Source of the DNA: Candidatus Mediterraneibacter quadrami
Lineage (GTDB): Bacteria; Bacillota; Clostridia; Lachnospirales; Lachnospiraceae
DNA: 55,918 bases
Assembly: GCA_019120575.1 (NCBI GenBank)
Contig: DWUU01000023.1
Coordinates: 1 to 55,918, forward strand
Direction: 5' to 3'
Shown: positions 1-55,918 of the stretch, in pieces
Layout of the letters: each line of letters starts with the position of its first letter
Numbering within the stretch: position 1 is the first letter of the stretch
Position numbers and translations under genes: made by a program
The notes under the pieces: generated by a model
What the model saw: only the letters and a program-made list of their open reading frames with translations
What the model was told of the DNA's origin: nothing
The model's database searches: none

Positions 1-77
1 TCCGTTCCGCCGCCGTGCTCGCGCGGTCTCCGCTCGTTCGAAAATCTTCTCTTCAAAGAAATTTTCAAGGGTTGTTG

Positions 78-101
78 TCTATTGTTCAGTTATCAAGGTT
101 C
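78..101 (-). promoter_or_regulatory. rRNA-operon leader-like segment
   Basis: On the minus strand this reads CCTTGATAACTGAACAAT, a phrase I associate with leaders and spacers of Clostridia rRNA operons. It lies downstream of two strong promoters pointing the same way (left), so an rRNA operon probably begins beyond the left edge. No rRNA sequence is visible in the window, so this rests on context. Confidence 0.4.
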
Positions 102-130
102 CTGTCGTTCTCTCAAGCGACAGCTTTAAT

Positions 131-159
131 ATTTTATCAAAGCTCTTTTCGTTTGTCAA
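131..159 (-). promoter_or_regulatory. Promoter P2 pointing left (-35 TTGACA, 17 bp, -10 TAAAAT)
   Basis: Minus strand: TTGACA at 159-154, 17-bp spacer, TAAAAT at 136-131. It is the second of two tandem near-consensus promoters with no protein gene downstream inside the window, an arrangement typical of rRNA operons. Confidence 0.6.
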
Positions 160-203
160 GAACTTTTTTATTTTTTTGCTGTCCCCAACGGGTCAGCTTA
201 GAT

Positions 204-233
204 ATAGTACCATTTATTTCTACCATCTGTCAA
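204..233 (-). promoter_or_regulatory. Promoter P1 pointing left (-35 TTGACA, 18 bp, -10 TACTAT)
   Basis: Minus strand: TTGACA at 233-228, 18-bp spacer, TACTAT at 209-204. It is followed about 75 bp downstream by P2. The rest of 1-332 holds no credible gene. Confidence 0.55.
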
Positions 234-332
234 CCGTTTTTTACAAGTTTTTTCAATTTTTTTTGCCGGTTCCCATCAGGCACTATATCTGGTATTTTTA
301 CATGATATTATCTACAAGTTTACCTTGAATAT

Positions 333-362
333 ACAAAAACTACCGGATCATTCCAGTAGTTT
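333..362 (-). terminator. Rho-independent terminator after tRNA-Ser
   Basis: On the minus strand a 7-bp stem AAACTAC/GTAGTTT with a 12-nt loop runs into a short T run, just past the 3' end of the tRNA-Ser gene. The stem is weak in GC, but position and T run support a terminator. Confidence 0.55.
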
Positions 363-379
363 CTGCTGATAATATCAAA

Positions 380-467
380 CGGAGAAAGAGGGATTTGAAC
401 CCTCGCGCCGGTTTCCCGACCTACACCCTTAGCAGGGGCGCCTCTTCAGCCTCTTGAGTATTTCTCC
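380..467 (-). tRNA. tRNA-Ser (anticodon GCU)
   Basis: The minus strand reads GGAGAAATACTCAAGAGG at the 5' end and closes with TTCAAATCCCTCTTTCTCC plus discriminator G. The 7-bp acceptor stem GGAGAAA/TTTCTCC pairs. The anticodon loop is CTGCTAA, giving GCU, which reads AGC/AGU serine codons. The long variable arm (GGTGTAGGTCGGGAAACCGGC region) is the class II feature of serine tRNAs. CCA is not encoded. Confidence 0.93.
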
Positions 468-597
468 TGATTCTGAATCGACTGCGCCAACCAGGCCGCA
501 GCTTTTTATTCAGTTCTGCACTGATGTGCGAAATTTATTATACTAAACGAACTTTCCGATGTCAACGGATTTTTTAAATTCTTTTGCCGCTCCTTTT

Positions 598-1308
598 TCA
601 GATGCTGGCATTGATCACATTCTGGATCCGCTCCTGCACCAGCGCGGCGATCTGCGTTGTCTTCATATCTTTATAGTCATCGTAGTACAGCGGTTCCAGG
701 AAATGAACCTGGACCGTCACCGGCTTTATAGAGTTTGTGTCAAAAGGTTTAAACGAATCTATAAGCGCCACCGGTACAATCGGGCACTGCGCTTTTGTCG
801 CCGATTTGAAGCTTCCGCCTTTAAACGTCCCGACATGGTTGCCGTTTTTGGATCGCGTTCCCTCAGCGAAGATCAGATAGTTTCTCCCCTTCTTCACTTC
901 TTTGGTCACGTTAATGATCACCTGCATAGCCTGTCTTACATCTTCACGGTCGATCATATACGCTTTCATACACGCAAATATCTGCTTCAGAAACGGGATA
1001 TTGGCGATTTCTTTTTTTGCGACAACAGAAAACGGACGGGGACTTGCTTCTATAATGGCAAGTACGTCATAAAGCCCCTGGTGGTTCGGGAAGAACATAA
1101 ACCCGTTCTTTTCCGGAAGATTCTCCAGTCCGTGGACATCGATATGGACATTTCCGCCTCTGTTGGCATGAAGATCGATCCATGTCAGGAACCGATACAT
1201 ATCTTCTTCCGTATATTTATCCACGTGCGCCGCCCGGTAGCAAAGCCTGATCCATCCGTACGGCACCATAAACAGGTTCCTGAGCACCATCATTAAAATG
1301 CGTTTCAT
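598..1308 (-). CDS. plsC: 1-acyl-sn-glycerol-3-phosphate acyltransferase (PlsC family)
   Basis: This 236-residue membrane-associated acyltransferase should move an acyl chain onto lysophosphatidic acid to give phosphatidic acid, the precursor of membrane phospholipids. The catalytic NHxxxxD box is visible as NHQGLYDVL near residue 75, and the second conserved box as EGTRSKNG near residue 150. Length is usual for PlsC. Its start codon overlaps the stop of the dCMP deaminase gene by 4 nt (ATGA), so the two are translationally coupled. It is the last gene of the Sua5-upp-deaminase-plsC operon. Family assignment is firm; the exact acyl donor cannot be read from sequence. Confidence 0.9.
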   Translation of the reverse strand: MKRILMMVLRNLFMVPYGWIRLCYRAAHVDKYTEEDMYRFLTWIDLHANRGGNVHIDVHGLENLPEKNGFMFFPNHQGLYDVLAIIEASPRPFSVVAKKEIANIPFLKQIFACMKAYMIDREDVRQAMQVIINVTKEVKKGRNYLIFAEGTRSKNGNHVGTFKGGSFKSATKAQCPIVPVALIDSFKPFDTNSIKPVTVQVHFLEPLYYDDYKDMKTTQIAALVQERIQNVINASI

Positions 1309-1793
1309 AAGCTGATCTCGACCTTTCTGTTTGTTCTGTGGTACTGATGATACCTGACGCCCGCCGCGTCCATCATCCGCTTGGACGCCTGAACACCCGG
1401 CGTATCCGCATACTTGTCACAGTCATAGATCACTTCCTTGATTCCGCACTGGATGATCGCCTTTGCACATTCATTGCACGGGAAAAGCGTGACGTAAAGT
1501 TTCGCTCCGGCAAGGCTTCCGCCGCTGTAATTCAGAATGGCATTCAGCTCACTGTGCGTAGAATAGACATATTTTGTCTCCAGCGGATCCTCACCCTCTC
1601 TCGCCCACGGGAATTCATCATCCGAGCATCCGATCGGGAAGCCGTTATAACCCATGGACAGGATCTTGTTGTCCTGGCTGACGATGCAACACCCCACCTG
1701 TGTATTCGGATCCTTTGAGCGCATGCCCGAAAGCATGGCAACACCCATAAAATACTCATCCCATGACAGATAATCTGATCTTTTTTCCGACAT
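1305..1793 (-). CDS. dCMP deaminase / ComEB-like zinc deaminase
   Basis: The 162-residue protein has the zinc-dependent cytidine/deoxycytidylate deaminase signature: HSELNA (zinc-binding His plus the proton-shuttling Glu) near residue 80 and PCNECAK (two zinc Cys) near residue 105. The family deaminates dCMP to dUMP, feeding thymidylate synthesis; in Bacillus the homologue is encoded as comEB. The start is preceded by AAAGGAGA. It sits 33 bp after upp and overlaps plsC, so pyrimidine salvage and dUMP supply are encoded side by side. Competence is not implied. Confidence 0.88.
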   Translation of the reverse strand: MSEKRSDYLSWDEYFMGVAMLSGMRSKDPNTQVGCCIVSQDNKILSMGYNGFPIGCSDDEFPWAREGEDPLETKYVYSTHSELNAILNYSGGSLAGAKLYVTLFPCNECAKAIIQCGIKEVIYDCDKYADTPGVQASKRMMDAAGVRYHQYHRTNRKVEISL

Positions 1794-1826
1794 TTTATTC
1801 TTCTCCTTTGTTCAAACACATAATCC

Positions 1827-2459
1827 CTATTTTGTACCGAATATCCGATCACCCGCATCGCCCAGCCCCGGGATGATGTAACCGTGGTCATTGAGCTTTT
1901 CATCAAGCGCGCCGATATAAATATCTATGTCCGGATGGTCTTCCCGCATACGCCGGAGTCCTTCAGGCGCCGCGATAATGCAGAGGAAACGGATGTTTTT
2001 CACACCTTTCTCCTTCAGCATTCGGATCGCCGCCGAACTGGACCCGCCGGTAGCCAGCATCGGATCTACCACAAACACTTCTCTTTCTTCACAGTCTTCC
2101 GGAAGCTTGCAGTAATACTCCACCGGCTCCAGTGTTTCCGGATCACGGTACAGCCCGATGTGTCCTACTTTTGCCGCCGGGATCAGGGAGAGCATCCCGT
2201 CCACCATGCCGAGTCCCGCCCGCAGGATCGGTATGATCGCCAGTTTCTTGCCGGAAAGCACTCTTCCTTTCATTTCGGCCAGCGGCGTTTTGATCGTCAC
2301 TTCTTCTGTCTTGAGATCCCGCGTCGCCTCATAGCACATGAGCTGCGCGATCTCCCCTATCACTTCACGGAACTCTTTTGTTCCCACGCTTTCCTGTCGG
2401 ATATAGCTGATCTTGTGTGCGATCAGCGGATGATCCATTACCATTGTTTTCCCAGTCAT
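1827..2459 (-). CDS. upp: Uracil phosphoribosyltransferase
   Basis: Upp converts uracil and PRPP to UMP in pyrimidine salvage. The 210-residue length is standard. The PRPP-binding loop appears as [11 protein letters not shown] near residue 130, and the C-terminal uracil-binding region as [17 protein letters not shown]. The start overlaps the stop of the upstream Sua5 fusion gene by 4 nt (ATGA). In Bacillus subtilis upp also lies near ywlC (sua5) and ywlE, so the neighbourhood is an old one, here compacted into an overlapping operon. Confidence 0.96.
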
Positions 2460-3982
2460 ATTTCTCCCTCCGCAAGTGAATCCAGCCGGTCTGCAAGCTT
2501 CTGCACCAGCTTCTTCAGTACTTCAAAGCACTCACCGTACGCAGGCAGAGGCTGCCCGTACGGATCCGGTATCTCCGTATCATCTTCCGCGAACTCATTC
2601 AACGTATAAAGATTATTTATCTGACCGTATTCTGAAATCAGTTTTTCTTTTATCGTCCCGTCAACCGCCAGTACCAGCGAATCTTCCTGTATATCCTCCC
2701 GGTCAAACTGCCGCGAACTGTGCCCTTCCAGAGACATTCCGGCGCTTTTCATAATCGCCTCGGCTTTCTGATTCGCCGGCTCTGGAAACAGGACAACCAT
2801 GCCGGCTGAACCGATTACATACTCCTGCTTCAGATTACGGTTCCGGAGAAGCTCCGCGGCCACCGGGCCCCTTGCGGAATCTGTACTGCTCACAAACAGG
2901 ATGCGTCTGTACTTCTGCCGGCGCACGATATCCGCAGCCGGAATCGTCTGGTGTCCCGCCGCTTTTTCAAGCCGGTTCATGATCGCTTTCCCGATCCCCT
3001 GCGCCGCAAAAGATTCACTGTATATTGTATCTACATTTTCTTCATCAAACTCTCTTAACACACCGTACAGGCCTTTCGCGATCGTTTTTTCGTTTTCTCT
3101 GGACCCTGTGCTTTTGACGATGCCGTGATTGTAGAACGGAAGCGTTTCTGCAGTTGCAATAATCCCGACTTCTTTCCCTTTCCGGTGTGCCGCGTATGAA
3201 AGCTGCCGTATCGCCAGGATCTCTTCCCTGAGATCGCCTTCTACAATGAACAGCCTGGCCTTCGGCGCATAGTGCCTGTACTTCATTCCCGGCGCTTTGG
3301 GCGCCTGCACGCTGTCCGCGCTCAGAAGCGTCTGATCCACATCTACCGGGCCGATCACTTCTTCAAACATTTCCGCCGTGATGGCGCCGGGCCTGAGGAT
3401 CATCGGCGGACTCACCGTCATATCCAGAATTGTCGACTCCAGCCCGATGTCAACCGGACCGCCATCCAGGATCATATCAATCTTTCCGTTCAGATCTTCC
3501 GCCACGTGCTCCGCCGTCGTCGGACTGGGGCGGCCGGATGTATTGGCGCTTGGCGCGGAAACAAATCCGCCTGCTGCCCGGATCAGAGCCGCCGCCACCG
3601 GATCAACCGGCATCCGGACCGCAACCGTATCGAGCCCCCCTGTTGTCCCGTAAGGAACCGCCGGGCTCTTCTCAAAGATCATAGTAAGCGGGCCCGGCCA
3701 GAAATGAGCCGCCAGCATATCCGTCTCGGCCGGAATATTCACGGCGATCTTTCTGAGATCCTCATAATCCGCAATATGAACGATCAGAGGATTATCCGAA
3801 GGCCGTCCCTTCGCCGCATAGGTTTTTCTTGCGGCTTCTTCCTGAAGCGCATCCGCCCCGAGACCATACACTGTCTCCGTGGGAAATGCAACCAGCCCGC
3901 CGTTTTGCAGAATCTCCGCCGCCTCTTCTATAATATTTTCATCTATTCGGTTTTTATCGATTTGTCTGATTCTCGTTTCCAT
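2456..3982 (-). CDS. L-threonylcarbamoyladenylate synthase (Sua5) fused to a LMW-phosphatase-like domain
   Basis: Residues about 1-345 form a YrdC domain plus Sua5 C-terminal domain. Sua5 makes threonylcarbamoyl-AMP for the t6A37 tRNA modification; the motif [18 protein letters not shown] near residue 28 and [11 protein letters not shown] near 145 are characteristic. Residues about 358-508 match a low-molecular-weight tyrosine/arginine phosphatase (YwlE type), but the P-loop reads [15 protein letters not shown] where active enzymes have VCxxNxCRSPxAE. The nucleophile Cys is replaced by Ser (AGC codon, 2888-2890), while the general-acid DPY motif (IPDPYGQ) is kept. The second domain is therefore probably a catalytically dead or repurposed module. 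First gene of the operon. Confidence 0.88.
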
Positions 3983-4020
3983 AAATTTTATTATACCATT
4001 ATTGTTCTTAAAAACAAACT

Positions 4021-4710
4021 CTAATCACTTATATAATGAAGAATCCCCCGTGTCACAGCCTCCGCAATCTCATTCTGGTATTCGTCACTCGAAAGTTTCT
4101 CCGCCTCCGCATAATTGCTCATAAAGCCGCATTCCACAATCACAGCCGGAACCTGCGTATTCTTCAATATATAATATGTATCATTTGACTTAATCTTTTT
4201 TTCGTGATCCGGCGACAGAGAATTCAACTCTGACTGAATCATTTCCGCTGCTTTTCTTCCTTCTTCGGATTCAGTATGATAAAATACCTGACCGCCCCAT
4301 ACCGACGGATCATGATAGCTGTTCTGATGGATGCTGACTGCCAGCAGCGCTCCGCTGTTCATAATATCCGTCCGCGCCTTCAGATCTTCACGCTGAGACT
4401 CTGCAAGACGCTCATCACTTTCGCGCGTCATGCGTACCGGAATCTCATTATCGTTAAGCAGCTTTTTTATTTTTTCAGATATCTTTAAGTTTATATTTTT
4501 CTCTTCTTCTCCGTTTGCACCTGTTTTTCCAGCGTCAGTACCTCCGTGCCCCGCATCAATTACCACCGGATTGCTTTCTGATGTTTTAAAAGTTTCCTTC
4601 GTCTCTTCCAAATTAATCTTCTGCTCCAGTTTTGCACCGGCTATGACGCACAATACAATCAATCCGATGACCGCAAACATTGACAGAACTGTGTTGAACT
4701 TTAAATCCAT
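4021..4710 (-). CDS. N-acetylmuramoyl-L-alanine amidase, CwlD type
   Basis: An amidase_3 family enzyme of 229 residues with an N-terminal membrane anchor (residues 8-27) and an extracytoplasmic catalytic domain. Zinc ligands appear in VVIDAGHGGTDAG near residue 50 and SIHQNS near residue 125; the catalytic Glu is in VIVECGFMSN near residue 193. The family cleaves the amide between muramic acid and L-Ala. CwlD in spore formers works in the mother cell to make cortex muramic-delta-lactam, and size and membrane anchor fit. The specific role is inferred; a vegetative autolysin remains possible. Confidence 0.85.
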   Translation of the reverse strand: MDLKFNTVLSMFAVIGLIVLCVIAGAKLEQKINLEETKETFKTSESNPVVIDAGHGGTDAGKTGANGEEEKNINLKISEKIKKLLNDNEIPVRMTRESDERLAESQREDLKARTDIMNSGALLAVSIHQNSYHDPSVWGGQVFYHTESEEGRKAAEMIQSELNSLSPDHEKKIKSNDTYYILKNTQVPAVIVECGFMSNYAEAEKLSSDEYQNEIAEAVTRGILHYISD

Positions 4711-4791
4711 AAAAACATCCTTCCTTTCATATAAATATATATGATAAAGAAGGATGTCCTTATCTGACTATATCACATTTTATACGGAGGC

Positions 4792-6675
4792 TTAATTCAC
4801 ATACTGGAGAATCAGATCCCATATTGAAGGATCTTCCATCCCGAGGCTCCACTCCGCCACACCGGCCAGATCATTTTCCGCGATCACTTTCAGCTTGGCC
4901 TCCAGAGACTGTCGGTCTTCCATCCAGATCTTATATGTTCCGCCATCCGCTTCCCAGGATGCATAATTCTGCATCGTCTGTTCATCCCATTCAGGCTGAA
5001 CGCCGGCCTCTTCCAGTACTTTGGCGGCCTCGGACATGCCGTATGCCGTACTGGTCACTTTATCCGGATACTGCGCCGCCTCTGTCCCTGCCTCTTCAGC
5101 CAGCTCTTCCTCCGTCTTCGGCGTTTCAAACCATAGCCGTGTAAAGAAAGGCACGCCTGCGACCAGCTTTTCGGCAGGAACGTCCGAAAGCGCATCGCGG
5201 ATCCCGTTCTCAAGATATCCGACAGATGCCACAGACCCGGCTTCATAGGAACCTTCCGTATGCTCATCGTACCCCATGATCACCACATAGTCCGCCACAA
5301 TCCCCTGCTCATGCAGGTCATAATGTGAATTATACGGTTGAGGCACATAGTTATCAACAGAGAATACCAGTCCGTTCTGCCGGCATTTCACAGAAAGCTC
5401 CCGGACAAACTGTATATAATGTTCCCCGCATGCAGATGATACAAGCTCAAAATCAAGATTGATCCCGTCTACACCGGTCTTGATCGCCTCTGCGATGACC
5501 TGATTGATCACCTTTGTGCGCTTTGATGTATAACTGAGCACCTCATATGTCTCATCATATGAATTGATGCCGCCATGGAAATCTCTGAGCACCGCCCAGA
5601 CCTCAAGGTTGGACTGGTGTGCATAATTGACATAATCCGGATCGGCGATTGAAGAGATATTCCCCTCTGTATCCGCCAGGCTGAACCACGTCGGCGCGAT
5701 CGTCGTCAGACCTTTTGTGCCGGCTATATTCTCAAGGACATAGCCGTTGGCCGTCTCATTTGTCACATTATGCCATGCCATATTAATTGTATAGTCTTTT
5801 GAAATATTGCTGTAGACCGGTTCCTCAAATTCTCTGGATGTTGTTTCTGTCGTCCTGTCTTTCAGCGCGCTTGTCTTCACATAGCCTACAAATCCGTCTT
5901 CTGTTCCGACACGCATCCAGTCATTTTCATCTTCGAGAACCGTTACTTTTGCGCCTTTGTCTATTTCTGTGAGGATCGGGCTCTTAACCCCGCCGCGATA
6001 GCGTACTTCCGTGTTCCTTTTTATCACCGCCGTCTCGGTCTCGCCCCACTTTGAAGTGATCACCGCTCTTACAACCGGATCATCATACACTTCATATTCC
6101 ATATTGGTGTACTCCTGGATGAACGGAAGGGCGATATATGCTGTCTGTCCTTCAGTTTTCAGGATATCGTAGTCTGCGCTTTTCGTTTCTGTTACATCTG
6201 TATAGTCTCTGTTTCCGACTTCTACCGTGACATTTCCATCCGGCATCGTGTACAGCAGTACATTTTCATTTGGATCCCAGTAGAATCTCTCATTGATCCG
6301 TTCTCTGACAACCGAATATTCAATATAATACTGACCGTCATAGATCTTTCCGGGCGTCGGCGTGTCGTTCGCATCGTCCGTCGCCGCATCCTCGTCTTCC
6401 CTGACTACTTCATTATTAATCACTACGGCAATCCCGTCTTCTGCTCCGATATCATAATATTGTCCCAGATCGGCCTTCTCATTCGATGAACCGTACTTTC
6501 TCCAGATCAGAAAACCTCCCGCCGCTGCAATAACAAGAATAATGAGGATTGTCCAGCGGATTATCGCATTGCGGCGCCTTCTTCTCGCCCTTCTGCTGCG
6601 TTTCACCGGACGCTTCCCTCGCGGGACACCGGACCGGCCTCGCTCCGGAGCTCTCCTCTTTCTTCTTTCGTCCAT
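4792..6675 (-). CDS. Membrane-anchored glycoside hydrolase family 18 protein with SH3b domain
   Basis: The 627-residue protein has a very basic N-terminus (RRKRR, KRSRRARRRRR), one membrane helix (about residues 40-60), a region ending in an SH3b domain (about 215-275) and a GH18 barrel (about 300-627) with DGINLDFE as catalytic motif, the SleL/YaaH-like variant of DGxDxDxE. It likely hydrolyses peptidoglycan glycan strands or binds them. I chose the ATG at 6675 because AAGGAGGT lies 5 nt upstream; the reading frame extends further up but only with a TTG inside no SD context. A spore-related role is plausible but not shown. Confidence 0.8.
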   Translation of the reverse strand: MDERRKRRAPERGRSGVPRGKRPVKRSRRARRRRRNAIIRWTILIILVIAAAGGFLIWRKYGSSNEKADLGQYYDIGAEDGIAVVINNEVVREDEDAATDDANDTPTPGKIYDGQYYIEYSVVRERINERFYWDPNENVLLYTMPDGNVTVEVGNRDYTDVTETKSADYDILKTEGQTAYIALPFIQEYTNMEYEVYDDPVVRAVITSKWGETETAVIKRNTEVRYRGGVKSPILTEIDKGAKVTVLEDENDWMRVGTEDGFVGYVKTSALKDRTTETTSREFEEPVYSNISKDYTINMAWHNVTNETANGYVLENIAGTKGLTTIAPTWFSLADTEGNISSIADPDYVNYAHQSNLEVWAVLRDFHGGINSYDETYEVLSYTSKRTKVINQVIAEAIKTGVDGINLDFELVSSACGEHYIQFVRELSVKCRQNGLVFSVDNYVPQPYNSHYDLHEQGIVADYVVIMGYDEHTEGSYEAGSVASVGYLENGIRDALSDVPAEKLVAGVPFFTRLWFETPKTEEELAEEAGTEAAQYPDKVTSTAYGMSEAAKVLEEAGVQPEWDEQTMQNYASWEADGGTYKIWMEDRQSLEAKLKVIAENDLAGVAEWSLGMEDPSIWDLILQYVN

Positions 6676-6698
6676 GCCGTACCTCCTTATCGGGAATG

Positions 6699-6846
6699 TG
6701 TGCAATCATTATACCACGTGCGCAGAGAAGGAAGCGCTGCGAAGCAGCATTTACTTCTCAAGCCGTGGCCTGCCGGTATAATCTCCGCGCAGCGGAGCAG
6801 CCCGGGATCCGGGCCGGATTGCACGTATGTGCAATCATTATACCAC
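6699..6846. repeat. 19-bp direct repeat, copies 129 bp apart
   Basis: TGTGCAATCATTATACCAC occurs at 6699-6717 and again at 6828-6846. The first copy overlaps the region just upstream of the GH18 start. The stretch between contains short GC-rich hairpins. A local duplication is the simplest reading. Confidence 0.7.
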
Positions 6847-6933
6847 ACTTCCCATATACGTCATCAGGAAATTGTCTCTTTAAGAAGATTTTAACTTTTA
6901 CAGCTCTATACATTTTACAGTCTTTTCAGACAT

Positions 6934-7344
6934 TTAAGGGGTATTCTGCTCCCGACCGTATGGATGGATGTCAGTAAATCTAAGCGCCTGAATATTTCCG
7001 TCTCTGCTCAGAACATAATCCCGCATATAGGTCCCTTCTTCTCTTGTCATATGGGCCGTCACAATTTCCAGCGGACTTGCACGGTATCCGTCAATCGACA
7101 TGTCGACGCCCCGCTTTTCATATCCTTCCAGTTCTGTAAACAATTCCCGGTAAACCCGCTCATCCATTTTCATCTTCTGTGTATGCTCCTTTCTAATGCG
7201 GATTGCGATAAATAATGCTCTCCCCGCCGCCCCGTCTTCAATAAGGAAGTACTGTGACATACTGCCGGCACCGGATCCGCAGCAGGGCAAAAGACAGCAA
7301 CATCCGCCTGCGGTGATCTGATTTACATGGATGCCTCCTTTCAT
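6934..7344 (-). CDS. Hypothetical protein, start uncertain
   Basis: I do not recognise this family. The open frame gives up to 136 residues. The C-terminal 80 residues (from MKMDERVYRELFTELEGYEK to the end) are hydrophilic and look like a folded small domain. The N-terminus is odd: GCCCLLPCCGSG is cysteine-rich. The only good SD (AAAGGAGG) lies inside the first codons and is placed 6 nt before an ATG that is followed at once by TAA (7328-7323). The true start may be a later Met (residue 28 or near 57). Upstream gene spacing gives no operon partner. Confidence 0.5.
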   Translation of the reverse strand: MKGGIHVNQITAGGCCCLLPCCGSGAGSMSQYFLIEDGAAGRALFIAIRIRKEHTQKMKMDERVYRELFTELEGYEKRGVDMSIDGYRASPLEIVTAHMTREEGTYMRDYVLSRDGNIQALRFTDIHPYGREQNTP

Positions 7345-7575
7345 TGTCTGATTTACTTATCAGAAGATGCCGCCTTTTGTAAGTGCCATTATAGGGAGCT
7401 GTTTTTGCATTTTCAATGTGTTTATTGTTCATAACCCGTGTGAATTTGTTGATAACCTGTATTTCCACATTTAATATTTACATATTTAATATTTTTGTAT
7501 ATACTTAGCATGAGTATATGTATCTATTTCTGTTTGAGGTGCATATTATCTTATATAGTATAAGGATGTGATTAA

Positions 7576-8292
7576 ATGAAAATTGAGAAACTCAATGAAA
7601 ATCAGATTCGTTGTACGTTGACGCACGCCGATCTTGCAGCACGCCATCTGAAACTGAGCGAGCTGGCCTACGGCACTGAGAAAGCAAAATCTTTATTTCG
7701 AGATATGATGCAGCAGGCTTCTTTTGATTTCGGATTTGAAGCGGAAAATATTCCTCTTATGATCGAGGCCATTCCGTCTTCTTCCGACTCCATTGTTCTG
7801 ATCATTACGAAAGTGGAAGATCCGGAAGAGCTGGATACCCGGTTTTCAAAATTCACTCCGGGCGGAGAAGCCGACCCGCACAGCACTGAAGCACTGGAGA
7901 AGCTGGTTGGCGCAGACGAATTTCTGAATCTGCTGAATAAAGTAAAAGAGGCCGCCGCCGGGACGAAAAAGACCGCTGAGCCTTCCGCCGCGGTACAGTT
8001 TCCGATACGGCTGTTTGCCTTTGAAGATCTGGACGGCGTAATCCGCGCCGCACGCCTGATCGCACCGCTTTATACTGGCGCAAATACGCTGTACAAGGAC
8101 GGAAGCAGCGGCATGTTCCTGCTGGCGCTTGCCCCGTCAGAACATTCGAGCGGAGATTTCAACAAGATCTGCAACATGCTTTCCGAATATGCCTCTCCGG
8201 AAAAAGCGGACGCCTCTGTCCTTGCTTTCCTGGAAGAGCATTGTGACGTGATCGTATCGGCCGACGCCGTACAAAAGTTATCCACACTTTAA
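7576..8292 (+). CDS. mecA: Adapter protein MecA
   Basis: MecA hands substrates to the ClpCP protease; in Bacillus it targets ComK and other regulators. The 238-residue length and the N-terminal MKIEKLNENQIRCTLTHADL are typical of the N domain, followed by an acidic linker and a C-terminal ClpC-binding domain (from about residue 130). The gene stands alone, with a clear terminator after it. A perfect DnaA box (8278-8286) lies in its last codons. The start has only a weak SD (AAGGATG), but the conserved N-terminus fixes it. Confidence 0.9.
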   Translation: MKIEKLNENQIRCTLTHADLAARHLKLSELAYGTEKAKSLFRDMMQQASFDFGFEAENIPLMIEAIPSSSDSIVLIITKVEDPEELDTRFSKFTPGGEADPHSTEALEKLVGADEFLNLLNKVKEAAAGTKKTAEPSAAVQFPIRLFAFEDLDGVIRAARLIAPLYTGANTLYKDGSSGMFLLALAPSEHSSGDFNKICNMLSEYASPEKADASVLAFLEEHCDVIVSADAVQKLSTL

Positions 8293-8298
8293 TGTGTA

Positions 8299-8328
8299 CA
8301 AAAAAGCCCCGGAATTCCGGGGCTTTTG
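8299..8328. terminator. Terminator after mecA, probably bidirectional
   Basis: A perfect AGCCCCGG/CCGGGGCT stem around GAATTC-like centre, with A run on the left and TTTT on the right, sits between the convergent mecA and DUF1858 genes and could serve both strands. Confidence 0.9.
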
Positions 8329-8341
8329 CTTTATATGCAGA

Positions 8342-8548
8342 TTATTTTGCCGCTGCCATGGCTGCGTTGATCTTTTCCACAAGAAGATCGGAATCAATGC
8401 CGTGCACCATAGCCGCCTCCTCAAGCGTCTCCATCTGGGATGCCGGACAGCCGAGGCAGTGCATGCCGATCTCCATCAGGATCGGAGCACATCCGGGAAA
8501 AATGTTGAGAAGCTCACCGATTTTTGTATCTTTAGAAATCTGTGCCAT
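8342..8548 (-). CDS. DUF1858 domain protein (hybrid-cluster-associated redox disulfide domain)
   Basis: The 68-residue protein matches the DUF1858 fold: [19 protein letters not shown], then [16 protein letters not shown] with the CLGC pair. Family members are small soluble proteins, often near redox enzymes, whose CxxC is thought to form a disulfide. No partner gene is adjacent. The start is backed by AAGGAGG 7 nt upstream. Biochemical role unknown. Confidence 0.85.
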
Positions 8549-8634
8549 TTCTATTTCCTCCTTAATAAATTGAATTGCTAAGCGTTTTTTATTATAATCC
8601 CTGACTGTTAAATTATCAACATTTGATTTTCATT

Positions 8635-8897
8635 TTATACACATCCGGCCCATAATCTTTTCTGAATTTTCTGAATTGTTGAGACTGTTATTTTTGTTTT
8701 TTTGAATACTTAAAAGTCAATAATGAATCCGATTTTTTTCGACAATTTTACATTTTCATCACAACTCACCAAAACGTCCGTTCTTTTTCCACACATGAGT
8801 AATTCACCAAAAACATATGTTTTTGTGTGGATAATGTGGATAACTCGGTGGAAATCCTCGATTTTTCCACGTTTTCCGTTAATTGCAGTGTGGATAA
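8635..8897. promoter_or_regulatory. DnaA-box cluster in AT-rich intergenic region
   Basis: Perfect TGTGGATAA boxes lie at 8826-8834, 8835-8843 (directly adjacent) and 8889-8897, all in one orientation. TTATACACA at 8635-8643 and TTTTCCACA at 8785-8793 fit the looser TTWTNCACA consensus, and another perfect TTATCCACA is at 8278-8286 in mecA. AT-rich sequence follows to 8985. The 8549-9058 gap has no gene. Confidence 0.6.
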
Positions 8898-8989
8898 GTT
8901 GAAAACTTACTGATAATCAATTTCGACGATTTTTTACAAATAAAAACCTTTTTGTGCATATTGATGATTTTATTGTTTTTCAATGTCGA

Positions 8990-9026
8990 AACGGGAACCC
9001 TGCATTTTGAAAATGCAGGATCCCCG
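8990..9026 (-). terminator. Hairpin after the NlpC/P60 gene
   Basis: CCTGCATTTT and AAAATGCAGG pair perfectly, extended by ACGGG/CCCGT arms. It lies about 35 bp beyond the stop of the minus-strand NlpC/P60 gene. There is no clean T run, so termination is probable rather than certain. Confidence 0.5.
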
Positions 9027-9058
9027 TCTGCAATGCGGCTGATCAGTCATTCATATTT

Positions 9059-10165
9059 TTACAATACTCTCCTCACAGCATAAATATTTGTGTATGTGGC
9101 GCTGCATGTACAGATTCCCTTCTCGGAATTCAATGCGTTGACAATTTTCCCGTTGCCCATATACAGGCCGACATGACCGCCGTCGCCATAGAAGATCATA
9201 TCGCCGGGCTGCGCTTCCTCATAACTGACCGCATATCCGGCATGCACCAGCTGGGATGTTGTCCTCGGCAGACTGACGCCAAAGTGCGCATATACGGACT
9301 GTGTAAACCCTGAACAGTCCGCGCCGTCTGTCAGGCTTGTCCCTCCCCAGACATACGGATTCCCGATAAACTGACAGGCATATTCTATAATGTCCTGTCC
9401 GGAAACACCACTGCTGTTGACCGGAACGCCTTCTGCTTCCTGCGTCCGGCGGCGCTCCTCCTCTTCGCGGATCTGCGCTTCCTTCCGGATACGCTCTTCC
9501 TCTTCTTCTTTTGTCTCCCCGTAAGAAAAGCCCGTCTCCGGCTCCACATATTTCCCGGATACCCAGCCTTCAATGCCGTCCACATTGACCGGGTACCATC
9601 CGTTCACCGGCTTCCCGGTCGCCGCATATTTCTCCCCTTCGGTAATCTGAGTCAGAATCGCATGGTCCGTCCCCTGACCGTCTCTGACATTCAGCACACC
9701 GGCCGTTACCGTAACGGTATTATTTTCATACTCCCCGGCACAGTCTTCGGCTTCGCTCCCCGTAATCAGCGCATCCGACGGAACATACCCTTCCGCCGAA
9801 CCCGAACGGATCCTGGTCCATCCGTCCAGGTATTCCAGAACCTGCGCCGCTGAGTCTTTATACAATTTGCCGACCCATTCACTGTTTTCATCCGGGGCGC
9901 TCCTGATACAGGTATACTCCTCTGTATCAGAGAACGCCATATTCAGATACTCGCCCTCTTCTGTCGGCACCAGATAAAGATCAAGATTGTCTTTTACTTC
10001 TGTCTCATAGCATTCTTCCAGTACCGATTCGATCCCTGCCGCCTGTATAAATGCCTGCTCATCCTTACTTTCTTCAGCATGTACACAAAGCGTTCTCCCC
10101 GGGATCAGGATCATTCCCGTCAAAACGGAAACAACCACCCTTTTCCTGATGTGTGTTTTTTCCAT
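9059..10165 (-). CDS. Secreted NlpC/P60 peptidoglycan endopeptidase with two SH3b domains
   Basis: Signal peptide (residues 1-30, VVVSVLTGMILIPGRTLCVHA), two bacterial SH3 domains (about 75-135 and 150-205), a charged Glu/Arg linker (about 210-240) and a C-terminal NlpC/P60 domain. The catalytic Cys is in GADCSGFTQS near residue 285 and the His in GGHVGLYMG near residue 335. The family cleaves D-Glu-(gamma)-DAP stem-peptide bonds. The 368-residue architecture is common in Clostridia. Monocistronic; a strong-looking AT-rich gap separates it from the divergent perR gene. Confidence 0.9.
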   Translation of the reverse strand: MEKTHIRKRVVVSVLTGMILIPGRTLCVHAEESKDEQAFIQAAGIESVLEECYETEVKDNLDLYLVPTEEGEYLNMAFSDTEEYTCIRSAPDENSEWVGKLYKDSAAQVLEYLDGWTRIRSGSAEGYVPSDALITGSEAEDCAGEYENNTVTVTAGVLNVRDGQGTDHAILTQITEGEKYAATGKPVNGWYPVNVDGIEGWVSGKYVEPETGFSYGETKEEEEERIRKEAQIREEEERRRTQEAEGVPVNSSGVSGQDIIEYACQFIGNPYVWGGTSLTDGADCSGFTQSVYAHFGVSLPRTTSQLVHAGYAVSYEEAQPGDMIFYGDGGHVGLYMGNGKIVNALNSEKGICTCSATYTNIYAVRRVL

Positions 10166-10487
10166 ATAAAACCTCCTGATAGCTGTGTTTTATCTTTTGT
10201 AGGAAGTTTTAAATGTTACACATTTGTTAAGTTTGTTACGTTTTGATTATATCAACACTTTCACGCAATGTCAACACGCAGCACAATATATTGCATGACA
10301 TCATCCGACAGACAGTGAATTATCTTTGTCTTTAGCTGCTGTAAAATATCATAACTGTAATTATTTTGTAATATTAATCCGCGTTTCCGGTATTCTGTTT
10401 TTTCATATTTATATGATCTATTATCTCTTATCCGGACCGGCAGCATTCTCTCTGGCGGAACTTTATACTATTTTTATAAAATTGTTA

Positions 10488-10516
10488 TTGACAATACCTC
10501 TGAAATAGATTATATT
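10488..10516 (+). promoter_or_regulatory. Promoter of perR/rubrerythrin genes (TTGACA, 17 bp, TATATT)
   Basis: TTGACA at 10488-10493, 17-bp spacer, TATATT at 10511-10516, about 70 bp before the regulator's start. The remainder of the 10166-10587 gap shows only AT-rich sequence and no gene. Confidence 0.75.
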
Positions 10517-10526
10517 TTAATTGCAG

Positions 10527-10542
10527 TAATAATTATTATTAT
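10527..10542. promoter_or_regulatory. Fur/PerR-type operator candidate
   Basis: TAATAATTATTA (10527-10538) is a perfect AT-rich palindrome within a longer AATAATTATTATTATT tract just past the -10 box. It resembles PerR/Fur boxes (TTATAATNATTATAA), and the first gene downstream is a Fur-family protein, so autoregulation is likely. Confidence 0.5.
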
Positions 10543-10587
10543 TGTTTTGGTAACCGTTCTCATTAAGCAATGAAAGGGGGATTCCCA

Positions 10588-10983
10588 TTGGCAGGTTTGA
10601 AGTACAGCAGACAACGAGAATCCATCAAACATTTCCTGATGATAACAAAAGAGCATCCCACGGCCGATGAAGTTTACATGCATGTAAGGCAGGAATATCC
10701 GAATATCAGCCTCGGTACTGTATACCGGAACCTGAATCTGCTGACAGACATCGGCGAGGCGATCAAGATCTCCACGCCAGACGGCGGAGATCGATTTGAT
10801 GGAAGGACCGCACCGCACAATCATTTCTTATGTAAGAAATGCGGACGGCTGCTCGATCTGGAGCTTGATATGAAAAGCATAGAAGAAGTAAACCGCCTGG
10901 CAGCGGAGAATTTCGACGGCATGATCGAATCGAGTTCTACATTATTTTATGGTGAATGCAGTGACTGCATTAAAAAGTCTTAA
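10588..10983 (+). CDS. Fur-family transcriptional regulator, PerR-like
   Basis: A 131-residue winged-helix regulator ([30 protein letters not shown]) with a dimerisation domain holding [10 protein letters not shown] and CSDC, the two CxxC pairs that bind structural zinc. PerR proteins sense peroxide by metal-catalysed His oxidation. I prefer the TTG start at 10588 ([10 protein letters not shown]): AAAGGGGG lies 7 nt before it, whereas the in-frame ATG at 10570 lies on top of that SD and has none of its own. The two rubrerythrin genes directly downstream support a peroxide-response role. Confidence 0.85.
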
Positions 10984-11020
10984 CAATACAACAATATTTC
11001 AAGAAAAGGAGAATGAAATC

Positions 11021-11563
11021 ATGAAAAAATGGGTATGTACAGTATGTGGTTATGTTTACGAGGGAGAAGCTGCACCGGCTGAATGTCCGGTATGTCATGC
11101 ACCGGCTGAGAAGTTCCAGGAGCAGTCAGGCGAGATGACATGGGCTGCTGAGCACGTTGTAGGCGTTGCACAGGGCGTGAGCGAGGACATCCTTGCTGAT
11201 CTGAGAGCAAACTTCGAGGGCGAGTGCTCAGAGGTTGGTATGTATCTTGCAATGGCAAGAGTCGCTCACAGAGAAGGCTATCCGGAGATCGGCCTGTACT
11301 GGGAGAAAGCTGCTTACGAAGAAGCTGAGCACGCTGCAAAATTCGCTGAACTGCTCGGTGAGGTCGTTACAGACAGCACAAAGAAAAACCTTGAGATGCG
11401 TGTAGAGGCTGAGAACGGCGCTACAGCCGGCAAATTTGACCTGGCTAAACGTGCAAAAGCTGCAAACCTTGACGCGATCCATGACACCGTACATGAGATG
11501 GCAAGAGACGAGGCACGTCACGGTAAAGCATTCGCCGGACTTCTGAAGAGATACTTCGGCTAA
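11021..11563 (+). CDS. Reverse rubrerythrin (rubredoxin domain first)
   Basis: The 180-residue protein begins with a rubredoxin-like iron site ([10 protein letters not shown]...CPVCHAP, residues 5-28) followed by a ferritin-like di-iron four-helix domain ([39 protein letters not shown]). This swapped domain order defines reverse rubrerythrins, which in Clostridium act as NADH-linked peroxide reductases and contribute to oxygen tolerance. AAAGGAGA precedes the chosen ATG at 11021; the longer frame upstream overlaps perR and is not needed. Transcribed with perR or from its own weak promoter. Confidence 0.92.
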
Positions 11564-11712
11564 TCCGCGGATCATATTACCACAGAAAAGCAATATATAG
11601 TTACACCCGAAACACTGAGGCTGTCTTTGAGAATTTCATAAATGATTCCGAAGGCAGTCCCTTTTTACCCAGTATCATACACATTGAATTCATTTTTATA
11701 AGGAGGCACATT

Positions 11713-12249
11713 ATGTCCAAATATGCAGGAACAAAAACAGAAAAAAATCTGATGGAAGCATTCGCAGGCGAGTCACAGGCACGCAACAAGTACACCTACT
11801 ATGCTTCTGCAGCAAGAAAAGCCGGATTCGTACAGATGGCCAACATTTTTGAAGAAACCGCAAACCAGGAAAAAGAGCATGCAAAAATGTGGTTCAAAGA
11901 GTTCCACGGCATCGGAACTGTAGATGAAAATCTGACCGATGCGGCTGCAGGTGAGAACTATGAGTGGACAGATATGTACAAACGCATGGCTGAGGAAGCT
12001 GAAGCTGAAGGCTTCACAGAACTGGCTGCAAAATTCCGCGGCGTGGCAAAGGTAGAGGCGGCTCACGAGAGACGCTACCAGAGACTGCTCGATCACTACA
12101 AGGCAGGTCAGACTTTCAAGGATGAAGCGCCGCTTGGCTGGAAATGCAACAACTGCGGATATATCTATGAAGGAAACGAGGCGCCGGAAGTATGTCCGGT
12201 ATGCGCACATCCGAGAGCTTACTTCGAAAGAAAGGCTGAGAATTATTAA
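11713..12249 (+). CDS. Rubrerythrin (ferritin-like domain first)
   Basis: A canonical 178-residue rubrerythrin: di-iron four-helix domain first ([46 protein letters not shown]) and C-terminal rubredoxin site ([10 protein letters not shown]...[11 protein letters not shown]). It reduces hydrogen peroxide to water in anaerobes. AAGGAGG sits 7 nt before the ATG. It follows the reverse rubrerythrin after 149 bp, so the cell carries both domain orders side by side under the likely control of the upstream PerR-like protein. Confidence 0.94.
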
Positions 12250-12253
12250 ATTC

Positions 12254-12586
12254 CTGTTTTCCGGACAGACGGATTCATAAATGTATTCAGCATCAATAAA
12301 AGGATAGTGGACAGATTCTGACACAGCAAAAGATGTGTTCAGGTTCAGTTCGAGAATTATGAAAAATCTAAGGCCACGAAAAGCCGGCTAACTACGAAAA
12401 GAGGAATTGGAGAACTCGCCTTTCAGGCTCAGACAGCTCCAATTCCTCTTTTAGCGCCGACTTTCCGCGGCCTGTTTTTTCTATAATTCTCTCAGATTCA
12501 CCTGCCCACATCTTTGCTGCGCAGAATCACTTCCCCATCGCAGAATTGACTGCCCAATACTTTTGAATCACCCGTCCGGAAAACAG
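12254..12586. mobile_element. 333-bp imperfect palindrome, MITE-like
   Basis: The ends CTGTTTTCCGGAC (12254-12266) and GTCCGGAAAACAG (12574-12586) are exact inverted repeats. Nested arms also pair: GATTCTG..AGCAAAAGATGTG with CACATCTTTGCTGCGCAGAATC, GAGAATTAT (12352) with ATAATTCTC (12483), and AAAAGAGGAATTGGAG with CTCCAATTCCTCTTTT near the centre at about 12420. No ORF is inside. This fits a non-autonomous inverted-repeat element; no clear target-site duplication is visible. Confidence 0.65.
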
Positions 12587-12623
12587 AAGATTCTCTCCTG
12601 AAGGCAAGCTGTTTGAGAAGGGC

Positions 12624-13628
12624 TTATGTCCTTTTACAACCGGTTACGGTCAGAATGAGACTTTGTCTTGCTTGATTGATTATGATCTGCAGAGCCAGGA
12701 TCGCGCTCCGGTTCTGGAGAAGCTCCGACATGCCGTGCACGATCGTATCCATGATGCAGGCCTGGTTCATCAGCACGACCACAGACTGGGCAAGGCCGAC
12801 CGCGAAGGCCGCGGCAAATACACGGACCGCGCCTCTGCAGAAGAGCTGGCACGCCTCGCTCGGTCCGATGTTGAAGATCAGTGCAAGAAGGATGCCGAGG
12901 ATGACATAGATCGCGCCGATCTGAGGGAAGGACCACCCCAGGCGGATACAGCCGTATCCCTGGACAACGATCACGCCGAGAAAGGCGAGCAGGCCGAGTA
13001 CACGGCGGATATTCATTTCTTCCAGGCCGTCCGTATGGTCTTCTTTCCTCAGGTTCATGTATTCATCGCTTAACAGGCTGAGCGACGGATCCCTGCGGAT
13101 TTTACGGCAGTATGCATAGAGCCCCGCCAGGCCGATCACATAGAATACCGCCAGGCCGGCTGCGCGGAATCCGATGGTAACAGCCAGCGGATAGAACGGA
13201 TAGGCCGCCTCCCCGTAGCCAAGCACGCCGAAGATGACAAAGATCGTATAAAAAATGCAGACCACAGAGAATTCTTTTCCTTTTGTCCGGTCCAGGATCA
13301 CGCCGATAAACGCTCCGAATGCTCCGCTCGCCTCCAGCAGGTAGATCACGCCGGAGCAGATGAACAGGGTCCCCATGATCGTGGCGCCGTTCACGAAGCC
13401 ATTGTAGACCGCCTCGAAATAATTCATGAATGTGATCGGCGTATCATTTTCCACATAGTGGAATGTATCGGGATCGATCACGGTGATCCCGGCCGCATTT
13501 TCAAGCCGTTCATATGTACCGCTCGGGATAATATAAGAAAGAACAACGACAAACAACATGATCAGAAGCAGGATGATAAACACATGGGGCATCCGGAAGC
13601 CTGTCGTTTTTTTCGATTGCTGTGGCAT
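12624..13628 (-). pseudogene. YfcC/DcuC-type permease, decayed
   Basis: The 334-residue frame matches the YfcC family of membrane carriers (C4-dicarboxylate anaerobic carrier-like, some linked to arginine/ornithine or peptides), normally about 460-500 residues. The N-terminal helices and the GYGEAAYPFYPLAVTI motif are intact, but GFRAAGLAVFY follows directly; about 45 residues normally between them are missing in frame. The C-terminus stops after LALQIIIN and continues into unrelated QARQSLILTVTGCKRT, losing the last helices. The 333-bp palindrome starts 38 bp beyond the stop. I judge it non-functional. Deletion extents are from memory of the family. Confidence 0.75.
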
Positions 13629-13648
13629 ACTGTTAAAACCTCTTTTCT

Positions 13649-14692
13649 TTATATTCTGTAATTTTCAAGCCAGGCTGCCGCCGTGTACGCATGGACAGCA
13701 GAACCGGCGGGCAGGACTTCCTCGTCCAGCACCATCTGCGGGCTGTGGAGCGGCGCATTCCCGGGTTCCCCCGCGCCGATAAACGCGAACATGCCCGGAA
13801 CTTCCGCCGTAATATAGCCAAAATCTTCCGTTCCGCTCATGGGCGGGATCTGAAGGACATTTTCTTCTCCTGCGGTCTCCCGGATATAAGGAACCGCCTG
13901 CGCGCAGAATTTCTCATCCGAATAGGTGCACGGCGTATGGAATACTGTAAGGTCGTATGTCCCGTTCCACGCTTTTACATAGTGGTCGATCAGCTCAGGG
14001 ATCCGCTGTTTCAGATGTTCCGCAGCCGCCACATCCTGCGTGCGCAGGCCGATGTGGAGCTGCGCCTCATCCGGAATGATGTTGACGGCTGTCCCGCCCT
14101 TTGCCACGCCGCAGGTCAGCGCCACCGTGGCTGCAGGATCCGCCTCTCTCGTCACGAGCAGGTTGACCGCCTGATAAATCTGATTCATGATCATGAGCGG
14201 ATCGGTGCACAGATGCGGCTGGGAACTGTGTCCGCCCCGGCCGTGTATCTTCAGGATAAATGTATCGAGAGACGAGGAATTGACCCCCACTGCATAACCG
14301 ATCCGGCCGGTCGGGTCGGTGGGCTGGACATGCAGTCCGAAGGCCGCGTCCACATGCGGATCTTCCAGCACACCGTTTTCCACCATCAGACGGGCGCCCG
14401 CCCCGGTCTCTTCACCGGGCTGAAACAGAAGCTTTACCGTTCCCTTCAGTTCAGCTTCCATGTCTTTCAGGATCCGGGCCGCGCCCAGGAGCATCGCCCC
14501 ATGGCTGTCATGGCCGCACATGTGCCCCGCCCCGTTTGCAGACCGATATTCCAGGTCATTATCCTCTCTCACCGGCAGCGCGTCTATATCCGCCCGCAGC
14601 AGGATGCAGGGACTTCCGTGTCCGATCACGGCGGTGAGCCCCGTTGCGCGCTCCATGCGCGGGAATCCCGCTTCCATATAATCACGGGTCAT
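13649..14692 (-). pseudogene. M20 family amidohydrolase/deacylase lacking its N-terminus
   Basis: Members cleave N-acyl amino acids or small peptides using two metal ions. Visible ligand motifs are GHMCGHDSHGAMLLGAA (near residue 58), GEETGAGARLM (near 95), GLHVQP and GTEDFGY near the C-terminus, plus the dimerisation lid domain. Families of this type start with an RRDLHxHPE segment; here the frame begins about 45 residues later (MTRDYMEAGFPRME), with a TAA stop 9 codons upstream in frame and the promoter of the divergent gene immediately beyond. No SD precedes the ATG. Probably a 5'-truncated remnant; a shortened active form is not excluded. Confidence 0.65.
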
Positions 14693-14741
14693 CTGCTCCG
14701 GCAGCGGACCGCCGCATTACAAGATTATTTTTATTATTGCT

Positions 14742-14770
14742 CTGACAAATATGACAGTTTCTGTTATCAT
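14742..14770 (+). promoter_or_regulatory. Promoter of the amidohydrolase gene (CTGACA, 17 bp, TATCAT)
   Basis: CTGACA at 14742-14747, 17-bp spacer and TATCAT at 14765-14770 lie 26 bp before the chosen start of the downstream gene, in the short gap left by the truncated M20 gene. Confidence 0.5.
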
Positions 14771-14795
14771 AGTTCCTGAAGGAGTACATAATATC

Positions 14796-16427
14796 ATGAA
14801 ACAGACGGGAAAAATGATTTTTATAAACGGAAAGATCTTCACATCCGACCGGCTGCATCCGTATGCCGACTGCATGGCCGTTGAAGACGGGCGGATCGCC
14901 TGGATCGGAAGGGAAAAAGAGATGCCGGGAGTATACCGTCAGTCGGTGTCGCAGCATGAATTCACAGATCTGCGGGGACGGCGCGTGATCCCCGGCTTTG
15001 TGGACGCACATATGCACCCGGTCATGCTGGCGGACTGCCGGAAGCAGATCACCGTCATGCCGCCGGAGATCCATTCCATCGAAGAACTGGTACAGGCTGT
15101 AAAAAGACAGCGGGCGGTCCAGAAACCGGGCCAGTGGATACTGGGATGGGGCTACGATGAGCAGAGCCTGCTGGAAAAGCGCTCGCCGAACCGACACGAC
15201 CTGGATCGGGGCTGCAGCAACGCGCCGGTCTCTGTCATGCGGACCTGCGCCCACATCCGCTGCGTCAACAGCGCGGCGCTCAGACTGGCCGGCATCGACC
15301 GGAACACACCGGATCCGCCGGGCGGAGAGATCGAGCGGGATGAAAACGGTGAACCGACCGGCGTACTCAGGGAAAGCGCCAGCAGCCTGATATCCCCGTT
15401 TATGCCGGAGGGCGATCTGACACAGCAGACCGCCAATCTGCTGGAACTTGGAGACCACTTAAGTTCCCAGGGCATTACGACGATCTGCGATATGGGCAAT
15501 CTGGATGACAGCGACAACTTCCCCGTCTATGAAGCGGCGGCAGCACAGGGCTTCCGCCAGCGCACGGGCGTTTATTATATGTGGGAATTCCTGGAGAAGC
15601 ATAAAGATTTCCATATCCCGGAAGAGCGGTTCGACCGCAGCAGACGGCTCTTCGCCGCAGGGCTGAAGCTGGTCGGCGACGGAAGCATCTCCGGGCGGAC
15701 CGCCTGGATGGACCGCCCTTACTTCGGTACGGATGACGAATACGGAATATCTGTGTGCGGCGACGATCTGATGGAGTCAGCGATCCGTTTCTGCAAAGAG
15801 CATCACTGCCAGCTCTCCATGCATGCCATGGGCGGCCGGGCCATCGCGCGGATGACGGAGCGGGCCTGCCGCGAAGAGCCCTGGACAACGGACGGGATTC
15901 CCTATGTCCGCATCGAACATGTCACAGAACCATCCGATAAAAGCATTGAAAGAGCCGCGGCGCACGGGATATCTTTCGTCTCCCAGCCTATTTTCCCCTA
16001 TGCAGAGAGCCGCAGCTATCTGAAGAATCTGGGACCGGAACGGATCCGGACATGCTATCCTTACAGACGAATACTTGAAAAAGGCGTGCTGACCGGATTC
16101 TCAACGGACGCGCCGGCCACCTTCTGGTCGGATCCGTCAGATCCCTTCCCGGGACTGAAGTTCGCTGTGACAAGGACCGCCGCAGACGGGACAGACTGCG
16201 GAAAAGACCAGGCCATTGATATCGAGACCGCTGTCATCCTGTACACACGCGGCGCGGCCGAAGCGGCCGGGTTCAGGGATATCGGGATGCTTATCCCAGG
16301 ATATCATGCGGACTTTGCCGTACTGAGCGAAGATCTGCTAACGACAGCGCCGGAAAACATCGATAAGATCCGGGTGGAAGAAACTTACATTGCCGGGGAA
16401 CTCATTTACAGGAAAGATAAAAAATAA
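14796..16427 (+). CDS. Amidohydrolase family 3 protein, YtcJ-like
   Basis: The 543-residue metal-dependent hydrolase has the HMH ligand pair in PGFVDAHMHPVMLAD near residue 70 and later His/Asp ligands in HAMGGRAI, RIEHV and FSTDAPA. YtcJ-like members hydrolyse amides or exocyclic nitrogen bonds of varied small molecules; the substrate here is unknown. The start chosen (MKQTGKMIFINGKIF) matches the family N-terminus and has GAAGGAG 11 nt upstream, slightly far. It leads a two-gene transcription unit with the ornithine-cyclodeaminase-like gene, and lies divergent to the M20 remnant and permease, suggesting use of an acylated or cyclised amino acid. Confidence 0.8.
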   Translation: MKQTGKMIFINGKIFTSDRLHPYADCMAVEDGRIAWIGREKEMPGVYRQSVSQHEFTDLRGRRVIPGFVDAHMHPVMLADCRKQITVMPPEIHSIEELVQAVKRQRAVQKPGQWILGWGYDEQSLLEKRSPNRHDLDRGCSNAPVSVMRTCAHIRCVNSAALRLAGIDRNTPDPPGGEIERDENGEPTGVLRESASSLISPFMPEGDLTQQTANLLELGDHLSSQGITTICDMGNLDDSDNFPVYEAAAAQGFRQRTGVYYMWEFLEKHKDFHIPEERFDRSRRLFAAGLKLVGDGSISGRTAWMDRPYFGTDDEYGISVCGDDLMESAIRFCKEHHCQLSMHAMGGRAIARMTERACREEPWTTDGIPYVRIEHVTEPSDKSIERAAAHGISFVSQPIFPYAESRSYLKNLGPERIRTCYPYRRILEKGVLTGFSTDAPATFWSDPSDPFPGLKFAVTRTAADGTDCGKDQAIDIETAVILYTRGAAEAAGFRDIGMLIPGYHADFAVLSEDLLTTAPENIDKIRVEETYIAGELIYRKDKK

Positions 16428-16447
16428 AAGAAAAGAGGAGCATACAA

Positions 16448-17542
16448 ATGTTTGATTTACCGAAGTACAGAGAACCTGATTTCACAGAGGAACGCTTCAC
16501 CGGCGCCCCGGACGTAAAGTGGGAGGCCGTGACAATCCGAGGCGTGGCGCCTGAAAATTACCACAGTACATCCATGTATCCGGAATATTTTAAGATCGAC
16601 GGAGAATGGCGGCTTGCAAAGGAAAGCCGCATGGATTCCAGCGTTGTGATCGGGGAAGACGGCGAACTGAAAGTGGTGGAAAACCGCAACCTGGAGATCG
16701 GCGACAAGGTTATCCTCGGCCGTTCTGAAAATGCGGAGGAAGGGATCTATCTTCACGCGACGGGATTCGAAGACCCGGAAGATGAGGAAGGCGATCAGTT
16801 CGTCTTCCGCCAGGGACGGAGCCGTGAGACTTCATTTGCCCGTGATTACGACCGGCTATTTGAGCTCCTGAAATACGAGAAAGAGCACGGCAACATCCTG
16901 TGGGTGATGGGCCCGGCGTTTTCCTTTGATGCGGATGCAAGACGCGCCATGCAGGTCATGGTGGAGAACGGTTATGTGGACGGCCTCATGGCCGGCAACG
17001 CACTGGCGACCCACGATCTTGAGGGATCCATGTTCCACACGGCCCTCGGACAGGATATCTACACGCAGAAATCACAGCCGAACGGCCACTACAACCATCT
17101 GGATGTGATCAACCGGGTCCGCCGTAGCGGGTCCATCGCTCAGTTTGTCGACGACTATAATATCGACAACGGCATTATGTACAGTTGTGTCAAAAACGAC
17201 GTGCCCTTCGTCCTCACCGGGTCCATCCGTGACGACGGCCCGCTGCCGGAAGTCATCGGCAACGCCTACGAAGGTCAGACGGCCATGCGCGAGATGGTGA
17301 AGAAATCCACCACCGTCATCTGCCTGGCGACCATGCTCCACACCATCGCGACCGGCAATATGACGCCGTCCTACCGCGTGCTGGAGGACGGAACCGTGAG
17401 ACCGGTGTTCCTCTACACCGTTGACGCGGATGAATTTGTTGTAAATAAACTGCTCGACCGGGGAAGCCTGGCGGCGACGACCATCGTCACCAATGTCCAG
17501 GACTTCATCATGATCGTGGCAAAGGGACTGGGGCTGCTTTAA
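16448..17542 (+). CDS. LOR/SDH-domain protein, alternative ornithine cyclodeaminase-like
   Basis: The 364-residue protein matches the conserved LOR/SDH domain family (TIGR00300 type), which includes the archaeal alternative ornithine cyclodeaminase and the C-terminal half of cyanobacterial arginine dihydrolase AgrE. Visible segments are the N-terminal beta region (residues 1-100, HATGFEDPEDEEGD) and an NAD-binding-like C-terminal part (ILWVMGPAFSFDADAR, GNALATHDLEGSMF, FVLTGSIRDDGPLPEV). Conversion of ornithine to proline is the best guess. AAAAGAGGAG lies before the ATG, and it is 20 bp after the amidohydrolase gene. Its 3' end overlaps the convergent GIY-YIG gene by 35 nt. Confidence 0.75.
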   Translation: MFDLPKYREPDFTEERFTGAPDVKWEAVTIRGVAPENYHSTSMYPEYFKIDGEWRLAKESRMDSSVVIGEDGELKVVENRNLEIGDKVILGRSENAEEGIYLHATGFEDPEDEEGDQFVFRQGRSRETSFARDYDRLFELLKYEKEHGNILWVMGPAFSFDADARRAMQVMVENGYVDGLMAGNALATHDLEGSMFHTALGQDIYTQKSQPNGHYNHLDVINRVRRSGSIAQFVDDYNIDNGIMYSCVKNDVPFVLTGSIRDDGPLPEVIGNAYEGQTAMREMVKKSTTVICLATMLHTIATGNMTPSYRVLEDGTVRPVFLYTVDADEFVVNKLLDRGSLAATTIVTNVQDFIMIVAKGLGLL

Positions 17543-17771
17543 GCAGTCCCCTTTTTTCTTCCCGGCTCATGTGCTTGATCGCCCACTCCCGGCTCATGGC
17601 CTCTTCCTTTTTCTCAAACGCCTCATAGTAGACCAGTTCCACCGGACGCCGGGATTTCGTATATTTGGCGCCCTTTCCTTCATTGTGGGCTTTGATCCGC
17701 TTCTCCAGGTCATTGGTCCAGCCGGTATAGAGAGAACCGTCGCTGCACCGGACGATATACGTATAATTCAT
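17508..17771 (-). CDS. GIY-YIG nuclease-superfamily small protein (UPF0213)
   Basis: An 87-residue protein with the GIY-YIG core: YTYIVRCSDGSLYTGWTNDLEKRIKAHN, where YIV and YTG replace the GIY and YIG triplets, followed by the conserved Arg and the Glu-bearing helix region (LVYYEAFEKKEEAMSREW). Members are small stand-alone domains of unclear function, perhaps DNA repair. I chose the ATG at 17771 because AGAGGTG lies about 6 nt upstream; a GTG three codons earlier is less likely. Its 3' end overlaps the end of the convergent cyclodeaminase-like gene. Confidence 0.85.
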   Translation of the reverse strand: MNYTYIVRCSDGSLYTGWTNDLEKRIKAHNEGKGAKYTKSRRPVELVYYEAFEKKEEAMSREWAIKHMSREEKRGLLKAAPVPLPRS

Positions 17772-17786
17772 TTTCAGCACCTCTCT

Positions 17787-19064
17787 TTACTCGCGAAGCG
17801 CCGTGACCGGGACAACATACACACCGTCCTCACGCCGGTACGCCGCGCTGCTCATTCCGCAGATCACGCACAGGATCTTCGGCGGGATGCCGCCCGGTTC
17901 GCGTTCAATGTCATTCTTCAGTTTTACCAGCGACGCCGCTGCCTCGTCGATCTGGTTTGCCCCCAGTTTAATCTCAAAAGCACACCAGTCCCCGCCCGGA
18001 AGCTGTATCACTGCGTCGATCTCACGGTTCTGATAATCCTGATAATGAAAAAGCTGCGCTCCGAAAGTGTCTGCATAGATGCGCAAATCTCGCTCGCACA
18101 ATGCCTCAAATAAAAGCCCAAACGTATTCAGGTCTCCCAGCAGCTTCTCCTCTGTCGCCCCGAGAAGCGCCGCCGCGAGAGAAGGATCTGCAAAATGTCT
18201 CTTCTCCGCCTGTTTCACCCGCACCGATGACCGGATCTTTGTCGCAAAGGGCAGCTGATTTTCAATAAGGAACAGCCGGAAGAAAATATCCAGATACGAA
18301 GCGATCGTATCCACATCGATATCTTCGTCATCTTTTTCCTTTACATCATTTTTAAGTGACCTGTTTGTCACCGTCGTGCTCTCATTGCGGGCCAGTGAAC
18401 GGAGCAGGAGACGGATCTTTATGGTATCGCGTTTTACCCCGTCGATCCTGTATACATCATCATCCACAATGGCATCAAGATACTGCATCGGCAGCAGAGC
18501 CGCATCCTGCGCCGGGAGTCCGAGACTTGCCGGCCATCCGCCCCGCAGAATATAATAGATCAGATCCGTCAGCCTGACTTCCCCTGTCATCGCAGGTTCC
18601 AGCTTCCCTTCACACAGTGCCTGCAGGGAGACCGCTCCGGAGGAATCTCCGGATTCAAAAAGAGACATCGGACGCATCCTCAGCCGCGCGATCCGCCCGG
18701 CGCCGCTGTGCAGGATCCCTTTATGGTTCGGAGTGGATGACCCGGTCAGGATAAAACGTCCCTTTTCGCTGGTCTGATCAACCTGGAAACGGACCGCATC
18801 CCACAACGGCGGAACCTCCTGCCACTCATCGATCAGCCGGGGCGCATCCCCCTGAAGCACAAGGTCCGGACTCAACTGTGCAAGCCTTCTGTTCTGAAAA
18901 TTCCCGGACGGATCACCAAGATAAATCTCGCTGTTGCTGTGATACGATGACGTCCATGTTTTCCCGCACCATTTTGGCCCTTCGATACAAAGAGCACCAA
19001 AAATATTTAAATGTTCCTCTATCTTCCTGTCGATCACTCTCGGCCTGTAATTCTTTTTGTCCAT
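17787..19064 (-). CDS. AAA ATPase with DUF4143 domain
   Basis: The 425-residue protein has Walker A GPKWCGKT near residue 32 and a Walker B-like segment RLIDEWQEV near residue 78, then a central winged-helix-like region and the C-terminal DUF4143 domain (about 200-390), a PD-(D/E)XK-like fold (EIDAVIQLPGGDWCAFEIKLG). The family is widespread in gut Firmicutes and Bacteroides, patchily distributed, with no settled function; a defence or toxin-antitoxin-like role has been speculated. Immediately upstream lies a 6-copy 23-bp repeat array that may be its operator. A second, only distantly similar family member is at 29803-31056. Confidence 0.85.
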   Translation of the reverse strand: MDKKNYRPRVIDRKIEEHLNIFGALCIEGPKWCGKTWTSSYHSNSEIYLGDPSGNFQNRRLAQLSPDLVLQGDAPRLIDEWQEVPPLWDAVRFQVDQTSEKGRFILTGSSTPNHKGILHSGAGRIARLRMRPMSLFESGDSSGAVSLQALCEGKLEPAMTGEVRLTDLIYYILRGGWPASLGLPAQDAALLPMQYLDAIVDDDVYRIDGVKRDTIKIRLLLRSLARNESTTVTNRSLKNDVKEKDDEDIDVDTIASYLDIFFRLFLIENQLPFATKIRSSVRVKQAEKRHFADPSLAAALLGATEEKLLGDLNTFGLLFEALCERDLRIYADTFGAQLFHYQDYQNREIDAVIQLPGGDWCAFEIKLGANQIDEAAASLVKLKNDIEREPGGIPPKILCVICGMSSAAYRREDGVYVVPVTALRE

Positions 19065-19094
19065 TCCACTTCCCTCCTTCCTGTATTATACCTC

Positions 19095-19232
19095 ATTCCG
19101 TGAGATTTTACAATTTCATTCCGTAAGATTTTATATTTCTATTCCGTGTAATTTATAATTTATATTCCGTGTAATTTTGAATTTCCATTCCGTGTGATTT
19201 TTTATTTTCATTCCGTATAATTTTATAAAAAG
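19095..19232. repeat. Six 23-bp tandem repeats (ATTCCGT core) upstream of the DUF4143 ATPase gene
   Basis: ATTCCG begins at 19095, 19118, 19141, 19164, 19187 and 19210, exactly 23 bp apart each time. Each unit is ATTCCGTRWRATTTT followed by 8 variable A/T-rich bases. There are no unique spacers, so it is not a CRISPR. The array ends 30 bp upstream of the ATPase start and touches the terminator of the opposite operon. Confidence 0.85.
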
Positions 19233-19282
19233 AGCAGGCAGCGAACGCAGGTTTCCCTGTCTGTTCCACTGTCTGCTCTTTT
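19228..19282. terminator. Terminator of the spoIID-spoIIQ operon
   Basis: AAAAGAGCAG at 19228 pairs with CTGCTCTTTT at about 19273-19282, extended by partly matching CAG/CTG; T-rich tails exist on both strands. It lies just past the stop of the minus-strand LytM gene. Confidence 0.75.
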
Positions 19283-19297
19283 CTCCGGGCATTCCGC

Positions 19298-20095
19298 CTA
19301 TTCCATATAGTTCAATGGATCCACGGGTTCCCCGTCCTTCGTCACTTCAAAATACAGGTTCGGCCCTTCGACGCTGAAGTACTTTGTCGGCTCGGCCAGG
19401 GTTCCGACCGTCTCCCCGGTATTGACATAGTCTCCGACGGCCAGGGGCACGTCTGTAAGCTGGCCGTAAACGGCGGTATACCCGTTCCCCATATCCAGTG
19501 TAACCGTTGTCCCGGTCTCCGTCAGTTCTTCAATATCCGTCACAATGCCCGGCGCGGATGCACCGATGATCTCGCCCACTTCCCCGCTTACCATCATAGC
19601 CGGATTATACTGATACTGCTCCAGTGTCTGGAAAAAGACGGTCTGATCCATGCTGTAGCTCATGACCACCGGTCCGCTGGCCGGCCAGACAAGAGTGCTG
19701 TCCTCGGTAAACCACACTTCCGAAGTCCCGGATGCATCCTCCGGAGCCGCCGCTCCGTCTTCAGATATGCCCTCGTTTTCTCCGTCGTCTCCATCTGCGT
19801 CCATACTGTCAGCGGCATCCTCATCCGCCGCCTGCATGTCCTCCGGCTCCGGCAGGACGATCTCATCTGCGGCCGCCTCTTCTGCGGGATCCTCCGCCGC
19901 CATCTCCCACTCGCTGATCTCTTCTGTTAATTCCTCCGCCTGTTCCTCAGCCTTTGCGGCCTGCTCCTCCATATCGTTTCTGTAATTGCTGAATGTATAC
20001 GCCCCCACCAGGACGATCACAGCGGCAAAGCAGATCACAAGGCTGACAGCGGCGCCTTTTCCTCTCAGAAAGGCCGGTTTTTCATTCTTATTCAT
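19298..20095 (-). CDS. spoIIQ: SpoIIQ-like protein with degenerate LytM (M23) domain
   Basis: A 265-residue protein with one membrane helix (about residues 15-35), a long acidic linker (about 50-130) and a C-terminal LytM fold (about 140-265). SpoIIQ forms the forespore side of the channel that spans the two membranes around the engulfed spore. The zinc ligands expected in M23 peptidases are gone: VYGQLTD replaces YGHLS and GPNLYFEV replaces GPHLHFE, so it is probably a structural rather than catalytic protein, as in Bacillus SpoIIQ. Start at 20095 has AGAGGTG upstream. Second gene after spoIID, as in other Clostridia. Confidence 0.83.
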   Translation of the reverse strand: MNKNEKPAFLRGKGAAVSLVICFAAVIVLVGAYTFSNYRNDMEEQAAKAEEQAEELTEEISEWEMAAEDPAEEAAADEIVLPEPEDMQAADEDAADSMDADGDDGENEGISEDGAAAPEDASGTSEVWFTEDSTLVWPASGPVVMSYSMDQTVFFQTLEQYQYNPAMMVSGEVGEIIGASAPGIVTDIEELTETGTTVTLDMGNGYTAVYGQLTDVPLAVGDYVNTGETVGTLAEPTKYFSVEGPNLYFEVTKDGEPVDPLNYME

Positions 20096-20159
20096 TGTCA
20101 TCACCTCTGACAGTATTTTTGCCAGAAAGACGACTTGTTATTCCTTATATTGCTAAATT

Positions 20160-21149
20160 TCAGTACCGGAATATTCCGTTCTCGGGCACGTCTTTCCGAA
20201 GATCCGCCCCCTCGAAGAAATAGCCCAGGATCTCTTCATATGTTTTCCCCTCTTCCGCCATCCGCTCCGCCGTCCGGATGCTCATTCCCAGCCCGTGTCC
20301 CTTTCCTGTCGTCGTGATAAGGACCGACCGGCTGTCATCAGGGACCGCCGTGATGGTAAATGCGGCTGAAGGAAGGGACAGTGCGTCCCGGAACTGATCA
20401 CCGGTGCAGACCGTATTTCCGATCCGCATCTCATGCACATATTCCGCCGAATCTCTGGAAAGGATCTCGAAATCCGCCGCTGAATAACCTTTTCCCGCTG
20501 TCTCTCCGCTTTCTTCCGCCACGAGAAAATCCCGGCACAGTTCCTGGATCTCTCCGCAATTGAAAATAAATTCCTGCATTTCCGCTTCTTCTGCATCCGC
20601 CGGACATTCACGAACCGCAAGGTAGGGGTATGCATCTGTTCCGAGCACTTCGCCGGCGTCCCTCGTCTTCCCGCTCCCGGACTGAAAATAGGGCGTCCAC
20701 GCATACCCGTCCTGATACATGAGCACCGTATCGTCGGTTGCATCCACAGCCTGTACATATGTTTCAAATATTTTCCGGGCCTCTTCCATTCCCTGACGGT
20801 CTGCCAGCTCTTCCCCGGTAAGAAAACGCTCTTTTACAGACGCGTTCTCATCTGATCCTGCATCCCGGTACAGGCGGGTCCGGATCAGGACAGCAAGCGC
20901 CTTCGCCGTTTCCGCCTCACAGCCCTCCGGCATTTCCATAGCCAGGATTCCCGCCAGATACTCCGGCCATGCCGCCTCGGCCACGGTTTCATTTCCTGCG
21001 CCGTCCTCCGTCCGGACCCGGACATAGAACGGTTTTTCATCCGCCCCCGCACCGTTTACAAACACAGATACGATATATGGAAATAAAAGAAGCATCAGCA
21101 CAAAAACCGCCGCCGACCTGACCATCCGGCCTGCTGTATATTTTCTCAT
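20160..21149 (-). CDS. spoIID: Stage II sporulation protein D
   Basis: SpoIID is a lytic transglycosylase that, with SpoIIM and SpoIIP, thins peptidoglycan during engulfment. The 329-residue protein has an N-terminal membrane anchor (about residues 10-32) and the SpoIID/LytB domain: YLAGILAMEMPEG with the catalytic Glu near residue 75, KALAVLIRTRLY, and the C-terminal KGHGLGMSIRTAERMAEEGKTYEEIL. I chose the ATG at 21149 because GGAGGG lies 8 nt upstream; the in-frame ATG eight codons earlier lacks an SD. It is followed by spoIIQ in the usual clostridial order; the spoIIID that often follows is absent here. Confidence 0.93.
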   Translation of the reverse strand: MRKYTAGRMVRSAAVFVLMLLLFPYIVSVFVNGAGADEKPFYVRVRTEDGAGNETVAEAAWPEYLAGILAMEMPEGCEAETAKALAVLIRTRLYRDAGSDENASVKERFLTGEELADRQGMEEARKIFETYVQAVDATDDTVLMYQDGYAWTPYFQSGSGKTRDAGEVLGTDAYPYLAVRECPADAEEAEMQEFIFNCGEIQELCRDFLVAEESGETAGKGYSAADFEILSRDSAEYVHEMRIGNTVCTGDQFRDALSLPSAAFTITAVPDDSRSVLITTTGKGHGLGMSIRTAERMAEEGKTYEEILGYFFEGADLRKDVPENGIFRY

Positions 21150-21201
21150 AAAAACAGCCCTCCACAGTTTCATACTATGAAGGGCTGCATGATCTCATGC
21201 C

Positions 21202-21852
21202 TTATACGGCTGTTTCATTGAATTCTTTATTTCTGAACACAAAGGTGCAGAATGCTTCATAGAGCGGCACAACCGATGACAGGACCGCGTGTACGACAGC
21301 CATGTTGTCTGTCGTAAATGCCGCAAAGATCTGACGGTTGATCAGGATCTTCAGCACCATGTAGACCGCCGAATATACGACGGAAAATACGATCAGCGCC
21401 AGATAGAACATGATCAGGCTCATCAGGGTCCCTGCCAGCGCGCCCGCGCTCCACATCGTCTCCGATGCAAGAAGCCCCATCACAGTGCCAACGATCATAA
21501 CGGTTGTCAGCACCCCGGTGACCGCGCTGAAGATGATCGGCAGGACCAGGTTCCAGATGCCCGGATTGCGGATCTCTTTATTCTTCAGACGGATCGGGCC
21601 GGCCAGCTCGCCCTGGAAGTAATCTCGCGCAAAGGGTACGAATGCCATCCACGGATGGGCTTTTCCCATGCGCTTTCCGATGGTGTACATGCCGATGGAA
21701 TGGAAAATATATCCCACCAGCATGATAAGGAGGGCGCCGCCCAGGATGATCAGATAGATCCCTATGAGGACCGAAAGAACCTCGGATCCGCTGTCCGAAT
21801 AAACCGGTACATTATAATCATAATCGTAACTGTAGTTATAGCCGAAATCCAT
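21202..21852 (-). CDS. Integral membrane protein of unknown function
   Basis: A 216-residue protein with a Tyr/Asp-rich N-terminal tail (DFGYNYSYDYDYN) and about four hydrophobic segments (residues about 28-52, 100-125, 135-165 and 185-205). A cytoplasmic-looking loop carries GKRMGKAHPWMAFVPFARDYFQGELAG, a pattern seen in uncharacterised DUF5684-like membrane proteins with a 'W..FvP..N/D' motif. No catalytic motif is visible. AGGAGGAATCGGG precedes the ATG. It lies 11 bp after glgP in the same direction and may be cotranscribed. Confidence 0.65.
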   Translation of the reverse strand: MDFGYNYSYDYDYNVPVYSDSGSEVLSVLIGIYLIILGGALLIMLVGYIFHSIGMYTIGKRMGKAHPWMAFVPFARDYFQGELAGPIRLKNKEIRNPGIWNLVLPIIFSAVTGVLTTVMIVGTVMGLLASETMWSAGALAGTLMSLIMFYLALIVFSVVYSAVYMVLKILINRQIFAAFTTDNMAVVHAVLSSVVPLYEAFCTFVFRNKEFNETAV

Positions 21853-21863
21853 CCCGATTCCTC

Positions 21864-24338
21864 CTATTCGTCTTCGCCTGCCGGAACTTCTACTTTCTTA
21901 AGGTGCCACATATCCGCCACATACTCTTCGATCGTACGGTCGGAAGAGAATTTGCCGCTGCATGCGGTCTGCATCATCGCCATCTTTGACCAGCGGTTCT
22001 GATCTCTGTAGGCTTCCTCCACTCTCTTCTGTGCTTCTGCATAGGAGCGGAAATCTTTGAGGATGAAGTACATATCCGCGCGGTCCGTACTCTGGGTGTT
22101 GAGCAGGGAGTTGTACAGGTTCTTGTACATCTCATGATCTCCGTGCGAGTAAGTGCCGTCCATAAGCTGGTCTACCACCCGTTTCAGCTCCCAGTCATTG
22201 AAATAGATCTCCTGCGGATTGTAGCCGCCGTTGTTCTCGTAGTTGATCACTTCTTCTGAGCTCAGTCCGAAGATAAATGCGTTCTCCGCGCCTACCTCCT
22301 GAACGATCTCTACGTTTGCACCGTCCATGGTTCCGAGAGTCGGCGCGCCGTTGAGCATGAACTTCATGTTTCCCGTACCGGACGCCTCCTTGGACGCCGT
22401 GGAGATCTGCTCGCTGACGTCAGCCGCCGCGAAGATGATCTCTGCGTTGGATACGCGGTAATCCTCGATGAAAACGACTTTCAGCTTGCCGTTGATGCTG
22501 CGGTCGTTGTTGACAACCTCTGCAACGGAGTTGATCAGCTTGATCGTCTCTTTGGCTCTTAAGTAACCTGCTGCCGCTTTCGCGCCGAAGATAAATGTTC
22601 TCGGATAGAAGCTCATCTCCGGGTGCTCTTTGATCTGGTTGTACAGATACATAATATGCAGGATGTTAAGGAACTGTCTCTTGTACTCGTGAAGACGTTT
22701 TACCTGCACATCGAAAATGGAGCGCGGGTCAACATCGATCCCGTTGTGCTCTTTAATATATTTCGCAAGGCGGACTTTGTTCTTATATTTGATCTCCATG
22801 AACTCCCGTCTCGCCGTCTCGTCTTCTACGTACGGTTTCAGCTTCGCGATCTGGGACAGGTCCGTGATCCAGCCGTCGCCGATCTTGTCTGTGATCCAGT
22901 CTGCAAGAAGCGGGTTGCCGTGTGCAAGGAAACGTCTCTGGGTGATGCCGTTTGTCTTGTTGTTGAACTTCTCCGGCATCATCTCATAAAAGTCTCTGAG
23001 CTGCTGCGTCTTCAGGATGTCCGTATGAAGTCTTGCCACGCCGTTTACGGAGAAGCCTGCGATGATCGCCATATTTGCCATGCGCACCTGGCCATCCATA
23101 AGGATCGCCATCTTCTGGACCTTATGTTCATTGCCCGGGTACATCTCGCGGACTTTGATGAGGAACCGGCGGTCGATCTCCTGCACGATCTGGTAAATAC
23201 GCGGAAGCAGTTTAGAGAACAGGTCGATCGGCCATTTCTCAAGCGCTTCTGCCATGATCGTATGGTTCGTGTACGCGCAGGTCTTCGTGGTCACATCCCA
23301 TGCTTCCTCCCAGTTCAGTCCTTCCTGATCGATGAGAAGCCGCATCAGCTCCGGAACCGCTACCGTCGGGTGCGTATCGTTCATCTGGATCACGACTTTC
23401 TCATAAAGTTTGCGGACGTCGTCATGTTTCTTCTTATATTTGGCGATCAGCGCCTGAAGGCTTGCAGAGATGAAGAAATACTGCTGTTTCAGACGGAGTT
23501 CTTTGCCTGAATAGTGGTTGTCGTTCGGATAGAGGACGTCGACGATCAGTTTCGCAAGGTTCTCCTGCTCTACCGCTTTGTGGTAATTTCCTCTGTCGAA
23601 CTCGTCCAGCTTAAAGTTCGTGATCGCCTGTGCATCCCATACGCGCAGTGTATTTACCACATGGTTGCCGTATCCGACAATCGGCATGTCATACGGGATT
23701 GCAAGTACAGACTCATAGTTCTCCTGGATGAAGTTGTCTTTTCCGGTTACCGGATCCTTCTCAAAACGGATGTTTCCGCCGAAACGGACTTCCTTCGCAT
23801 ACTCTTCTCTGCGCAGTTCGAACGGGTTGCCCTCTCTTAACCAGTCGTCCGGCACCTCCTTCTGGTAGCCGTTCTCAATCTTCTGCTTGAACATCCCGTA
23901 GCGGTAGCGGATGCCGCAGCCGTAAGCCGGGTAATTCAGAGTCGCCAGGGAGTCAAGGAAGCATGCCGCCAGTCTTCCAAGACCGCCGTTTCCGAGCGCC
24001 GCATCCGGCTCCTGGTCCTCGATTACATCCAGGTCGTTACCCATCTCGCCAAGGGCTTCCTTCACGCCTTTGTACGCTTTCATGTTGATCAGGTTATTTC
24101 CAAGGGCACGGCCCATCAGGAATTCCATGGACATGTAGTAAACAGTCTTTGCGTCCGCCTCGTCATAGGCCTTCTGCGTCGCGAACCAGTCGTCAAAGAT
24201 GACGTCTTTCACCGCATAGGACACAGCCTGGAACAGCTGCTGAGGGGTCGCCTCATCGATCGTTTTTCTGTAAAGGGCTCTTACATTGTCCTTTACGGTC
24301 TCCTTAAATGCTTCTTTCTCAAATCTTTTGCTGAACAT
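21864..24338 (-). CDS. glgP: Glycogen/maltodextrin phosphorylase
   Basis: GlgP removes glucose-1-phosphate from the non-reducing ends of glycogen or maltodextrin. The 824-residue length and motifs fit the GT35 family: ALGNGGLGRLAACFLDS near residue 110 and the PLP-lysine motif KEASGTGNMKFMLNGA near residue 655. Residues for PLP phosphate binding surround it. No other glycogen gene is adjacent; ileS ends 3 bp upstream, so the gene could be read through from ileS. The ATG is preceded by AAGGAAG-type sequence in the ileS tail. Confidence 0.96.
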   Translation of the reverse strand: MFSKRFEKEAFKETVKDNVRALYRKTIDEATPQQLFQAVSYAVKDVIFDDWFATQKAYDEADAKTVYYMSMEFLMGRALGNNLINMKAYKGVKEALGEMGNDLDVIEDQEPDAALGNGGLGRLAACFLDSLATLNYPAYGCGIRYRYGMFKQKIENGYQKEVPDDWLREGNPFELRREEYAKEVRFGGNIRFEKDPVTGKDNFIQENYESVLAIPYDMPIVGYGNHVVNTLRVWDAQAITNFKLDEFDRGNYHKAVEQENLAKLIVDVLYPNDNHYSGKELRLKQQYFFISASLQALIAKYKKKHDDVRKLYEKVVIQMNDTHPTVAVPELMRLLIDQEGLNWEEAWDVTTKTCAYTNHTIMAEALEKWPIDLFSKLLPRIYQIVQEIDRRFLIKVREMYPGNEHKVQKMAILMDGQVRMANMAIIAGFSVNGVARLHTDILKTQQLRDFYEMMPEKFNNKTNGITQRRFLAHGNPLLADWITDKIGDGWITDLSQIAKLKPYVEDETARREFMEIKYKNKVRLAKYIKEHNGIDVDPRSIFDVQVKRLHEYKRQFLNILHIMYLYNQIKEHPEMSFYPRTFIFGAKAAAGYLRAKETIKLINSVAEVVNNDRSINGKLKVVFIEDYRVSNAEIIFAAADVSEQISTASKEASGTGNMKFMLNGAPTLGTMDGANVEIVQEVGAENAFIFGLSSEEVINYENNGGYNPQEIYFNDWELKRVVDQLMDGTYSHGDHEMYKNLYNSLLNTQSTDRADMYFILKDFRSYAEAQKRVEEAYRDQNRWSKMAMMQTACSGKFSSDRTIEEYVADMWHLKKVEVPAGEDE

Positions 24339-24341
24339 TTT

Positions 24342-27300
24342 TTATTTTCCTTCCTTTTCAACACCCATTGTAACCGCTTCGCCGTTGATCTTCCATTCTT
24401 TCACATATCCGGACGGCTGTGCCTTTACGACCTCGTTGGCCAGCACTTCCCCGGCGATCTCTCCGGCGTATTTCGCGAAGATCTCTTCCGCTTTTCCGCT
24501 TCCGTCGTAAGTTACGCGGATGCGGTCCATCACTTCAAAGTCCGCCTCTTTTCTCATAGTCTGAACTTTGCTGATGATCTCGCGCACGAAGCCTTCCTCC
24601 AGAAGCTCCGGCGTCAGGTTCGTGTCAAGAACGACCGTGATGCCGTTGTCATTCTCGGATACATATCCTTCGATCTGTGCGGTCTCGATCAGCAGATCCT
24701 CACGGAACAGCGTGATCTCCTGGCCGTTCACGTCAAGCTTCAGGGAGCCGTCTGCATTGAGCTCATCCATCGCCGCGTTTCCGTCCACGGAGTCAAGGGC
24801 CGCTTTGATTCCGCCTAACATTTTACCATATTTCGGGCCCACTGTCTTTAACTGCGGTTTAAAATTGTATGAAGTAAAGTCTCTTACATCTTCTGTAAAT
24901 TTAACATTCTTCACATTCAGCTCGTCGGCAACGATCTCCTGGTAGAATTCCGGCAGATCAAATCCCGCCTTCACGAACATCTGTCCGATCGGCTGGCGGT
25001 TCTTGATATTGGACGTATTTCTGCAGGCGCGTCCCATCACGACAAGCTTCAGGACATGGTCCATGTTCTGCTCAAGTTCTGTGTCGATCTGATCCTCGTT
25101 TACCTCCGGGAACAAGCACAGGTGGATGCTCTCCGGCGCGTCTTTGTCGATGCTGCGCACCAGGTTCTGGTAGATCTCCTCGGTCATGAACGGGATCATC
25201 GGCGCAGCGGCCTTGGATACCGTCACGAGGGCTGTATACAGTGTCATGTATGCATTGATCTTATCCTGCTCCATGCCTTTCGCCCAGAAACGCTCGCGGC
25301 TTCTTCTGACATACCAGTTGCTCATGTCGTCCACAAACTCCTGGAGCGCCCTTGCGGCTTCCGGAATGCGGTAATTGCCCAGATTGTCGTCCACGGTCCT
25401 GACCATGGTGTTCATCTTGGAGAGGAGCCATTTGTCCATAACGGACAGTTTGTCGTACTCCAGTGTATATTTTGTCGCGTCAAACTCATCAATATTCGCG
25501 TAGAGGACGAAGAACGCGTACGTATTCCACAGGGTGCCCATGAATTTACGCTGTCCCTCTGTCACGGCTTTGCCGTGGAAACGGTTCGGCAGCCAGGGCG
25601 CGCTGTTGATGTAGAAGTACCAGCGGATCGCGTCCGCGCCGTATTTCTCCAGCGCCTCGAACGGATCCACCGCATTTCCCTTGGACTTGCTCATCTTCTG
25701 GCCGTTCTCATCCTGGACATGGCCGAGGACGATGACGTTCTTGTACGGCGCCTTGTTAAAGATCAGCGTGGAGATCGCCAGCAGGGAGTAGAACCATCCT
25801 CTGGTCTGGTCCACCGCCTCGGAAATGAAATCCGCCGGGAACTGCTTCTCGAAGAGCTCCTGATTCTCAAACGGATAGTGATGCTGTGCGAATGGCATGG
25901 AACCGCTGTCAAACCAGCAGTCGATCACTTCCGGCACGCGGTGCATCTCTTTGCCGCACTTCGGACATTTGATCGTAACTGCATCAATATACGGGCGGTG
26001 CAGTTCGATATCGTCCGGGCAGTTATCAGACATTTCTTTCAGTTCCGCAATGCTGCCGATGGAATGCATGTGTCCGCACTCGCACTCCCAGATATTGAGC
26101 GGGGTTCCCCAGTAACGGTTGCGGCTGATGCCCCAGTCCTGGACATTCTCGATCCAGTCGCCGAAGCGGCCCTTGCCGATGCTCTCCGGGATCCAGTTGA
26201 TGGTGTTATTGTTGGCGATCAGGTCGTCCCTTACCGCGGTCATCTTGATAAACCAGGATTCACGCGCATAGTAGATGAGCGGCGTGTCGCATCTCCAGCA
26301 GTGGGGGTAGCTGTGCTCGAACTTCGGCGCGTCGAAGAGCAGTCCTCTTGCGTCCAGGTCTTTTAATACTTCCGGATCCGCTTTCTTTACGAACAGTCCG
26401 GCGAACGGCGTGGATTCCGCCATATTTCCTTTTTCATCCACGAGCTGTACGAAAGGCAGACCGTATTTTCTTCCTACATTCGCATCGTCTTCACCGAATG
26501 CCGGGGCGATGTGTACGACTCCGGTACCGTCGGTCAGCGTTACATACGTATCGCATGTCACGTAAAATGCTTTCTTGTTCTGCTTCGCAGCTGCGTCTGC
26601 AGCGCACTGGTAGAGCGGCTCGTACTCCTTGCCCTCGAGGTCGGTTCCTTTGTATGTCTCCAGGACCTCATAAGCCTGGCCGTTTTCTGCACCTTCCTCC
26701 TTATTTCCTGCGGCGCTGAGTTTTCCGAGAACCGTGTCAAGAAGGGCGCATGCCATATAGTAGGTGTAGCCGTCTGCCGCCTTCACTTTCGCGTAATCCT
26801 CGTTGGGGTTCACACAGAGCGCCAGGTTGGACGGAAGCGTCCACGGCGTGGTCGTCCATGCAAGGATGTAGGCGTCCTCGTCTTTTACTTTGAATCTTAC
26901 AACTGCCGAGCGCTCTTTGACGTCCTTGTAACCCTGGGCAACTTCCTGGGCGGACAGCGGCGTACCGCAGCGCGGGCAGTAAGGCACGATCTTGAAGCCT
27001 TTGTAGAGCAGGCCCTTCTCCCAGATCTGTTTGAGCGCCCACCACTCGGACTCGATAAATGAATTATGGTACGTTACATAGGGGTGCTCCATGTCAGCCC
27101 AGAAGCCGACCGTGCCGGAGAAATCCTCCCACATCCCTTTGTATTTCCACACACTCTCTTTGCATTTGTCAATGAACGGCTCCAGACCGTATTCCTCGAT
27201 CTGATCCTTTCCGTCCAGCCCGAGCGCTTTCTCGACCTCGAGCTCGACCGGCAGTCCGTGGGTATCCCACCCTGCCTTTCTCGGAACCATGTATCCCTTC

Positions 27301-27521
27301 ATCGTGCGGTAGCGCGGGATCATGTCCTTGATGACACGTGTGAGTACATGTCCGATATGCGGTTTCCCGTTGGCTGTCGGCGGTCCGTCGTAGAAAATGT
27401 AATCCGGGCATCCCTCACGCTCTTCGATGCTCTTCTCGAAGATGTGGTTCTCGTCCCAGAACTTCTCGACTTCCTTCTCACGGCCGACAAAGTTCATGTC
27501 TGTTGGCACTTTTCTGTACAT
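24342..27521 (-). CDS. ileS: Isoleucyl-tRNA synthetase
   Basis: The 1059-residue class I synthetase charges tRNA-Ile. HIGH appears as GKPHIGHVLTR near residue 50, KMSKS as KMSKSKGN near 600, and the editing (CP1) domain lies between about 180 and 390. Sequence style (GPPTANGKPHIGH, GWDTHGLPVELEVEK) and length suggest the IleRS2 subtype, members of which are typically less sensitive to mupirocin; that is inference. I chose the ATG at 27521 (MYRKVPTDMNFVGREKEVEKFW) with AAGGAAG 6-7 nt upstream. Expression is controlled by an Ile T-box leader, and two repeat elements lie between leader and start. Confidence 0.96.
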   Translation of the reverse strand: MYRKVPTDMNFVGREKEVEKFWDENHIFEKSIEEREGCPDYIFYDGPPTANGKPHIGHVLTRVIKDMIPRYRTMKGYMVPRKAGWDTHGLPVELEVEKALGLDGKDQIEEYGLEPFIDKCKESVWKYKGMWEDFSGTVGFWADMEHPYVTYHNSFIESEWWALKQIWEKGLLYKGFKIVPYCPRCGTPLSAQEVAQGYKDVKERSAVVRFKVKDEDAYILAWTTTPWTLPSNLALCVNPNEDYAKVKAADGYTYYMACALLDTVLGKLSAAGNKEEGAENGQAYEVLETYKGTDLEGKEYEPLYQCAADAAAKQNKKAFYVTCDTYVTLTDGTGVVHIAPAFGEDDANVGRKYGLPFVQLVDEKGNMAESTPFAGLFVKKADPEVLKDLDARGLLFDAPKFEHSYPHCWRCDTPLIYYARESWFIKMTAVRDDLIANNNTINWIPESIGKGRFGDWIENVQDWGISRNRYWGTPLNIWECECGHMHSIGSIAELKEMSDNCPDDIELHRPYIDAVTIKCPKCGKEMHRVPEVIDCWFDSGSMPFAQHHYPFENQELFEKQFPADFISEAVDQTRGWFYSLLAISTLIFNKAPYKNVIVLGHVQDENGQKMSKSKGNAVDPFEALEKYGADAIRWYFYINSAPWLPNRFHGKAVTEGQRKFMGTLWNTYAFFVLYANIDEFDATKYTLEYDKLSVMDKWLLSKMNTMVRTVDDNLGNYRIPEAARALQEFVDDMSNWYVRRSRERFWAKGMEQDKINAYMTLYTALVTVSKAAAPMIPFMTEEIYQNLVRSIDKDAPESIHLCLFPEVNEDQIDTELEQNMDHVLKLVVMGRACRNTSNIKNRQPIGQMFVKAGFDLPEFYQEIVADELNVKNVKFTEDVRDFTSYNFKPQLKTVGPKYGKMLGGIKAALDSVDGNAAMDELNADGSLKLDVNGQEITLFREDLLIETAQIEGYVSENDNGITVVLDTNLTPELLEEGFVREIISKVQTMRKEADFEVMDRIRVTYDGSGKAEEIFAKYAGEIAGEVLANEVVKAQPSGYVKEWKINGEAVTMGVEKEGK

Positions 27522-27548
27522 TTTTAACTTCCTTTCTACCAGGCCCGC

Positions 27549-27672
27549 GTGAGGATATGTCCATTGCGGGCGCGCTCTCGCTCGGGACAGAACGCAGCGG
27601 ACACATAAGACCATAAAAAACACGGTCTAAGTGCCGGCGTTCTTTTACGGCCCTTAATGGACATATCCTCAC
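27549..27672. repeat. Structured repeat element, copy A
   Basis: Ends GTGAGGATATGTCCATT and AATGGACATATCCTCAC are exact inverted repeats of 17 bp. An internal hairpin AGACC/GGTCT is flanked by conserved GCGGACACATAAG and AAGTGCCGGCG. The element starts about 20 nt upstream of the ileS ribosome binding site and is the inverted counterpart of copy B. Confidence 0.8.
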
Positions 27673-27804
27673 ATCGGGCCATCCAGAACGGAACTTCATT
27701 CAAAACGGGGAGAGGCGGGAACTTCTGTCCCTTCCCGGATCGTGGAAGAGGCAGGAAGCCCTTTTCCCCTGCCGGGTGTCGGGTTACTTACGGTTTGCTG
27801 CAGG

Positions 27805-27942
27805 CCTGACCGGACAGATATGTTCATTAAGGACCGTAGAGCAGCGCCGGCACTTGGGCTGCGTTCTTTGCAGCCTTATGTGTCCGCTGCGCTGCGGCCC
27901 GAGCGAAAGCGCGTCCGCAATGGACATATCTGTCCGGTCAGG
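27805..27942. repeat. Structured repeat element, copy B (inverted relative to A)
   Basis: Ends CCTGACCGGACAGATATG and CATATCTGTCCGGTCAGG pair exactly. Its reverse complement aligns with copy A almost throughout (ATATGTCCATTGCGG, GCGGACACATAAG, AAGTGCCGGCG, CTTAATG). The internal hairpin is GGCTGC/GCAGCC where A has AGACC/GGTCT, so stem bases change while pairing is kept. The 132 bp between the copies hold no gene. Confidence 0.8.
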
Positions 27943-27979
27943 CATTTGTCAACTGCTGAAAGCTTCCTGATCCCGGCAG

Positions 27980-28014
27980 AAAAAAAGGCTTCCGTCCGTA
28001 AAAGGACGAAAGCC
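27980..28014 (-). terminator. T-box intrinsic terminator
   Basis: GGCTTTCGTCC and GGACGGAAGCC pair around TTTTAC, followed by seven T on the minus strand. It lies directly after the T-box segment, about 460 nt before the ileS start. Confidence 0.88.
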
Positions 28015-28266
28015 ATCTCTCTCGTTTTAACCACCTGTTACTGCATACTCCGGCGCATGCGCCTTCCATATGGATTCCCCTAACGCGGGAACTCACGTCA
28101 GCCCTTACTCTCACCGGACAGATCCGGCGCGCCTTCTGGACTGCGGCTCGAGAGTGATCTTCGGTAATACTCTACTGATGCCGGGCTCGCACCATCCCCC
28201 GGCTCGCTGGGATGTTCAGGTAAGACCTACTGTCTCCGTCACAGCCTTTGCTGTTGAAATTCACAC
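27980..28266 (-). promoter_or_regulatory. T-box leader, isoleucine-specific, of ileS
   Basis: On the minus strand the leader shows a Stem I apical region (AGCGAGCCGGGGGATGGTG, then GAGCCCGGC), a specifier loop GAAGATCACTC presenting ATC (Ile; 28158-28156), a T-box-like segment AACAGGTGGTTAAAACGAG (28039-28021) and an intrinsic terminator. Uncharged tRNA-Ile would stabilise the antiterminator and switch on ileS. The T-box segment deviates from the usual AGGGTGGNACCGCG, but architecture and specifier agree with the gene downstream. Confidence 0.87.
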
Positions 28267-28272
28267 AAAGTA

Positions 28273-28301
28273 ATTATAAAAAGAAAATACCGGTTAGTCA
28301 A
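28273..28301 (-). promoter_or_regulatory. ileS promoter (TTGACT, 17 bp, TATAAT)
   Basis: Minus strand: TTGACT at 28301-28296, 17-bp spacer, TATAAT at 28278-28273, just upstream of the T-box Stem I. Confidence 0.82.
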
Positions 28302-28343
28302 GGCTTTTATAAGAATGGCAGACTGCATCGAGCCGTATTATAT

Positions 28344-29276
28344 TTATTCGAGTATCTTTTTTACCTGTTCAAGTGTTATGTTGCATTTTCTGGCTATCTC
28401 TGCCGGAGATTCTCCTTGATGAGATAACTGCAGAATCTGTTTTGCAAGCTGTATGCCCTCATTTACACCTGCAGCTCTGCCATCCTCCCAAGCCTCTTCC
28501 CGCTCCTGTCTCATATGCTTTTCCTGGTCATATTCGAATATACTCATTTCCTTCGCCTCCGCTCTGTGCTTCTCCAGGAAGTCCTTCAGCACGCCTTCTT
28601 CCATGCACTCCCGGATCGCACGTTCTACTGCGTCCGCAAGCTCTAACTCCTCCGCGTACCTCCGGACTTTATCTGTATAGATCGCATAATCTTTAAGTGT
28701 TCTGCATGCCTCTTTCAGTTTCTGGTTATTCTCTCCTGAAATATTCAGCATCACTGCCGACAGTTGCAACCCTGCATGGGGATCTTCTTTCTCATACATG
28801 TCCGAAAGGTTCAATACGGCACGCTCCGGGAGTTCTTCCTTTCCGTTGTAGAAGATCAGGAACTCCGACGGCGGGATCCGGATCACTTTTGTTCCGTACA
28901 GGTTTGCGTTTCTTGTCATCCTTGAATACAGCTTGGCGATGTAGATCAGAAACCGCAAAGGCAGGTTCGGGTTATAAGTGGACTGGTGCTCGTACAGCGA
29001 AAGCCGCCCGTCAATCAGAAAAGAAATATCATTCTTTACCGTCATGTAGATCGCGTTCTCCAGGGTGTTGATCTCCAGAATTTCCGGATCCGTATAATGT
29101 TTTCCGCTCACCGCATTGTACAGTTCCAGCAGGTTATTCTTATCCTGGAACAGCATAATGAACAGGGTAGACTTATATGTCCGATTGACCGGTGCCACAT
29201 CTGATACAGCCGGTACGCTCTGTACCTGTTTTGCTCCTGAAGTGTCTGTCATAGCCGTTTTTGCTTTTTTTGTCAT
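28344..29276 (-). CDS. Rpn family / PD-(D/E)XK nuclease (transposase_31-like)
   Basis: The 310-residue protein resembles recombination-promoting Rpn nucleases: an N-terminal core with NRTYKSTLFIMLFQDKNNLLELYNAVSGKHY, then FLIDGRLSLYEHQST carrying the Asp and Glu-x-Gln of a PD-(D/E)XK active site (near residues 85-95), and a helical C-terminus (DGRAAGVNEGIQLAKQILQ) ending in a small helix-turn-helix-like segment (SPAEIARKCNITLEQVKKIL). The family is often multicopy and mobile in Lachnospiraceae; function in the cell is not settled. It starts right upstream of the ileS promoter. Confidence 0.8.
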   Translation of the reverse strand: MTKKAKTAMTDTSGAKQVQSVPAVSDVAPVNRTYKSTLFIMLFQDKNNLLELYNAVSGKHYTDPEILEINTLENAIYMTVKNDISFLIDGRLSLYEHQSTYNPNLPLRFLIYIAKLYSRMTRNANLYGTKVIRIPPSEFLIFYNGKEELPERAVLNLSDMYEKEDPHAGLQLSAVMLNISGENNQKLKEACRTLKDYAIYTDKVRRYAEELELADAVERAIRECMEEGVLKDFLEKHRAEAKEMSIFEYDQEKHMRQEREEAWEDGRAAGVNEGIQLAKQILQLSHQGESPAEIARKCNITLEQVKKILE

Positions 29277-29392
29277 GTTTCAGCCTCCTTATGAAAATAT
29301 GGTGCAAAGAGACTGATACAGGAAAACATGCTGGAAATATAATGCTTTTGTCCATGATAACACAGAGCGAAAAAAAGTACCAGAAAAATACG

Positions 29393-29656
29393 CTATATTT
29401 TAACATATCTCTGATTTCTGCTTCTCGGTTTATCCGGTATGGTCATTTCCACCATATGCATCTCCATCGCCGGGTTCAGATAATTTTTTCTGAAAGTCTC
29501 TTTTGACTTCAGTCCAAGTTTATCCATGATCGCCTTTGATGTATATGGCACGCCGTATTCCATTACTGACAGCATTTTTTTCATACGCCGCATAGGCATT
29601 TTAACTTCCTGGATCTCTTTCTGTTCTCCCCTATTTTTCTGAAACAGAGGATACAT
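29393..29656 (-). pseudogene. C-terminal winged-helix remnant of an AlbA_2/Fic-type protein
   Basis: An 87-residue frame whose second half, YTSKAIMDKLGLKSKETFRKNYLNPAMEMHMVEMTIPDKP, is the winged-helix tail usually found at the end of AlbA_2/RecG-like ATP-binding proteins or Fic proteins (typically ending SRNQKY). The large N-terminal domains are missing and no ribosome binding site is evident, so this is most likely a leftover fragment. A free-standing small regulator is the alternative. Confidence 0.6.
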
Positions 29657-29802
29657 ACATCAACATCTGATTTGTAATATGAAAGAGCGGCTGATAAGCT
29701 GGCATACTTTATTCTCCCGATATAACTTGCTTATTATCTTACTTATTATCTTGGTGCCTACAGCATGTCATATACACAGGCCAAGCTCAAGGCCCGCATC
29801 TG

Positions 29803-31056
29803 TCAGAATTCCAGACTGTCCGGATTTAAAAGGAAATATTTCATTCCCATGATAACAAATCCTTCATCATTTCTCCATGGTTTCTTACTTCCGTTTACGA
29901 TAATTATTTTTTTGAAAGAATCCGGGATATTCCGCAAAGAATGAAACTCCTGCTCCTGTTTTTGTTCCGAGGACAGATCACAGGCAACCTGGATATAATA
30001 TCTCTGGCTTCCCTGATTGACTACAAAATCCACCTCCAGCTGTTTCCGGACACGTTTCCCTTCTTTATTTTTTTCATAAGCGTCCATCATACCCACATCC
30101 ACATTATATCCCCGGATAAGGAGCTCGTTGTAGACTATATTTTCCATAAGATGCGTCGGTTCCTGCTGCCTGAAATTAAGCCTTGCATTCCTGAGTCCCG
30201 GATCTGTAAAGTAGTATTTCTGATTTGCACCGATATATTTTCTTCCTTTAATATCATAACGTGCGGCCTTTGAGATTAAGAACGCCTCTTCCAGAAAGTC
30301 TATATGCCTGGATATGGTTTTATTCGTATACTGCATCTGGCGCCCGCTGGCAAATGTATTCGCTATTTTCGTGGGATTGGTCAGCGAACCAATTGACGAA
30401 GCCAGAACATTGACCAGAATCCCGATCTCCTCTTCATTCTGGATCCGGTTTCTCTCGATAACATCCTTCAGATATACATTGACAAAAATGTTCTTAAGAT
30501 AATCTGCTTTCCGGCGCTCACTCTGAAGTCCGGCGATCTGGGGAAGTCCGCCATAAGTCATGTAATCATCCCACGCATCGTCATAGTCGCCGTCATAAAC
30601 CGAATAAAATTCTGCAAACGAAAGCGGATATATCCGAACCTCGTCTCCTCTGCCGCGGAACTCCGTAACAATATCACTGGAAAGGAAGCGGGAATTGCTC
30701 CCGGTCACATATATATCGATATTCTTTATGCGGAGCAGACTGTTCAGGACCTCTTCAAATCTGGGCATAAACTGAACTTCATCCAGAAGCAGATAATAAA
30801 TGCCGTCATCTTCCATCTCGTCACGGATATATTCATAGCACACTTTCGGATCCCGCAGTTCTTCATCCTCAATGCCATCCAGCGCAATCTCGATAACATG
30901 GTCCGGAGCAACGCCATTCTCCAGAAGATACCTTTTAAAAAGCGTAAAAAGCAGATACGACTTCCCGCACCGCCGGATGCCGGTAACAACCTTCACCATA
31001 CCATTGTTCTTACGCTCAATCAGCTGTTTCAAATAGTTGTCCCGTCTGATTTCCAT
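29803..31056 (-). CDS. AAA ATPase with DUF4143 domain
   Basis: A 417-residue P-loop protein: Walker A GIRRCGKS near residue 27, Walker B YYLLLDEVQF near residue 98, sensor-like GSNSRFLSSD, an interdomain helix bundle and the C-terminal DUF4143 nuclease-fold domain (about 200-400, EVDFVVNQGSQRYYIQVA). It belongs to the same broad class as 17787-19064 but is a different subfamily, with a strong RRCGKS motif. Function is unknown. It stands alone among accessory genes; a 57-bp palindrome lies about 120 bp upstream. Confidence 0.87.
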   Translation of the reverse strand: MEIRRDNYLKQLIERKNNGMVKVVTGIRRCGKSYLLFTLFKRYLLENGVAPDHVIEIALDGIEDEELRDPKVCYEYIRDEMEDDGIYYLLLDEVQFMPRFEEVLNSLLRIKNIDIYVTGSNSRFLSSDIVTEFRGRGDEVRIYPLSFAEFYSVYDGDYDDAWDDYMTYGGLPQIAGLQSERRKADYLKNIFVNVYLKDVIERNRIQNEEEIGILVNVLASSIGSLTNPTKIANTFASGRQMQYTNKTISRHIDFLEEAFLISKAARYDIKGRKYIGANQKYYFTDPGLRNARLNFRQQEPTHLMENIVYNELLIRGYNVDVGMMDAYEKNKEGKRVRKQLEVDFVVNQGSQRYYIQVACDLSSEQKQEQEFHSLRNIPDSFKKIIIVNGSKKPWRNDEGFVIMGMKYFLLNPDSLEF

Positions 31057-31176
31057 TCAATTGCTCCTTTTTTATGTGTATCTGCACGTTTTTTAGTAAT
31101 AATAACTTTACCACAAAATTATTTGGATAGCAATGTGCATTCCTATTTTATGTGCAAACGCACACTTTTATGTAGT

Positions 31177-31233
31177 AAAATTCAATTGGGGACGTAGTAA
31201 AATTGAATTTTACTACGTCCCCAATTGAATTTT
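31177..31233. repeat. 57-bp perfect palindrome (REP-like)
   Basis: Two 28-bp arms pair exactly around a single central G at 31205; each arm contains CAATTGGGGACGTAGTAAAA. It lies between the DUF4143 gene's upstream region and the end of the P-type ATPase gene. The GGGGACGTAGTA phrase is reminiscent of short dispersed palindromes in Lachnospiraceae genomes, from memory only. It may also act as a transcription terminator for the ATPase gene. Confidence 0.75.
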
Positions 31234-31246
31234 GCCCTGTCCCTTT

Positions 31247-33148
31247 TTACAGTTTTTTCACGAACAGTGCCCGGATCGCGTTGAGCACCGCGATGATCAT
31301 GACTCCCACATCCGCGAAAATTGCCAGCCACATATTGGCGATACCGACTGCTCCGAGCACGAGGCAGACGACTTTGATGCCGATGGCAAACCAGATGTTT
31401 TCGTATACGATGCGGAGGCATTTCCGGGATATCCGGATTGCCTTCGCGATCTTCCGCGGATCGTCGTCCATGAGGACGATATCCGCCGCCTCGATGGCCG
31501 CGTCGGATCCCATTGCGCCCATTGCGATGCCGATGTCCGCCCGGGAGAGGACCGGCGCGTCGTTGATGCCGTCCCCGACGAAGGCGAGTTTTCCTTTATC
31601 CGGCTTCTGCGCGAGCAGTTCTTCTACTTTGGATACTTTGTCGGCCGGGAGCAGTTCCGCGTGGACTTCGTCGATGCCCAGGTCCGCCGCCACATGCTCC
31701 GCCACTTTGCGGGCGTCGCCGGTCAGCATAACGGTCTTCTCCACCCCGGCTTTCCTAAGCGCCCGGATCGCCTCTTTTGCGCCCGGCTTCTCGATGTCGG
31801 AGATCACGATATGTCCGGCGTACTCCCCATCGATCGCCATATGAATAATGGTTCCGGCATGATGGCAGTCGATCCACTGTACGCCCAGCCGCTTCATCAG
31901 TTTCGCGTTTCCGGCCGCCACACTTATGCCGTCCACTTTCGCCATGACGCCGTTTCCGCTGATCTCCTGAATATCCGTCACACGGCTCCGGTCGATCTCT
32001 TTGCCGTACGCCCGCTGCAGGCTTCTGCTGATGGGGTGTGAAGAGGCGCTCTCCGCCAATGCCGCGTACTCAAGCAATCTTTCCTCTTTCATCTTGTTAT
32101 GATGGACTGCGTTAACTTCAAATACCCCCCGGGTCAGAGTGCCGGTCTTGTCAAACACAACATACTTCGTCTGTGACAGGATCTCCAGATAGTTGGAGCC
32201 TTTCACAAGGACACCTGCGTTGCTGGCTCCGCCGATCCCGGCGAAGAAGCTTAAGGGGATGCTGATGACCAGAGCGCACGGACAGCTGATGACCAGGAAG
32301 GTCAGCGCCCGGTAGATCCAGGTGCCCCAGTCCGCAGCAAGTCCCAGGCCGGACATGCGCACCAGCGGCGGCAGCACCGCAAGGGCGATGGCGCTGTAAA
32401 CGACCGCCGGAGTGTAGATCCGGGCAAATCTTGTGATAAACGCCTCGGATTTTGACTTCCTTGAGCTGGCATTCTCCACCAGGTCCAGGATCTTTGAGAC
32501 GGTGGAGTCTCCGAATTCTTTCGTGGTCCGGATCTTCAGGACGCCGATCATATTGATGCATCCGCTGATGATCTCGTCGCCTTCTTTCGCATCGCGGGGC
32601 AGGCTCTCCCCGGTCAGCGCGCTTGTATTGAGGGTGGAACTGCCCTCGACGATCACGCCGTCGATGGGCACTTTCTCGCCCGGCTGCACAACGATCACGG
32701 ATCCCGGCTCCACTTCATCCGGATCCACCTGACAGAGCTTCCCGTCCGCTTCTACATTCGCATAATCCGGCCGGATGTCCATCAGGTCACTGATATTCCG
32801 GCGGCTCTTCCCCACGGCGTAGCTCTGGAACCACTCGCCCACCTGGTAGAAAAGCATTACCGCGATGGCCTCTACATAGTCGCCCGTCTCATGCTCAACG
32901 ACCTCGCTGTAAATGGCGAGGACAATGGCGCCAAGAGTGGCGATGGCCATCAGAAGGCTCTCGTCAAAAGGCTGCCGGTTCTTAATCCCCTTGAACGCTT
33001 TGATCAGGATGTCGTAACCGATCACCACATAGGGGATCAGATACAGGACGAACCGGATCAGGCCGGTGACCGGAAGAAAATTGAAGCCGATCAGCATGGC
33101 CGCGGACAAAAGGATCCGGATCAGCATTTTCTTCTGCTTCTTATTCAT
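31247..33148 (-). CDS. Heavy-metal P1B-type ATPase (Zn/Cd/Co efflux type)
   Basis: A 633-residue membrane pump with eight predicted helices: CPC metal site in VISCPCALVISIPLSF near residue 300, phosphorylation motif DKTGTLTRG near 337, TGES at 185, the HP motif (SSHPIS) and GDGINDAPVLSRADIGIAMG. CPC followed by ALVIS and the ending with KxGxx-type helix suggest Zn2+/Cd2+ export. The N-terminal HMA domain common in such pumps is absent; a separate HMA protein is encoded 82 bp upstream. Metal identity is inferred from family and regulator type. Confidence 0.92.
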   Translation of the reverse strand: MNKKQKKMLIRILLSAAMLIGFNFLPVTGLIRFVLYLIPYVVIGYDILIKAFKGIKNRQPFDESLLMAIATLGAIVLAIYSEVVEHETGDYVEAIAVMLFYQVGEWFQSYAVGKSRRNISDLMDIRPDYANVEADGKLCQVDPDEVEPGSVIVVQPGEKVPIDGVIVEGSSTLNTSALTGESLPRDAKEGDEIISGCINMIGVLKIRTTKEFGDSTVSKILDLVENASSRKSKSEAFITRFARIYTPAVVYSAIALAVLPPLVRMSGLGLAADWGTWIYRALTFLVISCPCALVISIPLSFFAGIGGASNAGVLVKGSNYLEILSQTKYVVFDKTGTLTRGVFEVNAVHHNKMKEERLLEYAALAESASSHPISRSLQRAYGKEIDRSRVTDIQEISGNGVMAKVDGISVAAGNAKLMKRLGVQWIDCHHAGTIIHMAIDGEYAGHIVISDIEKPGAKEAIRALRKAGVEKTVMLTGDARKVAEHVAADLGIDEVHAELLPADKVSKVEELLAQKPDKGKLAFVGDGINDAPVLSRADIGIAMGAMGSDAAIEAADIVLMDDDPRKIAKAIRISRKCLRIVYENIWFAIGIKVVCLVLGAVGIANMWLAIFADVGVMIIAVLNAIRALFVKKL

Positions 33149-33230
33149 GTCTTATTCCCCGTTTCCATAAATTTCTGATAAATATCTGTCTGAAAATATC
33201 CCGCCTTCCGGCGCGGGACCGCATCGCAGC

Positions 33231-33449
33231 CTACAGGAATATCTCGCAGTCGTCTTCCACTTTCTTACAGTTTTTTCGCACTTCCTGCATAACGGCTTTC
33301 GCATCCTGTCCCTCTTCAAACTCCACACTCATCTTCAGCGTCATGAAGTTCACCACCGCATCTTTCACGCCGGCTGTATCCTTCGCCGCCTGCTCCATTT
33401 TATTTGCACAGTTCGCGCAGTCCACATCGATCTTATACATCTTTTTCAT
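33231..33449 (-). CDS. Heavy-metal-associated (HMA) domain protein
   Basis: The 72-residue protein is one HMA ferredoxin-like fold with metal-binding CANC in MYKIDVDCANCANKMEQA, and a Cys/Asp-rich tail (NCKKVEDDCEIFL) that could add ligands. It likely passes metal to the neighbouring P-type ATPase, which lacks its own HMA domain. I chose the ATG at 33449, preceded by AAGGAG 8-9 nt upstream; the longer frame (to 33497) runs through the operator. First gene of the metal-export unit, divergent from its regulator. Confidence 0.87.
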   Translation of the reverse strand: MKKMYKIDVDCANCANKMEQAAKDTAGVKDAVVNFMTLKMSVEFEEGQDAKAVMQEVRKNCKKVEDDCEIFL

Positions 33450-33473
33450 CTTATCTTTCTCCTTTTTGTGTTT

Positions 33474-33497
33474 ATGATTAAATAATTGTTTAATCAT
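33474..33497. promoter_or_regulatory. ArsR/CadC-type operator
   Basis: ATGATTAAA and TTTAATCAT form a perfect 9-bp inverted repeat separated by 6 bp, between the divergent HMA and regulator genes, and touching the -35 box of the regulator's promoter. Layout is that of SmtB/ArsR operators. Confidence 0.75.
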
Positions 33498-33526
33498 TGA
33501 CTATAATGTACTTCCTGCGATATAAT
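33497..33526 (+). promoter_or_regulatory. Promoter of the ArsR-AraC regulator (TTGACT, 18 bp, TATAAT)
   Basis: TTGACT at 33497-33502, 18-bp spacer, TATAAT at 33521-33526. On the opposite strand TTGACT at 33533-33528 with TACATT 17 bp further would drive the HMA/ATPase genes, so the two promoters interlock. Confidence 0.7.
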
Positions 33527-33592
33527 AAGTCAAGTAGTTAAATGTGTTTACTTCCGTTCGGGAGAAATATAATTCTGATTGGAGCAATCTGT

Positions 33593-34357
33593 ATGAGTAA
33601 AATGAATGAATTAACGCTGCCCCACGACCACGGGCATCATAATGAAGAAAAAATATGGAAACACCTGCCGGCGGAAGCGGAGATCTCCGGCGTATCCGAG
33701 GCCATGCGGCAGCTGGGCGACCCAAGCCGGCTGCGCATCTTCTGGCTGCTCTGCCACTGCGAGGAATGCGTGGTCAACATTGCCGCCATCGTCGGTATGA
33801 GCAGCCCCGCCGTATCCCACCATCTGCGCATCTTAAAGAGCAGCGGGCTCATCATCAGCCGCCGCGAAGGGAAAGAAATGTATTATAAAACAGCGGATAC
33901 GGAACTGGCCCAGATGCTGCACCACATGATCGAGAAACTGGGCCGGATCACCTGCCCGGAAGATGAGGCGGCTGAGACAGCGGATACGGAGGTGCACACA
34001 AACGAAAAGAGTGCCGCCACGCACCCGGACGGCTGTGAGGCTGTCATCCGGAAGATCCATGCCCGCCTGACGGAAGACCCGGGGAAACGTTATACGATCG
34101 ATGAACTGGCAAGAGAATACCTGATCAACACCGCCGCCCTGAAGACCACCTTCAAGGCGGTATACGGCATGCCCGTAGCTTCCTATATGAAGCAGTACCG
34201 CATGAATGAGGCGGCGAAAATGCTGCGGGAGACGGAGCAGAGCATCGCGGATATCGCCCGGAGCGTCGGATACGGGAGCCAGAGCAAATTTTCGGCGGCG
34301 TTTAAGGATATCATGAAAAAACTGCCCACGGATTACCGCAGGCAGTACAACAAATAA
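33593..34357 (+). CDS. ArsR-family repressor fused to an AraC-type DNA-binding domain
   Basis: A 254-residue protein with two DNA-binding modules. Residues about 20-120 form an ArsR/SmtB winged helix with CHCEECVVNIAAIVGMSSPAVSHHLRILKSSGLI, the Cys cluster being the alpha-3 metal site of CadC/ArsR sensors; the His-rich start (HDHGHHNEE) may add ligands. Residues about 145-254 form two AraC-type helix-turn-helices (TIDELAREYLINTAALKTTFKAVYG, SIADIARSVGYGSQSKFSAAFKD). Divergent to the HMA/P-type ATPase genes it should control. ArsR repressors are normally about 100-120 residues with no such tail. Confidence 0.85.
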   Translation: MSKMNELTLPHDHGHHNEEKIWKHLPAEAEISGVSEAMRQLGDPSRLRIFWLLCHCEECVVNIAAIVGMSSPAVSHHLRILKSSGLIISRREGKEMYYKTADTELAQMLHHMIEKLGRITCPEDEAAETADTEVHTNEKSAATHPDGCEAVIRKIHARLTEDPGKRYTIDELAREYLINTAALKTTFKAVYGMPVASYMKQYRMNEAAKMLRETEQSIADIARSVGYGSQSKFSAAFKDIMKKLPTDYRRQYNK

Positions 34358-34446
34358 TCAGTTTTTCAGACATCTGACCGGAACGATCTTTACACCGTCA
34401 GCCCTTGTATACGCCTTATTTCCGCCGGTGATTATCATCAGAAGAT

Positions 34447-34479
34447 CCGGTTCCCTGAGCGGGGACCGGCTTTCTTTTT
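34447..34479 (+). terminator. Terminator after the ArsR-AraC gene
   Basis: CCGGTTCCC and GGGGACCGG pair around TGAGC, followed by CTTTCTTTTT on the plus strand. Confidence 0.8.
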
Positions 34480-34501
34480 CATTATAATTCAAGTGAATAA
34501 A

Positions 34502-34561
34502 TTTTATGTTTTTGAGGTGTTCAATTTTATGTTTTTGATATGATTTGTTTTATATTTTTGA
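34502..34561. repeat. Three 23-bp-spaced repeats (TTTTATGTTTTTGA core)
   Basis: TTTTATGTTTTTGA starts at 34502 and 34525, and the variant TTTTATATTTTTGA at 34548, each step 23 bp. The unit sequence differs from the ATTCCGT array at 19095 but the period is the same. It lies between two terminators of convergent genes. Confidence 0.65.
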
Positions 34562-34596
34562 TATAAGAATCCACGGACGACTGACCGGCGGCATTT

Positions 34597-34625
34597 AAAA
34601 AAGAGGCGTTCCCGCCTCTTTTTTA
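34597..34625 (-). terminator. Terminator of the carboxypeptidase gene, bidirectional
   Basis: AGAGGCG and CGCCTCT pair around TTCC, with A6 and T6 on either side; it abuts the stop codon of the minus-strand gene. Confidence 0.88.
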
Positions 34626-36146
34626 TCGCTTTCTGTTTCTCTGAGTCCTGAGCCTCTGCTCCTGCGGGCGACGCTGCACCTGCTGCCTCTGCCGCATTCT
34701 GCGGCGCTTCATCTGCGCTCTCTTCCGCCTTTTCGCCCGGATGATCTGAAGCCGGATGATGACCAGCGCAAACAGGATCAGGACAACCGCCGCCACGATC
34801 AGGACCGCCGTCAGCCAGCCCGGCAGCCGGAAGCCGCTTTCTTCCTGTCCGCCCTGCGCATGCTCCGTTTCTCCCGACGGATCCATCCGGTTCGTGTACC
34901 CGGTTGTCTCCTCGATATACTCCGGGGTGAGCGTCACATCCGCGCTTCCCACATTCTGGCCTTCATAATAAAACGTGATCTTTCCGGAAGCCTCCCGCTC
35001 ATCTGTGATCGAGATCTGGTGCTCCAGCGATGAGAAGTCGATTCCCTCCGGAAGGAGCACATAGGCGCCGTCTTCGGTGTAGGATCGGACTTCTTCCGGC
35101 TTCGCCTGTTCTTTCAGCATGACCTTGGAAAAGTTCTCAAACACATAGTCAAACATGGCCCGTGTGTCATCGTAGACATTTCCGTTGTCCCGGAGAACGA
35201 CTGCCGCCAGCCGGAGCGTTCCGTTCTCCGCCATGGTTACAAGGGTTGTCCTTGAATTATCGGTATAGCCGGTCTTGCCGCCCGTGCAGTATTCATAATA
35301 TCTGGAATGATTCGGCCAGAGCATCTTGTGGTTCTGCTGAACCGCCCTGGTCTCGTCCGTCAGGTTCGTCGCCCCGATGGTATAGTTCAGCGTCTGTGTG
35401 ACTGTCCGGAATTCTTCGTGTTTATAAAGCTCCGAGGCGATCAGCGCCATGTCATGGGCTGTCGTATAATGGAGATCATCGTGGAGCCCGTTGGCGTTCA
35501 CCCAGTTTGATCCCGTGCATCCAAGCTCCACCGCCCGGTCGTTCATTTTCTGTATGAACCCATCATAGCCGATTCCCATCTTATTCCCGACACTCTCGGC
35601 AATGGCATAGGCCACTTCGTTTCCAGAAGCAAGGAGCATCCCGTACATGGCGTCCTTCAGACTCAGGATCTCCCCCGGCTTCATGCCGATGCTGGCGTAA
35701 TCCCAGCGCAGGATGTCGATGCTGGCCGGGGAGAATTCCACTTCGTCATCCATATCCGCGTTTTCCAGCGCTACAAGCGCGGTCATCAGTTTCGTGATGC
35801 TGGCCGGATAATGCTTGTCATCCACTTTCTTCCCGTACAGGACCGCCCCGCTGTCCATATCCATGACGATGGCGGCGCAACCATATACCTGGGGGCCTTT
35901 CGGCCAGCCGGCAATGCTGTTCGTCTCCGGCTGTGTATCATATGATTTCTGCAGCGCCTCCTCATAGGACAGCCCTTCGATCCCGGCCTCGGCATCCGGA
36001 TTGATCGGCGCGGGAGCCTCCTGCTGCTGAGACTCCTCCGCAGGCAGAGCTGTCTGAGCTGACGGTTCGGCATATGCAACAGCCGGTGTAAGCAGCACGG
36101 CGCAGGCTATAACTGCTGCCGCCGCACGTTTCAGAATTCGTTCCAT
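34623..36146 (-). CDS. D-alanyl-D-alanine carboxypeptidase (S11, PBP5/DacF type)
   Basis: A 507-residue low-molecular-weight penicillin-binding protein that trims the terminal D-Ala from peptidoglycan stem peptides. Signal peptide at residues 1-27; catalytic SxxK in PASITKLMTALVALE near residue 117; SxN as ASGNEVAYAIAE near 175; KTG as TGGKTGYTDNSRTT near 290. A PBP5-like C-terminal domain is followed by a membrane helix (about 445-470) and a strongly basic Arg/Gln-rich tail, longer than usual for DacF. Regulation cannot be read; the terminator directly follows the stop. Confidence 0.9.
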   Translation of the reverse strand: MERILKRAAAAVIACAVLLTPAVAYAEPSAQTALPAEESQQQEAPAPINPDAEAGIEGLSYEEALQKSYDTQPETNSIAGWPKGPQVYGCAAIVMDMDSGAVLYGKKVDDKHYPASITKLMTALVALENADMDDEVEFSPASIDILRWDYASIGMKPGEILSLKDAMYGMLLASGNEVAYAIAESVGNKMGIGYDGFIQKMNDRAVELGCTGSNWVNANGLHDDLHYTTAHDMALIASELYKHEEFRTVTQTLNYTIGATNLTDETRAVQQNHKMLWPNHSRYYEYCTGGKTGYTDNSRTTLVTMAENGTLRLAAVVLRDNGNVYDDTRAMFDYVFENFSKVMLKEQAKPEEVRSYTEDGAYVLLPEGIDFSSLEHQISITDEREASGKITFYYEGQNVGSADVTLTPEYIEETTGYTNRMDPSGETEHAQGGQEESGFRLPGWLTAVLIVAAVVLILFALVIIRLQIIRAKRRKRAQMKRRRMRQRQQVQRRPQEQRLRTQRNRKR

Positions 36147-36224
36147 TTCGTTCCTCCGACAAAAAACGTAAACTTTCCCTATATTATAGTAAAACCGACT
36201 GCCGGATGCAAGTTTTTTGAACTT

Positions 36225-36250
36225 AAAAAAGGAGCCACTCAGCGGCTCCC
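36225..36250 (-). terminator. Terminator after the RhuM remnant
   Basis: On the minus strand GGAGCCGCTGAGTGGCTCC forms a 6-8-bp stem followed by six T, 29 bp past the RhuM remnant's stop. Confidence 0.8.
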
Positions 36251-36278
36251 ATAAGACAGTACAAACAAAAAGTAATTA

Positions 36279-36649
36279 TTAATTACTTTTTTCTTCTGTA
36301 CTGGCAATAAGACGATCAAAATCACTTTGATACAGACGAATTTGACCGTTGATTAATCTGTTTTTATCTAAAACGTATCCTTGCTTTGCAAAGGTATCCA
36401 GCACTTTTGTTGCCCATTGCCGGAATTGTGTTGCCCTGGCGGAATTTACACGGTAACCAACAGCAATTATAGCAGATAGCGAATGCTTCTATCTATATCG
36501 AAAAGCTGTCCAATCGCTTTTTGTGTAAGCCATACATTGTGATCCTGCACACGGACTTCAATGCTGTCCTCATGGGCATCCTTTGTAAATACAAGAAAAT
36601 CCACAGTGCTATTTCGGATCTGAAACTTTGTGCTCTTATTTTCAGTCAT
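36279..36649 (-). pseudogene. RhuM family protein, internally deleted and frameshifted
   Basis: The first part (MTENKSTKFQIRNSTVDFLVF ... VWLTQKAIGQLFDIDRS) is the N-terminus of RhuM-like proteins, which usually have about 300 residues. After DIDRSIRYLL the frame closes; translation in another frame continues with AIIAVGYRVNSARATQFRQWATKVLDTFAKQGYVLDKNRLI and ends at TAA 36281-36279, which is a later part of the same family. Roughly 30 residues in the middle, plus the C-terminal half, are gone. RhuM function is unknown (first noted on a Salmonella island). Confidence 0.75.
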
Positions 36650-36756
36650 TATGTATGATCCTCCAGGCATTCCCTGTAATCCGCTTCACTTGCGAAGAGG
36701 ATGTATTCACCGTCCACATATCCCATATATCCGTTGTCTGTATTGTATCCTTTCAT
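36649..36756 (-). CDS. Small 35-residue protein coupled to the RhuM remnant
   Basis: Reads MKGYNTDNGYMGYVDGEYIL followed by FASEADYRECLEDHT. AAAGGAG lies 9 nt before the ATG. Its TAA overlaps the ATG of the RhuM remnant as TAATG, a translational-coupling junction. The Gly/Tyr-rich 'GYMGYVDGEYILFASEADY' style recurs, from memory, as a small hypothetical protein in Lachnospiraceae, often next to such genes. Function unknown. It is intact although its partner is broken. Confidence 0.6.
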   Translation of the reverse strand: MKGYNTDNGYMGYVDGEYILFASEADYRECLEDHT

Positions 36757-36830
36757 AAGTTATCGCTCCTTTATCTTTTTTCTGATGTCAGAATAAAAGA
36801 TAAGGTGTACGATAAGAATACCACCTTCAG

Positions 36831-37769
36831 TTAAAGTTCCTCAAGATACTCCCTGGCCAGATTATCCCATTCCCTCCATCCGTCATCATTTCTCCGGTCC
36901 GGCAGATCATAATTGTCAGCCAGGTATTGCCCGATATATGCCGTCACTTTCCTCGCCCCGCTTATGTTGAGATGATCGCCCCTGTCATAGCTGTCCTGTT
37001 TCCAGTCGATCCCGATATCACGGAATTTCATGTTCAGATCCACATATGGCAGATTATTTTCCCGTGCATATTCTTCCAGTGAATTGTGCTTCTTATAATT
37101 ATAGTTCTTCGGCGAAGGCGCGCTTACCAGCAGGAGATCCGCCCCGTTCTTCTCGCACAGCCTTTTTATCTTCTCCATATATACGCGGACGACTTCCGGG
37201 ATCTGCGCCTTGTCCTTCGTCTCTTTCATATACTCTTCATCTCCCTCATAGGAAACGACTTTGTCCCGTATCTCGAATCCTTTATAGCTTTTCTTCAGGC
37301 CGCCCGGCCCGTCGAACAGCGCCTTCCAGGCGTTGTGGTATTTGATCACGGGAAAATGATATGCCAGCGGTTCGGTCAGGGACAACTGTACGTTTTTCAG
37401 AAATCCGGGATCCCGGAACATCGTATTCGTCTCAAAAAGCACCAATTTCGGCGACTGTGTCCTGAATGCCGTCTTCAATATGTAATAGGTCTCCTGGATC
37501 CGCTGCCCCGGCTGTCCGCAGTCGTATGCGGCGATCCCCGCCCGGTCCCACAGGTCCATCGGAGATACGGACGTATAGCTCTCGCTGTCGCCGGCCACGA
37601 GCACATCGATCGTATTCTTTTTCTCTGCGCTGACCGAGGCGAATACGCGGCTGCGCCCGCTCACCGATCCGCTTACATTTCTTACTATGACCTGTATCCC
37701 TGCGGAACACGCCCACAAAAGGACTGCAAATACAAGCAGGAACAGGATTACTCTTTTTAATTTCTTCAA
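36831..37769 (-). CDS. SGNH-hydrolase-fold, DltD-like protein
   Basis: A 312-residue protein with an N-terminal membrane helix (residues 7-28) and an extracytoplasmic SGNH-like domain: block I LVAGDSESYTSVSP with the nucleophile Ser near residue 63, and block V DRGDHLNISGARKV with Asp/His near residue 270. It plays the position of DltD, which helps move D-alanine from the MBOAT/carrier complex to teichoic acid. It is the last gene of the five-gene operon, 27 bp after the MBOAT gene. Similarity to true DltD is only in fold and place, so the acceptor is unknown. Confidence 0.8.
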   Translation of the reverse strand: MKKLKRVILFLLVFAVLLWACSAGIQVIVRNVSGSVSGRSRVFASVSAEKKNTIDVLVAGDSESYTSVSPMDLWDRAGIAAYDCGQPGQRIQETYYILKTAFRTQSPKLVLFETNTMFRDPGFLKNVQLSLTEPLAYHFPVIKYHNAWKALFDGPGGLKKSYKGFEIRDKVVSYEGDEEYMKETKDKAQIPEVVRVYMEKIKRLCEKNGADLLLVSAPSPKNYNYKKHNSLEEYARENNLPYVDLNMKFRDIGIDWKQDSYDRGDHLNISGARKVTAYIGQYLADNYDLPDRRNDDGWREWDNLAREYLEEL

Positions 37770-37796
37770 ATGAACCTCCTCTAATGTGCTTATCTT

Positions 37797-39383
37797 TTAG
37801 AATCCGGCGTATATCATATCCACAGCCTGATATCCGTCCCCGTACGCGGCGATCACGACCACCGCAAGGATCAGCGCATAATAGAGCCCCCATCGCAGAA
37901 AGACCGGCTTCTGTGCCAGGCTCTTCCGTATATCAATGCCTCTCTCTTTCACGGATCCTATAACAGCCACCGCGATGCAGCCGGCCGCAATAGCGGCAAG
38001 ATCCGCCCTGCTCATCCCCAGTTCAAAGATCCCGCCGTTCCACAGACCGGAGATGTCAAAATCCCGGAACATGCTGATGAACATGCGGACCCCGGCGCGC
38101 AGGCCATCCGCCCGGAAGAACAGTTCTCCGATGAAAATGATCACCCATGTTTTTGCGATTCTCATATACTTCAGGCCTTTCGCACCGGGATCAATATGAG
38201 CGGCCGCAAGGATCCGGTCGCGCACTGGCTCCACGGCTATCCCGATGAGGATCAGTGTAAAATAATACATCCCGTAAAAGATATAACTCCACCGCGCGCC
38301 GTGCCACAATCCGTTGCACAGCCACACCGGGAACAGCGCCATTGCGGACGTCCCAAGCATCGCGATATATTTCCCCAGACGCTTCCTGCCGTACTGGTTC
38401 CATTTTTTCACAGGCCCGGACACGGACACCGGGTAGAAGATGTACGTCTTGAACCACATCCCCAGCGTAATGTGCCACCTGCGCCAGAATTCAGCCGCGC
38501 TCTGCGCGCAGAAAGGCTGGCGGAAGTTCTCCGGGAGCCGGACTCCGAAGAGCTGGCCGCTTCCGATGATGATGTCCATGCACCCTGAGAATTCCATATA
38601 GAGCTGGACCGTATAGGCCACAGCCGCGAATGCGGTCATCACTCCGCTGTAGGATGCATAGTTTCCGAATATGGCGTCCACACCGATGGCCAGCCGGTCC
38701 GCGACCACCTTTTTCTTAAAGAGGCCCCAGAATATCCGGATATACCCGTCTGTAAGGTTGTCCATTTCCAGCGGCCTGCCTTCAAAAAGCGTATCGGATG
38801 TATCCTGCCACCGGCAGATCGGCCCTTCCATGATCTGAGGAAAGAAGGAGAGGAACAGCGCGGTCCTCTCCAGATCTTTCTCCGCCCGGATCTTCCCCCA
38901 GTATACGTCCGCCATGTAACCTACAGCCTGCAGCGTATAGAATGAGATGCCGACCGGCATGAGGATCTTCTTCTCCTCAAGGGTAAATGGCAGGATGCTC
39001 CCGAAGATCCCGTTCACATTTTCTGCAAAGAAGTTATAATATTTCAGATACGCAAGGATGCCGACAAGGAGCAGAATGCCGAATGCGAGTACCTGCCGGG
39101 ATTTTCTCTGATACATCCTTTTCAGCCGCTTCTTCTCTTCCCGTGGAACGCCGGCCGGCGCCGCCTTCTGTTCAGACCGCAGCCATTCCAGCCAGATCCC
39201 GATGCAGTGTACGAAGACCGTCGTTCCGAGAAGATATATGATCAGACTCCCGCTGAGTGACCAGAAGAACAGATAACCGGCCCCCAGCAGGACCCTTCCC
39301 CGCCACCGCCGCGGTGCGAGCTGATACAGGATCAGGCACAGCGGGAGAAAGGCGAATCCGTATACCATTGATTGATAAGTCAT
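37797..39383 (-). CDS. MBOAT family O-acyltransferase, DltB-like
   Basis: A 528-residue polytopic membrane protein of the MBOAT family (DltB/AlgI type). The conserved His lies in VWLCNGLWHGARWSYIFYG near residue 360, with the characteristic MDIIIGSGQLFGVRLPENFRQPF and FWRRWHITLGMWFKTYIF segments upstream. In dlt systems this protein passes the aminoacyl group from the carrier protein through the membrane to a Ser/Tyr of a partner and on to a polymer. It starts 3 bp after the carrier-protein gene, so stoichiometric expression is likely. Substrate inferred from the operon only. Confidence 0.92.
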   Translation of the reverse strand: MTYQSMVYGFAFLPLCLILYQLAPRRWRGRVLLGAGYLFFWSLSGSLIIYLLGTTVFVHCIGIWLEWLRSEQKAAPAGVPREEKKRLKRMYQRKSRQVLAFGILLLVGILAYLKYYNFFAENVNGIFGSILPFTLEEKKILMPVGISFYTLQAVGYMADVYWGKIRAEKDLERTALFLSFFPQIMEGPICRWQDTSDTLFEGRPLEMDNLTDGYIRIFWGLFKKKVVADRLAIGVDAIFGNYASYSGVMTAFAAVAYTVQLYMEFSGCMDIIIGSGQLFGVRLPENFRQPFCAQSAAEFWRRWHITLGMWFKTYIFYPVSVSGPVKKWNQYGRKRLGKYIAMLGTSAMALFPVWLCNGLWHGARWSYIFYGMYYFTLILIGIAVEPVRDRILAAAHIDPGAKGLKYMRIAKTWVIIFIGELFFRADGLRAGVRMFISMFRDFDISGLWNGGIFELGMSRADLAAIAAGCIAVAVIGSVKERGIDIRKSLAQKPVFLRWGLYYALILAVVVIAAYGDGYQAVDMIYAGF

Positions 39384-39386
39384 GAA

Positions 39387-39614
39387 TCAGTTCTCCTGCA
39401 GTCTCTTGATCATCTTCCAGATTGATTCCGCGGAATTAAAATTCTCCGGCATCATCTCCGCCGCTTCGATGTCGATATCAAAGGAATCTTCCAGTTCCGA
39501 CACGAGCGTGATCACGCCGAACGAATCCAACAGCCGGTCATCAATCAGGGCTTTCTCCTGTGTATAGTCAATACTGTCGTCGATCTCTTTTAAAATGTTC
39601 ATCAGTTCTTCCAT
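39387..39614 (-). CDS. Acyl/peptidyl carrier protein, DltC-like
   Basis: A 75-residue acidic helical protein with the 4'-phosphopantetheine site in LLDSFGVITLVSELED; Ser of DSF near residue 33 is the attachment residue (DSL/DSM in most carriers). Start at 39614 (MEELMNILKEID) has AGAGATAAGA-type sequence just before it; the longer frame overlaps the decarboxylase gene. It sits between decarboxylase (4-bp gap) and MBOAT (3-bp gap), so it probably carries the substrate from adenylation enzyme through decarboxylase to transferase. Confidence 0.87.
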   Translation of the reverse strand: MEELMNILKEIDDSIDYTQEKALIDDRLLDSFGVITLVSELEDSFDIDIEAAEMMPENFNSAESIWKMIKRLQEN

Positions 39615-39618
39615 TGTC

Positions 39619-40803
39619 TTATCTCTCCTCCATATTCCACACATAGGTTGGCTGTGACTTTCTCAGTGTTTTCCATCCGTCCTCCCTGCTGAAGGATACG
39701 ACGGCCGGCAGCGGATGGCTCAGAAAAAGAGCCATACCCTCCATCGCGGAGTAGGCCCCCGCACGTTCGAATACCAGGATCTTCCCGGTTCTGACGCCGG
39801 ACAATTCCACATTGCCGCAGAGCACGTCATTCATCGTGCACAGTGCGCCGCAGACGGTCCAATGCTTTTTCATGCCTGCATTTTCCTCCGGTATGATCCG
39901 GATCCCCGGCCGGTACATCCCCCGGATCTGCCCGTCATAATTGAGCTGATGGCTTCCCCCGTCCACGATGCAGTAATCAATATCCCCGTTCTTCTTCACA
40001 TCCCGGATCTCTGTCAGATAGCTGCCGCATTCTGCCGCAAACGCCCTGCCGAGTTCTATCGTGACCTTTCCTTTCCACTGCATGGACCGGATCGCATCCC
40101 TCAGTGCGCGAAATCCTTCGTCCGTATAGGTCTGCGCGTCTTTTCCCTCAAAATACGGCACAGCCGTCCCGGGGCCGTACTCCAGGTGACGGACCTGTAT
40201 ATTCCACTCATCCCGCATCTTCTGCAGAAAATCATCCAGCATCTCCAGCTCCGCCCGGAACTGTCTCAGATGCCGCTTCTGTGTGCCTGAGAAATAATGC
40301 AGCCCTTCGATCTCCAGATACGGGCTCATGGCGGCCAGCCCGAACACGCTGCGCACCGCATCCTCGTCCATGCCGAACTGGGAACCGTTGGTCAGCCGTG
40401 GATAGAGCCTGAGCACTTTCTTATGTTCATCGCTCCACTCCAGGAAATGATGGAGCTGCTTTATTGATTCCACTGTATAGCGGCACCGTCCTTCACAGGC
40501 ATCCAGGATCCGATATATATCCTCCTTCTTCTTCAGCACGCCGGAGATGAGAAGCTTCTCCGGTGGGATCTCCAGCTCCCTGCAGATCAGAAATTCGCCC
40601 ATAGAGCATACTTCGATCCGATCCGTACAGCCGGCCATCACTTCTGTCAGAAAGGGGTTGGCCTTCATGGCATAACAGAGTCCGATTTCCTCTCCCAGGG
40701 CATTTTTTATCCTGTCCGCCTGTTTCTTCAACAGGTCAAGATCAAAAATATAGAGCGGGGTCCCGTACCTTGACGCCGCATATTCCAACTGTTCTCTTCG
40801 CAT
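39619..40803 (-). CDS. PLP-dependent decarboxylase, alanine-racemase fold (DAP decarboxylase/BtrK-like)
   Basis: A 394-residue fold-type III PLP enzyme. The PLP lysine is in IGLCYAMKANPF near residue 47, the glycine loop in HLEYGPGTAVPYF near residue 205, and the second active-site segment in CGALCTMNDVLCGN near residue 325, with ERAGAYSAMEGM near 355. Family members decarboxylate meso-DAP, ornithine/arginine or, in butirosin synthesis (BtrK), carrier-bound glutamate. It is inside a dlt-like operon, 12 bp after the adenylation gene and 4 bp before the carrier gene, and no other lysine-pathway gene is near. Action on a carrier-bound amino acid is therefore the best hypothesis. Confidence 0.85.
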   Translation of the reverse strand: MRREQLEYAASRYGTPLYIFDLDLLKKQADRIKNALGEEIGLCYAMKANPFLTEVMAGCTDRIEVCSMGEFLICRELEIPPEKLLISGVLKKKEDIYRILDACEGRCRYTVESIKQLHHFLEWSDEHKKVLRLYPRLTNGSQFGMDEDAVRSVFGLAAMSPYLEIEGLHYFSGTQKRHLRQFRAELEMLDDFLQKMRDEWNIQVRHLEYGPGTAVPYFEGKDAQTYTDEGFRALRDAIRSMQWKGKVTIELGRAFAAECGSYLTEIRDVKKNGDIDYCIVDGGSHQLNYDGQIRGMYRPGIRIIPEENAGMKKHWTVCGALCTMNDVLCGNVELSGVRTGKILVFERAGAYSAMEGMALFLSHPLPAVVSFSREDGWKTLRKSQPTYVWNMEER

Positions 40804-40815
40804 AGGTTCCTCCTT

Positions 40816-42315
40816 CTATCCCATTTGCTTAAGACTGGCCCGGTCCGTCTTCCCGTTCTTGTTGAGCGGCATGGCCTCCAGCCGCACCAGCTTCGCCGGG
40901 ACCATGTACGCCGGCAGCTTATCTTTCAGATCCCTGCGCACTTCCGCGGGTTCGGCATCGCCCATATAGAAACCGGCGATGCGGTTCTTCTTCTCCTGGA
41001 AGACGCAGCAGCTTCTCTGCACATCCTGCACCGCATTCATCGCATTCTCTATCTCTTCCAGTTCGATCCGGTGCCCCATATGCTTGATCTGAAAATCCTT
41101 TCTCCCGGCAAACATAAGCCGTCCTCTCTCGTCGTAGTATCCCAGGTCCCCGGTCCGGTATATGCGCCGTGGCCGGCCGCCTCCGACCGGATACATGACG
41201 AACCGTTTCCCGGTCTGCTCCTCATCCCGGTAGTACCCCCGGGCGAGAGACTCGCCCGCCACGCAGATCTCGCCCTGTCTTCCCGGGTCTGCGATCTCAA
41301 GGTCCTCCTCATCCAGGAGGAATACGGTCCTGCCGGGAAATGCTTTTCCGATCGGGATCTTCTCCCCTTCTTCATAATCCCATACAACCGGATAGTAGGT
41401 GCAGTTGCACGTGATCTCGGTGGGCCCGTACAGATTATAAAAATGTGTGTGGGGAAGAGCCTCCCGCCAGAGCTTCAACTGCTTCGGAGGCATCGCCTCC
41501 CCGCTGAACATGACTTTATTCACCCGGTCCGGCACCCTGTACCTGAGCCCTTTCAGCGAAGATATGAGGGTCAGCGCCGACACCGCCCATGTGAGTGACG
41601 TGACCTTTTTCTCACACAGATAATCCAGAAGCCTGGGCGGCGTGGCAAAGTATTCCTTCGGGATCAGCACGAGCTTCGCACCGGTCATCAGTGAAGAATA
41701 GATATCCTTTACCGACACATCAAAATCAAAGGGAGCCTGATTGCCGATCACATCCCCGGCCGTGATCCCGAATATCTCTGTAAAATGCCGGATAAACCGG
41801 ATCACCGCGCCATGGCTCACCGCTACTGCTTTCGGCGTGCCGGTGGAGCCGGATGTAAAGATCCCGTACAGGATATCCGTCTCCCCGGACTGCTCCCGGA
41901 TCTTTGCCAGCCGCGCCGGATCCGCATCCTCCTTCACCAGATCTTCCGCAAAGACCCGGATGTCCTCTCTCCCGGACAGCTCCGCCGTCTTCCGGTCCGT
42001 CACCAGGATCTCCGGTTCCAGCAGATGAAAGATCTTCATAAGCCGTTCCGGCGGATTGTCCGGATTAACCGGGACATAAAAACATCCGGCATACACAGCG
42101 CCCAGCATGACTGCCAGCATGAGCGGACTTTTCTCCATCATGACCGGGACCGGACTGCCCGTCCGCACGCGCCTGCTGATGCCGCTGCCGATCCGCCTCG
42201 CCATCACGGCAAGCTCGTCCCACGTAAGCTCTTCATCATTGCATTCAACCGCCGTTCTGTATCGGAAACGGCCTGCTGTATGTTCCAGATATTCCAGAAT
42301 ATTTGTTCTGTTCAT
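40816..42315 (-). CDS. Amino-acid adenylation enzyme, DltA-like
   Basis: A 499-residue stand-alone adenylation enzyme that should activate an amino acid with ATP and load it on the adjacent carrier. Core motifs: FTSGSTGTPKAVAVSH (A3) near residue 150, FDFDVSVKDIY (A4) near 195, NLYGPTE (A5) near 300, YRTGDLGYYDERG (A7) near 395, GRKDFQIKHMGHRIELEEIE (A8) and LNKNGKTDR (A10). DltA proteins have FDLSVMD at the A4 pocket; here a Lys replaces that Met, pointing to a substrate other than D-Ala, perhaps an acidic one. AAGGGGTGA precedes the ATG. First gene of the operon. Confidence 0.87.
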   Translation of the reverse strand: MNRTNILEYLEHTAGRFRYRTAVECNDEELTWDELAVMARRIGSGISRRVRTGSPVPVMMEKSPLMLAVMLGAVYAGCFYVPVNPDNPPERLMKIFHLLEPEILVTDRKTAELSGREDIRVFAEDLVKEDADPARLAKIREQSGETDILYGIFTSGSTGTPKAVAVSHGAVIRFIRHFTEIFGITAGDVIGNQAPFDFDVSVKDIYSSLMTGAKLVLIPKEYFATPPRLLDYLCEKKVTSLTWAVSALTLISSLKGLRYRVPDRVNKVMFSGEAMPPKQLKLWREALPHTHFYNLYGPTEITCNCTYYPVVWDYEEGEKIPIGKAFPGRTVFLLDEEDLEIADPGRQGEICVAGESLARGYYRDEEQTGKRFVMYPVGGGRPRRIYRTGDLGYYDERGRLMFAGRKDFQIKHMGHRIELEEIENAMNAVQDVQRSCCVFQEKKNRIAGFYMGDAEPAEVRRDLKDKLPAYMVPAKLVRLEAMPLNKNGKTDRASLKQMG

Positions 42316-42468
42316 TTTGTCACCCCTTATTTCTTTGATGACTACAGTATGATTGATCTTTTTTAATATGCCGTGTAAATAATCTTAAGGTATCTTTAAA
42401 AACAGGATGGATTTTCACATATATTCTTTCATAAAAATAAAAAATATAAATTTTTTATAAATAAAATA

Positions 42469-42497
42469 TTTACACCCAGCTGCTTTTTCACTATACT
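42469..42497 (+). promoter_or_regulatory. cstA promoter (TTTACA, 17 bp, TATACT)
   Basis: TTTACA at 42469-42474, 17-bp spacer, TATACT at 42492-42497, about 50 bp before cstA. The upstream A/T-rich tract (42420-42468) could act as an UP-like element. Confidence 0.68.
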
Positions 42498-42547
42498 ATA
42501 GTAGTGTGCTAAAGAATTATACAAAAGAGACAAGGAGGTACAACAAC

Positions 42548-44038
42548 ATGATTACATTCATCATTGGTCTCGTGATCCTTTTCGTCGGCGCCGCCCTTTA
42601 CGGAAAGTTCTGCGAGCACGTCTTCAGGCCTGACGACAGGAAGACCCCGGCCTACACGAAGCAGGACGGCGTCGATTATGTTCCCATGAGGGGCTGGAAG
42701 AACAGCCTGATCAACCTGCTGAACATCGCCGGCACCGGCCCGATCCTCGGACCGATCCAGGGCATCCTCTTCGGACCCATCGCATTTATCACCATCCCGA
42801 TCGGCAATATCATCGGCGGTGCGATGCACGACTACTTCTCCGGCATGATCTGTCTGCGCGACGGCGGGACACAGATGCCGGACATGATCCGCAGATACAG
42901 CAACAAAGGTGTCTACACCGTATACCAGATCTTCTGCAGCCTGCTGCTCCTTCTGGTCGGCGCGGTATTCATCTACACCCCCGGCGATATCGCCGCGACC
43001 CAGGTATTCGGGTTTGACGGGGCCGTGGACTCGGTTTCCACATGGGTGATCTACGGCGTGATCTTCGTATATTATCTGATCGCGACCGTATTCCCGATCG
43101 ACAAGATCATCGGACGCATCTATCCGGTATTCGGAGCGATCCTGCTGTTCTCCGCGATCGGCGTCTTCATCGGCGTCTTCGCACTGGGCTTCCCGCTCAC
43201 AGAGATCTGGGAAGACTGGAATGCAGGAAGCGTCCTGTACGGTACATATTTCAGTGAGAACCACTTTATCCCGATCTTCTTCATCACGGTGGCCTGCGGC
43301 ATCCTCTCCGGATTCCACTCCACCCAGACAGCGATCATCTCCCGTACAATGAAGAGCGAGAAACAGGGCCGCATGACATTCTACAACATGATGATCCTGG
43401 AAGGCTTCATCGCGATGGTATGGGCAGCCGGCGCCATGGGCGTTTACAACCTGGGCCTTCAGGCGGCTGATGCTTCCCTGGCGACAGCGACCATCGGCGT
43501 CGTGTGCAAGCACATCCTCGGACCGGTGGGAGGAATCATCGCGCTTCTCGGCGTCATCGTACTCCCGATCACATCCGGCGATACGGCGCTTCGTGCGCTC
43601 CGCCTGGCAGTGGCTGACGGATTCCACCTGGATCAGAAGTCCACGAAGAAGAGACTGGGGCTTGCCGCTCTCATCTTCGTACTCGTTGCCGTGATCCTCG
43701 TATTCGCAAAGAGCAACGCGGACGGATTCAATATCCTGTGGAGATACTTCGCATGGTCCAACCAGAGCTTGTCCCTGTTCGCATTCCTTGCGATCACGGT
43801 CTGGATGTTTGAAACCGGCAGAGGCAAATATGCGTGGATGCCGCTCATTCCTGGATGCTGGTACGCATTTGTCACCGTCACCTATATCGTAAACGCCAAG
43901 ATCGGATTCAACGTTCCGTGGATGGGCGCTTACATCATCGGAATCGTGGCAGCTGCCGCATACCTGATCATCCTTGTATGGTACGGAAAGAAACGGACCG
44001 CAGCCAAAGCGGCAAAAGCGGCGCAGGCCGGGAAATAA
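42548..44038 (+). CDS. cstA: CstA family peptide/pyruvate transporter
   Basis: A 496-residue inner-membrane transporter with about 13 helices. The N-terminal CstA domain is evident from LNIAGTGPILGPIQGILFGPIAF, GAMHDYFSGM and YSNKG, and the C-terminal part from FHSTQTAIISRTMKSE and ITSGDTALRALRLA. CstA relatives import peptides or pyruvate under nutrient limitation. AAGGAGG lies 9 nt before the chosen ATG at 42548; the longer frame is not supported. Single-gene unit with its own promoter and a strong terminator; codon use is noticeably biased, suggesting good expression. Confidence 0.92.
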   Translation: MITFIIGLVILFVGAALYGKFCEHVFRPDDRKTPAYTKQDGVDYVPMRGWKNSLINLLNIAGTGPILGPIQGILFGPIAFITIPIGNIIGGAMHDYFSGMICLRDGGTQMPDMIRRYSNKGVYTVYQIFCSLLLLLVGAVFIYTPGDIAATQVFGFDGAVDSVSTWVIYGVIFVYYLIATVFPIDKIIGRIYPVFGAILLFSAIGVFIGVFALGFPLTEIWEDWNAGSVLYGTYFSENHFIPIFFITVACGILSGFHSTQTAIISRTMKSEKQGRMTFYNMMILEGFIAMVWAAGAMGVYNLGLQAADASLATATIGVVCKHILGPVGGIIALLGVIVLPITSGDTALRALRLAVADGFHLDQKSTKKRLGLAALIFVLVAVILVFAKSNADGFNILWRYFAWSNQSLSLFAFLAITVWMFETGRGKYAWMPLIPGCWYAFVTVTYIVNAKIGFNVPWMGAYIIGIVAAAAYLIILVWYGKKRTAAKAAKAAQAGK

Positions 44039-44067
44039 ACCGGGAAGAGACGATCATAAAGAGCCTT

Positions 44068-44118
44068 AAAAAAGCGGGTAATTACCAGACATTATCTCCT
44101 GGTAGTTACCCGCTTTAC
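44068..44118. terminator. Bidirectional terminator between cstA and yaaA
   Basis: AAAGCGGGTAATTACCAG and CTGGTAGTTACCCGCTTT pair over 18 positions with one mismatch. It lies between convergent genes. Confidence 0.85.
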
Positions 44119-44123
44119 AGATT

Positions 44124-44867
44124 TCATTTTCTGATAAATATGTAGGTCCTCTCATCGGACAGATCCGCCCGGAACCCATACCCCAGCCGGTCGAACCCTT
44201 TCATTTCCTCCGGGGATCCGATCCGGTTCTCCGCCATGAACCGCACCATCTCGCCTCTGGCCATCTTCGCGTACACGCCCTTCTGCACGATCTTCTCACC
44301 GCAGAATTCTCCAAAGACGCAGGTGATGTAAACATCCTCCGGCTGCAGATACTTCTCGATACACCTGGAGTATTCTTTTGACGCCAGGTTGATAAGGATC
44401 CGGCTGTCATCGAGAACCTCCCGGTACAGCCGGTCTCCCCAGTAATCATACAGATCCTTCGTCCCGGCGATCTTTGCCTTTGCCTGCATCTCCAGACGGT
44501 ACGGCGTTACCCCGTCCATCGGTCTCACCACGCCGTAAAATGCAGACAGAATGCGCAGATGCTCCTGCACATAAGCAAACTGGCCGTTCTCAAACACAGA
44601 CGGCGCCATGTACTGATAGGCGATGCCCTCATAGGACAGAATGGCCGGCGTCAGTTGATGGTACAGATCCATTTGCTGCAGTCTGCCATAATTTTGTTCT
44701 GCAATCCGATCATTGCATGCCCAAAGCTTCTTTGCTTCCTCATAAGACAGTCCCTTCAGGAAATGGACGATTTCTTCTGTCTGCTCCATAAAAACCGGAA
44801 AGCCGCAGGGCGCCAGATCATCGGTATTTACATTCATCTTCTTTGCCGGTGATAATATGATCCTCAT
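44124..44867 (-). CDS. yaaA: Peroxide stress protein YaaA (UPF0246)
   Basis: A 247-residue cytosolic protein with the family start MRIILSPAKKMN, then LSYEEAKKLWACNDRIAEQNY and LIDLASKEYS-like INLASKEYSRCIE. In E. coli YaaA limits free iron and protects DNA from peroxide damage; the fold binds DNA. Its ATG overlaps the stop of the upstream bcp gene by 4 nt, so two peroxide-defence genes form one coupled unit. Confidence 0.93.
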   Translation of the reverse strand: MRIILSPAKKMNVNTDDLAPCGFPVFMEQTEEIVHFLKGLSYEEAKKLWACNDRIAEQNYGRLQQMDLYHQLTPAILSYEGIAYQYMAPSVFENGQFAYVQEHLRILSAFYGVVRPMDGVTPYRLEMQAKAKIAGTKDLYDYWGDRLYREVLDDSRILINLASKEYSRCIEKYLQPEDVYITCVFGEFCGEKIVQKGVYAKMARGEMVRFMAENRIGSPEEMKGFDRLGYGFRADLSDERTYIFIRK

Positions 44868-45319
44868 TCCAGAGACTCCAGCATCTGCTGCGGATTCTCT
44901 GCGGCTTTTACCTTGTCCATGGCCTTAACGATCACGCCCTCCTCATCGATCAGATACGTTGTACGGACTACGCCCATGGATACTTTGCCATAGTTTTTCT
45001 TCTCCTTCCAGACATCGTATGCCTGGATTACTTCCTTCTCCGGATCGGAGAGCAGCGTGAACGGCAGTCCGTACTTCGTCTCAAAATTCTTGTGAGACTT
45101 CACGGAATCCTTGCTGACGCCGAGGACCACAGCGCCTTTCTCCATAAACTGCGGATACAGTTCCGCAAACCCGCACGCCTGCTTCGTGCATCCGGGGGTG
45201 CTGTCTTTCGGATAAAAATACAGAATAACCTTCTTCCCCCTGTACTCCTCCAGTGTATGCATATCCCCGTTCTGATCCGGCAGAGAAAATGCCGGAGCTT
45301 TTGTTCCTGTTTCTAACAT
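44864..45319 (-). CDS. bcp: Thioredoxin-dependent peroxiredoxin, Bcp/PrxQ type
   Basis: A 151-residue thiol peroxidase. The peroxidatic Cys and the PrxQ-type resolving Cys five residues later are visible in YFYPKDSTPGCTKQACGFAE (C45/C50 region). It reduces hydroperoxides using thioredoxin. Start supported by GGAAAGGAG upstream. Overlaps yaaA. Confidence 0.94.
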   Translation of the reverse strand: MLETGTKAPAFSLPDQNGDMHTLEEYRGKKVILYFYPKDSTPGCTKQACGFAELYPQFMEKGAVVLGVSKDSVKSHKNFETKYGLPFTLLSDPEKEVIQAYDVWKEKKNYGKVSMGVVRTTYLIDEEGVIVKAMDKVKAAENPQQMLESLE

Positions 45320-45444
45320 GGTTTGACTCCTTTCCCGTTAATAAAAGAATTTTAGTTATTTTTAAATTATTATATGCGAATCCACTCCCCTTTTCAAATT
45401 ATTTCCCATGGATGCAATCTTTTACATATAAGTCAATACTAAAA

Positions 45445-46641
45445 TTAAGAAAACCATTTCTTCATCGTCCGCAGCACCTGGATTAGTTCATCTTCTCCAA
45501 TCACATACGGAACCATTGCATACAGATAGTTTAAGAATGGCCTGCTGAATACGCCATGTTCACAGGCAAATTGCTGATAGCCCTTGATCGTACCTGGATC
45601 ATATACCTCGACACACACACAACCTCCCATTATCCGGATTTCTTTAATGCGCGGGTCGGAGAATCCTTCCATCTCATGCCGGGTAATCTCTTCAATCCTG
45701 CGGATTTTAGACATATAGTCCTGTTCTTCAAACAGCTCAATAGACTTCAGCGCAACACTGCATGCCAGGGCATTGCCCATAAATGTAGGGCCGTGCATCA
45801 GGGCGTGCGAAGGATTATCATCATAGAAACCTTCATAAACTTTCTGATTTGCCACTGTGACTGCGTGACCAATATATCCTCCGGTCAGAGCCTTGCCAAG
45901 AACAAGGATATCCGGCAGGACCAGATCCGCCACAAATCGGTTTCCGGTACGCCCGAATCCTGTGGCTACTTCATCAAAAACAAGAAGAACTCCATATTGA
46001 TCGCAAAGCTGACGCGCACGTTTCAGAAAGGAAATGTCGTACATCCTCATACCGCCTGCGCCCTGCAGCAAAGGTTCAGCGATAAAGCAATTAAGACGAT
46101 CATGATATTTTGCGAAAGCCTGTTCCAGGGCGCTTATCTCGGCAGGAATATGCAGGACTTGATCGCTTTTACCATATGCTTTCAAAACAAAATGATAATC
46201 CTCATCATCTCCCACTTCCATGGTTTTGAAAGTATCGCCATGATAGGCATGTTCCAGCGCCAACACCATGGTTCTCTGATGCTCTCCCCGATTCATATAG
46301 TATTGCAACGCCATTTTAAGAGCGACCTCTACCGCAACACTGCCGGAATCTGAGAAAAAACAGTAATCCAGATCTCCGGGCAGCCAGTTTTGGAGTTTTT
46401 CTGATAACTTTTCCGCCGGATCATGAGTCAGACCTCCAAGCATTACATGAGCGAATTTCTTCAGCTGTGCCTCAATCACCCGGTTAAGTTCCGGATGTTT
46501 ATAGCCATGGATCACACTCCACCAGGAGGACACGGAATCGATCAGCTTCTGATCCTCCGTGTACAGATAGACACCTTCTGCATCAACGATCTTATAGGGA
46601 GCCTTCATTGTTTTCATTTGCTCATATGGATACCAGATCAT
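45445..46641 (-). CDS. bioA: Adenosylmethionine-8-amino-7-oxononanoate aminotransferase
   Basis: BioA makes 7,8-diaminopelargonic acid from KAPA in biotin synthesis. The 398-residue class III aminotransferase shows SSWWSVIHGYKHPELN near residue 37, FSDSGSVAVEVALKMA near 95, FDEVATGFGRTG near 220 (PLP Asp) and LGKALTGGYIG with the PLP Lys near 248. At 398 residues it is a little short for BioA (about 430). It is the last gene of the operon and overlaps bioD by 4 nt. No bioF gene is in the window, so the strain may take up or otherwise obtain KAPA. Confidence 0.92.
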   Translation of the reverse strand: MIWYPYEQMKTMKAPYKIVDAEGVYLYTEDQKLIDSVSSWWSVIHGYKHPELNRVIEAQLKKFAHVMLGGLTHDPAEKLSEKLQNWLPGDLDYCFFSDSGSVAVEVALKMALQYYMNRGEHQRTMVLALEHAYHGDTFKTMEVGDDEDYHFVLKAYGKSDQVLHIPAEISALEQAFAKYHDRLNCFIAEPLLQGAGGMRMYDISFLKRARQLCDQYGVLLVFDEVATGFGRTGNRFVADLVLPDILVLGKALTGGYIGHAVTVANQKVYEGFYDDNPSHALMHGPTFMGNALACSVALKSIELFEEQDYMSKIRRIEEITRHEMEGFSDPRIKEIRIMGGCVCVEVYDPGTIKGYQQFACEHGVFSRPFLNYLYAMVPYVIGEDELIQVLRTMKKWFS

Positions 46642-47342
46642 TTTCTGTTACCCCCGTTCTCTTCGTAAAGCCCTTCCAGCAGTTCAAAAGAAATATCAAG
46701 GTCTGTGTCGCCGTCTTTGACACAGGCAACTATGGGCAGACCGGTCAGGACTTCGCACATCCGCCGGTTATCTTCGTGCATTGGATTGCCCGGCTCGTAA
46801 TGATTAAAGATAATGCCCTTCACAGGTATTTTGCGGGTTTTCATATATTCAGCCGTCAGCACCACCGCATTGATGGTTCCAAGTCCCGCGTCGGCGATCA
46901 TCAGACAGGTCAGACCTCTGGCCCTGATAAAATCTTCAAGCTGGATCTTCTGCCCGTCAAAACGGAGCGGGCAGAGAATCCCGCCGGACCCTTCCGCCGT
47001 AACATACTCATACTTGCCGCACACATAGTCAAAATTCTTCAGCACGCATTCCATTTCAACAGGGTTTCCTTCAAGTTTTGCCGCCAGATGGGGCGAGACC
47101 GCCGTTTCATAAATATACGGACACATCTCTTCAAGAGACTGTTCGGTCCCGGACATTGTTTTCACCTGTAAAGCGTCGCCGGGAATCAGTGTCCCGTCTG
47201 TCCATCGTTCATTTCCGCTCATTGCAGCCTTATAATAAGCGGCAGACACTCCTCCCTCCCGAAGCTTTTTGACAATCAGCCCGGTTATATAAGTCTTGCC
47301 AACGTCTGTTCCGGTCCCGGTAATAAATAAATTCTTACTCAT
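46638..47342 (-). CDS. bioD: Dethiobiotin synthetase
   Basis: BioD closes the ureido ring of dethiobiotin from DAPA, CO2 and ATP. The 234-residue protein starts LFITGTGTDVGKTYITGLIV (P-loop GTGTDVGKT) and has EGSGGILCPLR near residue 118. Overlaps bioB by 8 nt and bioA by 4 nt, a tightly coupled operon. Confidence 0.95.
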   Translation of the reverse strand: MSKNLFITGTGTDVGKTYITGLIVKKLREGGVSAAYYKAAMSGNERWTDGTLIPGDALQVKTMSGTEQSLEEMCPYIYETAVSPHLAAKLEGNPVEMECVLKNFDYVCGKYEYVTAEGSGGILCPLRFDGQKIQLEDFIRARGLTCLMIADAGLGTINAVVLTAEYMKTRKIPVKGIIFNHYEPGNPMHEDNRRMCEVLTGLPIVACVKDGDTDLDISFELLEGLYEENGGNRK

Positions 47343-48303
47343 TGCAGATCTTCACCTCATATCCCAGTTCTTTTAATAACGCCATATCTGTTTTTGTCGT
47401 AATTCCCGCGGTTGTCAGCATATCTCCCGAAATCGCCGCATTTGCGCCCGAGGTAAAACAGCTTTTGCCCTTGTCCGGCATCAGGCCCCGCCCGCCGGCA
47501 AGACGGATGGAAGCCCGCGGAAGAATGAAACGGTAAACGGCAACGATTCTCTGCATATCTTCTGGCGTCAGTCTCTCGTTGTTTTCAAACGGGGTGCCGG
47601 GGATTGGATTCAGCATGTTCACCGGGATACTGCGAACGCCCAGTTCACGCAGTGTAAGCGCCATATCGATCCGATCCTCTGCGGTTTCGCCAAGTCCCAT
47701 GATGCCGCCGCTGCAAACAGAGAGACCAGCGGCCTGGGCCGCCCTGATCGCCTGTATTTTGTCATCGAATTTGTGTGTGGTGCAGATATTTTGAAAATTC
47801 CTGCGGGAAGTTTCCAGATTATTATGTACTCTTGTCACACCGGCTTCTTTCAATTTACGGAATTGCTGCTCATTCAGCAGACCAAAAGAAACACAGACAG
47901 AGATTCCGATTTTCTCTTTGATTTCCCTGACAACTTCGCACATCAGGTCTACTTCCGCATCGGACAGACGTTTCCCTGATGTCACGATAGAATACCGAAG
48001 AACCCCCTGTTCGTGATTAATCTTTGCCTGCGCTAAAATTACTTCTTTGGATAACAGTGGATAAGTAGCGGCACAGGTATGATTATGAGCCGATTGTGCA
48101 CAAAACTTACAGTTTTCAGAGCAGCTTCCACTCCTGGCGTTAATAATGGTACAAATGTCAAATTGATCGGAGCAAAAGTATTTGCGGATCTTATCGGCGC
48201 TCCCGCATAATTCCAAAAGAGGCTGTCTGTATAAAAACAGAGCCTCTTCTTTTGAGATTTTTTTTCCGTTTATCACCTGGTCTGTTAATTCTTTCAAATT
48301 CAT
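47335..48303 (-). CDS. bioB: Biotin synthase
   Basis: A radical SAM enzyme that inserts sulfur into dethiobiotin. The 322-residue protein has the CxxxCxxC cluster motif as SGSCSENCKFCAQSAH near residue 60, with YSIVTSGKRL, VHNNLETSR and the auxiliary-cluster region. Part of birA-bioY-bioB-bioD-bioA, 10 bp after bioY. Confidence 0.96.
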   Translation of the reverse strand: MNLKELTDQVINGKKISKEEALFLYRQPLLELCGSADKIRKYFCSDQFDICTIINARSGSCSENCKFCAQSAHNHTCAATYPLLSKEVILAQAKINHEQGVLRYSIVTSGKRLSDAEVDLMCEVVREIKEKIGISVCVSFGLLNEQQFRKLKEAGVTRVHNNLETSRRNFQNICTTHKFDDKIQAIRAAQAAGLSVCSGGIMGLGETAEDRIDMALTLRELGVRSIPVNMLNPIPGTPFENNERLTPEDMQRIVAVYRFILPRASIRLAGGRGLMPDKGKSCFTSGANAAISGDMLTTAGITTKTDMALLKELGYEVKICNE

Positions 48304-48313
48304 TTTTACATCC

Positions 48314-48868
48314 TCACATTCTGCTGTTTCTCACGACCGGAATCATTCTTTTCCCGAGAAATGCCCCAAGAATACACAATAAAATATCTCCCGGCACAGC
48401 TAATATAAAACAGTACAAAAACAATGGCCATAAACCTATGGGATTTCCAAGATAAAAATTGCTCATCAGATAATAATAGACCATTCCAGACAGATAGACG
48501 ATCCCAAGACCGGTAAAATTCGCAGCAAGCAGGCGCCTGTAGCCAGGTTTTGGAACTCTGTTGGCTAGGACGCCTGTTACATAGGACGCCGCTGCAAAAC
48601 CGATGATATATCCAAAGCCCGGTTTCAGGATATACGCCGGACCACCACCTTCTGCAAATACAGGAAGTCCAAAAAGTCCAATCAATGTATATATCCCTAC
48701 GGAGGCAGCTCCAAGTTTTCCTCCCAGCAAAAGACCTGCCATCATAGTAAATAGAAACTGTAAAGTAAATGGAACAACAGGCACCGGTATTTTGATAAAG
48801 GCTCCAACAGCAATCAGGGAAACAAAGAGAGAGGACAATACTAAATTTATCGTTTTATTTTTCTGCAT
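48314..48868 (-). CDS. bioY: Biotin transporter substrate-binding subunit BioY
   Basis: The 184-residue S component of an ECF-type biotin importer, with six hydrophobic segments and the family motifs KIPVPVVPFTLQFLFTM, GLFGLPVFAEGGGPAYILKPGFGYIIGF. The energising EcfAAT units are not in the window. Placed between birA and bioB, so uptake and synthesis share control. Confidence 0.94.
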   Translation of the reverse strand: MQKNKTINLVLSSLFVSLIAVGAFIKIPVPVVPFTLQFLFTMMAGLLLGGKLGAASVGIYTLIGLFGLPVFAEGGGPAYILKPGFGYIIGFAAASYVTGVLANRVPKPGYRRLLAANFTGLGIVYLSGMVYYYLMSNFYLGNPIGLWPLFLYCFILAVPGDILLCILGAFLGKRMIPVVRNSRM

Positions 48869-48877
48869 ATGCTCTCC

Positions 48878-49852
48878 TCAAAAACGAATACTTATTTCAC
48901 CGGATGAACAGCGGTCTTCCGTACCATCAGGATATCTCACCAGCAAATGACACTCTTCATCTATACCAAGAACAAACGCATTCCTGGCTTCATTAAATGA
49001 CGTCAGCGTTACTGATTTTCCAATTACCAGACTACGATTTCTGTACTGTTCCACATAGTCCGTCTGACTTGCGGCGGAGTAATAACCATAAAATCTGTTC
49101 AGGAATTCTGAAACCAAACGATTTTTAACATCGCCCTGCCTTTGCTGGAAAACGGCTCCGGCTGTAGAATTTATTTCTTCTGGAAATCCGGTCTCTGGCT
49201 GATAGATGTTGATTCCCACTCCGAGCACAGCATAATCCAGTAAACCGTTTTCAAGATTAAAGGAACCTTCTGTTAAAATCCCGCAGACTTTTTTTCCCCG
49301 GACAAAAATATCATTCACCCATTTTATCTCAGCCTTCTCATCAGACACTGCCTCGATTGCCTCACACATGGCGACAGCCGCCATTGTAGTGATTCTGACT
49401 GCCTGCTGCCCGGAATAGTTTTCCGGACGCAGAAGAAGACTCATATAGATCCCGGTATCTTTTGGTGAAAAAAAGCTGCGGTTCAATCGTCCGCGCCCGT
49501 TAGTCTGCTCATTCGCAAGAACAATGTAACCCTCAGGCTTCCCTGCATTTGCCTGTTCCCTCACAAGCGTGTTTGTGGATTCCACAATATCCATCACACA
49601 GATTTCCATATCCTGAATCTCAGGACGTAAATACTTATAAATCCCTTGTGCCGATAAGATATCTGTCTCATCAGAAAGACAGTATCCCCTGTTTGTTACA
49701 GCAATGATCGCATATCCCTCGCTCTGCAAAGCTTTAACGGCCTTCCAGACAGCAGTCCTGGAGATAGCAAGTTTTTGGGCAATATCTTCGCCAGAAAAAA
49801 ATACATCTCTGTTCGTTTCAAAAAGTTCAAGTAGTTTTTCTTTTGTTGTCAT
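48878..49852 (-). CDS. birA: Bifunctional biotin ligase/biotin operon repressor
   Basis: The 324-residue protein has an N-terminal winged helix (ISRTAVWKAVKALQSEGYAI, residues 28-50) and a C-terminal ligase domain with the GRGRLNRSFFSPKDTGIYMS biotinyl-AMP loop near residue 115 and KWVNDIFVRGKKVCGIL near 180. It attaches biotin to carboxylases and, as holo-repressor, binds the operator upstream of its own operon. First gene of birA-bioYBDA, 10 bp before bioY. Confidence 0.95.
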   Translation of the reverse strand: MTTKEKLLELFETNRDVFFSGEDIAQKLAISRTAVWKAVKALQSEGYAIIAVTNRGYCLSDETDILSAQGIYKYLRPEIQDMEICVMDIVESTNTLVREQANAGKPEGYIVLANEQTNGRGRLNRSFFSPKDTGIYMSLLLRPENYSGQQAVRITTMAAVAMCEAIEAVSDEKAEIKWVNDIFVRGKKVCGILTEGSFNLENGLLDYAVLGVGINIYQPETGFPEEINSTAGAVFQQRQGDVKNRLVSEFLNRFYGYYSAASQTDYVEQYRNRSLVIGKSVTLTSFNEARNAFVLGIDEECHLLVRYPDGTEDRCSSGEISIRF

Positions 49853-49897
49853 GATTCACCTCTTCAAACGATATGAATATATCATTTCCGTTTTTTA

Positions 49898-49930
49898 TTG
49901 TCAACCTTTTCCTTTGTATGCAGTTAACAA
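49898..49930. promoter_or_regulatory. BirA operator
   Basis: TTGTCAACC and AGTTAACAA are separated by 15 bp, close to the BirA consensus TTGTTAACC-N14/15-GGTTTACAA. It lies 46 bp upstream of birA on the operon's promoter side. Confidence 0.82.
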
Positions 49931-49972
49931 TACTGCGTTTAACTGAATTAAGAATTGCATGTGGCAATAAAT

Positions 49973-50008
49973 AAAAAACCGGCATTCTGTTTTTCAGAAT
50001 ACCGGCTA
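49973..50008 (-). terminator. Terminator of the split tRNA-Arg gene
   Basis: On the minus strand GCCGGTATTCTG/CAGAATGCCGG with an AAAAA loop runs into six T, 10 bp past the tRNA 3' fragment. Confidence 0.88.
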
Positions 50009-50015
50009 TATTGCA

Positions 50016-50058
50016 CGTTCCCGAGGTGATTCGAACACCCGACCTACCGCTTAGGAGA
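50016..50058 (-). other. 3' half of tRNA-Arg(CCU): probable attachment site
   Basis: The minus strand reads CTCCTAAGCGGTAGG, then GGGTGTTCGAATCACCT and CGGGAACG: anticodon loop CTCCTAA (CCU), 3' anticodon strand, T arm and 3' acceptor strand. The 5' half is absent; upstream bases do not pair with GCGGT or CGGGAAC. A tRNA 3' half kept with its own terminator is the classic scar of integration by a tyrosine recombinase. Confidence 0.75.
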
Positions 50059-50300
50059 TCTCTCCACTGCTGTCAATTACTGTCATCCCAGCCCCCCATG
50101 AGTCAAGGAATATCAAGCGTTTCCGCTGTGTTCAAATCTATTCCAGTCAATCGCTGTCAGTCTCTGTAAGCCCCGGATAATCCGGAAATATTAGCTGGAT
50201 ATTTGCTACAGCTAATATCAGGGCTTTGTATCACTGTCAATGACTTACCACAAAATCGGCTATCATACCTGCATGGCAGGAATGATAAACAATATTAAAT
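50059..50300. other. Intergenic stretch with repeated CTGTCA motifs
   Basis: No gene seen. Short CTGTCA words recur (about 50070, 50080, 50154, 50233), and ATTAGCTG/CAGCTAAT forms a hairpin at about 50190-50217. Beside an attachment site these could be arm-type integrase sites, but that is only a suggestion. Confidence 0.35.
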
Positions 50301-50365
50301 TGATCAGATTTACTATCTATACTATACCGTGTAATGGTCAGTTTGTCTACGGCTTTTCGACTACA
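50301..50365. repeat. Direct repeat flanking the AlbA_2 gene, left copy
   Basis: TGATCAGATTTACTATCTAT followed by ACTATA (50301-50326) matches 51797-51822 with two mismatches in 26, and similarity continues through GTTTGTCTAcGGcTTTTCG. Confidence 0.75.
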
Positions 50366-50371
50366 TAATCT

Positions 50372-51790
50372 TTACTCCTCCTCTGATATTTCCCAATGAC
50401 CATTCGCCCCACGGCCGATATAATTTACATGTTCCATTTCTTTTATATGGCGCTTTATCGTTTTTGAGCTTACTCCCAAAATCATGGCTATTTTCTCAGT
50501 ACTTATTTTATTGTTCTTTTGAATTAAACTGATAATCTGACTATCAAGTTTATCTTGGGGGACATTCCGAGGGACATTCCGAGGGACATTCCGGGGGACA
50601 TTCCCAACGGCATCATAATTCAGATTAGGCATCACCACTGTAAACTGATATCTGTCAGAGCGGAACTTCGGCTTTTTGCTTTCATCATAATTTATCTGAA
50701 ACTCATATCCGCTAATAATTTTTTCAAATCCACTGCCTTTACGCTCCATATATCCTAGCCGGTTCAGCACATCTGCAAGAACCGGATTTCTTCTGGTCGA
50801 TGGTACTGTGAGCGGATTCCTTTCCTGAATCAGGGAACCGTCCGGCATTCCTCCCGGCGAGTAGATCTCCATCCGGTCATCATAGATATCAATGTGAACC
50901 TCGCTTCCATTGATCAGATAGTCACGATGGGCCAGCCCGTTAATGAGTGCTTCGTGGTAACTTCGTTCTACATATTCCGGCATCTCTTCCCTGGAATTAT
51001 CCGTTTTACGCCACATCACCCGATTATTTCTTTTGATAAAGGCTTCTCCATTTTCAATCAGAGAAATAATACTGCCTGAATATTCAGCATCATCCAAAGC
51101 ATCCATCATACCGCCGCTCTTGTTTAAACCGTTCCATCTTGTGCAGAATATTCTTGACCATCTGACCGGACTTTCATCGGCAAGCAGGGCCCCCGCATTC
51201 GTCAGATATCCCTGCTCATTTGCCAGCCCAAAAGAAATTAGATCTTTATCGTCAAAACTGTTTCCTGTCCATTTTTTATATCTCTCTTTCAATTTAGAAA
51301 AAGCATAGTCTTCCACCCTATAAGATGAAACCTGGGAATCAAAGGATGTATTTCTGCCCCGGAGGACAAGTCTTTTTAACTCGGTAGAAGTTGCTTTCAC
51401 ACTTTCATTCCCGACACGGATATATGCTTCCATCACACCATCTCCTGAATAATAATATGGTGTCTCCTCTCCTTTATAAATATTCAGGACAATCAAATTT
51501 TTCCCTTCTTCTTCACAAAAGCTGAGATTGAATTCCGGTATCGGATCAAGTCTTGTTTTTATGATCTCACTGATCCTTTCTGCATCTCCTTCAGGATCCG
51601 TCAGACCAATAATCTTTCCTTCATCGGAAACACCAAAAATCAATACTCCGCCTGATGTATTGGCAAATGCGCTGACGCTTTTACACCAGCTTTTCGGCTT
51701 TTTTATCTCAAGCGCAGCCTTCTTATCATATTCAGTTGTTTCTCCTATTAACCTTGTTATATCCATAAAAACATCTTCTTTCACGATCAT
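50372..51790 (-). CDS. AlbA_2 (Schlafen-type) ATP-binding regulator with winged-helix tail
   Basis: A 472-residue protein: N-terminal AlbA_2 domain (about 8-130, TSGGVLIFGVSDEGKIIGL), a middle RecG-C-like/ATP-binding domain (YHEALINGLAHRDYLINGSEVHIDIYDDRMEIYSPGGMP, a GHKL-like signature, near 285-325) and a C-terminal winged helix (STEKIAMILGVSSKTIKRHIKEM). Between them lies NVPRNVPRNVPRNVPQ, encoded by a 12-bp tandem repeat. Such proteins are common accessory regulators of unknown target. Start may be the ATG at 51766 (MDITRLIGE). The gene is bracketed by direct repeats and is next to a tRNA attachment site. Confidence 0.82.
   Translation of the reverse strand: MIVKEDVFMDITRLIGETTEYDKKAALEIKKPKSWCKSVSAFANTSGGVLIFGVSDEGKIIGLTDPEGDAERISEIIKTRLDPIPEFNLSFCEEEGKNLIVLNIYKGEETPYYYSGDGVMEAYIRVGNESVKATSTELKRLVLRGRNTSFDSQVSSYRVEDYAFSKLKERYKKWTGNSFDDKDLISFGLANEQGYLTNAGALLADESPVRWSRIFCTRWNGLNKSGGMMDALDDAEYSGSIISLIENGEAFIKRNNRVMWRKTDNSREEMPEYVERSYHEALINGLAHRDYLINGSEVHIDIYDDRMEIYSPGGMPDGSLIQERNPLTVPSTRRNPVLADVLNRLGYMERKGSGFEKIISGYEFQINYDESKKPKFRSDRYQFTVVMPNLNYDAVGNVPRNVPRNVPRNVPQDKLDSQIISLIQKNNKISTEKIAMILGVSSKTIKRHIKEMEHVNYIGRGANGHWEISEEE
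50559..50606. repeat. Four 12-bp tandem repeats inside the AlbA_2 gene
   Basis: GGGACATTCCGA at 50559 and 50571, then GGGACATTCCGG at 50583 and GGGACATTCCCA at 50595. The unit length is a multiple of three, so gain or loss of copies would lengthen or shorten the NVPR linker without frameshift. Confidence 0.92.
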
Positions 51791-51796
51791 TGCGAC

Positions 51797-51857
51797 TGAT
51801 CAGATTTATTACCTATACTATAACTGTCAAACGTCCGGTTTGTCTATGGGTTTTCGT
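51797..51857. repeat. Direct repeat flanking the AlbA_2 gene, right copy
   Basis: Same orientation as the left copy at 50301. It also contains the minus-strand promoter region of the AlbA_2 gene (TTGACA at about 51827-51832 on the minus strand), so the repeat may be an operator bound by the protein. Confidence 0.7.
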
Positions 51858-51917
51858 CGCACACGGTAAACCATGAGTACTGGTTCATTTTTTGACCGCC
51901 GTTTCCGGCGGCCGGGT

Positions 51918-52100
51918 TTACACATTGGTTGTTTTTGACTTGCTCTGGCAGATCTCAGGTAACTGACCTGACCATGGAAGCAGCTTCTCAATAAAGCTGT
52001 AATCCGTATCATCCTGATGGTCTTTCAGAACTGTCAGTACATGGTCCAGATAACGGAATGGATTCAGGTTATTCGCCTTTGCTGTTTCCGTTATAAGAAA
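51918..52100 (-). pseudogene. IS66-type transposase C-terminal fragment
   Basis: Minus-strand translation from about 52097 gives LITETAKANNLNPFRYLDHV, then LTVLKDHQDDTDYSFIEKLL and a PWSGQLPEICQ ending before TAA at 51920-51918. ETAKANxLxPxxYL is a hallmark of the IS66 TnpC C-terminus. Everything upstream is missing: the sequence switches to a recombinase fragment at about 52098. Confidence 0.82.
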
Positions 52101-52506
52101 AACCGGGAATTACTGAAAAAATACATCCGATACCCCTTACATCTTCGTGGATGATAAAGATACAGCACACGCTATGCCATATACCAAAGTGCAATATCGA
52201 GTCACGGCGATGATTTACGACAAGGACTTAAGGGATGACAACGGTGAGCTCTTCGGATTCAGCACACATATCTACCGGCATTATTACGGCGTAAAGCTGA
52301 CAGAAATGCATCTGGATGATTGGACTATCGCCAAGTTGCTGGGACACAGCAGTGTCCGGAATGTAAAATACTATCGCAAGATGAGCAATCAACTACTTGC
52401 CGATGAAACCCGAAAGGCACGGCAGAAGCTCTCGGCGATAATATTAAACAACTTAGACGGATGGGAGGATGAATATGAGCAAATACGAAAAGATGGTCGC
52501 CTGTAA
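52098..52506 (+). pseudogene. Tyrosine recombinase C-terminal fragment (Tn554 TnpB-like)
   Basis: The catalytic C-terminus is seen as FSTHIYRHYYGVKLTEM (HxxR), LLGHSSVRNVKYY (GH and the Tyr nucleophile). Upstream, NRELLKKYI reads in one frame and SDTPYIFVDDKD in the next, so there is a frameshift near 52120. The N-terminal two thirds are missing at the IS66 junction. The following DUF6262/TnpC-like gene overlaps it, as tnpB and tnpC do in Tn554-type elements. Confidence 0.8.
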
Positions 52507-52735
52507 CCGAAAGAGCAGTGCGGACAAGATTGAACTTGCTAAAAAGACAATCTTTAAAATGCTGGATGAGGGAGAGAAAATAACGATTCCGAAGCTGATT
52601 GCTAAGACAGGATTGTCGAGAGGATTTTTTTACAAGAACCCCATTGTACGAAGCACACTGGACAAGGCACTTGAACAGCAGGTCGGAATGACTGATCCCC
52701 GAAAGAACATTCTCGATATGGCGATGGACAACGAA
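52475..52735 (+). pseudogene. Tn554 TnpC-like (DUF6262) protein, 3'-truncated
   Basis: Starts MSKYEKMVACNRKSSADKIE with GGGAGG 6 nt upstream, followed by TIPKLIAKTGLSRGFFYKNP, a helix-turn-helix typical of these transposon accessory proteins. The family sequence ends abruptly at ILDMAMDNE near 52735, where the reversed sortase gene begins; the usual coiled-coil tail is lost. Confidence 0.75.
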
Positions 52736-52739
52736 ATCG

Positions 52740-53175
52740 TTGTATCATTCTTCATATTATGTCCGTAAATCACAGTATGCCGGTCTGAAAAATCTGCGCT
52801 GTTGCGGTAGTCCATAAAAATGGTCCCTGCCGTGTTCCAAGAGCCGTCCAGCAGGCGACGAAGGTAGTAGCTGTTATCCTCGCTCTGCGCCACCGGATAG
52901 TTTATCTTGGTATCGGGGCAGTGCAGCCATGCGATGATGTCCTTGTTTTCTGTCTGTAAAACCTCAAAATCTACTATGATCGGCGCAGTTTCCTGTACAG
53001 ATTCTTGTTCCGACTGGTTGCTTTCAGCGTCCTGTGGAAGTTTCATTACTGCTTCCTTCGTAAGTGAATCGTTCAAATTTTGGCTTTCCAGCATTTCCAG
53101 CAAATACCCTGAAATTTTATAAATAGATAAAGCCGCAATTATCAGGCATACCGCCACAATTATAATTTTTTTCAT
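52740..53175 (-). pseudogene. Class B sortase, 3'-truncated
   Basis: The N-terminal half of a sortase B: membrane anchor (residues 1-22), ENKDIIAWLHCPDTKINYPV, YYLRRLLDGSWNTAGTIFMDYRN and the catalytic-His segment HTVIYGHNMKND. The sequence then crosses into the tnpC remnant at about 52740, removing the catalytic Cys and Arg. It cannot be active. It would have served the surface protein encoded next to it. Start at 53175 (MKKIIIVAV) is favoured over the longer frame. Confidence 0.85.
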
Positions 53176-53282
53176 TGTTAATAGTTCCATCGCTTAAATT
53201 AGCACAAAAAAGACGGTGGCGGTTTTTAAGCCGTCACCGCCTGTAACTGATGTTGTCAATGAGATGAAATCTCAATCATCTG

Positions 53283-55226
53283 TTATTTAGCATGCAGTTT
53301 TTTTCTTTTGCTGTAAACCGCCATACCTATAACACCGCCGCAGGAGGCCAACATTAGACCAATCCACAGCATCATATTGCTGCTGTCTCCGGTCTGGGGG
53401 CTTTCTGTTTGCTCAGAAGGCTTGCCCTGCTGTTCGGGTTTGGCTGGGTCGGTTGGGTCAGCCAGGTCAGCGGGGTCTGTCGGGGTGGTCGGGTCAGTCG
53501 GCCCAGCCGGATCGGTGGGATCTGTTGGAGTAGTAGGGTCAGTTGGGTCGGTGGGGTCGGTGGGCTTTTCGCTGGTTTCAAACGGTGTGTTGGAGCCAAG
53601 GATAGCATACTGGCTCAGATGGGTAGTCTCAAATACCAGGAAGTCACCTTCCACCACTGCATCAAAGCGTTCCAGCGGGTCTCCCAGATATACCGCCTGA
53701 TAGTATTTGTAGCCCTTAAGCTGATCAGTCATCGGGATTTTAACCGTCATGGGGTTATTCTTAACCTCAACGGTCTTGCCGTCGGCATCTTTAACGGTGA
53801 TTTGGTAAACAGTAAGTAAGCCGGGAAGCTCCTCTTTTAATCCGGGTTTGCTTTCCAAAACGCTTTCTGTTGCCATAGTGTCGGCATAAAGTTTAGTACC
53901 CTCGGGTACGCCGTTGGTCAGGGAGATGGAAACGCCGGTTTCGGAATAGGTCAGATCCTTAATTTTTCCTTCATCACCGGGCGTCGGAGTCGGCTCTACC
54001 GGGTCTTTAACGGGCACTGCCTTGATTACATCGTTGGTGCAGAAGTAATCGAATGTACCTGTTTTTTTCATAACCTGGCTGTAGCCCTCGGGGATTGCCT
54101 TATGATCCTTGGTAAGATTTCTCATACCCTCAACAGGAGCTGCAATTACAGCTTCTTTTTTATCGCCCCAATAATCCACAATCTCCATCTTGTCGGTAAG
54201 TCCCTTGTAAACGGAATACCAAGGTGTTCCTTCTCCGCCTTCAGGAGGATATTCAATCTTATCCGAACCCCAATAGAAGGTTTCGCCGTCTTTTTGAAGT
54301 AAGGTCATGGTCTTTATATTTGAAATTTTTGCGTCAACGGTTTTTCCCTCGGGGTCCTTAGTATAGCCCTCGGGCCATGCTACGCCGGCGGTTTGGCTGA
54401 CAGCTACCGCGAGATATTCATTTCCACTGGCAAGTCCGTCAACCTTTACAAGCTCAAACACATCAGTTTGACCCTCTGAATACTCATTAGCCTCGAAGAA
54501 GTAAATGCCGTAGAGTTTGCCGTCATTGTCCTTTGTGGCAAGCTGCCATGTTCTGTTAGCATAACTTTCTTCATCTTCATAAATAACAGTTGCACCCACT
54601 GCATATTCGCCTTCCACGCCGGAGTCAGGGGTCATGGTAAGGGCTGCTTCCAGATTGCCTTGGAAGGGAAGGGTTGAGGAGGTAGTAGATAAAAAGGCCG
54701 CAGAATAAGTGTTTTCACCTGCGCTCTTATACGCTGTCACAGAAGCGTTTGAGCCGACCTTGAGCAGACCCTGTGTTCCCTCAGCCATAAAGCGGATCGC
54801 CGCAGTCTGAGATGTTTTGTTTTCATTGATGGTCAGGGAGCCGTCTCCGGTAATTTCCAGATTGCCGCCCCAGCCGAAGCCCCATACAACCAGTTCGGCG
54901 ATATGATTGTCACCCACCAGATGAAGCTTCAAATCGTCGCCCATCTCGTTGGTGGCAAGGGTCATTTCCGGGTGGTTGTAGTTTGTCAGGGTGATGGTGT
55001 TGGTAGCCTTGTCATAGACAGCGCCCTCCACCGTGTCAGCCTCGCCGCCGTTGCTATAAAGTACATAGCTGCCATCGGGTTCTGCTACACTGCTATCATA
55101 CAGCTGCACCCATGCGTAGCTCATGTCCCCGGACGAGGGGCCGTTCGCCGCAAACGCCGGCACAGCCATTCCAACAGCCATACAAAGCGTCAGCAGTCCT
55201 GCAAGAAGTTTGCGCTTTAGTTTCAT
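53283..55226 (-). CDS. Sortase-anchored surface protein with Pro-Thr-Asp wall-spanning repeat
   Basis: A 647-residue secreted protein: signal peptide (1-28, ...AVPAFAANG), a beta-rich region (about 40-215, with NTITLTNYNHPEMTLATNE, a carbohydrate-binding/autotransporter-like beta-helix style), a second module (about 425-560) and a PTDP-rich stalk (about 565-610). The C-terminal sorting signal is SPQTG, a hydrophobic helix (MMLWIGLMLASCGGVIGMAV) and a basic tail. It should be linked to the wall by a sortase, but the adjacent sortase B is truncated. AAAGGAG precedes the ATG. Binding target unknown. Confidence 0.85.
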   Translation of the reverse strand: MKLKRKLLAGLLTLCMAVGMAVPAFAANGPSSGDMSYAWVQLYDSSVAEPDGSYVLYSNGGEADTVEGAVYDKATNTITLTNYNHPEMTLATNEMGDDLKLHLVGDNHIAELVVWGFGWGGNLEITGDGSLTINENKTSQTAAIRFMAEGTQGLLKVGSNASVTAYKSAGENTYSAAFLSTTSSTLPFQGNLEAALTMTPDSGVEGEYAVGATVIYEDEESYANRTWQLATKDNDGKLYGIYFFEANEYSEGQTDVFELVKVDGLASGNEYLAVAVSQTAGVAWPEGYTKDPEGKTVDAKISNIKTMTLLQKDGETFYWGSDKIEYPPEGGEGTPWYSVYKGLTDKMEIVDYWGDKKEAVIAAPVEGMRNLTKDHKAIPEGYSQVMKKTGTFDYFCTNDVIKAVPVKDPVEPTPTPGDEGKIKDLTYSETGVSISLTNGVPEGTKLYADTMATESVLESKPGLKEELPGLLTVYQITVKDADGKTVEVKNNPMTVKIPMTDQLKGYKYYQAVYLGDPLERFDAVVEGDFLVFETTHLSQYAILGSNTPFETSEKPTDPTDPTDPTTPTDPTDPAGPTDPTTPTDPADLADPTDPAKPEQQGKPSEQTESPQTGDSSNMMLWIGLMLASCGGVIGMAVYSKRKKLHAK

Positions 55227-55394
55227 AACTGATTTTTCTCCTTTAAAGATAACTTTTATGTGAATATACAGGTTTGATCATTCTTTTTGGTGTGTCACCG
55301 CCTTTTTCTCTGTGTTCTATGCCATCCGTTCCCCGGCGCGCCGGTTCAGGCAGCCAGGGCGGAACGAATAACCTTCTTTGCCGCAGTTAAAGTT

Positions 55395-55426
55395 CTTTAT
55401 GCTTTGGTGAAGACCAAAGCATAAAG
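55395..55426. repeat. 14-bp perfect hairpin between surface-protein genes
   Basis: CTTTATGCTTTGGT and ACCAAAGCATAAAG pair around GAAG. It follows the partial surface-protein gene on the minus strand and may be part of its terminator, though no T run follows. The rest of 55227-55535 shows no gene. Confidence 0.65.
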
Positions 55427-55535
55427 AAGGGATATCCCTTCTGCAAAACAACGCTGGCTACACCGGGGCGGGCTGCGGGATTTGCACGAAGCCCGCCCGC
55501 AGGCGCTTTTGCCGGTTTTGTTTTATCTCTCAGTC

Positions 55536-55918
55536 TTATTTCCCGGCCGCCGCCTTTTTCCGCCTGTAGAACAGCATTCCCAGCACGCCGCCGCAGGAAG
55601 CCAGCATCAGGCCGATCCACAGCGCCATATCGCTGCTGTCCCCGGTCTGGGGGCTTTCTATTTGCTCAGAAGGCTTGCCCTGCTGTTCGGGTTTGGCTGG
55701 GTCGGTTGGGTCAGCCGGGTCAGCGGGGTCTGTCGGGGTGGTCGGGTCAGTCGGCCCAGCCGGATCGGTGGGATCTGTTGGAGTAGTGGGGTCAGTTGGG
55801 TCGGTGGGGTCGGTCGGCTTTTCGCTGGTTTCAAACGGCGTGTTAGAACCAAGGATTGCGTACTGGCTCAAATGGTCGGTTTCAAACACGAGGAAGTCTC
55901 CTTCCACCACCGCGTCAA
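55536..55918 (-). CDS. Second sortase-anchored surface protein, C-terminal part (runs off window)
   Basis: The frame is open to the window edge and covers the last about 127 residues: DAVVEGDFLVFETDHLSQYA, the PTDP stalk, SPQTG sorting signal, hydrophobic helix and RRKKAAAGK tail. It is nearly identical to the end of the protein at 53283-55226 up to the sorting signal; only the last membrane segment differs more. The two genes are tandem paralogues. The rest of the gene lies to the right, outside the window. Confidence 0.87.
   Translation of the reverse strand, partial: DAVVEGDFLVFETDHLSQYAILGSNTPFETSEKPTDPTDPTDPTTPTDPTDPAGPTDPTTPTDPADPADPTDPAKPEQQGKPSEQIESPQTGDSSDMALWIGLMLASCGGVLGMLFYRRKKAAAGK

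Follow-up and report, generated by a model that had tools for sequence, protein, structure and literature searches.

How is the surface charge of a gut bacterium set when D-alanylation is missing, and what would an amino acid decarboxylase do inside an operon that otherwise recalls Dlt? D-alanylation is one of the main means by which Gram-positive bacteria tune their surface charge and withstand cationic peptides. It appears to be missing from many gut Clostridia: DltA scored over the cut-off in none of 116 sampled genomes of the same order as the strain considered here and in 1 of 149 genomes of a phylum sample, and complete dltABCD is given for none of the eight gut commensals of Table 2 in the excerpted part of PMC10877564. 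The operon in question lies in a window of 55,918 nucleotides, the whole stretch of DNA that was analysed, from Candidatus Mediterraneibacter quadrami. Its sequence is best explained by decarboxylation of an amino acid tethered to a carrier, feeding a self-contained envelope acylation, a reading to which we assign, taken as a whole, a probability of about 0.6.

Open reading frames and domain calls bore out the preliminary description of the locus: five genes run in the same direction at spacings of 12, 4, 3 and 27 bp, and their products are an adenylation enzyme, a PLP decarboxylase, a carrier protein, an MBOAT acyltransferase and an SGNH protein (Table 1). A sequence scan counted 11 promoter-like sites where 6.3 were expected and 12 terminator-like sites where 4.6 were expected, one of the latter at 36250-36230.

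Table 1. Operon and gene features, in coordinates of the window
Feature	Coordinates	Strand	Description	Residues and motifs
Operon	36831..42315	-	five genes	
Adenylation enzyme	40816..42315	-	stand-alone amino-acid adenylation; DltA-like size, different pocket	D197, D199, K203, S271, K489
Decarboxylase	39619..40803	-	fold-III PLP, BtrK/SbnH/LysA superfamily	K47, GTQK176, C322-T-M-N-D326, Y351, E355
Carrier protein	39387..39614	-	75 aa	LLDS31F phosphopantetheine site
MBOAT acyltransferase	37797..39383	-	C-terminal shuttle motif	WRRWH304, WH361G, MIY525AGF
SGNH protein	36831..37769	-	N-terminal helix 2-31	G60-D-S62-E, D262/D265-H266

A genome-context search found that the set recurs. Gene order is kept in 12 of 13 same-genus copies examined, and all five genes share one cluster at 55 of the 80 best named loci, which show six gene orders; another six of the same 80 are LysA-type genes without an MBOAT. 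Distances between the proteins of the set covary across loci, the serine motif of the carrier is conserved in 69/69 aligned sequences, and the acyl-shuttle motif is present at the MBOAT C-terminus in 67/68. The open PMC papers listed by literature searches included none on the five-gene set.

For the substrate, the timing of decarboxylation on the carrier, the transfer steps, the acceptor and the effect on charge, we infer the following route. The substrate activated by the adenylation enzyme would be a dicarboxylic amino acid, with L-Asp or L-Glu as the likeliest candidates and the side-chain carboxylate as the reacting group; once the enzyme had loaded it onto Ser31 of the carrier, the decarboxylase would strip the alpha-carboxylate and leave a beta-alanyl- or gamma-aminobutyryl thioester. 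The MBOAT would then transfer this acyl group through the membrane onto Tyr525 in its own C-terminal MIYAGF tail, from which Ser62 of the SGNH protein could accept it for delivery to a surface-polymer hydroxyl. The predicted end product is an amine-bearing ester that would make the surface less negative, as Dlt does with D-Ala. The Dlt-like carrier, MBOAT and SGNH route with a carrier-linked decarboxylase had already been proposed in the preliminary description, and it gains comparative support from the clustering, the covarying distances, the decarboxylase loop, the adenylation pocket and the MBOAT motif. Its example of a gamma-aminobutyryl group made from Glu stays one option without being favoured: beta-alanine from Asp appears at least as likely by analogy with FlvN/FlvL/FlvO, in which, according to the available excerpt, a stand-alone adenylation enzyme, a carrier and a PLP decarboxylase convert Asp-carrier to beta-Ala-carrier.

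The pocket of the adenylation enzyme points to an acidic amino acid rather than D-Ala, since in an alignment with a DltA the position of the DltA Met (239) holds Lys or Arg and the DltA Cys (301) is replaced by Ser, each in 67/67 rows. Two pocket types occur among these rows; a PDB search with an enzyme of the second type again returned LgrA first, not a beta-amino-acid adenylation domain, and gives no hint on the substrate. The decarboxylase has the PLP lysine, the catalytic Cys and Asp and the two-domain fold of fold-III PLP decarboxylases, and its active-site loop, judged by its residues, resembles that of BtrK and SbnH and not that of LysA. The loop reads C-[T/S]-x-x-D in 73/73 decarboxylases of the system and C-E-x-x-D in 8/8 LysA sequences, the Arg-Pro loop of LysA is absent from the former and present in all of the latter, and BtrK shares both the C-T-x-x-D loop and the GTQ motif. 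In the tree, BtrK and SbnH stand on long branches outside the decarboxylase group, and the same branch splits them from the LysA sequences.

The same genes would also serve a pathway with the first two steps exchanged: the decarboxylase would convert an amino acid in its free form, whether Asp to beta-Ala, Glu to GABA or some other, the adenylation enzyme would load the product, and the remaining steps would be as proposed. LysA, ODC and similar fold-III decarboxylases do use free amino acids, and the fold comparison gives tied Z scores for BtrK and LysA, so that its ranking does not separate the two. We nevertheless consider this order of events unlikely: the invariably basic pocket residue would be unneeded for a decarboxylated product, and the decarboxylase lacks the LysA loop residues (the C-E-x-x-D Glu together with the Arg-Pro loop), which we take to bind the free distal end of the substrate. 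Moreover, BtrK, with the shared loop, decarboxylates glutamate bound to the carrier BtrI in butirosin synthesis, as stated in the excerpted account.

The transfer half of the proposed route would be carried by an MBOAT with a conserved His and the C-terminal shuttle Tyr motif, encoded beside the SGNH protein as in MBOAT-SGNH acyltransferases; the SGNH protein, with an N-terminal helix, is probably membrane-anchored and extracytoplasmic. It is conceivable, though improbable, that the adenylation enzyme, carrier and decarboxylase serve a secreted small molecule or glycolipid, which the MBOAT and SGNH protein would acylate instead of a wall polymer. Cousins without an MBOAT do occur in other clusters, namely a trio inside another gene cluster (L033) and an adenylation enzyme and decarboxylase alongside radical SAM and NAD-synthase-type genes (L034), a family-2 glycosyltransferase flanks 7 of 74 loci (within 1.5 kb in four), and carrier-decarboxylase trios belong to natural-product pathways in the excerpted literature. 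Against this, the MBOAT is kept in 67 of the 74 non-LysA loci, and the most frequent recurrent neighbours are not biosynthetic genes but a histidine kinase (16/74) and a response regulator (15/74). A profile search for wall teichoic acid enzymes as a clue to the acceptor did not find PF04464. An LtaS-like layout judged by eye was set aside, as the protein scores only as Sulfatase (PF00884).

A third possibility, which we rate as very unlikely, is loading of meso-DAP by its L end and decarboxylation at its D end to place L-lysine on the surface. DAP decarboxylase is the best-known relative, Aquifex LysA is the top match by sequence and by fold, and D199 of the adenylation enzyme suits an ordinary alpha-amino acid; the LysA loop residues are missing, however, and the decarboxylase reaches 160 bits on the LysA model TIGR01048 (cut-off 298). 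A housekeeping LysA was likewise rejected, because those residues differ in 73/73 sequences and a better candidate, at 268 bits on the same model, is encoded elsewhere in the genome.

That the operon performs ordinary D-alanylation, with the PLP enzyme as a racemase producing D-Ala, is scarcely credible, for although the enzyme has the alanine-racemase fold (27 bits on Ala_racemase_N) and the adenylation enzyme reaches 303 bits with the DltA subfamily model, the latter stays below that cut-off (476) and below that of the DltA equivalog TIGR01734 (289 bits, cut-off 560), the DltA Cys is missing throughout, the decarboxylase Cys and Asp stand in 73/73 sequences, and the 50 fold matches shown are all decarboxylases, a listing that does not exclude racemases. 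A plain Dlt operon was rejected on the adenylation pocket together with the DltD and DltX results. DltD (PF04914) had no match in the genome, nor in the SGNH protein at E up to 0.1, and is absent from the 50 SGNH fold matches shown, which does not exclude it; within positions 35500-43500 there is no separate ORF of 25-90 aa with the shuttle motif at its end, and a DltX-type search over 74 loci gave one ORF, on the opposite strand. The nearest models of the carrier, AmcB and DltC, are both under cut-off.

We see about even chances that the operon represents a class of envelope acylation not yet described, the dlt counterpart of gut Clostridia lacking dltABCD. Its hallmark would be the decarboxylation of a carrier-bound acidic amino acid, whose amine product a carrier-fed, shuttle-tailed MBOAT would place on the surface; the class would comprise two or more substrate types, and its donor and transfer modules would be separable. 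If so, beta-alanyl or GABA esters would be a new surface chemistry, carrier-bound decarboxylation would have a role beyond the making of antibiotics and polyketides, and the setting of surface charge in dlt-less commensals would become testable.

Among known systems, the exosortase-A-associated ligase and PLP decarboxylase (TIGR03098 and TIGR03099) form a pair linked to surface polysaccharide loci. Both models match the present enzymes, but far under their cut-offs (192/592 and 157/478 bits), and this identity was rejected. In VinN/VinL/VinO, a stand-alone adenylation enzyme, a stand-alone carrier and a PLP decarboxylase likewise turn Asp-carrier into beta-Ala-carrier. The Flv and Vin trios, both of which provide macrolactam starters, comprise the same three protein types, but their product goes to a polyketide synthase. 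In butirosin synthesis, the carrier is loaded by BtrJ, which belongs to the ATP-grasp ligases and not to the adenylation-domain enzymes, and the BtrI/BtrK system is not known to include an MBOAT or SGNH protein. BtrK resembles the present decarboxylase as a fold-III enzyme that, in the excerpted account, acts on a carrier-bound amino acid; its product, unlike the one proposed here, becomes an antibiotic side chain. PatAB and related MBOAT-SGNH O-acyltransferases differ in the donor, which for PatA is acetyl-CoA. A close parallel is Dlt (dltXABCD), in which an adenylation enzyme loads a carrier, the carrier supplies an MBOAT that works with an SGNH protein, and an acyl-Tyr shuttle motif is used (PMC12148441, in part). 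The present operon adds a decarboxylase, lacks the D-Ala signature in its adenylation pocket, has an SGNH protein that does not match the DltD family, and bears on the MBOAT itself the motif that Dlt has on a separate DltX. As a dlt counterpart it would be a mechanistic hybrid, a carrier donor joined to a shuttle tail on the MBOAT, a combination outside those listed in the excerpted part of PMC12148441.

Five genes for an adenylation enzyme (A), a fold-III PLP decarboxylase (DC), a carrier protein (CP), an MBOAT acyltransferase and an SGNH protein had been recognized as one operon in the preliminary description, rightly so, and genome-context comparison shows that this arrangement recurs and is not confined to the strain. 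Searching named genomes with the DC alignment yielded at least 571 relatives, and among the best 80 of these all five genes are clustered (profiles for the five proteins, same strand, gaps of at most 400 bp) at 55 loci, including the broken [Ruminococcus] faecis copy L048, and A, DC and MBOAT are present at 61. Six of the 25 non-complete loci (L116–L121) group with diaminopimelate decarboxylase (LysA) in the tree and are without MBOAT (L116, the only one scored, reaches 452 bits on the LysA model), and the other 19 sets are incomplete, some of them lying at contig ends. An MBOAT lies somewhere in the fetched stretch at 67 of the 74 non-LysA loci; three of the seven lacking it (L047, L057, L088, L091, L095, L097, L114) are flanked by about 9 kb of sequence on either side. 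Carriers are mostly Lachnospiraceae, and complete sets also occur in Ruminococcus, Erysipelotrichaceae, Thomasclavelia and Coriobacteriaceae (Actinomycetota). All five genes are found in a Treponema MAG (L103), where MBOAT and SGNH lie on the opposite strand; in an Actinomycetes MAG (L100) four are seen, A being the one absent. The distribution is patchy, with matches at E ≤ 1e-60 in 20 of 295 genomes from the order and 5 of 398 from the phylum, the window's own genome (2.19 Mb, 94% complete) being counted.

Within the genus, DC matches at E ≤ 1e-20 were found in 14 of 36 other genomes, 13 of them orthologue-like (54–80% identity) and one, in G027, only a cousin at 33% identity; none was found in the 24 same-order genomes searched alongside. 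The one-strand order A-DC-CP-MBOAT-SGNH is kept in 12 of the 13 fetched orthologue-like copies, the 13th (L031, [Ruminococcus] faecis) reading MBOAT-SGNH-A-DC-CP. This copy (L031/L048, strain JCM 15917) is decaying, with A and DC in pieces and an MBOAT without the C-terminal motif. In the same-genus alignments, DC and A (13 rows each) both have a mean column identity of 68%; for MBOAT and SGNH, with 14 rows each and the faecis copy included, it is 72% and 64%.

The 55 complete clusters follow the orders A-DC-CP-MBOAT-SGNH (23), MBOAT-SGNH-A-DC-CP (15), A-CP-DC-MBOAT-SGNH (14) and three others (one each). Gene order speaks for a system built of two modules, the trio A/DC/CP and the pair MBOAT/SGNH: in 54 of the 55 (exception L106) each of them remains unbroken as their mutual order varies. 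Protein distances covary for every gene pair in 55 sets (54 loci and the window; Mantel r 0.52–0.84, values not reached in any of 2000 permutations), part of which genome kinship alone would yield. The most variable protein is SGNH (mean pairwise identity 23%). At L105 the order is MBOAT-SGNH-DC-SGNH-MBOAT, and A is absent from the fetched stretch. Three other clusters (Table) pair a DC cousin of 32–38% identity with an A gene, and none of them has an MBOAT match.

The substrate pocket was compared in 67 A rows, window included, aligned with two DltA-type proteins, of which one exceeds the DltA cut-off of 560 bits (701) and the other falls just short of it (545). Positions 235, 239 and 301 are numbered after gramicidin synthetase, and their roles in the pocket are presumed. 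All 67 rows carry a basic residue at 239 (Lys 49, Arg 18), Ser in place of the DltA Cys at 301 and Asp two residues before 235. The D-V-K pocket nearly always accompanies the order A-DC-CP (exceptions include L095, L101 and L107), and all 18 rows of the I-A-R type have A-CP-DC. The basic residue would fit a substrate bearing a second carboxylate, the group that DC would remove; the substrate may be Asp, Glu or another diacid. There are precedents for Asp to beta-alanyl in FlvN/FlvL/FlvO (PMC10951976) and for Glu to GABA in BtrI/BtrK.

The carrier Ser is kept in all 69 aligned CP rows. A C-terminal [FLMPIVA]xYxx[FY] motif, expected by chance from composition in about 0.004 per protein, ends 67 of the 68 MBOAT ORFs with a length of 450 aa or more at the 74 loci (strict FxYxxF in 40; MIYAGF in the window), the sole exception being the decayed faecis copy. 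A second MBOAT of the own genome (L040:6383-10247, contig 36) ends in FLYFRF; it adjoins proteins SGNH/DHHW-like by eye, and no A, DC or CP was seen there. The shuttle motif is thus general and not peculiar to the operon MBOAT, and the unusual feature is that here it occurs together with a carrier protein. In window 35500-43500 a search for a separate DltX-like ORF found none, and a scan of the 74 loci gave one locus with a small opposite-strand ORF that looks spurious.

In the flanks of L042–L111, a histidine kinase occurs at 16 of the 74 loci (within 1.5 kb at 12) and a response regulator at 15 (11), with one representative of each scored in Pfam; these neighbours recall dlt regulation in other Firmicutes. 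A family-2 glycosyltransferase occurs at seven of the 74 loci (four within 1.5 kb). The window operon adjoins a D-Ala-D-Ala carboxypeptidase and a CstA-like transporter, and the 67-aa ORF is perhaps a gene remnant. PF04464 enzymes are absent from the own genome, which has five PF00884 matches; the one whose layout looks LtaS-like by eye could possibly make an acceptor polymer.

Features located in the window and in other fetched stretches
Feature	Location	Strand	Remarks
67-aa ORF	window 36467-36670	minus	just downstream of operon; no Pfam match
BioA-, BioD-, BioB-, BioY-, BirA-like ORFs (biotin genes)	window 45445-49852		by eye
759-aa protein, LtaS-like layout by eye	L135:922-3201 (own genome, contig 28)		scored only as Sulfatase PF00884, 98 bits
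Cousin cluster	L033:2646-11780 (G020)		A, DC, carrier
Cousin cluster	L034:2995-8023 (G003)		A, DC, radical SAM (32 of 29.5 bits), NAD-synthase-type gene (128 bits)
Cousin cluster	L032 (G027)		looked at for A and DC

DltA above the TIGR01734 cut-off was found in none of 116 order genomes and one of 149 phylum genomes sampled, a scarcity that agrees with Table 2 of PMC10877564. No report of the five-gene system was found in the literature searched. Taken together, a Dlt-like surface acylation pathway with carrier-linked decarboxylation, as originally proposed, is in outline the best reading of these sequences. The proposal needs correcting in its comparison with Dlt: the SGNH protein of the operon is not DltD by family, and the shuttle motif, carried in Dlt by the microprotein DltX, sits on the MBOAT.
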